A stretch of 36,983 nt of DNA from Promethearchaeota archaeon (GTDB lineage: Archaea; Asgardarchaeota; Lokiarchaeia; Sigyniarchaeales; SOKP01). The notes under the pieces are model-generated. The model had not been told where the DNA came from, did not search any database, and saw nothing but the letters and a program-made list of their open reading frames with translations. A program made the position numbers and the translations under genes. The stretch covers positions 1 to 36,983 of the forward strand of contig SOKP01000024.1 of assembly GCA_004375715.1 (NCBI GenBank), in the 5' to 3' direction. Positions 1 to 36,983 of the stretch are shown in pieces; the stretch's first letter is position 1, and each line of letters opens with the position of its first letter.

Positions 1-868
1 CCAATAACAAGTAGTGCTATTCCCATTGATACAAAAAGGTAAGATGGGGTTCCTGTATATAGAAATGTTGGTATTCCCGAGATAAATGTTGTAGGGTACG
101 CTTTTAAAATGGGAATGGCATCAATAAATGGATATCTTAACGGATCAAAATTCTCTCCCGTTATAATTAATCCAACATCAAAGAATGGAAGTAGAAACCC
201 AATAATTAGCATAAATGTGCCATATTTAAGTATTGAGTTTGTAGAATGGAGATTAGCCGAACTTGAATTTAATGTGATAGATTCATATATGAATTCTCCA
301 AATACAGTAGAGAAAACAGCAATCGAGGCATAGGGCAATAAAGAGAAAGTCGGTATGGGCGAAACTACGATGAAATATATAATGTTAAGTATAGGATTCA
401 GATCTTTTCCTATGAAGAGAAATTCTCTAATGCCAGGAGTAAAAAATTAATACTCAAGCCAACAACAAATCTAGCGTATCTGACTAATTTGAAGATGTAA
501 TAACTAATAAATTGTGAGAAACCTAATAAGACAAGAATGTTCCACCCCCAAAGATTCTGAGGAAAATGGGAACTTGAATTTGTTATTAAATTGAATACAA
601 TTCCTAATGAAATCAAGAAAAAACCTTGAATTAATACTATATTTCTATTGGTTCTTTCAGGAATCCTTCCCATTTTTTTATTAAGTGTAAAAGAAATGGA
701 GAATGAAACTGTAAATATGTATAACATAGGACCAATTATTTGTAAAACGGCAAGGGTTAAGGTGAGAATATAGATAGATTCAACATCAAACACTAACCAG
801 TAATTAACTGCATTAGAGATTAGTATTACCAGAATAGAGAGTCCTTTAATTAGTTCTATACTTTTCAA
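1..868 (-). pseudogene. DUF1624 / heparan-alpha-glucosaminide N-acetyltransferase-like multi-pass membrane protein, 5' part intact, frameshifted, 3' end outside the window
   Basis: N-terminus MKSIELIKGLSILVILISNAVNYW resembles the 'R.sLDllRGlai' start of this family. The ORF stops at 410, but the minus strand stays open and hydrophobic to the window edge in another frame (IREFLFIGKDLNPILNIIYFIVVSPIPTFSLLPYASIAVFSTVFGEFIYES...). Confidence 0.55.
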
Positions 869-939
869 TTTTACCGTAACAGTCCCACCTATTCAAAATG
901 TTTTAAAATGCTTGTATTATTTTGGAAGCATTTAGTTTT

Positions 940-1578
940 TTATGATTCAGAGAAAAAATCTTCTCTCTTATAAGTTTTTTTATCGTATTCTTTGAAGCCA
1001 ATAGATTTAATGAACTGATAAGATACGGTATTTCCTTTATATACTTCACACCTGAGTTCTTTTATACCCTTTTTTTTAAAATAATTCCACGCCGCCATAC
1101 CTATAACAGTTCCAAGACCCTTTCTTTGAAAACGGGGTATTATTCCCATACCTGCTATTACACCAATCTCTTGATTTTCACCTTCACAATCGAGTATAGC
1201 GAACCCCGCATCAGAACCATATACTTTTGCGATTAATATTATCGTTTCGGGATATTCCCAAATAGTTTTCAAGGAACTTACCGAAATTGCCGAAAACGGT
1301 GTTTGCGAAGTTAACCAAGATCTATCATAGAGGTATTTCACACTCGGGAGGTCTTCTTCATTTGCTTCTCTGATCTTTGCTCTAAGGATATTGCTTTTTA
1401 CTTTTTTTGTAAGTTTTTCCTCAAGTTCAGAAGTAATATCCGAAACCGGTAATTTCATTTGGATATATTCTAATGATTCGACTTCTTCTTTTTGATCCTT
1501 CTTATCAACACTAAGGAAATAACTTCGTATTTTTCTTTTTTTTAAGTTTAATTTTGAGTTTGACATTGAGTAGTTCAA
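940..1578 (-). CDS. GNAT-family N-acetyltransferase (copy 1)
   Basis: 212 aa; C-terminal GNAT signature 'GVIAGMGIIPRFQRKGLGTVIGMAAWNYFKKKGIKELRCEVYKGNTVSYQFIKSIGF'. Confidence 0.85.
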   Translation of the reverse strand: MNYSMSNSKLNLKKRKIRSYFLSVDKKDQKEEVESLEYIQMKLPVSDITSELEEKLTKKVKSNILRAKIREANEEDLPSVKYLYDRSWLTSQTPFSAISVSSLKTIWEYPETIILIAKVYGSDAGFAILDCEGENQEIGVIAGMGIIPRFQRKGLGTVIGMAAWNYFKKKGIKELRCEVYKGNTVSYQFIKSIGFKEYDKKTYKREDFFSES

Positions 1579-1638
1579 CTAAATTTATTGTGAAAAAGTA
1601 AATTGTTAGATATTGTGATAAAGTAAATAGTAAGTATT

Positions 1639-2307
1639 TTAATCTAATTCAAAATCTTCTTTACGGTAGACGATGCGTCCAAATTCTTCAAAATTTAAAC
1701 CTTCAATGAAGTTAAAAGATTTTTGATTATCTTCATATACCTCACATCTTAATTCTTTCAGACCTTTCTCTTTAAAATGATTCCACGCAGCCATACCCAA
1801 AATAGTCCCTAAACCTTTCCCTTGAAACCTTGGTAAAACCCCTAAACCAGCAATTACTCCGTATTCATTATTTTCTCCTTCAAAATCTAAAATAATAAAA
1901 CCTCCATCCCTACTATATACATTTGCAATAAGAAAAACTGTATTTTGGTCATTGAAAATTTGTTTAAGAGTTTCCTTTTGGATCGGTCTAAACGGTGTAG
2001 AACTTGTTAACCATGATTTATTATAGATGTCAGTAATGATTGAGAGATCTTTGAGTTCTGCCTCGCGAATGTTTGCGCGATAAATATTTTTCTCAATCTT
2101 CCTCCTTAAAGTATTCTCAAACTCCTTAGTAATTTTTTCTATAGGTAATCTCATCTGGAGATAAACCATTCCATTATTGAGAATCTGTTTTTGTAGGTCG
2201 GTTATTTTATCTTTTCCGCTATCCTTTTCAATGTGTAAAAAATAAGATCTTAAAGCTTTTTTTTTTAAATTTAATTTCTGCTTGATATCTATTTTTTTTT
2301 TATACAT
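1639..2307 (-). CDS. GNAT-family N-acetyltransferase (copy 2, tandem paralogue)
   Basis: 222 aa; same architecture as the neighbour: 'KLNLKKKALRSYFL' N-terminus and 'GVIAGLGVLPRFQGKGLGTILGMAAWNHFKEKGLKELRCEVYEDN'. Confidence 0.85.
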   Translation of the reverse strand: MYKKKIDIKQKLNLKKKALRSYFLHIEKDSGKDKITDLQKQILNNGMVYLQMRLPIEKITKEFENTLRRKIEKNIYRANIREAELKDLSIITDIYNKSWLTSSTPFRPIQKETLKQIFNDQNTVFLIANVYSRDGGFIILDFEGENNEYGVIAGLGVLPRFQGKGLGTILGMAAWNHFKEKGLKELRCEVYEDNQKSFNFIEGLNFEEFGRIVYRKEDFELD

Positions 2308-2324
2308 TTTATTTCGGAGGAATA

Positions 2325-3959
2325 TTATTGAGATATTAAACCTAATTTACTTCTTAACTCGTTTTCCATTTGTTCGCTCAATATCGTAGTTCTTCTTAAG
2401 GCAGAAATTCCTTGTTGAATTTTTTTTGCGAGGCTTGGATCGTTAAGTAAATTTCGGTTTTCACTTGAAAACTCAAAATTTGATCTTAGAGCCATGTCTT
2501 CTTCAATTCGCTCATTAACAGCTTCTTTTAAATTAAGCATAGCCCCTGAGATTTCTTGATACCTGTTATTTGGGTCATCAGTTATAAACCCAGGGTATAC
2601 AGCAACCATCTTTTCTTCAAGTATTTCTTCGTTTTCAATGAACATGACGTATAATGGCATGTAAATCCAGACAATTGGACGAGAAAATAGTTCGGATTCG
2701 TTATCAACTAACGACCAAGATATTAAATCTTTTGCTTCCTGTAAACAAGTTCCATTTTTAGTTTTTATGATGTTTTTTACCTGTGTATAGAGGTCTTCAA
2801 TTGATTTTTGTAAAATCTTTATTTCTGAAATCATTTTTTCTTTCTCTTCTTCAAAAGCAGAAAGATTTTTATCTCGATCTTGCAGCTTCAAATCTAATGA
2901 AGAACTAAAATCATCAAGTTTTTTCTTTGCTTCAACATCGATTTGTAGAGCTCTTTCTTTTAGCGTCATGTACTTCTCTGTAAGGGATGTAACTGAATGT
3001 ACAAAATTATTCCCCTCTTCTATCAAATACTTGAAATGATTTTCGAAGGGAGTAGTTATATCACTAAATACTCTACCCTTCAATATATCAGTATGTGTGA
3101 ATGCTTTGTTTTTTTTAATAATTTCTTCTAGATTTCTCTCAGCTGTTTTAAATAAAACTGAGATATTTTCTATCACATTCTTTTTCTCGTTAACTTTCCA
3201 CTGATCAATCCTATCACTCTCTAGTGCAAATTTTTCTTTTATTTGACTCGAGTCAATTGTTTGGGATGTTTTTGATATTTGGGACGAGAAACGAGAGCTA
3301 ATATCTTTTAATTGAACATTTAAGTCGATTAACCATTTATCTACTTCCTTCCCTATTAATTCAATCTGAGTGTCCCATCTTAAAGCATTCCCTTTCATAT
3401 AATCAATTGTATTTCGATAAGTATCTGCAATTTCTAAGGCTTGTTCCGTTGTAAAATTAGTTTCTAAAGGCATATATTCAGCAACGGATTTAAATTCTAT
3501 AAAGGGTAGTAACTTAACTAAGGTTTGAAGGAATTCTGGATTGGTTAATGAATTAATTTTTAGTTTCTGAAATTCTGATTCTTCACTTTCTCCTATTGCT
3601 TCTGCATCCTTATCAATATATTGTAAAACATCTATAATCTTTTTTATCTGTTCTTCTTTCGTTCGATTTTCTATATTTCTTAATAAGTGTCCAATCAAAG
3701 GTTGTCTTGGAGGATTTGAAAGTTTACCTTTTTTTGAAAAAAGATTCAGCCCATCTAATATGATATGTGTACTAATAACTCCTTGAACGCAAAGAAATGG
3801 CCAGAGTAATCTCGAGAAGGATAAAACTTTTTCGTTTTGTTTCAAATTCTTCGTCAATAAATAAAAAGATAACGCTAATTCATCGTAATCATTAATAGGT
3901 GGTAAAGAACTATGGGTGTAGAATAAGGGTAAAATGTATTGATTTCCATGGATTGACAT
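2325..3959 (-). CDS. Uncharacterised protein with central coiled-coil region
   Basis: 544-aa uninterrupted ORF with long charged, heptad-like stretches (e.g. LKLQDRDKNLSAFEEEKEKMISEIKILQKSIEDL). No family recognised. Confidence 0.75.
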   Translation of the reverse strand: MSIHGNQYILPLFYTHSSLPPINDYDELALSFYLLTKNLKQNEKVLSFSRLLWPFLCVQGVISTHIILDGLNLFSKKGKLSNPPRQPLIGHLLRNIENRTKEEQIKKIIDVLQYIDKDAEAIGESEESEFQKLKINSLTNPEFLQTLVKLLPFIEFKSVAEYMPLETNFTTEQALEIADTYRNTIDYMKGNALRWDTQIELIGKEVDKWLIDLNVQLKDISSRFSSQISKTSQTIDSSQIKEKFALESDRIDQWKVNEKKNVIENISVLFKTAERNLEEIIKKNKAFTHTDILKGRVFSDITTPFENHFKYLIEEGNNFVHSVTSLTEKYMTLKERALQIDVEAKKKLDDFSSSLDLKLQDRDKNLSAFEEEKEKMISEIKILQKSIEDLYTQVKNIIKTKNGTCLQEAKDLISWSLVDNESELFSRPIVWIYMPLYVMFIENEEILEEKMVAVYPGFITDDPNNRYQEISGAMLNLKEAVNERIEEDMALRSNFEFSSENRNLLNDPSLAKKIQQGISALRRTTILSEQMENELRSKLGLISQ

Positions 3960-4083
3960 AAAACCAGCTCTTATGATTTAAATTTAATTATTTAATGCTG
4001 TTTAAAGATATCTAATTAATTATTACTAAAATTTTTATTTAAAATTATTTTTTAGAATAAAGTTAAAAATGAAAAATTATAGA

Positions 4084-4914
4084 TTATCTCAACTGCTCGT
4101 AATTATTGGCGATCACGATAATTAATAATGATAATAGTATTAAGAGCGGTGGTAGAATTGCCCTAACATGAGGAAATCCACCAAGTACTCCTTGAGTAAT
4201 TCTTCCCGTAAAATATATGAAAAATCCAATAGCGTTTAGTGCGTAAGATCGCCTCAAAACACCGAATGTTTTTAATGCTAAGTAAACAAAGAGAAACGGA
4301 ATAACTAACACCATTAAAGGCAACAAAATGAAATTGAGAACGAATCTACCTGTAGGATAACCAAAAAATGTCAAATCTAATTCAAATAAAGGATTATATT
4401 TGTCCCTTAAATTGGGATCCATAAATAATGCGTCTGATAATGTTAAAGCCAGAATTCCAACAATAATTGGGAACACAATTAAGCAAATTTTGAGCGTTAT
4501 TTTAACCTTTTTCTGTCTTAAAAACCTCTTTACTCCCTTTTCTGAATTTTCATTTTCAGCGATCGGTGATAGAATAAGCGTTCCAAAAACTCCCATCAAG
4601 CACGAGATACCCAACCAAGTAAAAAATGTAGCAAATCGATATAACATCATCATCAATCCTAATAACTCTACATCAGACATCGTTACATCTAATTCGGGAG
4701 CATAAAAATTATACACAATAAAAAATACTCTCCCTACTGCTAAGAACAGGAATAATATCGAAAAATAAAACCAATATAATTTCTTAGAGGTTCTAAATCT
4801 CATTAATAGGAAATATGCAAATATAAGAAAATAAAATCCCACTATTGCGTAGTATAGACCCGACTCAACGGCAGCCCATATGTCAAAATATTGAAAAAAA
4901 TCTTGAAAAATCAT
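4084..4914 (-). CDS. Multi-pass membrane protein (about 7 hydrophobic segments), unknown function
   Basis: 276 aa; repeated hydrophobic stretches such as LYYAIVGFYFLIFAYFLLM and ILPPLLILLSLLIIVIANN. Confidence 0.75.
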   Translation of the reverse strand: MIFQDFFQYFDIWAAVESGLYYAIVGFYFLIFAYFLLMRFRTSKKLYWFYFSILFLFLAVGRVFFIVYNFYAPELDVTMSDVELLGLMMMLYRFATFFTWLGISCLMGVFGTLILSPIAENENSEKGVKRFLRQKKVKITLKICLIVFPIIVGILALTLSDALFMDPNLRDKYNPLFELDLTFFGYPTGRFVLNFILLPLMVLVIPFLFVYLALKTFGVLRRSYALNAIGFFIYFTGRITQGVLGGFPHVRAILPPLLILLSLLIIVIANNYEQLR

Positions 4915-5120
4915 AATAAATCATAAATTAATTTTATATGCTATCTAATTTGAATTTAAAACTTAAAATTATAATAATACTATCATATAGCTTATATAAA
5001 AATTTATTTTATAAAATTTTAAACTAATAACTGGATAAATTCATTAATTTGAGGAATAATCTTAAAATACAAATATTATCAATTATTCTAATATCTATTA
5101 GAATACGGGTTTGATTAAAA

Positions 5121-6605
5121 ATGAAGATAGCGGATAATATAGAAACTTTTAATTCATTATTGCGGCGCCGTGGTTTTATTTGGGGGCCTTCTCCAGAAAT
5201 ATATGGCGGTTTAGCTGGATTTTATTCGTACGGACCGGCAGGTAAAGCGTTGAAAAATAATATTCTTTCAAAGTTTAGATTGGAACTCAGAGCTTTTGGC
5301 TTTAGTGAGGTTGAATGCCCACAAATATTACCCGAAATTGTGTGGGAAGCTTCGGGACATTTGGAGCGATTTATTGATCCCGTTTTTCGTTGTCAGGAGT
5401 GCGAAACAATGCTCAGAGCTGATAAATTCCTTCAAGAACAACTTCCCAATACAACTATAGAAGGATTGACTTTTGAGGAAATGGAGGCGCTTGCTTTAAG
5501 TCACAAATTGAGATGTCCAAAATGTGACACTCCTTTAGGAAAAATTGAAGAATATAATTTAATGCTTAAAACTTCAGTTGGAAATGGAACTACCGCATAT
5601 TTACGCCCAGAAACAGCTACTACAACTTATTTATTGTTTAATCGTTTAAACCAAGACGCACGGAGACAATACCCTATTAAAGTGTTTCAATATGGGAAAG
5701 CTTATAGAAATGAAATATCCCCAAGACAATTGGTACTTCGTATGAGAGCATTTGATCAATTTGAAATTCAATTGTTCATAGGAAAGGAGCAGGAATATAA
5801 TTATGAAGAGTATGATGAATTTAATCAGGAAGAACTTCCCTTACTGGATTGGCAAACACAAGAAAAAAACGTATTAGTTCCCAATCGAATTTCTCTAAAA
5901 CAAGCAATAAAAACTAACGTGCTTAAGAAACCCGCTTTTGCATATTGTTTATTTTTAGGTTACTATTTAACATCAAAATTGGGATTTCCAGACGAATTAA
6001 TAAGGTTAAGGCAACACTCTCCACAAGAAATGGCTCACTATGCAGATGATGCTTGGGATTTAGAGATTAACACTAAACAATTTGGATGGGTTGAAATATG
6101 TGGAATACATGATAGAACTGATTACGATTTAAAAAGACATGGACAATTCTCTAAGCAAAACTTCAAAATAGCGATGGGTACAGATCAAAAGTTAAAAGAA
6201 ATTCCTCAAATACTAGAAATTGCTTTTGGGCCCGATAGAATTATTTATACTCTCCTTGAATCTAATTTCTGTGTAGAAGACGAGAGGATAATTCTTAAAA
6301 TTGAACCAAGTATTGCTCCAAATCTTGTTGCTGTGTTTCCACTTGTAAAGAATAAGGAAAAAATCTTCAATCTTGCAAAAAAAGTACATCGACTCCTACT
6401 GGACAGTAGAATATCTTCTTTTTTTGATTCTGCAGGATCAATTGGGAAGCGATATAGAAGACAAGACGAATTAGGAACTCCTTATTGCATAACAATAGAT
6501 TACGACTCATTAGATGATAACACAGTAACTATTAGACATAGAGACACTATGGAACAAAAGAGAGTGCTAATTTCAGAGATACTGGAATATATTAATAAAA
6601 ATTAA
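5121..6605 (+). CDS. glyS: Glycyl-tRNA synthetase, archaeal/eukaryotic alpha2 class II type
   Basis: 494 aa; 'RRRGFIWGPSPEIYGGLAGFYSYGPAGKALKNNI', 'LRPETATTTYLLFNRL', 'QYGKAYRNEISPRQLVLRMRAFDQFEIQ', 'RYRRQDELGTPYCITIDYDSL'. Confidence 0.95.
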   Translation: MKIADNIETFNSLLRRRGFIWGPSPEIYGGLAGFYSYGPAGKALKNNILSKFRLELRAFGFSEVECPQILPEIVWEASGHLERFIDPVFRCQECETMLRADKFLQEQLPNTTIEGLTFEEMEALALSHKLRCPKCDTPLGKIEEYNLMLKTSVGNGTTAYLRPETATTTYLLFNRLNQDARRQYPIKVFQYGKAYRNEISPRQLVLRMRAFDQFEIQLFIGKEQEYNYEEYDEFNQEELPLLDWQTQEKNVLVPNRISLKQAIKTNVLKKPAFAYCLFLGYYLTSKLGFPDELIRLRQHSPQEMAHYADDAWDLEINTKQFGWVEICGIHDRTDYDLKRHGQFSKQNFKIAMGTDQKLKEIPQILEIAFGPDRIIYTLLESNFCVEDERIILKIEPSIAPNLVAVFPLVKNKEKIFNLAKKVHRLLLDSRISSFFDSAGSIGKRYRRQDELGTPYCITIDYDSLDDNTVTIRHRDTMEQKRVLISEILEYINKN

Positions 6606-6732
6606 CAAAAAATAAAGTTAAAATATCTTTAAACGACCGAGTTTTTCAGAAAAAAATTTTAAAGAGAAGAACATTTTTCTAAAAAATACCAATAATTATT
6701 AAAAAATAATTTTAAGCGTAATTAGATTTATC

Positions 6733-9504
6733 ATGATATTTATAAGCACTTTTTCCTCTAAGTTTAAAGGAAAAAAAGGAAGAAATTTTTTCAAATTGTT
6801 TTTATGTATGTTTTTCATTTTTATCTTCACAATTAATGCTTTTTATTTAGATTATAATATAAAACAAGACTATAACAACAGTACAGATAATTTCTATCAA
6901 GATTTCGATATGACGGAAGAAACTAACCTAAATATCGCAGCAGGTCCAGAAATTTTTGTAAATCCGTTTACGGTTAATTTTAGTAAAGTCTGGAATTTTT
7001 TTAGAACAAATTACAAGTCTGACCTGGATATGGATAAAGATACTTACTATAGATTCGGAAATACTCTCGGAGTCGTAAGTTTTGACAAAGTTTATTCAAT
7101 CGATAATTTGCTCTTATACAAGACCTTATTAAAAGACGACACGGATGCCATTGAAACCTTTGATACTTATTTAAAATTACGAGAGTCACCTTTATGGTAT
7201 CAAGATAGTATTAATCAAAATAGTTATGGATTCGTTAGAGCTGTTGATAACACAACAGGCGAAATATATGACAACGATCGATATTTAATTGATAATCTTA
7301 TGCCCATTTTTTTGCTAATAGAGAATATCGGAGACCAAATCAATAGCATAAACATTGATAGTATTTACCCAAAGGATTCAATCGATGAAATTTTCAACTT
7401 AATTAACTCTTCCCAATTCTGGGACGATGTTAACGAAGGTTTCTACAATACAAATTCAACTACAGATAAATACGCAGAGAGCAATTTGTACGCTGTTTTG
7501 GCTCTCTTAGAAATTCATCGGATTTACGAGCAACTTGGTTTAAATATTGACATAAAGAATAGGGTATATGAATTGGCCAATATTACAATGAATAAACTTT
7601 TAGATAAGTTATGGGATAACGCTGACGGTGGTTTTGAGTTTTATGGTAAAGACGACTGGACTTCTGAAACTGGGAGCACCTATAAATATTTACAAACCAA
7701 TGCTCTGGGAATTATAACATTGTTAGAATATTGGAAAGAATCCGGAATGCAAGATGAGTCTACTTACTTTAAAAATGCTACAATTCTATTTAACATAATG
7801 GATGCATTATGGGATTCCGGATTCAATGCATATGAACAATACCGTGAAGCATCTTGGATTGGAATTCCGATAATAAATGCCACATTTGTAGAATTGGAAG
7901 CAAATTCCATAATGATGTCAGCTTGCCTAAAACTTTTTGAATATACAGGAAATCTTACTTATTACGATCGAGCATGGCAATTATATAATACTTTTGAAAG
8001 TTCTTTTTATGATACTTCTGTTAATTCCTATAAAAACTCAATTGACCCCGTTGATAACGATAAAAACTTCCACGCTAATCTTAAATTATGTGAAGCTTAT
8101 TTAAATGCTTTTGCAATATATAACAATACTCAATTAACTTCAGAGTATAATGTAACTAGTGAAATTCCTGATTTTTTATTTAACCAAGATGTTTTAAACA
8201 TTACAAGTATCTACTCATACAGAAAAACTGATCAGTTTTATAATATAACTACTACGCGTTATGAATCATTTACAATTGAATCTCAAATTGATAATGCTTC
8301 AATTAATTATATATTTAAAAACCCAGAAAATGAAATTTTAGTTACTCTATCACAACAAGTTACGAACACATCCACGACCTTTTTATACAATATCACTGAT
8401 GCGTTTGAAATAGGACAGGGTTATTTCCTTCAAATATTTGTTAACTCATCAAATTTTGGAACTTCTCATGTATTAAAACAATTTAATGTAATCTCCGGTT
8501 TAGTAGATTCGCCAATTTTAGGTTTACCCTCTGTACTCTATCAAGGACCTATTATTAACATTACAGTTCCAATCAATAATACCCGCAGCCAAAGTGTAAA
8601 TCTAACCGTTTCTATGGAAGGAATTGATATAATTAACGAAGTTCAAAACATTACGTTTAATACACTTGTTTTAACTAATGTTACGTTTAACCTTACAGCT
8701 ACGCTCGGTGCTACTATCGGCCCTCATACTATTAATTTTATATTTAAAGAGGGTAATATCACATACTTAGAAATATCAAAAATAATAAATATAGGACACT
8801 CATTCGATTATACTAACTTTATATATCAAAGCACCATCGTAAATGGAGTGAGCGCTTTTCCTTCGCTAACTTTGATTAATTTCCTTCCTAATAGTACCCA
8901 AAAATTGAATGTTAGTTTCTACGAAGATGGTAATTTAATTCTCAGGGAAGAAACACATTTAATTGAAGATGAAATTAAAACTGTCTACTACGAATTGGAC
9001 TATCCAGATACAGAAACTCATCTCTTGAATGTCACAATGAAAATTTCAAAGGGAGTCACAGATTTTTATAGTAAACAATTTAATGTAGAGATAATTCCAA
9101 AATTCGAAATTGTTAGCGCTTCTTTTCCAGAAACAATATTGCAAGGTAGTGCAGCTCAATTTATTTTAATTATACAGAATAACCTCGATGTTTCTGAACC
9201 GTTTATATTCTATGTAAACGGAGTTCAAGTTGATACTAATCTCAATGGTTTAGGACCCGGTATAAATAGATTAGTAGTTGAAGTAATTCCTAGCATAAAT
9301 CCTTATGACTTCGGAAAAAAATCATATACTTTTGAAATAAAAGATAGTTCAAACGAGCCTATTGTGAAATACTACTTTGAAGTACAGATGGAATTGTCGT
9401 CATTTAATTTAGTACTTTTTTATATTCTTCCAGTATTAATTCCTATAGGCATTATTTTAATATATAAAAACAAAGAAATAAAGAATAAAATGTTAAGAAG
9501 GTGA
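6733..9504 (+). CDS. Large secreted, membrane-anchored protein: alpha/alpha-toroid-like (glycoside hydrolase/epimerase-like) ectodomain plus C-terminal beta-sandwich-like domains
   Basis: 923 aa; N-terminal hydrophobic segment, helical repeats ('YAESNLYAVLALLEIHRIYEQLGL...LWDNADGGFEFYG...TNALGIITLLEYWKESG'), C-terminal TM 'FNLVLFYILPVLIPIGIILIY' with basic tail, many N-x-S/T sequons. Confidence 0.7.
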   Translation: MIFISTFSSKFKGKKGRNFFKLFLCMFFIFIFTINAFYLDYNIKQDYNNSTDNFYQDFDMTEETNLNIAAGPEIFVNPFTVNFSKVWNFFRTNYKSDLDMDKDTYYRFGNTLGVVSFDKVYSIDNLLLYKTLLKDDTDAIETFDTYLKLRESPLWYQDSINQNSYGFVRAVDNTTGEIYDNDRYLIDNLMPIFLLIENIGDQINSINIDSIYPKDSIDEIFNLINSSQFWDDVNEGFYNTNSTTDKYAESNLYAVLALLEIHRIYEQLGLNIDIKNRVYELANITMNKLLDKLWDNADGGFEFYGKDDWTSETGSTYKYLQTNALGIITLLEYWKESGMQDESTYFKNATILFNIMDALWDSGFNAYEQYREASWIGIPIINATFVELEANSIMMSACLKLFEYTGNLTYYDRAWQLYNTFESSFYDTSVNSYKNSIDPVDNDKNFHANLKLCEAYLNAFAIYNNTQLTSEYNVTSEIPDFLFNQDVLNITSIYSYRKTDQFYNITTTRYESFTIESQIDNASINYIFKNPENEILVTLSQQVTNTSTTFLYNITDAFEIGQGYFLQIFVNSSNFGTSHVLKQFNVISGLVDSPILGLPSVLYQGPIINITVPINNTRSQSVNLTVSMEGIDIINEVQNITFNTLVLTNVTFNLTATLGATIGPHTINFIFKEGNITYLEISKIINIGHSFDYTNFIYQSTIVNGVSAFPSLTLINFLPNSTQKLNVSFYEDGNLILREETHLIEDEIKTVYYELDYPDTETHLLNVTMKISKGVTDFYSKQFNVEIIPKFEIVSASFPETILQGSAAQFILIIQNNLDVSEPFIFYVNGVQVDTNLNGLGPGINRLVVEVIPSINPYDFGKKSYTFEIKDSSNEPIVKYYFEVQMELSSFNLVLFYILPVLIPIGIILIYKNKEIKNKMLRR

Positions 9505-9510
9505 TTAACG

Positions 9511-11226
9511 ATGATTAAACGGAAGCGATTTATTAAAAATGTAATATTTGCTCTTACTCTATTTTCAATAATTCTGAGTATCTGGGCGATTTCAATTAAC
9601 GTAGGCAACATAACAACATTAGATAATGATAAATTTTTAGTAGATTTTAAGAATGATCCTGAGTTGAAAACCGCTAGCAACGGGAATCCCCCATTGGATT
9701 ACTCGGATGTATCTCAAAACGCATCAATGATTTATAGATTATTCGAATCTGTAAAGTTTAACATAAACGCTTCAAAATTCGATAATCCTAATTATACTAT
9801 CATACAAATTCATTATTCAAACGGAGTAGTAGGTGATTTTAGCATGACAAATGTTGGTGAAAATTTTACTTATACATTTAATCCGGGATATAACACTCCT
9901 TTAGGGTTTCAAAATGTAAGCTTTTTGATATACAATGAATCTGCTTCTCTTCTTAGCTCCTCAACCCCGATAACAAACTTCACAATTACGTCTAATTATT
10001 TCATATCCCTTGACAAAACAGAATATAATCGGGGCGATACGGTCTATGCTGAATTAGGTGTAAGTAATTACCCTCAACCCTATGATTTTAATTGGAATGT
10101 GTCGGTAGTTGATAATGATAACGAAACTTTACAAAACGTTCTATTCGACGTAGGTAATGACCTCTTCCAAACCTCTATTCTAATAGATGATAGATTTGAA
10201 TTCTCAAATAAAATTTATTACTTTAAACTTAATATGACTGATGTTTCAAGCGGCACTAAGGAAGCGGCGTATCTACCTTTTAAAGTTTTGAATACTTTAC
10301 CTCAAATTTCAGTGCCTACAGTTAAGTTTTCTGTAAATCCTTTGAAAAGAGCAGAAGATTGCATTATAACGTTAAATGTAACAGAAGAAGATCCAAATAC
10401 ACTTCCTGAAAATCTAACCGTTTCCATGGTAATCCAAACTTCTACTGGGGAATTGTTAGCTCCAATTGAATTAACAAACCATAATAACTGGACTTTCTCA
10501 ACTACTTTTTCGGTAGCTACTAACAAATCATTGGGTATATATCAAATAAATATCGAAGCTGAAGACCAATATAATGGAATAGATACCTATACTACATCTA
10601 TAACCATCGAAAATAATCCTCCCCGTATTTTAAGCTATTCCGTAAACGGATTGAGCATGAACCAAAGTATAACTTTGAATTATGGTGAAGATTTAGTTTT
10701 TAATTTTGATGTTACCGATGTTGAAAACACAATTGCTTATATTACCGTAGCACTTATAGACGACAAAAACACTTGGTATAATATCACGCGAGAATATACG
10801 CCCGGTATGAGGATAACAATTCGTACAGAGGAATTAATAACTGGTATTTGGTATGCTTACATCTCTGTTACAGATATTGATGGTGCTACGACATACCTTA
10901 ATTCAGATTTTGATTTAGGACCTCAAGAAATCAATATAGTACCTGATTTATTAACACCTATTCTGCCTTGGATCAGTTTTTCCATTGGGATTATGCTTGG
11001 CGTGTTAGCAGGAGTAGGTATATTATACAAGAAATTTAAGATTAAATCTATGGATTTGAAAAAGGCACCCTCTAAAAAATCAACTCAACAAAAACCTGCA
11101 AAAAAAGTGAAGCCAGACTCTTCAAGAAAAAAAGATGAAGAAGAAAAAATTGAGAAGGCTGAAGTACGAGAAGTCAAACCTCCCTCTAAAGAACCACAAA
11201 GAAAAATAAAAAGAAAGTTAAAATAA
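9511..11226 (+). CDS. Secreted, membrane-anchored protein with Ig/cadherin-like repeats and Lys-rich cytoplasmic tail
   Basis: 571 aa; N-terminal TM, beta-rich repeats, TM 'LPWISFSIGIMLGVLAGVGILY', tail 'KKAPSKKSTQQKPAKKVKPDSSRKKDEEE...RKIKRKLK'. 6-nt gap to the upstream gene, with AAGGTGATTAACG-ATG at the start. Confidence 0.7.
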   Translation: MIKRKRFIKNVIFALTLFSIILSIWAISINVGNITTLDNDKFLVDFKNDPELKTASNGNPPLDYSDVSQNASMIYRLFESVKFNINASKFDNPNYTIIQIHYSNGVVGDFSMTNVGENFTYTFNPGYNTPLGFQNVSFLIYNESASLLSSSTPITNFTITSNYFISLDKTEYNRGDTVYAELGVSNYPQPYDFNWNVSVVDNDNETLQNVLFDVGNDLFQTSILIDDRFEFSNKIYYFKLNMTDVSSGTKEAAYLPFKVLNTLPQISVPTVKFSVNPLKRAEDCIITLNVTEEDPNTLPENLTVSMVIQTSTGELLAPIELTNHNNWTFSTTFSVATNKSLGIYQINIEAEDQYNGIDTYTTSITIENNPPRILSYSVNGLSMNQSITLNYGEDLVFNFDVTDVENTIAYITVALIDDKNTWYNITREYTPGMRITIRTEELITGIWYAYISVTDIDGATTYLNSDFDLGPQEINIVPDLLTPILPWISFSIGIMLGVLAGVGILYKKFKIKSMDLKKAPSKKSTQQKPAKKVKPDSSRKKDEEEKIEKAEVREVKPPSKEPQRKIKRKLK

Positions 11227-11268
11227 AGAAGATATTTTGATCTTACATTTTTAATTTCTTTCTTTATT
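11222..11268. terminator. Candidate bidirectional hairpin/T-rich terminator between convergent genes
   Basis: AATAAAGAA (11222-11230) and TTCTTTATT (11260-11268) are exact inverted repeats, between stops at 11226 (+) and 11274 (-). Confidence 0.4.
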
Positions 11269-11273
11269 AGTGT

Positions 11274-12185
11274 TTAAGCCAAAACATCGTGAAGTCGGTA
11301 ATGAAACTTTCCTAGTTTCCCTCCATAATTGCCTGCACTAATCTTATTAATACCCGGAACTTTTACGGCAGCATGAATACCTAATTTCATTGCTTCTTTG
11401 ATAATTTCCTCAGATGCGCCATCAAATATTATTTCGTAAACACAATTATCTTTTTCTCCTAATAAAGAGTTATCAATTTTCTGTCGGAGAGTCGGACATA
11501 AGGGATCATTTGTTGATGCGTTTAAGAAACTGTATACTGAGCCGACTTTAGAACCTGAACGCGCTATTCCTCCTGGAAAGGGAGTTATAACATTTTCTAA
11601 ATCTTTAATTGCTTCAATAGCTTTCTCAGAAGCTTCTAATGTGGCTTTCTGTGTTTCACCATATACCAAGAAATTTCCTCCAGCAATTCCTTTTCCAACT
11701 TTGAAAACACTCTGTACTTTAAATTCCCCATCCATAACAGGAATTTTCCATGCTTCGAATGGATAAGATCCTTCAATTTTTTCCTCAAATTTATCGCCAA
11801 AAAATTTTAATTTATACCCCGTCTTGATTTCAAAAACCTTTTCTGGAACGAGAGAGGTATCTAAAGCATCAAAACAAGCTGTTGTTGGGCAAGTTAATAT
11901 ACATTGTCCTATTCTGTTTAGTAAAACTTGGTCCATCTTATCTTTTTTAGTTTTAAAAAACATCAAGGCAACTCCAGGACGATTATCGGGAGTCTTGTCT
12001 GCTGGGACATAAACATCAACTCCGGCCTCTGCATCACAGTGGATTGTTGATGTTCCATAACCAGTTGCGATTTGACTAGCAATTTTTACCCAGTTTTCAT
12101 TAATTGCAGTTACTAAAATCCTAGTAAAAACCGCTCCGAAGGCTTCGCAAAAAGTATCTTCTATCTCTACTCCATTTAATTCCAT
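11274..12185 (-). CDS. ftr: Formylmethanofuran--tetrahydromethanopterin N-formyltransferase
   Basis: 303 aa; 'MELNGVEIEDTFCEAFGAVFTRILVTA', 'TGYGTSTIHCDAEAGVD', 'DNRPGVALMFF', 'RIGQCILTCPTTACFD', 'GGIARSGSKVGS'. Confidence 0.95.
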   Translation of the reverse strand: MELNGVEIEDTFCEAFGAVFTRILVTAINENWVKIASQIATGYGTSTIHCDAEAGVDVYVPADKTPDNRPGVALMFFKTKKDKMDQVLLNRIGQCILTCPTTACFDALDTSLVPEKVFEIKTGYKLKFFGDKFEEKIEGSYPFEAWKIPVMDGEFKVQSVFKVGKGIAGGNFLVYGETQKATLEASEKAIEAIKDLENVITPFPGGIARSGSKVGSVYSFLNASTNDPLCPTLRQKIDNSLLGEKDNCVYEIIFDGASEEIIKEAMKLGIHAAVKVPGINKISAGNYGGKLGKFHYRLHDVLA

Positions 12186-12358
12186 TTTCTAATCAACTTT
12201 TTATATTTTATCTTAATATGATACCAATTACAATTTTTAATAGAATTTGATAGTATATAACTTTGTAAGAATAAAAACTAAAAACGTTAATTAATTATCA
12301 ATCAAAAGAATTAATAGAATTTATCAAAATATATTTAATAAATTCAAAGTTGCTAAAA
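12186..12358. promoter_or_regulatory. Shared divergent promoter region of ftr and mtd
   Basis: About 170-bp AT-rich intergenic region between head-to-head ftr (-) and mtd (+), with TATA-like tracts (e.g. AAAATATATTTAATAAA near 12327-12342). Confidence 0.4.
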
Positions 12359-13201
12359 ATGAGTGAAGAAGATAAAATACTAAAAATTGGAATATTAAAA
12401 AATGGTACAATTGGGTCCTCTTTATTGCTTGCTTTTCTTATGGATGAAAGGGCGGAGTCAAAAAGAATTAATGTTCGGGAAGTTACATCAGGAGCGAAAA
12501 TGAATCCATCAGAACAGTGTGTAGAAACCATGCAAAAATTGCTTGAATTCGAACCTGACTTGATTTTAATGTCAAGTCCAAATGCAGCTCTTAAGGGGCC
12601 AAAAGCAGCAAGAGAATTAACGGGAAACATTCCTACTATCGTGATCTCTGACGCACCTGCAAAGAAAGCTATTGATGAGTTTAAGGAGAGAAATATGGGG
12701 TACATAATCGTGGGCTGCGACTCAATGATCGGCGCGAGGCGACCTTATCTAGACTCAATTGAAATGAGTTGCTTTAATGCTGATTTATTAAAAGTTCTTG
12801 CGATTACTGGTGTGTTCAACATTATAACTAATGAGTTAAATAAAGTTATAATGGACATGCTTCAAGGAAAACCTCCGACCTTGCCCCAAATCACAATTAA
12901 TGCAACTAACGCTACAGAAGCAGCAGGATTTTCGAACCCGTATGCTCAAGCCAAAGCCTTTGCTGCTTTTGAACTTGCCGTCTCTATTTCAAAAATTACT
13001 GGAAAAGCATGCTTCACATTGAATGACAGAGTGGAATATATGCCGTTATTAGCTGCAGCTCACGAAATGATGAAAGCAGCAGCAGATTTATGCATGGAAG
13101 CAAGAGAAATCGAAAAGTCTAACGATTCAGTTTTAAGAACGCCTCATCACGCTAAACAGCACATTTTAACTAAGCGTAAACTACACGAAAAAGAAGCGTA
13201 A
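12359..13201 (+). CDS. mtd: F420-dependent methylenetetrahydromethanopterin dehydrogenase
   Basis: 'ILKIGILKNGTIGSSLLLAFLMDERAE...REVTSGAKMNPSEQC', 'LILMSSPNAALKGPKAAREL', 'GYIIVGCDSMIGARRPYLDSIEM'. The tracked ORF begins at TTG 12350; ATG 12359 is the likelier start. Confidence 0.93.
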   Translation: MSEEDKILKIGILKNGTIGSSLLLAFLMDERAESKRINVREVTSGAKMNPSEQCVETMQKLLEFEPDLILMSSPNAALKGPKAARELTGNIPTIVISDAPAKKAIDEFKERNMGYIIVGCDSMIGARRPYLDSIEMSCFNADLLKVLAITGVFNIITNELNKVIMDMLQGKPPTLPQITINATNATEAAGFSNPYAQAKAFAAFELAVSISKITGKACFTLNDRVEYMPLLAAAHEMMKAAADLCMEAREIEKSNDSVLRTPHHAKQHILTKRKLHEKEA

Positions 13202-13281
13202 ATTAAGCAATTATTCTAAGAATAAAAAAATCCTAGTTTTTATTTTAATTTGTTATAAAAATCAAAGTTTTAGAGTTAAAG

Positions 13282-14238
13282 TTAGAACTCATCCTTATTA
13301 AGGAATTTTTTCAAATTTTGGAAATCTTCCCCATTTAAGGAGTCAATAACTGTTTTGAAAGTTTCAATGGTTTTATTTTTTGTAACAATCATCAACACGG
13401 AGCCATTACTTACTTCTTTTACAATAATATAATTGTTGTCGCTTTCATATATGACAGTGGATAATTCTAGAGGTGACAACGGAGAATCTGAAAGATTCAT
13501 AATCTTTGTAAATATTTGATATATATTTGATTCAAGCGTTCCTATTTCTAGTTTCATAAATTGAAGTTTATGATGTAGTTCTATTTTTCCTAAAGTTGAA
13601 GCTATTATTAGACCATCCGGTTGATTAAACAAAAAGTACTCCGAGAGTGTAATAGTCTTTAATTGATCTAGCATGTGTCTTATTTTCCCTAGTTTTTGTA
13701 GCGCTAAAGTATTTTGTTGGATTTTATAATCTAGAACTTCAATTAACCTATGCTGAGCACTCCCCTCTTTCACCGATACAGGTGTAAAAGCAATTTTCGT
13801 TTTCATATCATCGGTGAGCTTAGCGATAAGTAGTTCATAAATTTCGTCTTCCTTCGATTCCTGAAGATCAGTCTTGTTTAGTAAAACGTACACTTTCTCA
13901 ACTTGAGGACTAAATTCAAAGATATACTTTAAAAAATTATCAAAAATTTCTTTTAAACGAGGTTCGTCTGCAGCTGAATCCACCATGAAAACTGCCGTCA
14001 TTACATCAGAAAATACAAGCTCTCTTTTTTTTTCAGAGAAGTATCTGTCCATATAAATCTCTTGCCCTCCAAGATCCCATATAGATAATTCCATAATTCC
14101 ACGAAAGATAAAATTTTCCCTTGAAACTCCTTTAGTGGGTTTTAAATTGAGCACTTTCATGAAGTTATATCCTAAACATGTAGTACGCAATAGTGATGTT
14201 TTACCTGCGTTCTGAGGTCCAAATAACAGTACTTTTAT
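13282..14238 (-). CDS. Rag/Gtr- or Arf-like small GTPase with C-terminal roadblock/longin-like domain; 5' end extended upstream of the tracked ORF
   Basis: Tracked ORF starts at TTG 14190. In-frame upstream codons 14238-14191 encode IKVLLFGPQNAGKTSL, which completes the P-loop (GPQNAGKTS). G3 is WDLGGQE and G4 is LNKTD. The in-frame stop is TGA at 14247-14245, and no ATG/GTG/TTG lies between it and the P-loop. Confidence 0.8.
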   Translation of the reverse strand: MKVLLFGPQNAGKTSLLRTTCLGYNFMKVLNLKPTKGVSRENFIFRGIMELSIWDLGGQEIYMDRYFSEKKRELVFSDVMTAVFMVDSAADEPRLKEIFDNFLKYIFEFSPQVEKVYVLLNKTDLQESKEDEIYELLIAKLTDDMKTKIAFTPVSVKEGSAQHRLIEVLDYKIQQNTLALQKLGKIRHMLDQLKTITLSEYFLFNQPDGLIIASTLGKIELHHKLQFMKLEIGTLESNIYQIFTKIMNLSDSPLSPLELSTVIYESDNNYIIVKEVSNGSVLMIVTKNKTIETFKTVIDSLNGEDFQNLKKFLNKDEF

Positions 14239-14417
14239 ATCATTTCACCATTATGCAATTTATACTTCTAATATATTTTTTATAAAAGGATGTTTATTTA
14301 ATTTTTTCTAATTATGGATAATTTTGTTAATATCAATTACATTGACGATTGAATTAAATATAATTTTATATTACCTTAAGTAAACTTTAATTTTAATTAT
14401 AAGAGATTTTAATTAGT

Positions 14418-14945
14418 ATGAATTTAGAAGATTTTATTCGCAATGTTCCTAATTTCCCAATCGAAGGTATTCAATTTAAAGACATTACAACTTTAAGTAA
14501 GAATCATGCTGCGTTCAAAGAATCCTGTGATAGGTTATTTAACAATTTTAAAAATAAGGGCATAACTAAAGTATGTGCTGTAGAGGCCAGAGGATATGTC
14601 TGGGGTGGCGTATTGGCATACCAGTTAGGTGCGGGATTTGTGTTAATAAGAAAGCCTGGAAAATTACCTGCTGAGACGGTAAGTGAGACCTATCAACTTG
14701 AATATGGAACTGATACAATAGAAATGCACAAAGATGCTATAGAAAAAGGAGAAAAAGTTCTCTTATTTGATGATTTGTTAGCAACAGGAGGTACTGCTAA
14801 AGCAGCTTGCAATCTAATAGAGAAAGCGGGCGGTGTCGTAGCAGGTATTGCATTTGTTATAGAACTTACAGGGAGTTTACATGGTAGATATAAATTAGAC
14901 GGTTATGATATGATTAGTCTAATTAAGATAGTTGTTGAAGAATAG
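14418..14945 (+). CDS. apt: Adenine phosphoribosyltransferase
   Basis: 175 aa; 'IRNVPNFPIEGIQFKDITTL', 'VEARGYVWGGVLAYQLGAGFVLIRKPGKLPAET', PRPP loop 'VLLFDDLLATGGTAKA'. Confidence 0.93.
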   Translation: MNLEDFIRNVPNFPIEGIQFKDITTLSKNHAAFKESCDRLFNNFKNKGITKVCAVEARGYVWGGVLAYQLGAGFVLIRKPGKLPAETVSETYQLEYGTDTIEMHKDAIEKGEKVLLFDDLLATGGTAKAACNLIEKAGGVVAGIAFVIELTGSLHGRYKLDGYDMISLIKIVVEE

Positions 14946-15068
14946 TAAACGGAATAACCATGTTCACCCATTTTTTTCCCACATAATTATCCTTATTTTT
15001 TAGGCTGAAAATTTAAATAATTCTCTGTACTTTATACTCACAGTATTAAAATTAACACATTACAAGGT

Positions 15069-16163
15069 GTGGATTTGATTCAAGAACTGAAAAAAACGCC
15101 ATTTTATAATATTCATGTGAACTTAGGAGCAAAGATGGTAGATTTTGCTGGTTTTAGCATGCCAGTTCAGTACGACAGCATTATAAAAGAGCATGAAGCA
15201 GTTCGATCTAAAGCAGGAGTATTTGATGTTTCTCACATGGGAGAATTTCTGTTGGAGGGTGAGGATGTCGTTGATTTTCTTCAATATGTAATGATAAACG
15301 ATTTAAACTTACTTGAACCCTCGAAAGGCCAATATTCTTGCATGTGTTATGATAACGGTACCGTTGTTGATGATTTAGTCTATTACGAAGAAAATCCTAA
15401 CAGATTTAGAATGATTGTTAATGCTGGCAATGTTGAAAAAGACTATCAATGGTTAAACGAACATATAGGGAACAGGGACGTAAAAATCACTAACTTATCT
15501 TCCGAGCGATCTCGTTTAGCTTTTCAAGGTCCAAAGTCTGATGAATATCTACAACCACTAATGGATGTAGATTTAAACTCGGTTAACCGGTTCTATTTTG
15601 CTCGCGGGAATTTAAATAATACTCCTATATTTATCGCTAGAACAGGATATACTGGTGAGAGTGGATTTGAATTATCATTTGATAATGCCTTCGCAGAGAA
15701 AATCTGGAGTGACTTGATCCAAACCGGAGCATCTCCGGCAGGTTTAGGGGCAAGAGATTCTTTAAGGTTAGAAGCCACTTATTCTTTATATGGCCATGAA
15801 ATAAACGATTCAATTACGCCTGTAGAGGCAGGACTTTTTTGGTTAGTTAAACCTAAAGAAGGCATAGATTACATTGGAAAAAAAATACTTCTAGAACAAA
15901 AAACTCATGGGACTGAGAGAATAATAGTAGGATTAAACTTATTGGAGCGAGGGATCATTAGAGAAAATTTTAAAATTTTCAAAGAAAATGTCGAAATTGG
16001 GTATGTCACCTCTGGAGGATATTCTCCAACTCTCAAAAAGACGATTGCCTTAGGTCTTATTAAAAAACAATACAAAGAAGTAGGAACTAAGCTTGAAATT
16101 CAAGTGAGAAATAAAAATCTTAAAGGAATTGTCGTATCTACACCGTTCTTTCGCAATGTTTGA
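15069..16163 (+). CDS. gcvT: Glycine cleavage system T protein (aminomethyltransferase)
   Basis: 364 aa; 'GAKMVDFAGFSMPVQYDSIIKEHEAVRSKAGVFDVSHMGEF', 'ARTGYTGESGFELSF', 'GLGARDSLRLEATYSLYGHEI'. The start may be TTG 15075, which follows AAGGTG. Confidence 0.95.
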   Translation: MDLIQELKKTPFYNIHVNLGAKMVDFAGFSMPVQYDSIIKEHEAVRSKAGVFDVSHMGEFLLEGEDVVDFLQYVMINDLNLLEPSKGQYSCMCYDNGTVVDDLVYYEENPNRFRMIVNAGNVEKDYQWLNEHIGNRDVKITNLSSERSRLAFQGPKSDEYLQPLMDVDLNSVNRFYFARGNLNNTPIFIARTGYTGESGFELSFDNAFAEKIWSDLIQTGASPAGLGARDSLRLEATYSLYGHEINDSITPVEAGLFWLVKPKEGIDYIGKKILLEQKTHGTERIIVGLNLLERGIIRENFKIFKENVEIGYVTSGGYSPTLKKTIALGLIKKQYKEVGTKLEIQVRNKNLKGIVVSTPFFRNV

Positions 16164-16200
16164 AAAACAAAATATGTTATGATATGAGGTAGATTAATGT

Positions 16201-16593
16201 ATGGATTATGAATTCCCTGAAAACTTAAAATATACGAAAACGCATGAATGGGTAAGAATCGAAGATAACACAGCCTCTTTAGGTATAACAGATTATGCTC
16301 AACATCAATTAGGTGATATCGTGTATATCGAATTGCCAGAAAAAGGGGCAAATTTGGAAAGAGAGAGCACTGCTAGTGAAATTGAATCCGTAAAAGCAGT
16401 TGGTGAGTTGTTAATGCCATTAACTGGAAAAATTATAGAAGTAAACAATAACCTTGTTGATAATCCCGAATTAGTTAATTCTTCTCCTTATGACTCTGGT
16501 TGGATCCTTAAATTAGAATATACAAATGAATTAGAAATCAACGATCTCTTATCGGTTGAAGATTATAAAAGAATCGCAGAGGAAGAGAATTAA
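16201..16593 (+). CDS. gcvH: Glycine cleavage system H protein
   Basis: 130 aa; lipoylation motif 'ASEIESVKAVGELLMPLTG'; 'YTKTHEWVRIEDNTASLGITDYAQHQLGDIVYIELP'. Confidence 0.96.
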   Translation: MDYEFPENLKYTKTHEWVRIEDNTASLGITDYAQHQLGDIVYIELPEKGANLERESTASEIESVKAVGELLMPLTGKIIEVNNNLVDNPELVNSSPYDSGWILKLEYTNELEINDLLSVEDYKRIAEEEN

Positions 16594-16655
16594 CGAGATT
16601 ATGTTCAAACTTTTATTTTAAATGTTTTATTTTTTATTTATAGGAGCCGTTTAAT

Positions 16656-17999
16656 ATGGATTTCATATCTCATGATGAGAAAACAATAGCTGAAATGCTT
16701 AAAGTTATTAATGTTCCCAAAGTAGATGATTTGTTTCAAGATATTCCTAAAGATTTAATCGTTAAGTCTTTAAATATCTCTGATGGGATGTCGGAACCTG
16801 ATGTTTTAGATAAAATGAGAGAGTATGGCAATAAAAACAAAATATATCCTCATTCATTTTTAGGTGCTGGTTGTTATTATCACTATATACCTTCCTTAGT
16901 TGATTTTGTGATAAGTCGATCGGAATTTTATACTTCATACACACCTTACCAAGCAGAAGCTAGTCAAGGCTATCTACAAGCAATTTACGAATATCAGAGC
17001 ATAATTTCTCGACTTACTGAAATGGAAATTGCTAACGCAAGTATGTACGATGGATCGACATCCCTTGCAGAGGCAGCTATCATGGCTTCCATTATAACGG
17101 GGAAAAATCAAGTAATTTTATTAGAAGGCGTCCATCCCGAGTATATTGAGGTAGTGAAGACCTACTGTTGGGGACAAAACATCGAGCTTAAAATTACTTC
17201 TGAAGATAAATTGAATGATGTGCTAAACGAAGATATTGCCGCCGTTATGTTTCAAAGCCCCAATTTTTTTGGAGACATTACCGATGGTTTAGTGATGTCA
17301 AATAAGGTGAAGGAAAAACATCCCAACTGTTTGTTGATCCAGTGTATGACTGACCCTACGTGCTTAGGTCTCTTGAAACCGCCTGGAAAAACTAATATAG
17401 ACATATTTGTAGCAGAAGGTCAGTCCTTTGGAATAGATCCATCATTTGGGGGTCCAGGCTTAGGTATTTTCACAGCAAAAAAGAAATTTCTGAGGAAAAT
17501 ACCGGGAAGATTAGTAGGAAAAACTAAAGAGATAAATGGTGACCGTGACGGTTTCTTGTTAACATTACAAGCTCGAGAACAACACATTAGGAGGGAAAAA
17601 GCAAGTTCGAACATATGTACAAATCAAGCATTATGCTCCCTATCTGCGCTTATTTATCTCGTCTCATTAGGGAAAACGGGGTTGCGCGAAATTGCTATCC
17701 AGAATTTTCAAAAAGCTCATTATGTTAAGAAAGCGATAGCTTTAATCCCGGGATACAAAATTTTGAACAAAAAACCCACTTATAACGAATTTATTGTAAA
17801 ATGTCCAGACATTAATGGTTTAATTCGAGAATGTAAAAAAATGAACTTGCTTCCTCCTCTTCAAGTATCAACCTATTACCCTGAAATGTCAGATGTCGTT
17901 CTTGTTTGTGTAACTGAGCTAAATTCGAGTAGTTCTATCGAGAAATTCATTAAAGCTGCTAAACTAGCTATAAACAACGAAGAGGAGCGTGCTAACTAA
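16656..17999 (+). CDS. gcvPA: Glycine dehydrogenase (decarboxylating) subunit 1
   Basis: 447 aa; 'FLGAGCYYHYIPSLVDFVISRSEFYTSYTPYQAEASQGYLQAIYEYQSIISRLTEMEIANASMYDGSTSLAEA'. Confidence 0.95.
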   Translation: MDFISHDEKTIAEMLKVINVPKVDDLFQDIPKDLIVKSLNISDGMSEPDVLDKMREYGNKNKIYPHSFLGAGCYYHYIPSLVDFVISRSEFYTSYTPYQAEASQGYLQAIYEYQSIISRLTEMEIANASMYDGSTSLAEAAIMASIITGKNQVILLEGVHPEYIEVVKTYCWGQNIELKITSEDKLNDVLNEDIAAVMFQSPNFFGDITDGLVMSNKVKEKHPNCLLIQCMTDPTCLGLLKPPGKTNIDIFVAEGQSFGIDPSFGGPGLGIFTAKKKFLRKIPGRLVGKTKEINGDRDGFLLTLQAREQHIRREKASSNICTNQALCSLSALIYLVSLGKTGLREIAIQNFQKAHYVKKAIALIPGYKILNKKPTYNEFIVKCPDINGLIRECKKMNLLPPLQVSTYYPEMSDVVLVCVTELNSSSSIEKFIKAAKLAINNEEERAN

Positions 18000-19435
18000 T
18001 GGATGCTAATGAGCTTTTAATATTTAATAAGGGGAATGAGCTTGTTCATCAAAATTTCATACCAAAATTAGATATTAAATCTGAAAAGATTGAAGAGATA
18101 TTACCCAAAAATCTTATTAGGGACGAACTACGAATTCCTGATGTCTCTGAAGTGGAAATCGTGCGCCATTATATAAAATTAAGTAAAATTAATTATGGCG
18201 TGGATTCTGGAATTTATCCACTAGGTTCATGCACTATGAAATATAACCCAAAAATCAATGAAATCGTAGCAAGAATGACTAGTTTCTCAAAAGTACACCC
18301 CCTTCAAGATGAGAATGAAGGCGCTTTAGAAATTTTGTATGAAATTTCACAAATGTTAGGAGAAATTACTGGAATGGATGGTTTTACGTTACAACCAGCG
18401 GCTGGAGCGCATGGAGAATTGGTAGGACTATTAATTATAAAAAAATTTTTTGAAACTAGAGGTATTGTAAAAAATAAAATAATTATTCCTGATTCAGCCC
18501 ACGGTACTAATCCTGCATCTGCAAAAATGGCTGGATTTTCGATAATTGAATTACAATCAAATAAATATGGCGAAGTTCCTCTGGATCACCTCGAATACGC
18601 GTTGGAGCAAGGAGATGTAGCGGGAATTATGCTTACGAATCCAAATACTCTAGGTGTTTTTGATAGGCAAATTAAAGACATAACAAGGATCGTCCATGAA
18701 CATGGTGGGTTGTGTTATTACGATGGGGCAAATTTGAATCCTATGTTAGGGATTTGTCGCCCTAAAGACATGGGATTTGACATTGTTCATTTGAACTTGC
18801 ATAAAACTTTTTCTACACCTCATGGGGGTGGTGGACCTGGTTCTGGACCAGTGGGAGTTACTAACGAATTAATTCCGTTTCTTCCTATACCTTGTATTTT
18901 ATCAACGGATAAAGGTCTAGTCTGTGATTATGAAAACCACGAATCAATAGGGAGAATTAAAGCTTTTTGGGGTAATTTTAGCATAATTTTAAGGGCTTAT
19001 GTTTATATTCTTTCTCTAGGTGGTAATGGATTAAAACGAGTTGGACAAATTGCAGTATTAAATGCTAATTATCTAAAAACTCTACTTAAGAAAAAATATC
19101 ATCTTCCATACGATAGGATTTGTCAACACGAATTTGTTCTATCTGATAAGTACTTACCAAATGATATCACTACTGAAGACATAGCAAAACGTATACTGGA
19201 TTATGGTTTTTATGCTCCAACAATTTATTTTCCACTAGTTGTAAATGGAGCTCTAATGGTTGAACCAACAGAAACAGAATCTAAAGACTCTTTAGACAAA
19301 TTTGTTGAAGTTATGAACCAAATTCGCGACGAAGCGCTAAATGAGCCCGAAAAACTAAAAAAAGCGCCATTAAATACACCTGTTGGACGCCTTGACGCAG
19401 TAAACGCTGCCAGAAAGCCGATATTACACGATTAA
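17999..19435 (+). CDS. gcvPB: Glycine dehydrogenase (decarboxylating) subunit 2
   Basis: 478 aa; PLP site 'DIVHLNLHKTFSTPHGGGGPGSGPVGV'; overlaps the gcvPA stop (TAATG). Confidence 0.95.
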   Translation: MDANELLIFNKGNELVHQNFIPKLDIKSEKIEEILPKNLIRDELRIPDVSEVEIVRHYIKLSKINYGVDSGIYPLGSCTMKYNPKINEIVARMTSFSKVHPLQDENEGALEILYEISQMLGEITGMDGFTLQPAAGAHGELVGLLIIKKFFETRGIVKNKIIIPDSAHGTNPASAKMAGFSIIELQSNKYGEVPLDHLEYALEQGDVAGIMLTNPNTLGVFDRQIKDITRIVHEHGGLCYYDGANLNPMLGICRPKDMGFDIVHLNLHKTFSTPHGGGGPGSGPVGVTNELIPFLPIPCILSTDKGLVCDYENHESIGRIKAFWGNFSIILRAYVYILSLGGNGLKRVGQIAVLNANYLKTLLKKKYHLPYDRICQHEFVLSDKYLPNDITTEDIAKRILDYGFYAPTIYFPLVVNGALMVEPTETESKDSLDKFVEVMNQIRDEALNEPEKLKKAPLNTPVGRLDAVNAARKPILHD

Positions 19436-19508
19436 TTACAATTAAAAAGGCATATCGAAAGTAGCAATAATAATTATAAAAAAATATAGGCTAAATGATG
19501 TTGTTTTT

Positions 19509-20372
19509 TTAAATTATTGAGCCTGAAAGAGAATGCTTACATGTGCACTCGTTTTCAAAATCAATTTTAGGTATTGTTAATTCTAACATTTTCATTAAGT
19601 TCACTGAGTTTTTCTTCATAGTATCTAAAATTTCTTCTATACTCACCGCAAGTTTCTTTACGGGCCCTCCACATGTCTCACAATATTCTTTAATTTCTAC
19701 GACTCCACAGTTCTGGCATTCACCTGCCCATACATCTAAATCTGTTACCATGGCTATACAACTGTAAAAAATCTCTTTTTCAGCTGCGAGGACTACTTCA
19801 GGGTAAGTTGTCATTCCTATTATATCTCCTCCCCATTGTCTAAACATTTTAGATTCAGCTCTTGTCGAAAATCGAGGTCCTTCAATACAAACATATGTAC
19901 CACCCTTTTGAATATCTAATCCTTCAATATTTTTTCCAGTTTCGTAAAAGAGATTATTAAGATAGCTACAATATGGGTCCGCTTGGTTAATATGACACAC
20001 TTGTCCACCCTCATAAAAAGTATCTAACCTCTTTTTTGTTCTATCTATATATTGATCTACCATGATAAGTTTACCTTTACCATGCTCCTTTTTTAAAGAT
20101 CCAACAGCTGATGGTGAGATTATTCCTTTAACTCCCAATTCTTTCAATGCCCATATATTAGCTCTAGAATTTACATTGTGTGGAGGTATTGTATGACCTT
20201 CTCCATGTCGTGAAATAAATGCAACTTTTTTACCTTTAAACTCACCTACTTGAATAAAATCAGAAGTGTGACCATAAGGTGTATAAATTTTTAGCTCTTC
20301 AACATTTTCAAGTTCTATATCCGATCCCGTTCCTCCAATTATTCCAATTTCAGCTTTACCTTCAAATTTCAT
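19509..20372 (-). CDS. mtnP: S-methyl-5'-thioadenosine phosphorylase family
   Basis: 287 aa; 'IGIIGGTGSD', 'VAFISRHGEGHTIPPHNVNSRANIWALKELGVKGIISPSAVGSL', 'CIEGPRFSTRAESKMFRQWGGDIIGMTTYPEVVLAAE'. Confidence 0.9.
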   Translation of the reverse strand: MKFEGKAEIGIIGGTGSDIELENVEELKIYTPYGHTSDFIQVGEFKGKKVAFISRHGEGHTIPPHNVNSRANIWALKELGVKGIISPSAVGSLKKEHGKGKLIMVDQYIDRTKKRLDTFYEGGQVCHINQADPYCSYLNNLFYETGKNIEGLDIQKGGTYVCIEGPRFSTRAESKMFRQWGGDIIGMTTYPEVVLAAEKEIFYSCIAMVTDLDVWAGECQNCGVVEIKEYCETCGGPVKKLAVSIEEILDTMKKNSVNLMKMLELTIPKIDFENECTCKHSLSGSII

Positions 20373-20559
20373 AATTTAAATCCTATTTTTTTTGTTTGAT
20401 TTTAATTAAATAAAAAACTTGATATTTTTGGATTGTTTTAACTATGTAAAAAGTTTTTTGATTATTGACTAAAACCCTTTCCATTATGCATATTTAGGAT
20501 TTTTTTATTTTTTATTTATATATTATATATAATTAAATGAAATTTTCGGAGATAAATAC

Positions 20560-20934
20560 ATAATAACAAAAATTTTTGAAGACTACACTCAAGTTTCCAA
20601 AAATTTTACTCTATTAGACAGTAAGGATTTAGTAATAAGAGACCCATTAGAGAAATCCGATATTATAAATGGAAATATTGAGAAATATTTAACTTTGATT
20701 TACAATATAACAGAATCTGGCTCTATTACTACTTCTAACGATTTAAAAGATCATTTCAAAATAACTAGAAACGCTGTAATGTCTGTTTTTAAAAGAAATT
20801 CTATTCTCCGGAAATATATAGATATTTTAGCTGGAAAACCCCCGACTAATCCTACAAAATTTATTTTAACGGAAGAAGGAAATAAAGTGCTATCCTTAAT
20901 CTTTCATTTTAGAAATCACTATACAAAGCTATAG
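20560..20934 (+). CDS. Small winged-helix-like DNA-binding protein; 5' end extended upstream of the tracked ORF (20695)
   Basis: Open frame from TAA 20530 through 20934. From 20560 it reads I-ITKIFEDYTQVSKNFTLLDSKDLVIRDPLEKSDIINGNIEKYLTLIYNITESGSITTSNDLKDHFKITRNAVMSVFKRN.... GGAG lies at 20548-20551. Confidence 0.6.
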   Translation: MITKIFEDYTQVSKNFTLLDSKDLVIRDPLEKSDIINGNIEKYLTLIYNITESGSITTSNDLKDHFKITRNAVMSVFKRNSILRKYIDILAGKPPTNPTKFILTEEGNKVLSLIFHFRNHYTKL

Positions 20935-21051
20935 TAAAAAAATGAGAAGTGCTTATCTATGATATAATTTCCTAATCAAAAAATTATTATTCTTTTTTAG
21001 TTTACTCTATTCAATAGAAAAAAATACTTTATTATTGAAAATGAGTTAATA

Positions 21052-22356
21052 ATGGTACTTATAAAATTCCTTGGTGCGTGTAGAGAAGTTGGACGCTCAG
21101 CAATATTAATCGAATCAAAAAGTGGAGCACAATGCATCTTAGATTACGGGATTAGATTTAAAGGGGAAGAACGGTTACCACTTAAAGGGGATATTCATAA
21201 TCTTAAAGCAATTGCTCTTTCTCATTGTCATGTTGACCATTCTGGAGGATTGCCATTTTTATTTAAAGATAGCGACATCCCATTTTTCACCAATCCGTTA
21301 ACACTAAGAATTTCAGAAATCTTACTTCAAGATATGATTAAAATTTCTAATTATCCATACCCTTTCGGATACAGAGAGCTTAAAAAAATTAGAAAAAACG
21401 CTTTATTTTTAAAAAATGGAGTGCGCCAAAAAATAGATCATGAGTTTTATCTTACATTTTTCAGTGCAGGACATATCCCAGGTTCTGTTTCTATTTTAGT
21501 TGAAGTCGATCAGAAGAAAATACTCTATACCGGCGACATCAACAACCAAGAAACAAACCTAATTTCTCCAGCTAACCCTCACGAATTACCCGAGATAGAT
21601 GCGTTAATTACAGAATCCACATATTCTGATAGAGATCATCCCTTAAGAGAAGAACTCGAAAAAAGATTTATTGAAGACACTGTAAACACCATTGAGAACG
21701 GTGGAAGTGTTTTAATTCCTGCTTTTGGGGTTGCTCGATCGCAAGAAATTTTGCTTGTTTTAGAAAAGTACAATTATAGAAACGATATTTACATCGATGG
21801 GTTAGCTAGGAAAATTTTAACAGAATATTCTCATTTTCCTGAATCATTCCGGGATTTTACTCGCTTTAAGTCAGCCGCGAAAAAGGCTCAATTCGTTTCT
21901 AAGGAAAAGAGAAAGAAAATTGGAGGAAAGTCGCGATCTTTGATTATATCTCCGTCAGGTATGTTAAAGGGTGGAGCTGCTATAGATTATATCCCTACTT
22001 TTTTAAACGATCCTAACTCTGCTGTATTTTTAGTTGGGTATCAAGTAGAGGGGACACCTGGAAGAAAATTAGTTGATGAAAAAATTTTTGAGTTTAAAGA
22101 GAAAGGCAGAAGAACATACCAATCACGAGATATGTTAATCAAAGCAAAGTGTAAAATAGAATACTTTGACTTTTCAAGTCACGCAGATAAAGTCCACCTA
22201 AACAATTATATTAATGAAATCAAATTTCGCAACAACTCAAATTTTATTTTTTGTGTTCACGGAGATGAGAAATCAACGACTTCCTTTGCTCACAATTTAT
22301 CAAAAAAAAATTATAATTCTGTAGCACCAGAGATAGGAGAAAGTTATATATTATAG
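21052..22356 (+). CDS. Metallo-beta-lactamase/beta-CASP RNA exonuclease-like protein
   Basis: 434 aa; 'ALSHCHVDHSGGLPFLF', 'FFSAGHIPGSVSILVEV...ILYTGDIN', 'LITESTYSDRDHP', 'GGSVLIPAFGVARSQEILLVL', 'ISPSGMLKGGAAIDYI', 'FDFSSHADKVHL'. Confidence 0.92.
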   Translation: MVLIKFLGACREVGRSAILIESKSGAQCILDYGIRFKGEERLPLKGDIHNLKAIALSHCHVDHSGGLPFLFKDSDIPFFTNPLTLRISEILLQDMIKISNYPYPFGYRELKKIRKNALFLKNGVRQKIDHEFYLTFFSAGHIPGSVSILVEVDQKKILYTGDINNQETNLISPANPHELPEIDALITESTYSDRDHPLREELEKRFIEDTVNTIENGGSVLIPAFGVARSQEILLVLEKYNYRNDIYIDGLARKILTEYSHFPESFRDFTRFKSAAKKAQFVSKEKRKKIGGKSRSLIISPSGMLKGGAAIDYIPTFLNDPNSAVFLVGYQVEGTPGRKLVDEKIFEFKEKGRRTYQSRDMLIKAKCKIEYFDFSSHADKVHLNNYINEIKFRNNSNFIFCVHGDEKSTTSFAHNLSKKNYNSVAPEIGESYIL

Positions 22357-22380
22357 AGAGCAATTTTGTAAGTTAAACTC

Positions 22381-23898
22381 CTACTTCTTTTGCAATTGTT
22401 TTTCAATTACTCTGTCACAATTTTCTAAAAAAACATCGATTTTGTTTATTGGTACTTTCGTACCTGCCGCTGGAGGATGTCCACCGCCCAGAGCTTCTAA
22501 ATTTGAAAGTTCTAAGGCTTCTCTGATTGCTTCTGAAAGATTTACGCCCTTTTCTACAATATCCTTGTGAGCTCTCCCCGATATTTTGAACACTTCCTCG
22601 TCCTTTCTTTTTGCGCACCCAAAAATTGGTTTATTTATGTCAATGATCCCACTTTTACTAAATATTAACATGGAAGCGATAGTACCTACAATGTTTTCAA
22701 AGATAACATTTTCGCCAAAAAAATATTGGATATTGTTTTTGTATTGGATTTTATTCTCATCCTTTAACCACGATAACGCTTGACCTAAGGATTTCTTATA
22801 ATTTAACAGGTGATCCTTCGCTTTATTATAAGCAATTCTTCTATCACCCATTGCTATAGCAATTCCTAAAGATGCGTTATCGCTCCTTCCACATGAATTC
22901 AATAGATACGCAAAATCATTCAAATCATGCAATTGCGATCCCACAATTTCGTTCTTTATTATATATCTTTTTATGATAAGCTTTTCTATAATGACAGAAG
23001 GCTCTATATTTAACTTAAGAGACATATACTCTATAATTGCAGATGAAACTTTTTGTTTTTCTTCTTGATTAAGGTCGTTCAGGGTTTTTATATCTCCTTC
23101 CGAATTTTCCATTAAAATACCTAACGATTTTAAAAATTTTAACATTTTACTTGTATTATCACTTAATCCTGGAAGAACAATTTCAGATGAATATGAGATT
23201 GCTTCATTTAAAGGTTTAATCGATGAAAAATTTAAATCGTTGTTCACTTCAACTAAATCTGCGTTTGTGGCATCTTTTAAAATTACAGAATTTAATCCAG
23301 TAAAAGAATTATTAGGACCTCGACTTTGAATATCTCCCGTTGCTCCTACAAGTGCAATAGGAGATAAATCGAAATTTTTCTGATTTAAAGTTTTTACAAA
23401 AAGATAACAAATCCCCGCTCCAGAAATTTCACTACTACCATCAAATTCGTAAAAATAAGGGTTGATGTGCCAAGGTCGTGAATTTGAGTAAATTTCTTTA
23501 ATTTTACCATCGTTTTTATCCGAGATATTTTGAGGTAAATGGTGATCTAATATAATAAAAGGAACATTGTTATCGAAATTATTTAATTTTTCAGTGAGTT
23601 CTAAATATTGACCACTTCCAAAATCAGCAAAAATTAAGAATTTCTTACTATCCTTAGAATTTTCTGCAATTTTTATTATCTCTTCTCTTTCCAACTGCCT
23701 TAAAATTGTAATTTGAAATGGAATCTTTTCTCTGTATAGAGCTTTTCCGAGAATCGCTCCAGCCGATAATCCATCGGCATCAAGATGTGTATAGATATGT
23801 ACGGTTGATTCTAATTTTGGTAAATGGTCTAAAAACCAATTTTTAGTCTTATTAAGATCAGCATTTAATAACTCAAGGTTTGTTGTTCTTTTATTCAT
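22381..23898 (-). CDS. DHH/DHHA1-family phosphoesterase (archaeal RecJ-like nuclease)
   Basis: 505 aa; 'VHIYTHLDADGLSAGAILGKAL', 'FADFGSGQ', 'ILDHHLPQ', C-terminal 'EALGGGHPPAAGTKVP'. Confidence 0.9.
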   Translation of the reverse strand: MNKRTTNLELLNADLNKTKNWFLDHLPKLESTVHIYTHLDADGLSAGAILGKALYREKIPFQITILRQLEREEIIKIAENSKDSKKFLIFADFGSGQYLELTEKLNNFDNNVPFIILDHHLPQNISDKNDGKIKEIYSNSRPWHINPYFYEFDGSSEISGAGICYLFVKTLNQKNFDLSPIALVGATGDIQSRGPNNSFTGLNSVILKDATNADLVEVNNDLNFSSIKPLNEAISYSSEIVLPGLSDNTSKMLKFLKSLGILMENSEGDIKTLNDLNQEEKQKVSSAIIEYMSLKLNIEPSVIIEKLIIKRYIIKNEIVGSQLHDLNDFAYLLNSCGRSDNASLGIAIAMGDRRIAYNKAKDHLLNYKKSLGQALSWLKDENKIQYKNNIQYFFGENVIFENIVGTIASMLIFSKSGIIDINKPIFGCAKRKDEEVFKISGRAHKDIVEKGVNLSEAIREALELSNLEALGGGHPPAAGTKVPINKIDVFLENCDRVIEKQLQKK

Positions 23899-23981
23899 TT
23901 TTTATAAAATTTTAAAATAAACTTAATTTAATATATAAAAATAAGATTTTAATAATAAATACTCAATTAAAAAAAACTTAA

Positions 23982-24989
23982 GTGAAAAATATGACACACC
24001 ACATTAAAATAAACGAGTTAACTTTAAAACTTGTCAAGAAAATAATAGAGAATAAAGAATATTACAAAACTGAAATAATTCAATATGATAATGGAGCAAC
24101 CGTCTTAGATATGACAAACGCATCGTGGAATGGAGGAAAAATGGTTGGAGAAATTTGTATGGGTGGATTAGGAACGGTCGATTTTACATCCTACAAATTA
24201 GATGAACATTTTATCCCGAGCGTTAATGTTCGCACATCACAACCTATAATATCATGTATGGCGTCACAATTAGCTGGATGGAAAGTAAAATTAAAGAAAG
24301 AAATTGAAAAAGACGGAGAAATTAAAAAAAAAAAAGTTTTTGAATCTTTGGGATCAGGACCAGCTCGAGCAAAAAGTAAAGTCGAGAAATTATTTGATGA
24401 AATTGACTATGAAGATGATTCTGATTGTGCCATTATCGCCTTTGAAACTCCAAAACTACCAACTGAAGAAGTAATGGCTTTGGTAGCCGAAAAGTGCAAA
24501 GTTGGACCTGATAAAACATTTGCACTTTGTGCTCCAACAGCGTGTTTAACTGGTTCGATACAAGTAGCTGCGAGAATCGTCGAAACTGGAATGCATAAAT
24601 TACATGAAATAAAATTTCCTCTTGGTGTTATTAAGGATGGTTTTGGAACAACAACGATTGCCCCAATTGCTAAAGACGATCTTGGAGCCATGGGACGAAC
24701 TAACGATTCCATAATTGCTGCGGGTATGACATACTATACTATAGAAGCTGAAAAAGACGAACAAGACGATTTATTTGAATTACTGAAAAAAGCACCTGCT
24801 AATACCTCAAAAAGCTATGGTAAACCATTTTTAGAGACATTTAAAGCAGCTAATTACGATTTCTACGCAATTGATCCTGGTTTATTTGCTCCAGCAACTT
24901 ACACTGTAACAAATATAACAACCGGAAAGACTGTTACTGTTGGTGAAATTAACCACAAATTATTAAAGGAGTCCTATAAATTAAACTAG
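23982..24989 (+). CDS. mch: Methenyltetrahydromethanopterin cyclohydrolase
   Basis: 335 aa; 'GGKMVGEICMGGLGTVDF', 'TSQPIISCMASQLAGWKV', 'GSGPARA', 'ALCAPTACLTGSIQVAARIVETGMHKLHE'. The start may be ATG 23991. Confidence 0.95.
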   Translation: MKNMTHHIKINELTLKLVKKIIENKEYYKTEIIQYDNGATVLDMTNASWNGGKMVGEICMGGLGTVDFTSYKLDEHFIPSVNVRTSQPIISCMASQLAGWKVKLKKEIEKDGEIKKKKVFESLGSGPARAKSKVEKLFDEIDYEDDSDCAIIAFETPKLPTEEVMALVAEKCKVGPDKTFALCAPTACLTGSIQVAARIVETGMHKLHEIKFPLGVIKDGFGTTTIAPIAKDDLGAMGRTNDSIIAAGMTYYTIEAEKDEQDDLFELLKKAPANTSKSYGKPFLETFKAANYDFYAIDPGLFAPATYTVTNITTGKTVTVGEINHKLLKESYKLN

Positions 24990-25050
24990 ATGTTGATTTG
25001 TAAATTTCTCTTTTAATTTCTTTTTATATTATTTGCATTCAAACTAAAAT

Positions 25051-26244
25051 TTAAAAATTAGTTAATTCATGTTGATATTTTATTATCTCTGCATCAGAGA
25101 TATCTTTGTCAAATTCTATTTGTTGTGGGACCCCCAAATATGCGCACGCAATTTTAGCAGCAGCAGCAATTTCCGCTTTTTTTAATGTTAATGAATATTC
25201 ATCTACTGATTGCACTGGATCCTCATAATTTGCTCGACGAATGTTACTTCTATTTTGAAAAGATTCCTCGTAATTCATTCCACCATAATTTTTTTTTTCT
25301 TTTAGCTGAAATGACCTCTCAGATTTCATTTTAGATAATAAAGACCCCATTTTGTCAGCAACATTAAAAGGAAGTTCATTATGCAGTATTAATCTTATCA
25401 TGTTGTTGATGTCAAAATAATTTAGAGTATCATATTTAACTCGTAAATAACTTTTTAGATTATCTTGGTTTGCTTGACACTCGATTTCAGTCCAATCATG
25501 AATTGCTAGTCTTCTTCTTAAAAAAATCAATTCCCAATCTATTCCGAGCTCTTTTAAAAATTCAAGTAGTTTATTATTGTTAGGTTTTCTTGATTCTATT
25601 ATTATAAATAATTGCAAACCGTAATATTTATGTTCTTCTTGGAGAAAATACCCTCGTTGTTGCATAGACGCGAGAATTTTAATTTTAATAGAATAAATAT
25701 CGTCGGATACATCTCTCTTCTCACACTTTAAGTATATTACATTTCCTTCTTCACTCACATATTCACTATCTAAAAAGCCTAAGATGCTTTCCTTATTTTC
25801 TTGTATAAAATTTTTCAACCCGGATAAAGTTGGTTTAACATCGTATCTTATTAAATCTTTTTCTCTGATTGAAACATAATCAGTATTACTTCCCCCTACA
25901 GCTAATTTAATGGATCGTAGGTTTAACTCTTTTTCTTCTCCAAAAACTATTTTAAACGCATCGATTAGAGGAAATACTTCTTTTTCCAATATGTTAAGAT
26001 TAGCCATCGAACTTTCAAAAGGTTGGGGATTCTCCGTAATTTTGTTTAGTACTGGTGCTTCAGAGGCATCTACTTCAATGTCATAGTCTTTCGCTAAATT
26101 TTTCCGAACGACACAGACCGACCTCCTTTTCTCGTTATACATAGAAAGAGTCGTTGAATTGTTAATCACCGCACGGAATTGTTCAGTGGACTTCTCTTCA
26201 GATCCTTTTGACTTAAGTTTTCTTCTTCCCATAAACGCAACCAC
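25051..26244 (-). CDS. Uncharacterised protein
   Basis: 397-aa uninterrupted ORF; no family recognised. The start may be the internal ATG (MGRRKLKSKG). Confidence 0.65.
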   Translation of the reverse strand: MVAFMGRRKLKSKGSEEKSTEQFRAVINNSTTLSMYNEKRRSVCVVRKNLAKDYDIEVDASEAPVLNKITENPQPFESSMANLNILEKEVFPLIDAFKIVFGEEKELNLRSIKLAVGGSNTDYVSIREKDLIRYDVKPTLSGLKNFIQENKESILGFLDSEYVSEEGNVIYLKCEKRDVSDDIYSIKIKILASMQQRGYFLQEEHKYYGLQLFIIIESRKPNNNKLLEFLKELGIDWELIFLRRRLAIHDWTEIECQANQDNLKSYLRVKYDTLNYFDINNMIRLILHNELPFNVADKMGSLLSKMKSERSFQLKEKKNYGGMNYEESFQNRSNIRRANYEDPVQSVDEYSLTLKKAEIAAAAKIACAYLGVPQQIEFDKDISDAEIIKYQHELTNF

Positions 26245-26519
26245 GAATAATGAGTAATTTATTCTATTTCTGTTAAAGTAAAAAAATAGCAGTCTTATAA
26301 TTTTATGTATATGGATTTATAATAGTCTTTAAGATGGTCTTTTATCTCTATAAATTACTTAATTTCTCTCTATTAAAAATAGTAAAGACCTTTGATTTAC
26401 TATTATATTAAACGCTTCTTAAAACTGAGAACGAAATGATTCTAATCAAAAGATAAAGAGGAGAAAATAGCTCTTAAAGAAAAGGCTCGTTAAAAACTGT
26501 GATTAAATCATGCTAAGTA

Positions 26520-26699
26520 TTAATCTAGTTCCTCTTCTAAATAATAGCTATCGTCTTTTTTGATATAAATTACGGTAGAGCCGAAATTATTACGAACCGT
26601 ATATTTGTTATCGTCAACTTCTAATAATTCTATTGAATATGGTATTCTTCTGTTTTTTAGAATCTCTTCAACGATTCTTTTTTCTTCTAAAGCATCCAT
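26520..26699 (-). CDS. Small 59-aa uncharacterised acidic protein (below the track cutoff)
   Basis: ATG at 26699 to TAA at 26520: MDALEEKRIVEEILKNRRIPYSIELLEVDDNKYTVRNNFGSTVIYIKKDDSYYLEEELD*. Confidence 0.5.
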   Translation of the reverse strand: MDALEEKRIVEEILKNRRIPYSIELLEVDDNKYTVRNNFGSTVIYIKKDDSYYLEEELD

Positions 26700-26774
26700 A
26701 TCTATAATTATCAGACAATTAAAAAAAATTTTTTGATTTTAAAAAATAAAAGATTTTGTACTTTTATTTTAATA

Positions 26775-27260
26775 CTACGATTCAGAAGCCTTACCTGTAA
26801 TTAAGCTTATAGCTAGTTTTAGTAAGCAAGTGTTATTATAGGATTCTTCACTTTTAAAGAATCTTTTCTTTAATTTACTTGGCTTCTCTTCTAAATGTTT
26901 TAACAACGTATCAAATGCATGCTTTTTTTCTTTCAAGTCTTCTACAATAGTCATGTCTCCCCAAAAAACAATGGAGCGGTATTTATGAGAGCAAGCACTC
27001 TTAACATAGCCTAAATCTTCTAATATTGTGCCACAAACTTTTTTATTTTCCTTTAAATACTCTAATTTTAATCCTTTTTGAGCGCTATGAAAGTACAAGC
27101 AATTTAATATCTCATCAAAACCATAACTAAGCGTTACTATGTACGGTTCATCGTTTCTACACATAGAAATTGTTGAAAACTTACCATTTTTCAAAATTTC
27201 CATAATGATTCTTTTGTCTAAAATTTCTCTTTCCTTTTTTTGCATGTGATATTTCTGCAT
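26775..27260 (-). CDS. Pyridoxamine 5'-phosphate oxidase-family (FMN-binding split-barrel) protein
   Basis: 161 aa; 'LKNGKFSTISMCRNDEPYIVTLSYGFDEILNCLYFHSAQKGLKLEYLKENKKVCGTI', 'YRSIVFWGDMTIVED'. Confidence 0.8.
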   Translation of the reverse strand: MQKYHMQKKEREILDKRIIMEILKNGKFSTISMCRNDEPYIVTLSYGFDEILNCLYFHSAQKGLKLEYLKENKKVCGTILEDLGYVKSACSHKYRSIVFWGDMTIVEDLKEKKHAFDTLLKHLEEKPSKLKKRFFKSEESYNNTCLLKLAISLITGKASES

Positions 27261-27522
27261 AGTTTTTATTCACCTACTCAAACAAATTTAATATCGAAAT
27301 TAACCATGATTAAAAATTACTGATTGGCAATAATTCCTCTGGATATTACTATAATATTTAAAAAAATTGTTTCAATTAAAAAATATCACATATAAAACTA
27401 ATGGTTTTAACGATTTTATTAAGAAACTATGAAATTTTTAATAAAAGAAACAGTTTAAAAACCTAGATAAATGTTTATATATATATAATACTATTAATGA
27501 TATTTATTAGGGGTCTGCTGTC

Positions 27523-28770
27523 GTGGTTAAAAAAGTTCTTGACATTGGGTTTTTCAGCACTATGTATAGCCAAATCAACGGGACCGCTCACGCAGTAAGA
27601 TTTCTATCTGAAGCAGTTGCTAATCTTGGACACAATGTTCATGTTTTTGCGCCAAGAATTCAAAATGGTTACAAAATACCGAAAACATTGCATTTTCACG
27701 AAATTGGAGGAGCTATTATAGGCCATAATACCGGTTTCGTTCTAAGTGCTCCTATACACAAAATCTTTTTCTGTAAACATGACTATTTAGATATAGCCCA
27801 TATTCATACACATGCTGTTGTAGGGACAATGGCTATAAATTGGGCTAAGTATTTAGGTATTCCAATGATTGGAACTCACAATAGCCCTATGCAATATTAT
27901 ACTGCTCAGTATGTTCCCATAATTGGTAAGTTATTAACAAAAGGCGACCTGATCTGGAGATATGAACGCCACATTGTCGATAAATATGATTTTGTTCATG
28001 TCGCTACAAAATCCAAAAAAGATTTACTACGAGATTATAGGTTCAAGGAACCAATAGTTTGCATGACCAACGGAATTCGCGACTTGTATTACACAAATTT
28101 AAAAGAAAATGGAATCCGTGAGAAATATGGTTTAGAAGGAAAGAAAGTTCTTTTATACGCATCACGATTATCTCCTGAAAAACATCCCATAGATATTATT
28201 AAAACTTTTAAAAGAGTCCATGACGAAGTTCCTGATGCTCATCTTTTGCTTGTTGGGAGTGATGGACCTTCAAAGGATCAAGTAAAAAGAATAATTAAAA
28301 AGAAACAGTATAGAGATTTTATATCTTATGCTGGAAGAGTTCCTTTTCCCGATTTGCTAAAATTATACGATACTGCGGATTTGACTTGTTTGTGGTCGTG
28401 GATTGAAGCTGAAGGACTTGTATTGCTTGAAGCAATGGCTCAAGGAACTCCAAATGTTGGAGCTAATGCATGCGGAATTAGTAATATAATTCGACACGGA
28501 AAAACTGGGTATTTAGCCAACAATCTTGATCAGTTTAAAGATTATGTTGTTAAATTATTAAAAGATGATGATCTTAGGGCTGAATTTGGAAAAAACGCTC
28601 AAAAAATTGCTCAAGATTATAGAGTAAGCGAGATCGCAAAAACATGGATTAAACTATACAAATTTACAATTGATCAACTCTATCCTTTGCGATACAATAA
28701 AGTAGATAGAAAACTCCGCGTTGAATTAGTAAAAGAGTTTATGCACCAATTACCTCATGCTACTTTTTAA
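27523..28770 (+). CDS. Family 4 glycosyltransferase (GT-B fold)
   Basis: 415 aa, GTG start; 'ARFLSEAVANLGHNVHVFAP'-like N-domain (ORF: VRFLSEAVANLGHNVHVFAP), 'GTHNSPMQYY', 'LLYASRLSPEKHPIDIIKTFKRV', 'EAEGLVLLEAMAQGTPNVGANACGISNIIRHGKTGYL'. Confidence 0.92.
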   Translation: MVKKVLDIGFFSTMYSQINGTAHAVRFLSEAVANLGHNVHVFAPRIQNGYKIPKTLHFHEIGGAIIGHNTGFVLSAPIHKIFFCKHDYLDIAHIHTHAVVGTMAINWAKYLGIPMIGTHNSPMQYYTAQYVPIIGKLLTKGDLIWRYERHIVDKYDFVHVATKSKKDLLRDYRFKEPIVCMTNGIRDLYYTNLKENGIREKYGLEGKKVLLYASRLSPEKHPIDIIKTFKRVHDEVPDAHLLLVGSDGPSKDQVKRIIKKKQYRDFISYAGRVPFPDLLKLYDTADLTCLWSWIEAEGLVLLEAMAQGTPNVGANACGISNIIRHGKTGYLANNLDQFKDYVVKLLKDDDLRAEFGKNAQKIAQDYRVSEIAKTWIKLYKFTIDQLYPLRYNKVDRKLRVELVKEFMHQLPHATF

Positions 28771-29468
28771 AAATTATTCTTTCTTCTTACTTCATTTAAT
28801 TTAGATTGACATTTTTTACAGAGGTCTACAGATTTATTATCGATCTCTTCTATATTTTTTGAATATCGCATAACACAATCTGCGGTAAGACAGTGTTCAA
28901 GGCCAATGATAATATGTCCAATTTCGTGAATTACTTCTTTAATTATCCTATTGCTAACTTTTAAGTTATATCCTGATTCTTTATTAAAATGAGGAATCAA
29001 ATTATGAGTAGATACTATAGCACATCGGTGATTAATATTAGATTCTCCAAATAAGAAGAGTAAGCTCTCGTCGTTACTTGAATAAATAGGTAGGTCCGTA
29101 AGTCCTAAACCTATGTTAAAATTGTGTTCTTTCATCAGATGATTAATAATATTGTATATTTTGTTAGTTGGTTGGAGGATTACCTTTTTAGAGCCTTGTT
29201 TTAACAGATTATGTTCTTTTCTTATCTCACTCTCAACCAAAGTTGAGGGAATTTCGGCTTCTCCAATAAAAAGAATTTCATAAAAAAATGATCTGAATAT
29301 TTTATTAATATAAAAATCTATTTTCGTTAAAATGGATGTTGAAATCTTTCCAATAAAAATTATCCCCAAATGACTTGGATAATTGTGTTTTATAGAGGTG
29401 TATTGATTTGTTGGAAATGGTATTTCTTGATTAATGAAAAAATATTTATTATTTTGATTTTTTGGCAT
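28767..29468 (-). CDS. Archaemetzincin-family zinc metalloprotease
   Basis: 233 aa; 'HEIGHIIIGLEHCLTADCVMRYSKNIEEIDNKSVDLCKKCQSKL' matches HExxHxxxGxxHCx4CxM...CxxC. Confidence 0.88.
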   Translation of the reverse strand: MPKNQNNKYFFINQEIPFPTNQYTSIKHNYPSHLGIIFIGKISTSILTKIDFYINKIFRSFFYEILFIGEAEIPSTLVESEIRKEHNLLKQGSKKVILQPTNKIYNIINHLMKEHNFNIGLGLTDLPIYSSNDESLLFLFGESNINHRCAIVSTHNLIPHFNKESGYNLKVSNRIIKEVIHEIGHIIIGLEHCLTADCVMRYSKNIEEIDNKSVDLCKKCQSKLNEVRRKNNF

Positions 29469-29586
29469 AATCTCATTATTTTACAGTACGTTTACCCAAC
29501 TTAATAATTCATTATTATTATATATTTAAATTATTAATTATTTTATTAATTTAAGTCATTTTTTCAAAAAAAATAGTCTTAAAACA

Positions 29587-30654
29587 ATGTCTAATAACCC
29601 AAATTCAGCAAATGTCCGAAAAAACGACCAAGAAGAAGTGCAAGCTTTTTCAGAAATTGAAGAAGAACAAAAGGAAATTATCGAAAAGGATTTTATTCCA
29701 CATTTTTTACCAACATATAGAATAAAGCTCAAATTTTATTCAATTCCTATTGTTGTCGTAATAATAATATCTTCAATACTAGCGTATCTCACCGTTGTTG
29801 TTGCAGGATTTCAAGTAGAAGAAAGTTACTTTCCTGAAGAGGAGTTGGGAGCTTTAGCTGTTCTATTAAACGGTGTAATTTTCACGGTAATTGCGGTTGT
29901 ATCAGGATTTTTAATCGTATTTTTTATCAAAAAACTCGGGATGGGTGTCTTGAAGTACCTTTTTGGAATAAGTTTCGGCTTAGTTAGTTTTTTCATTACC
30001 TTAATATTCTTGGATGTTATTATTTACTTGATTTTCATCCAATTTCCTGAAACTACATTTGTTTTTAAACTGTACCTTCTCTTTATAAATTTGTATCTAC
30101 CAATGGGAACAGCTATTTCTGTTTTCTTTCTCATTTACAAATACTTCACTTCAAAATCTATAAAAACTAAAAATTTTATCGTCCTCTATATAGGTCTTTT
30201 GATTAGTGCTTCTATGAGTATTGTTTTACCTTTTTGGAGCACTCTCGCTATTTTGGTTGGTATTTCGTTTTGGGATATATTTGCTGTCCTCTATAAAAAA
30301 GGACCAATTAAGGAAATGATCGAATTAATATCAGAGAATGATAATAAAGACGAGTTGGAAAAAGCAGAACTAAAAGAGCAAATTGAAAGTGGTAGTGCTA
30401 TTTACGACACATCTAATATAGAAATTGGAATTGGAGATCTAGCTTTTTATGGTTTACTCACTTCCAGCGTCCTATTATTCACAAATAATATTATAATTAC
30501 AGCTCTGACTACAATAGCAATCATAATTGGAACAGGAATTACGTTATCGAGATTGAAAAAGAATAAGATTTTACCCGGACTTCCGATTAGTATATTTTTA
30601 GGAATTGGCGCTTTTTTATTGTCTCAATTAATCGTAACAATCTTTTTTATATAA
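29587..30654 (+). CDS. Multi-pass membrane protein, unknown function
   Basis: 355 aa; about 8-9 hydrophobic segments after an acidic N-terminal cytoplasmic-like region. Confidence 0.75.
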   Translation: MSNNPNSANVRKNDQEEVQAFSEIEEEQKEIIEKDFIPHFLPTYRIKLKFYSIPIVVVIIISSILAYLTVVVAGFQVEESYFPEEELGALAVLLNGVIFTVIAVVSGFLIVFFIKKLGMGVLKYLFGISFGLVSFFITLIFLDVIIYLIFIQFPETTFVFKLYLLFINLYLPMGTAISVFFLIYKYFTSKSIKTKNFIVLYIGLLISASMSIVLPFWSTLAILVGISFWDIFAVLYKKGPIKEMIELISENDNKDELEKAELKEQIESGSAIYDTSNIEIGIGDLAFYGLLTSSVLLFTNNIIITALTTIAIIIGTGITLSRLKKNKILPGLPISIFLGIGAFLLSQLIVTIFFI

Positions 30655-30730
30655 GTTGTGATTTCTTATCATAGACTTATATAAAATTCATATATCTCAT
30701 TATTTTCTAATAATCAAGGTGTAATAAGCT

Positions 30731-31921
30731 ATAGTAGATATAAGTAAGGTTAAAACAATTTCAGTTATCGGAGCAGGAACAATGGGTAGAGAAATCGCTC
30801 AAGTTGCTCTCATGTCAAACATATTTAATAAAGTTTACATAAATGATACTAATGAAAATGCTTTAAAAAATGCCAAAATCTATATTTTAAATGGCCTTAA
30901 CAAATTGGAATCTAAGGGTCTATTAGCGCACGGGTTAACAACGAATGAATTAATAAAAAAACTGGTACTCGACAAAAATTTAATCTCTTCAATAAGAGAC
31001 ACAGATTTTGTTGTTGAAGCAATACCCGAGATAATGGATTTAAAACAAGAATTGTTCGAAGAATTAGGGCAATACGCTCCAGAGCACGCTTTGTTAGCGA
31101 CAAATACATCGACTATGAGCATTACTAAAATCGCAGAAGCATCAAAAAGACCTGGACAAGTAATTGGAATGCATTTTTTTACTCCTATTCCTTTGCTTAG
31201 GCTAATTGAAGTAATAAAAGGGGAAAAAACTTCACAAGAAGCTTTTGATTTAGGTGTAGCAATTGGTCAAAGGTTACCCGCAATCAAGGGTAAAAGGTAT
31301 ATCGCAAAAATAGAAAAAGAAAGTCCAGGATTCATCGTCAATCGATTAACTATTGCGACAAGCCTCTTATTTAATTGGATTTTAGATACAGCTTCTGAAA
31401 AAGGGATACCTTACGAGAAATTCGACAACGATTTCGTGTCTCCCCCTGAAATGGGGCCGTTAGCTAAATGGGATTTTTTAGGGTTAGATGTTATTTGCGA
31501 TGTTATGAATTACTTTGTCCAAGAAGTATCGCCTGAATTTGCTCCTGGTAAAACGCTTACAAACCTTCTCAAAGAAGGTAATTTGGGAAGAAAAACAGGG
31601 CAAGGTATTTACGAGTGGGTTGAAGGAAAACCTAATCGTAAAACTAATGAAAAAGCAGGCTTATTCAACCCAGAGCATTATTACGCAATTCAATTAAACG
31701 AAGGATGTAGGTTATTAGAGGAAAAAATTGTTTCTGGATATAAAATAATTGATGATACAATGTTAGCAGGAATGGATATGCCAGGACCATTTGGAGCTGG
31801 TAAAAAAAATTACGAAAAATGGTCGCTAATGCTAGAAGACCTCGCTGAAACGACCCAAATAAATTATTTTAAACCGTGTGACATGATGAAATCTGGAGCT
31901 TTTCTTAAACTTAGAAAGTAA
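30731..31921 (+). CDS. 3-hydroxyacyl-CoA dehydrogenase; 5' end extended upstream of the tracked ORF (30782)
   Basis: In-frame upstream codons from 30731 read (I/M)VDISKVKTISVIGAGT before MGREIAQVAL, completing the Rossmann GAGTMG motif. Also 'DFVVEAIPEIMDLKQELFEELG', 'LATNTSTMSITKIAEASKRPGQVIGMHFFTPIPLLRLIEVI', 'GFIVNRL', 'MGPLAKWDFLGLDV'. Confidence 0.88.
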   Translation: MVDISKVKTISVIGAGTMGREIAQVALMSNIFNKVYINDTNENALKNAKIYILNGLNKLESKGLLAHGLTTNELIKKLVLDKNLISSIRDTDFVVEAIPEIMDLKQELFEELGQYAPEHALLATNTSTMSITKIAEASKRPGQVIGMHFFTPIPLLRLIEVIKGEKTSQEAFDLGVAIGQRLPAIKGKRYIAKIEKESPGFIVNRLTIATSLLFNWILDTASEKGIPYEKFDNDFVSPPEMGPLAKWDFLGLDVICDVMNYFVQEVSPEFAPGKTLTNLLKEGNLGRKTGQGIYEWVEGKPNRKTNEKAGLFNPEHYYAIQLNEGCRLLEEKIVSGYKIIDDTMLAGMDMPGPFGAGKKNYEKWSLMLEDLAETTQINYFKPCDMMKSGAFLKLRK

Positions 31922-32034
31922 ATAATTTTCAAAACTGAAGTCAGCGATAGAAGCGAGAATAAAACTAAAGTATGAAAATTAAATATCCTAAATCTTTATT
32001 TGAAGTATATAAAAATTAAATTAAATTCTATATT

Positions 32035-32325
32035 TTGAACGAGAAAAATATCACCCCTAAAACGGGATTTGATAAAATACTAGATTTTTTTAACAATACC
32101 CTCGCAATTAATCATCCCATCGCAATTGCAGAAGTCGTTGAGCGAACTGGATTTTCTTGGAGCTTTGTGAAAAAGACCTTAGCTAAGATAAAGGACGATT
32201 ACGATGGATTTTACTTCGAAAAATCGGGGAGTACGTGGATTATATGGAAAGACAGAAACCATATCATTAAGAAATTAGATGAAACTTGTTCTCGATTTTT
32301 AGTAGATGATGAAGAGGAATGCTAA
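32035..32325 (+). CDS. Small winged-helix-like protein
   Basis: 96 aa, TTG start; 'HPIAIAEVVERTGFSWSFVKKTLAKIKDDYDGFYFEKSGSTWIIW' resembles a wHTH with wing. Confidence 0.6.
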   Translation: MNEKNITPKTGFDKILDFFNNTLAINHPIAIAEVVERTGFSWSFVKKTLAKIKDDYDGFYFEKSGSTWIIWKDRNHIIKKLDETCSRFLVDDEEEC

Positions 32326-33443
32326 AGTCTAAGTCGTATGTTAGATTTCGCGAGCTTTCTAAACTTCTTCCCCGATATGTATAAAATGCAGCAACCAGAA
32401 CAGACTGGAAGGAGGTTATATTGATTAAAATAACTTCTAAATTTCTGAAATTTATCTCCATTCCAGATATCGGAAATGGTTTTCTCATTTAAATTTCCTA
32501 GAACAAGATCGTAAAAAATGTGACATGGTGCGACATCACCTGAAGCTGTTATATCAATTGAAGATAAAGGACTTAAACAGGTTTTATAAATATCCGACAT
32601 TTCTTCCCATTTTGCCCCTAAGTATGCTTTAATATTAACTGTTGAAAATGTTGGTGGTAGAAGCAAATAATTCTTATGTATAGCGCCTAATTTTGCAATG
32701 ACACTTTTAACTTGGCGGGACAATTCTTCTGTATCTATATTTGCAAAATCTTCAGGCGATCGGACCATAGCTTTCCAATACTTATCAGAACTAATTCCAA
32801 ACTCAGCCTTTAGGTATTTTGCATAAGATTTACCCATACTTTCCGTTAAAAAGTTCTGCATCTGAATGGTAACCCAGTCAATTTTGTTGAGGTCAAGATC
32901 ATCAAGAAATAACTTCTCAATTGAAGCGTAATTGTCATTTGTTATCGTGTATATTAAACTAATAGTTGGTTTTTTTTCCCCCGCTTTTTCTCTTTCATTA
33001 TACAGAGTTTCTATACCTTTAATAGCTTTCGCATAACTACCTTTACCTCGCTGGAGATCGTTAACATCTTGTGGGCCATCCAGCGAAACTCTTATTGAAT
33101 CGAATCCAGTTTGCACTAACATTGAAGCATTTTTAGCTAAGAGTGTTCCATTAGTAGGTGTATCAACAATTGAACCAGCATTTTTGATTCTAATTATTAA
33201 CTCTTCTAAGTATGGATATGTTAAAGGCTCTCCACCAAATAAACTATAAAAGGGCGTTACAGAACTTAATTCTGAAATAATCTTTTTTGTTAAATCGAAA
33301 TCCATAATTACTGGTTTCTTGCTCAGGGAATCATTCGAATATGCGCCTGTTTCTCCCCAAAAATAACACATCTTGCACCTAAGATTACAGTTCTCGGTTA
33401 AGTGGAGCGTCACATTGCGTGGTAAAGAAGAATACTTAAGCAT
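32322..33443 (-). CDS. Radical SAM protein with C-terminal SPASM-like Cys cluster
   Basis: 373 aa; 'NVTLHLTENCNLRCKMCYFW' (CxxxCxxC), 'GGEPLTYPYLEELI', 'SLDGPQDVND', C-terminal 'CLSPLSSIDITASGDVAPCHIF...PVCSGCC'. Confidence 0.9.
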   Translation of the reverse strand: MLKYSSLPRNVTLHLTENCNLRCKMCYFWGETGAYSNDSLSKKPVIMDFDLTKKIISELSSVTPFYSLFGGEPLTYPYLEELIIRIKNAGSIVDTPTNGTLLAKNASMLVQTGFDSIRVSLDGPQDVNDLQRGKGSYAKAIKGIETLYNEREKAGEKKPTISLIYTITNDNYASIEKLFLDDLDLNKIDWVTIQMQNFLTESMGKSYAKYLKAEFGISSDKYWKAMVRSPEDFANIDTEELSRQVKSVIAKLGAIHKNYLLLPPTFSTVNIKAYLGAKWEEMSDIYKTCLSPLSSIDITASGDVAPCHIFYDLVLGNLNEKTISDIWNGDKFQKFRSYFNQYNLLPVCSGCCILYISGKKFRKLAKSNIRLRL

Positions 33444-33538
33444 AGAAAACCAAATAAATAATTCTATAAAGTGTTTTAACTGGTAAAAGCATGTGCATAA
33501 TTTAAATAAATATGTTTAATCTCATAAGACTCTTAAGA

Positions 33539-33931
33539 CTAATCTACAATGTTACTAAGTGATTTTGGTGGGTTAGCCGAAAAATACATCTGAATAGAAG
33601 GAATGTCGAGCTCACTTAAAGCTGCATCATTTTTACACGATGCTACTAAGATGCAATTCTGATTGAGCTGTTGTATTAAGATTAATCCATTACTACAATC
33701 AACTAAAATACGTTTTAGATTGCTCTCCGTTATCTCACTAATAAGTTCTTGACCAATATATTTCAGAGCTGTGCACATTCCTGATACAAGAGTTTGATCC
33801 GTAGATCCCTTAATAGAAGAAGCAAGAGCAATCGGTAATCCTTCATTACTCACAATGATGAGATCGTTTATATCATCATTTTCACTACATAAATATTCTA
33901 AATATTCTGCTAAATCAGAATTCATAAACAT
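33539..33931 (-). CDS. Roadblock/LC7-domain protein
   Basis: 130 aa; 'DLIIVSNEGLPIALASSIKGSTDQTLVSGMCTALKYIGQELISEI...LILIQQLNQNCILVASCKND'. Confidence 0.8.
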   Translation of the reverse strand: MFMNSDLAEYLEYLCSENDDINDLIIVSNEGLPIALASSIKGSTDQTLVSGMCTALKYIGQELISEITESNLKRILVDCSNGLILIQQLNQNCILVASCKNDAALSELDIPSIQMYFSANPPKSLSNIVD

Positions 33932-34220
33932 AACCTTGGTTTTCGCTTAGAAAAATTTAACCAGAATATATTAAGAAATTTTGATATATATGTCTTTGTG
34001 TTGAGAATGTTTTTTAACAATGAAGTTCTTTATCATAATCCTGAAGTTTAATGGATTAAATAAATATGTTCTATATAAAGCATCATATTTTTTAATGGAT
34101 TATCCTTGATTGCTCATAACATAGAGAGTGTGAAATTTCGTTTAAGGTTTAAATGTCATGATTTATTTTACTACTCAATTATAAAATATAGATTAATAGC
34201 ATTTTAAAGTGAAATAGTCG

Positions 34221-35162
34221 ATGAAGATTGAAAAATCAAGCCAAGATCTTGAAAATGAAGTTATTTATGGCGGATTATGCATTCATTGCGGATGTTGTAA
34301 CGCTTTCTGCCCACACATGGATTTTAATAAAGAAACTGGGTTAGCATATGTAGTAGATGAATGTGCTGAAACTGTAGGCTTGTGTTATAATGCCTGCCCA
34401 CGCAGTTTTCTCCCGATTTCTGAAATCGAGCAAAAATTATTCGGTCAAACTCGCGTTGATTTAGGAGTGGGAGTTTATAAAGATATAATCCAAGTAAAAT
34501 CTAAAAATAAGGATAAAATTCTTTACAATTTAGTGTTAGCCGCTTTTGAATCTGGAGTAACAAAGCATTTTGTTTTAGGAGAACCTAAAAGCCAAAAACC
34601 ACCAGTGTCTTTTCCTGTGGTTGTTGACAATGCAAACGATGCGAAAAAATATATTCCCGAAAAAACTATGGACATGGCTGGTCCTTTGGTTACGGGAATT
34701 GGCCAGGCTTATTTAGATAGGAAACGGGATATTGGTATTCTCGGAAACCCTTGTCACCTTCAAGGACTCGCTAAGATACTAACGAGCGACTTTAACACTG
34801 GAGCGGAAAGAACTACTCTAAAAATTGCCTTTGCTTGTTCCTCTGGAGGAATGACAGGTTGTAAATATTGTACTGATTTTACTGGTGAATTTTCAGATAT
34901 TTCTTATAGCCCATGGGGAGCTCCAAAAGGCTCAGGAGAAGCCTTTTTAATAATAAGAACGGATATAGGACAAAAAGTTGTAGATCACGCGATAAAAAAT
35001 AAATTGATCGAAATAACGAGTAAAGAACCAGATCTTAGCGAGATGAAGAAGTTTCTTAATAGGAAAAGAAGAAAAAACTTTATAAATTTACTTGGAAAAG
35101 ATTTAATTACAGCTAAATATCTTCAGTTAAATGTTGATGAATTTAGAGATATTCTTGAATAA
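34221..35162 (+). CDS. Coenzyme F420 hydrogenase/dehydrogenase beta-subunit (FrhB)-like protein
   Basis: 313 aa; 'CIHCGCCNAFCP' Fe-S ligands, 'DIGILGNPCHLQGLAKI', 'GCKYCTDFTGEFSDISYSPWGAPKGSGEAFLIIRT'. Confidence 0.85.
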   Translation: MKIEKSSQDLENEVIYGGLCIHCGCCNAFCPHMDFNKETGLAYVVDECAETVGLCYNACPRSFLPISEIEQKLFGQTRVDLGVGVYKDIIQVKSKNKDKILYNLVLAAFESGVTKHFVLGEPKSQKPPVSFPVVVDNANDAKKYIPEKTMDMAGPLVTGIGQAYLDRKRDIGILGNPCHLQGLAKILTSDFNTGAERTTLKIAFACSSGGMTGCKYCTDFTGEFSDISYSPWGAPKGSGEAFLIIRTDIGQKVVDHAIKNKLIEITSKEPDLSEMKKFLNRKRRKNFINLLGKDLITAKYLQLNVDEFRDILE

Positions 35163-35176
35163 TAGGTATAAATGAG

Positions 35177-35719
35177 TTAAATTAACTCTCTTTTTTTTAA
35201 CATTGCTTCTACTAAAGTTTCAAACAGATCAGTATTATTATCTCCAGTTTTAGAGCTCGTTTCTATCAGAAAAGGTATATTGTGTTCGTTCTTGAATTCT
35301 TCTGCGTCTTCTTTTTGAACAGTCCTTCTTGAGTCTGAAAGGTCGGCTTTTCCTCCAACCATGAAGAAGATTGGATCTTTCGTATTCTCTTTTACGACAT
35401 CGTACCATTCTTGAAGATTCTGAAAGCTAGTATATCTTGAAATATCGTAACAGAGTAAACAACCTTGGGCTCCTCTAGAATAGTTCGGCAGGAAGAATCG
35501 GAATCTTTTTTCGCCAGCAAAATCCCAAATCTGAAGCTTAATATCAATATCGTCTCTCGTTGTGCTCCATGTGAGCAAATCTGTCCCTATCGTTATTTTC
35601 ATGGGTACGAAATGACCGGTAATTAACCTCTGTATCATAGTACTCTTTCCCACGCCACCATCACCGACTACAACGATTTTAAATAAAAACTGGCGTTTTT
35701 GATCAGATTGTTGCGACAT
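35177..35719 (-). CDS. Rab/Ras-like small GTPase with divergent switch II and G4 motifs
   Basis: 180 aa; P-loop 'GDGGVGKST', G3 'WDFAGEKRF', G4 position 'GGKADLSD' (not NKxD), G5 'ETSSKTG'. Confidence 0.88.
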   Translation of the reverse strand: MSQQSDQKRQFLFKIVVVGDGGVGKSTMIQRLITGHFVPMKITIGTDLLTWSTTRDDIDIKLQIWDFAGEKRFRFFLPNYSRGAQGCLLCYDISRYTSFQNLQEWYDVVKENTKDPIFFMVGGKADLSDSRRTVQKEDAEEFKNEHNIPFLIETSSKTGDNNTDLFETLVEAMLKKRELI

Positions 35720-35800
35720 TTTTGCGAAATTTACTGTAAATTGTTTGCAATAGATTGTAATAATAATATATTTTTTTTTTAAAAACTTTTATTCAATAAT

Positions 35801-36670
35801 TTATTCACTGCTGAAATCTCTATTGTATTTGTGATTTATTTTTTTTAATGTTTCAATAATGTTGTTTTGCTTGCTTTCTGGTAATGATTGAATCTTTTTT
35901 AGTAATTCGGAGTGGTTTATGCTAGATATATTTTTATAAATAAGGTAAAAAAGTAAGATAGCTAGTAGTGGAGAAATTACTATAATTAGGAAAGAGCTTA
36001 CTGGGATTTTCAATGGCAATGAACTTTCGATTCCTGTCCCTGGTAGTATATATATAATACCAAAAAAACCATTAATTTCAGTCAAAATTCCTATAACCAA
36101 GTTTAAAATGTTTAAAAGGATAAACGTACTCAGGTTGATTAGGTAAACTAGCTTAAAACTTTTAAGATTTAGGCGATTTACTAATATCTCAGAATCTCCT
36201 TCAATATTACTGCTAATTTTAATGGTTATTTTTGCATATTTCCAAATATCAATTAATATCCAATAAAACCCAAAAGTGAAAATGAAATTAAATAGAATAT
36301 TAAAAAAAAATTCATAAGTCTGAATGAGTTGGGGATGATAATACGATTCTCCCCCAATCCAAAAAAGTAATACTAATTGTAATAACACAGTAAAAATCAA
36401 TCTATTGGCATGCTTTTTTTCTGATCCAAGAGGATTATATGTGATTGTGTTATCATAAATTGATAATCTCCATTTATTTGCATTAATTAATCGAAAAAAT
36501 AGAGAAAAAGCGTAAGTGATGACCGGAAAAAGCAATAAAAAGATGTTCTTCCAAGACTGAGCCAAAATAAAGAGGTAAAATACTACAAAAATAATCAAAT
36601 CGCGGAGTAAAGACTCATTGAGTAATTCTCTTAAAAGCAAAAACTCTTGATCAGTATTCTTTTCGCTCAT
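35801..36670 (-). CDS. Multi-pass membrane protein, unknown function
   Basis: 289 aa; several hydrophobic segments with a basic/acidic C-terminal tail. Confidence 0.7.
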   Translation of the reverse strand: MSEKNTDQEFLLLRELLNESLLRDLIIFVVFYLFILAQSWKNIFLLLFPVITYAFSLFFRLINANKWRLSIYDNTITYNPLGSEKKHANRLIFTVLLQLVLLFWIGGESYYHPQLIQTYEFFFNILFNFIFTFGFYWILIDIWKYAKITIKISSNIEGDSEILVNRLNLKSFKLVYLINLSTFILLNILNLVIGILTEINGFFGIIYILPGTGIESSLPLKIPVSSFLIIVISPLLAILLFYLIYKNISSINHSELLKKIQSLPESKQNNIIETLKKINHKYNRDFSSE

Positions 36671-36726
36671 TTTTTTATAAAATTAAGCATTAATAAATAA
36701 ACTTTAATAGTCTCAGAGTTAATATT

Positions 36727-36752
36727 TTATATTCTTAATATTAAGAATATAA
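36727..36752. repeat. Perfect 26-bp palindrome in divergent intergenic region
   Basis: TTATATTCTTAATATTAAGAATATAA equals its own reverse complement over all 26 nt. Confidence 0.9.
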
Positions 36753-36772
36753 GATAATTAACGAAATTTATT

Positions 36773-36983
36773 ATGAAGTTTTGCCCAAACTGCGAAAAAG
36801 TACTATTTCCTACTAATAATCGACTTTATTGTAAAGGTTGTTCTCTCTTTTATATTCTGAAAAAGGGTAGGTTAGTAGTAAACAGTGACAACGACCTACT
36901 GCGCGAAATTAATCCTGCTAATTATGATAATAACAACTCTAATGTGGAGTATAAGAAAAAAACAGAAACAGCTACGAGTAATT
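36773..36983 (+). CDS. Zinc-ribbon protein resembling the TFS/RpoM N-terminal ribbon, truncated by the window edge
   Basis: ATG at 36773: MKFCPNCEKVLFPTNNRLYCKGCSLFYILKKGRLVVNSDNDLLREINPANYDNNNSNVEYKKKTETATSN...; CxxC...CxxC. Confidence 0.55.
   Translation, partial: MKFCPNCEKVLFPTNNRLYCKGCSLFYILKKGRLVVNSDNDLLREINPANYDNNNSNVEYKKKTETATSN

Follow-up and report, generated by a model that had tools for sequence, protein, structure and literature searches.

Start region of the Rag-like GTPase gene

The window, by which we mean the whole analysed stretch of 36,983 nucleotides from a Lokiarchaeal (Asgard) genome, carries on its minus strand a gene which is, judged by its sequence, a Rag/Gtr1-like GTPase of the family of Gtr1/RagA. 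Read on that strand, its start region consists of GGTGA, AATGAT and ATA, followed by the codons AAA GTA CTG TTA TTT GGA CCT CAG AAC and then GCA GGT AAA ACA TCA CTA TTG (Table 1). The frame is closed upstream by a TGA (14247-14245) lying inside GGTGA itself, and no ATG, GTG or TTG occurs in it ahead of the P-loop, the earliest NTG being the TTG at 14190. Translated through the ATA it reads N-D-I-K-V-L-L-F-G-P-Q-N-A-G-K-T-S-L-L. The earlier note, all coordinates of which hold on rechecking in the sequence, had claimed that the P-loop lies upstream of every canonical start codon and that the open reading frame from TTG 14190 lacks it, and this is confirmed by the frame and by the PF04670 search described below. 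The 3' end of 16S rRNA in the same genome, GGATCACCTCCT, is complementary to GGTGA. Among 32 small GTPases of this genome recognised by their P-loop, 31 have an in-frame NTG before it and the Rag-like GTPase is the sole exception, so the missing NTG is not a matter of chance.

Table 1. Positions of the start-region elements of the GTPase gene and of other proposed non-NTG starts in the window.
Feature	Position	Strand	Remark
Shine-Dalgarno sequence GGTGA	14245..14249	-	each base present in 18-20 of the 21 genus sequences; fits the 16S 3' end
ATA, proposed start codon	14236..14238	-	ATA, ATT, ATC, ATG, TTG or GTG in orthologues; three-base periodicity starts directly 3'
Rag/Gtr1-like GTPase coding sequence, 318 codons	13282..14238	-	PF04670 and profile match to yeast Gtr1
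P-loop (G1) GPQNAGKT	14197..14220	-	5' of every canonical start codon
TTG, first in-frame canonical start codon, not the start	14188..14190	-	P-loop lost; no adjacent upstream SD-like sequence
ATG ATA TAA, other frame, not the start	ATG 14241..14243	-	missing from many orthologues
ATA, proposed start, 3-hydroxyacyl-CoA dehydrogenase (30731-31921)	30731..30733	+	AGGTG at 30717-30721
ACG, proposed start, conserved ORF (877 down to 410, frame broken below)	875..877	-	GGTGGG at 889-884
ATT, possible start, gcvT (to 16163)	15078..15080	+	after AAGGTG at 15064-15069

Read from the ATA, the protein matches Gtr1_RagA (PF04670) over residues 2-214 with an E-value of 4e-23 and 82.5 bits (curated cut-off 22), while the version started at TTG gives the weaker 2.8e-17. 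A profile made from the orthologues matches the yeast Gtr1 structures (3r7w) over residues 2-290 with an E-value of 1.7e-19. The motifs G1 (GPQNAGKT), G3 (WDLGGQ) and G4 (NKTD) are present and fully or almost fully conserved across the alignment, and in 12 aligned orthologues G7, P8, A11, G12, K13 and T14 of the P-loop are invariant. As for a C-terminal roadblock-like domain, the alignment to the Gtr1 profile continues to residue 290; an AlphaFold model built from 12 sequences was too poor (pLDDT 48.9) and, being of low confidence, was left out of the argument. The gene thus shares with Gtr1/RagA GTPases the G domain family and an alignment to yeast Gtr1 reaching into the C-terminal part, but it is archaeal and has a non-AUG start.

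Comparison with orthologues

All sequences compared come from assembled genomes or metagenomes. Among named records, metagenome-assembled genomes of Candidatus Lokiarchaeota come closest, with GTPase protein identity up to 94%. Some match to the GTPase was found in all 58 genomes, and the criterion for an orthologue, a match with E below 1e-50, was reached in 45 of 57 relatives. In the closest species the DNA of the start region is equal in length and layout, with GGTGA six bases 5' of codon 1. Across 69 orthologues codon 1 is ATG in 30, ATA in 18, ATT in eight, TTG in six, ATC in three, and GTG and TTT in two each; within the genus (21 sequences) ATA occurs in 15 and ATG, ATT and TTT in two each. 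AUA, AUU or AUC is retained at this position in relatives of the window's species, which, like the recurrence of such starts in other genes, lay beyond the reach of the earlier note. On a gene tree from the GTPase protein, with residue 1 masked, ATA needs five changes and ATT six, which indicates that AUH starts were gained and lost several times.

The stretch that follows codon 1 bears the marks of coding sequence. Pairwise codon differences within the genus over codons 2-16 amount to 1423 synonymous and 336 nonsynonymous, while the ratio in the two other frames is 160:1512 and 8:1624, and the three codon positions have mean diversities of 0.19, 0.09 and 0.47. Upstream of codon 1 there is no three-base period, and the conserved island, positions -11 to -7, is GGTGA, retained in 18-20 of the 21 members. 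At codon 1 itself the first two bases are conserved and third-position diversity is 0.47, equal to the mean third-position value of codons 2-16. The claim that ATA 14238, six bases after GGTGA, is the probable start thus finds support in the comparison with 68 orthologues.

Two sister species (L057 and L059) have TTT at codon 1 and keep GGTGA, so their start must be elsewhere or be stranger still; an ATA two codons downstream is possible. Another orthologue (L026/L056, G015:C57:13122-14102) starts with ATG, contains two in-frame TGA codons and gives a match 30 bases longer, for which a frameshift, an insertion or an assembly fault are candidate readings.

Other genes with apparent non-NTG starts

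Our genus sample of about 0.9 Mb comprises 609 gene copies in 206 families, and the frequencies given here rest on it. Candidates for non-NTG starts were picked out from family-wise alignments and a coding signal extending 5' of the first NTG, and the listed contexts were then judged by eye. About seven of the 206 families look like non-NTG starts (AUA, AUU, AUC or ACG) after a Shine-Dalgarno (SD) sequence; the resulting share, about 3%, should be taken as approximate because families were assigned by reading the listed contexts. In 55 of 60 families there is an alignment column at which at least 85% of members carry an NTG.

Three further cases lie in the window. The 3-hydroxyacyl-CoA dehydrogenase has ATG as codon 1 in nine of ten other species, the tenth copy being broken upstream, and the 3HCDH_N domain is complete (from profile position 1) solely with a start at ATA 30731; annotation from ATG 30782 would cut off the beginning of the NAD-binding domain. 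The conserved open reading frame at 877 has ACG in four of five species and TTG in the fifth, and two of these species are without NTG for more than 60 codons. The window copy of this frame is broken downstream, so that about 156 codons stand against about 390 in the orthologous frames. As for gcvT, GTG 15069 or TTG 15075 are also possible starts in the window, and three sister species lack an NTG and have just ATT or ATC at the site. Elsewhere in the genus a family of TPR-like proteins appears to start with ATT or ATA after an SD sequence, and two single open reading frames have apparent non-NTG starts (ATT in G009, ATA in G010).

Two samples of 200 kb each from outside the genus were put through the coding-prefix test: four of 89 genes passed in a related genus (G076) and one of 99, with AGGAGG before ATT, in a different Asgard lineage (G056). 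One case in the related genus is a ThiF/MoeB-like protein (L291, G076:C1:1600001-1620000, plus strand, offset 15699), where AGGTGAT is followed after five bases by an ATA which the conserved N-terminus requires as start. Several matches of the test were judged false and left out of the count, namely pieces of ADH (L134), frameshifted copies (L163, L156), one match in L161, an open reading frame without SD (L129) and one at 15736 without a convincing SD (L138). Two other approaches were dropped: a scan by alignment onset only, which was noisy from antisense open reading frames and conserved leaders, and SD-anchored tallies across whole open reading frames, which mainly collected SD-like words within genes.

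The start of aIF1

The SUI1/aIF1 gene of the genus, which codes for the archaeal proofreading factor of start codons, also has no NTG start. In the class-wide set (L172-L191 and L232-L275, identified by SUI1 PF01253), 45 of 63 readable copies are without an NTG before the first Cys of the N-terminal CxxC and 18 have one. Exactly six codons 5' of that Cys stands an ATT in 37 of the 44 copies that are long enough, an ATC in one and an ATA in another. An in-frame stop is often just two or three codons 5' of the ATT, which leaves little else as a start, and the alignment points to a conserved AUU as the start of aIF1. The leader AAGGTTGTGA(TAA) is conserved; the SD sequence in it is interrupted (AAGGTTGTGA(T)) and harder to make out than the GGTGA of the GTPase. 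In a second type, represented by three copies (L172-L174), a clear GAGGTGA is followed after seven bases by ATT, with a GTG within the SD sequence. Among other Asgard families, aIF1 of G087, G095, G102 and G109 has AGGAGG and then ATA, that of G091 perhaps CTG, and in many further families it starts with ATG or GTG. No aIF1 match was found in the window's own genome, probably because this genome is 84% complete.

Alternative readings of the GTPase start

From these results we conclude that the Rag-like GTPase very probably initiates at AUA 14238, and three other readings of the same region have to be weighed. The first is recoding, in which translation would begin out of frame at an NTG further upstream and continue through a programmed frameshift (e.g. 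ATG GTG AAA TGA in the GTPase, GTG ... TAT TAA in aIF1). It can draw on the short GTG frame that ends at a TAA overlapping the ATT in many aIF1 members, as well as on the S. solfataricus aIF1 gene, which was once proposed to be expressed by a -1 frameshift (PMC8211752). However, that TAA is the automatic outcome of ATT-AAA and the GTG belongs to the SD-like sequence, one copy (L256) lacks the stop of this frame, another (L273) its NTG, and in other lineages the members with an ATA start have no short GTG frame. In the GTPase the upstream NTG frame is conserved in no case among the orthologues compared, and we regard recoding as unlikely.

A downstream NTG start, at TTG 14190 or at codon 17, which is ATG in most relatives, would yield a GTPase without P-loop and leave the upstream stretch untranslated. 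Of the 21 genus members, 18 do carry ATG at codon 17 and the rest TTG or CTG, but because this codon is also ATG in most species having ATG at codon 1, it is a plain conserved Met/Leu, and no SD sequence precedes it. Since codons 2-16 evolve like coding sequence with an invariant G1 motif, and GGTGA is conserved and fits the 16S rRNA, this reading is very unlikely.

Least of all do we credit the last, an assembly error or recent two-base insertion breaking a gene that truly starts at ATG 14243, which the earlier note had offered as an alternative in view of the nearby TATA run: that ATG is close to the GTPase frame and within an AT-rich run, but independently assembled close relatives from several projects are equal in length and frame here (e.g. 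GGTGAAATGAAATAAAAGTA in L010 and GGTGAAATAAAATAAAGGTA in L012), many of them lack an ATG at 14243, and 15 of the 21 sequences from the genus have ATA at codon 1. Damage to the frame private to the window's genome was not found, as the layout is genus-wide and the frame is open over 318 codons. The same layout in independent assemblies, the coding constraint and the conserved GGTGA together exclude an assembly slip for the lineage.

Possible mechanism and regulation

With initiation at AUA 14238, the small ribosomal subunit would be positioned through SD pairing at GGTGA, and the ordinary CAU initiator tRNA would pair with AU while the third position is tolerated, so that the GTPase would begin with methionine; the initiation rate would be expected to lie below that of AUG. 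An exact initiator anticodon stem was found in nine of 24 genus genomes, and ARAGORN confirmed a CAT tRNA-Met only in L330. According to this scheme a small set of Lokiarchaeal genes would use AUH (and a few ACG) starts, and aIF1 would hold down its own production in the way of bacterial IF3. In Saccharolobus solfataricus, aIF1 is reported to promote discrimination against start codons other than the canonical ones (PMC6237735). Because aIF1 itself seems to start at a conserved AUU, genes with AUH starts would probably be sensitive to its level, and control of such genes by aIF1, self-limitation included, is by analogy a possibility which we put forward tentatively. Lokiarchaeia may perhaps have evolved a counterpart of the infC loop, in which an AUU-start aIF1 represses itself and genes starting with AUA, AUU, AUC or ACG follow the aIF1 level or the stringency of initiation; with similar reserve we suggest that these would include the Rag-like GTPase and metabolic enzymes.

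Competing with this regulatory part, and not with the AUA start, is the reading that the start is real and near-neutrally tolerated, genes with a good SD sequence drifting between AUG, AUA and AUU in a weakly discriminating lineage without any regulation. We consider it quite possible, if somewhat short of an even chance. The third-position diversity of codon 1, which matches that of codons 2-16 beside conserved first two bases, is in accordance with it, and judged from the alignment this seemingly near-neutral variation is more easily explained by tolerance than by a weak start under precise tuning; the dehydrogenase, too, has ATA in the window species only. On the other hand, most families stay canonical (the 55 of 60 mentioned above), the GTPase ATA persists in most of the genus and the ATT of aIF1 is near-invariant. 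The near-fixed ATT of aIF1 suggests function, while the third-position drift in the GTPase speaks for tolerance as much as for tuning.

Relation to known systems

Several of the closest known parallels are bacterial. The infC gene, which starts with ATT in E. coli and with ATC in Streptomyces, is held down by its own product, IF3 (PMC5472188); in S. aureus infC starts with AUA and further AUA and AUU genes are known there (PMC13009471). For bacterial infC with an ATT, ATC or AUA start, self-regulation is either established or assumed (PMC5472188, PMC13009471). A conserved AUH start after an SD sequence is common to infC and our genes, and aIF1 likewise encodes a factor rejecting poor starts, but the window gene is a GTPase and no initiation factor, and for aIF1, the archaeal functional counterpart of IF3, feedback is put forward as a possibility. 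Streptomyces sigR, whose GTC start is repressed by IF3 (PMC5472188), likewise combines a conserved non-canonical start with a product that does not belong to the initiation machinery, but it is bacterial and its control by the fidelity factor is demonstrated, while here control would follow by analogy. The S. aureus genes ccpN (AUA) and cvfC1 (AUU) resemble the present cases in starts that are conserved among relatives, and theirs are set by extended SD sequences (PMC13009471); they are, however, bacterial and were shown via initiation-site profiling, whereas the GTPase start is read from sequence. Within Asgard archaea, the tubulin AtubA of Kariarchaeaceae has a probable ATT start, deduced from its fold and ribosome-binding site (PMC13394414), and there, too, the N-terminus needs an upstream start with a plausible ribosome-binding site, but this is a single gene of another Asgard lineage, reported without a survey across genes or species. 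In eukaryotes eIF1 is autoregulated through a poor AUG context (Ivanov et al. 2010, as cited in PMC6237735), again a case of a fidelity factor whose own start is sub-optimal, in which AUG in poor context takes the place of the non-AUG codon of aIF1. The literature searched, which takes in few subscription papers and no preprints, describes AUA or AUU starts neither for Lokiarchaeia nor for archaeal aIF1.

Should aIF1 prove to regulate itself through its start, then bacteria (IF3, AUU), eukaryotes (eIF1, AUG in poor context) and archaea would all restrict their fidelity factor by the same device, a start on its own gene that is difficult to use. A general principle for the control of initiation could then be tested in archaea. 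Gene finders that allow ATG, GTG and TTG only truncate or lose such genes, and do so in archaea near the origin of eukaryotes; the parts lost are the P-loop of the Rag-like GTPase, the NAD-binding motif of the dehydrogenase and the start of aIF1.

Further upstream of the GTPase gene, the leader AATTAGAAAAAATTAAATAAACATCCTTTTATAAAAAATATATTAGAAGTATAAATTG (14313-14255, minus strand) is nearly identical across five species with protein identity of 84-94%, and AATATATTAGA recurs ahead of the gene in more distant species; from its sequence this leader is likely a promoter element.
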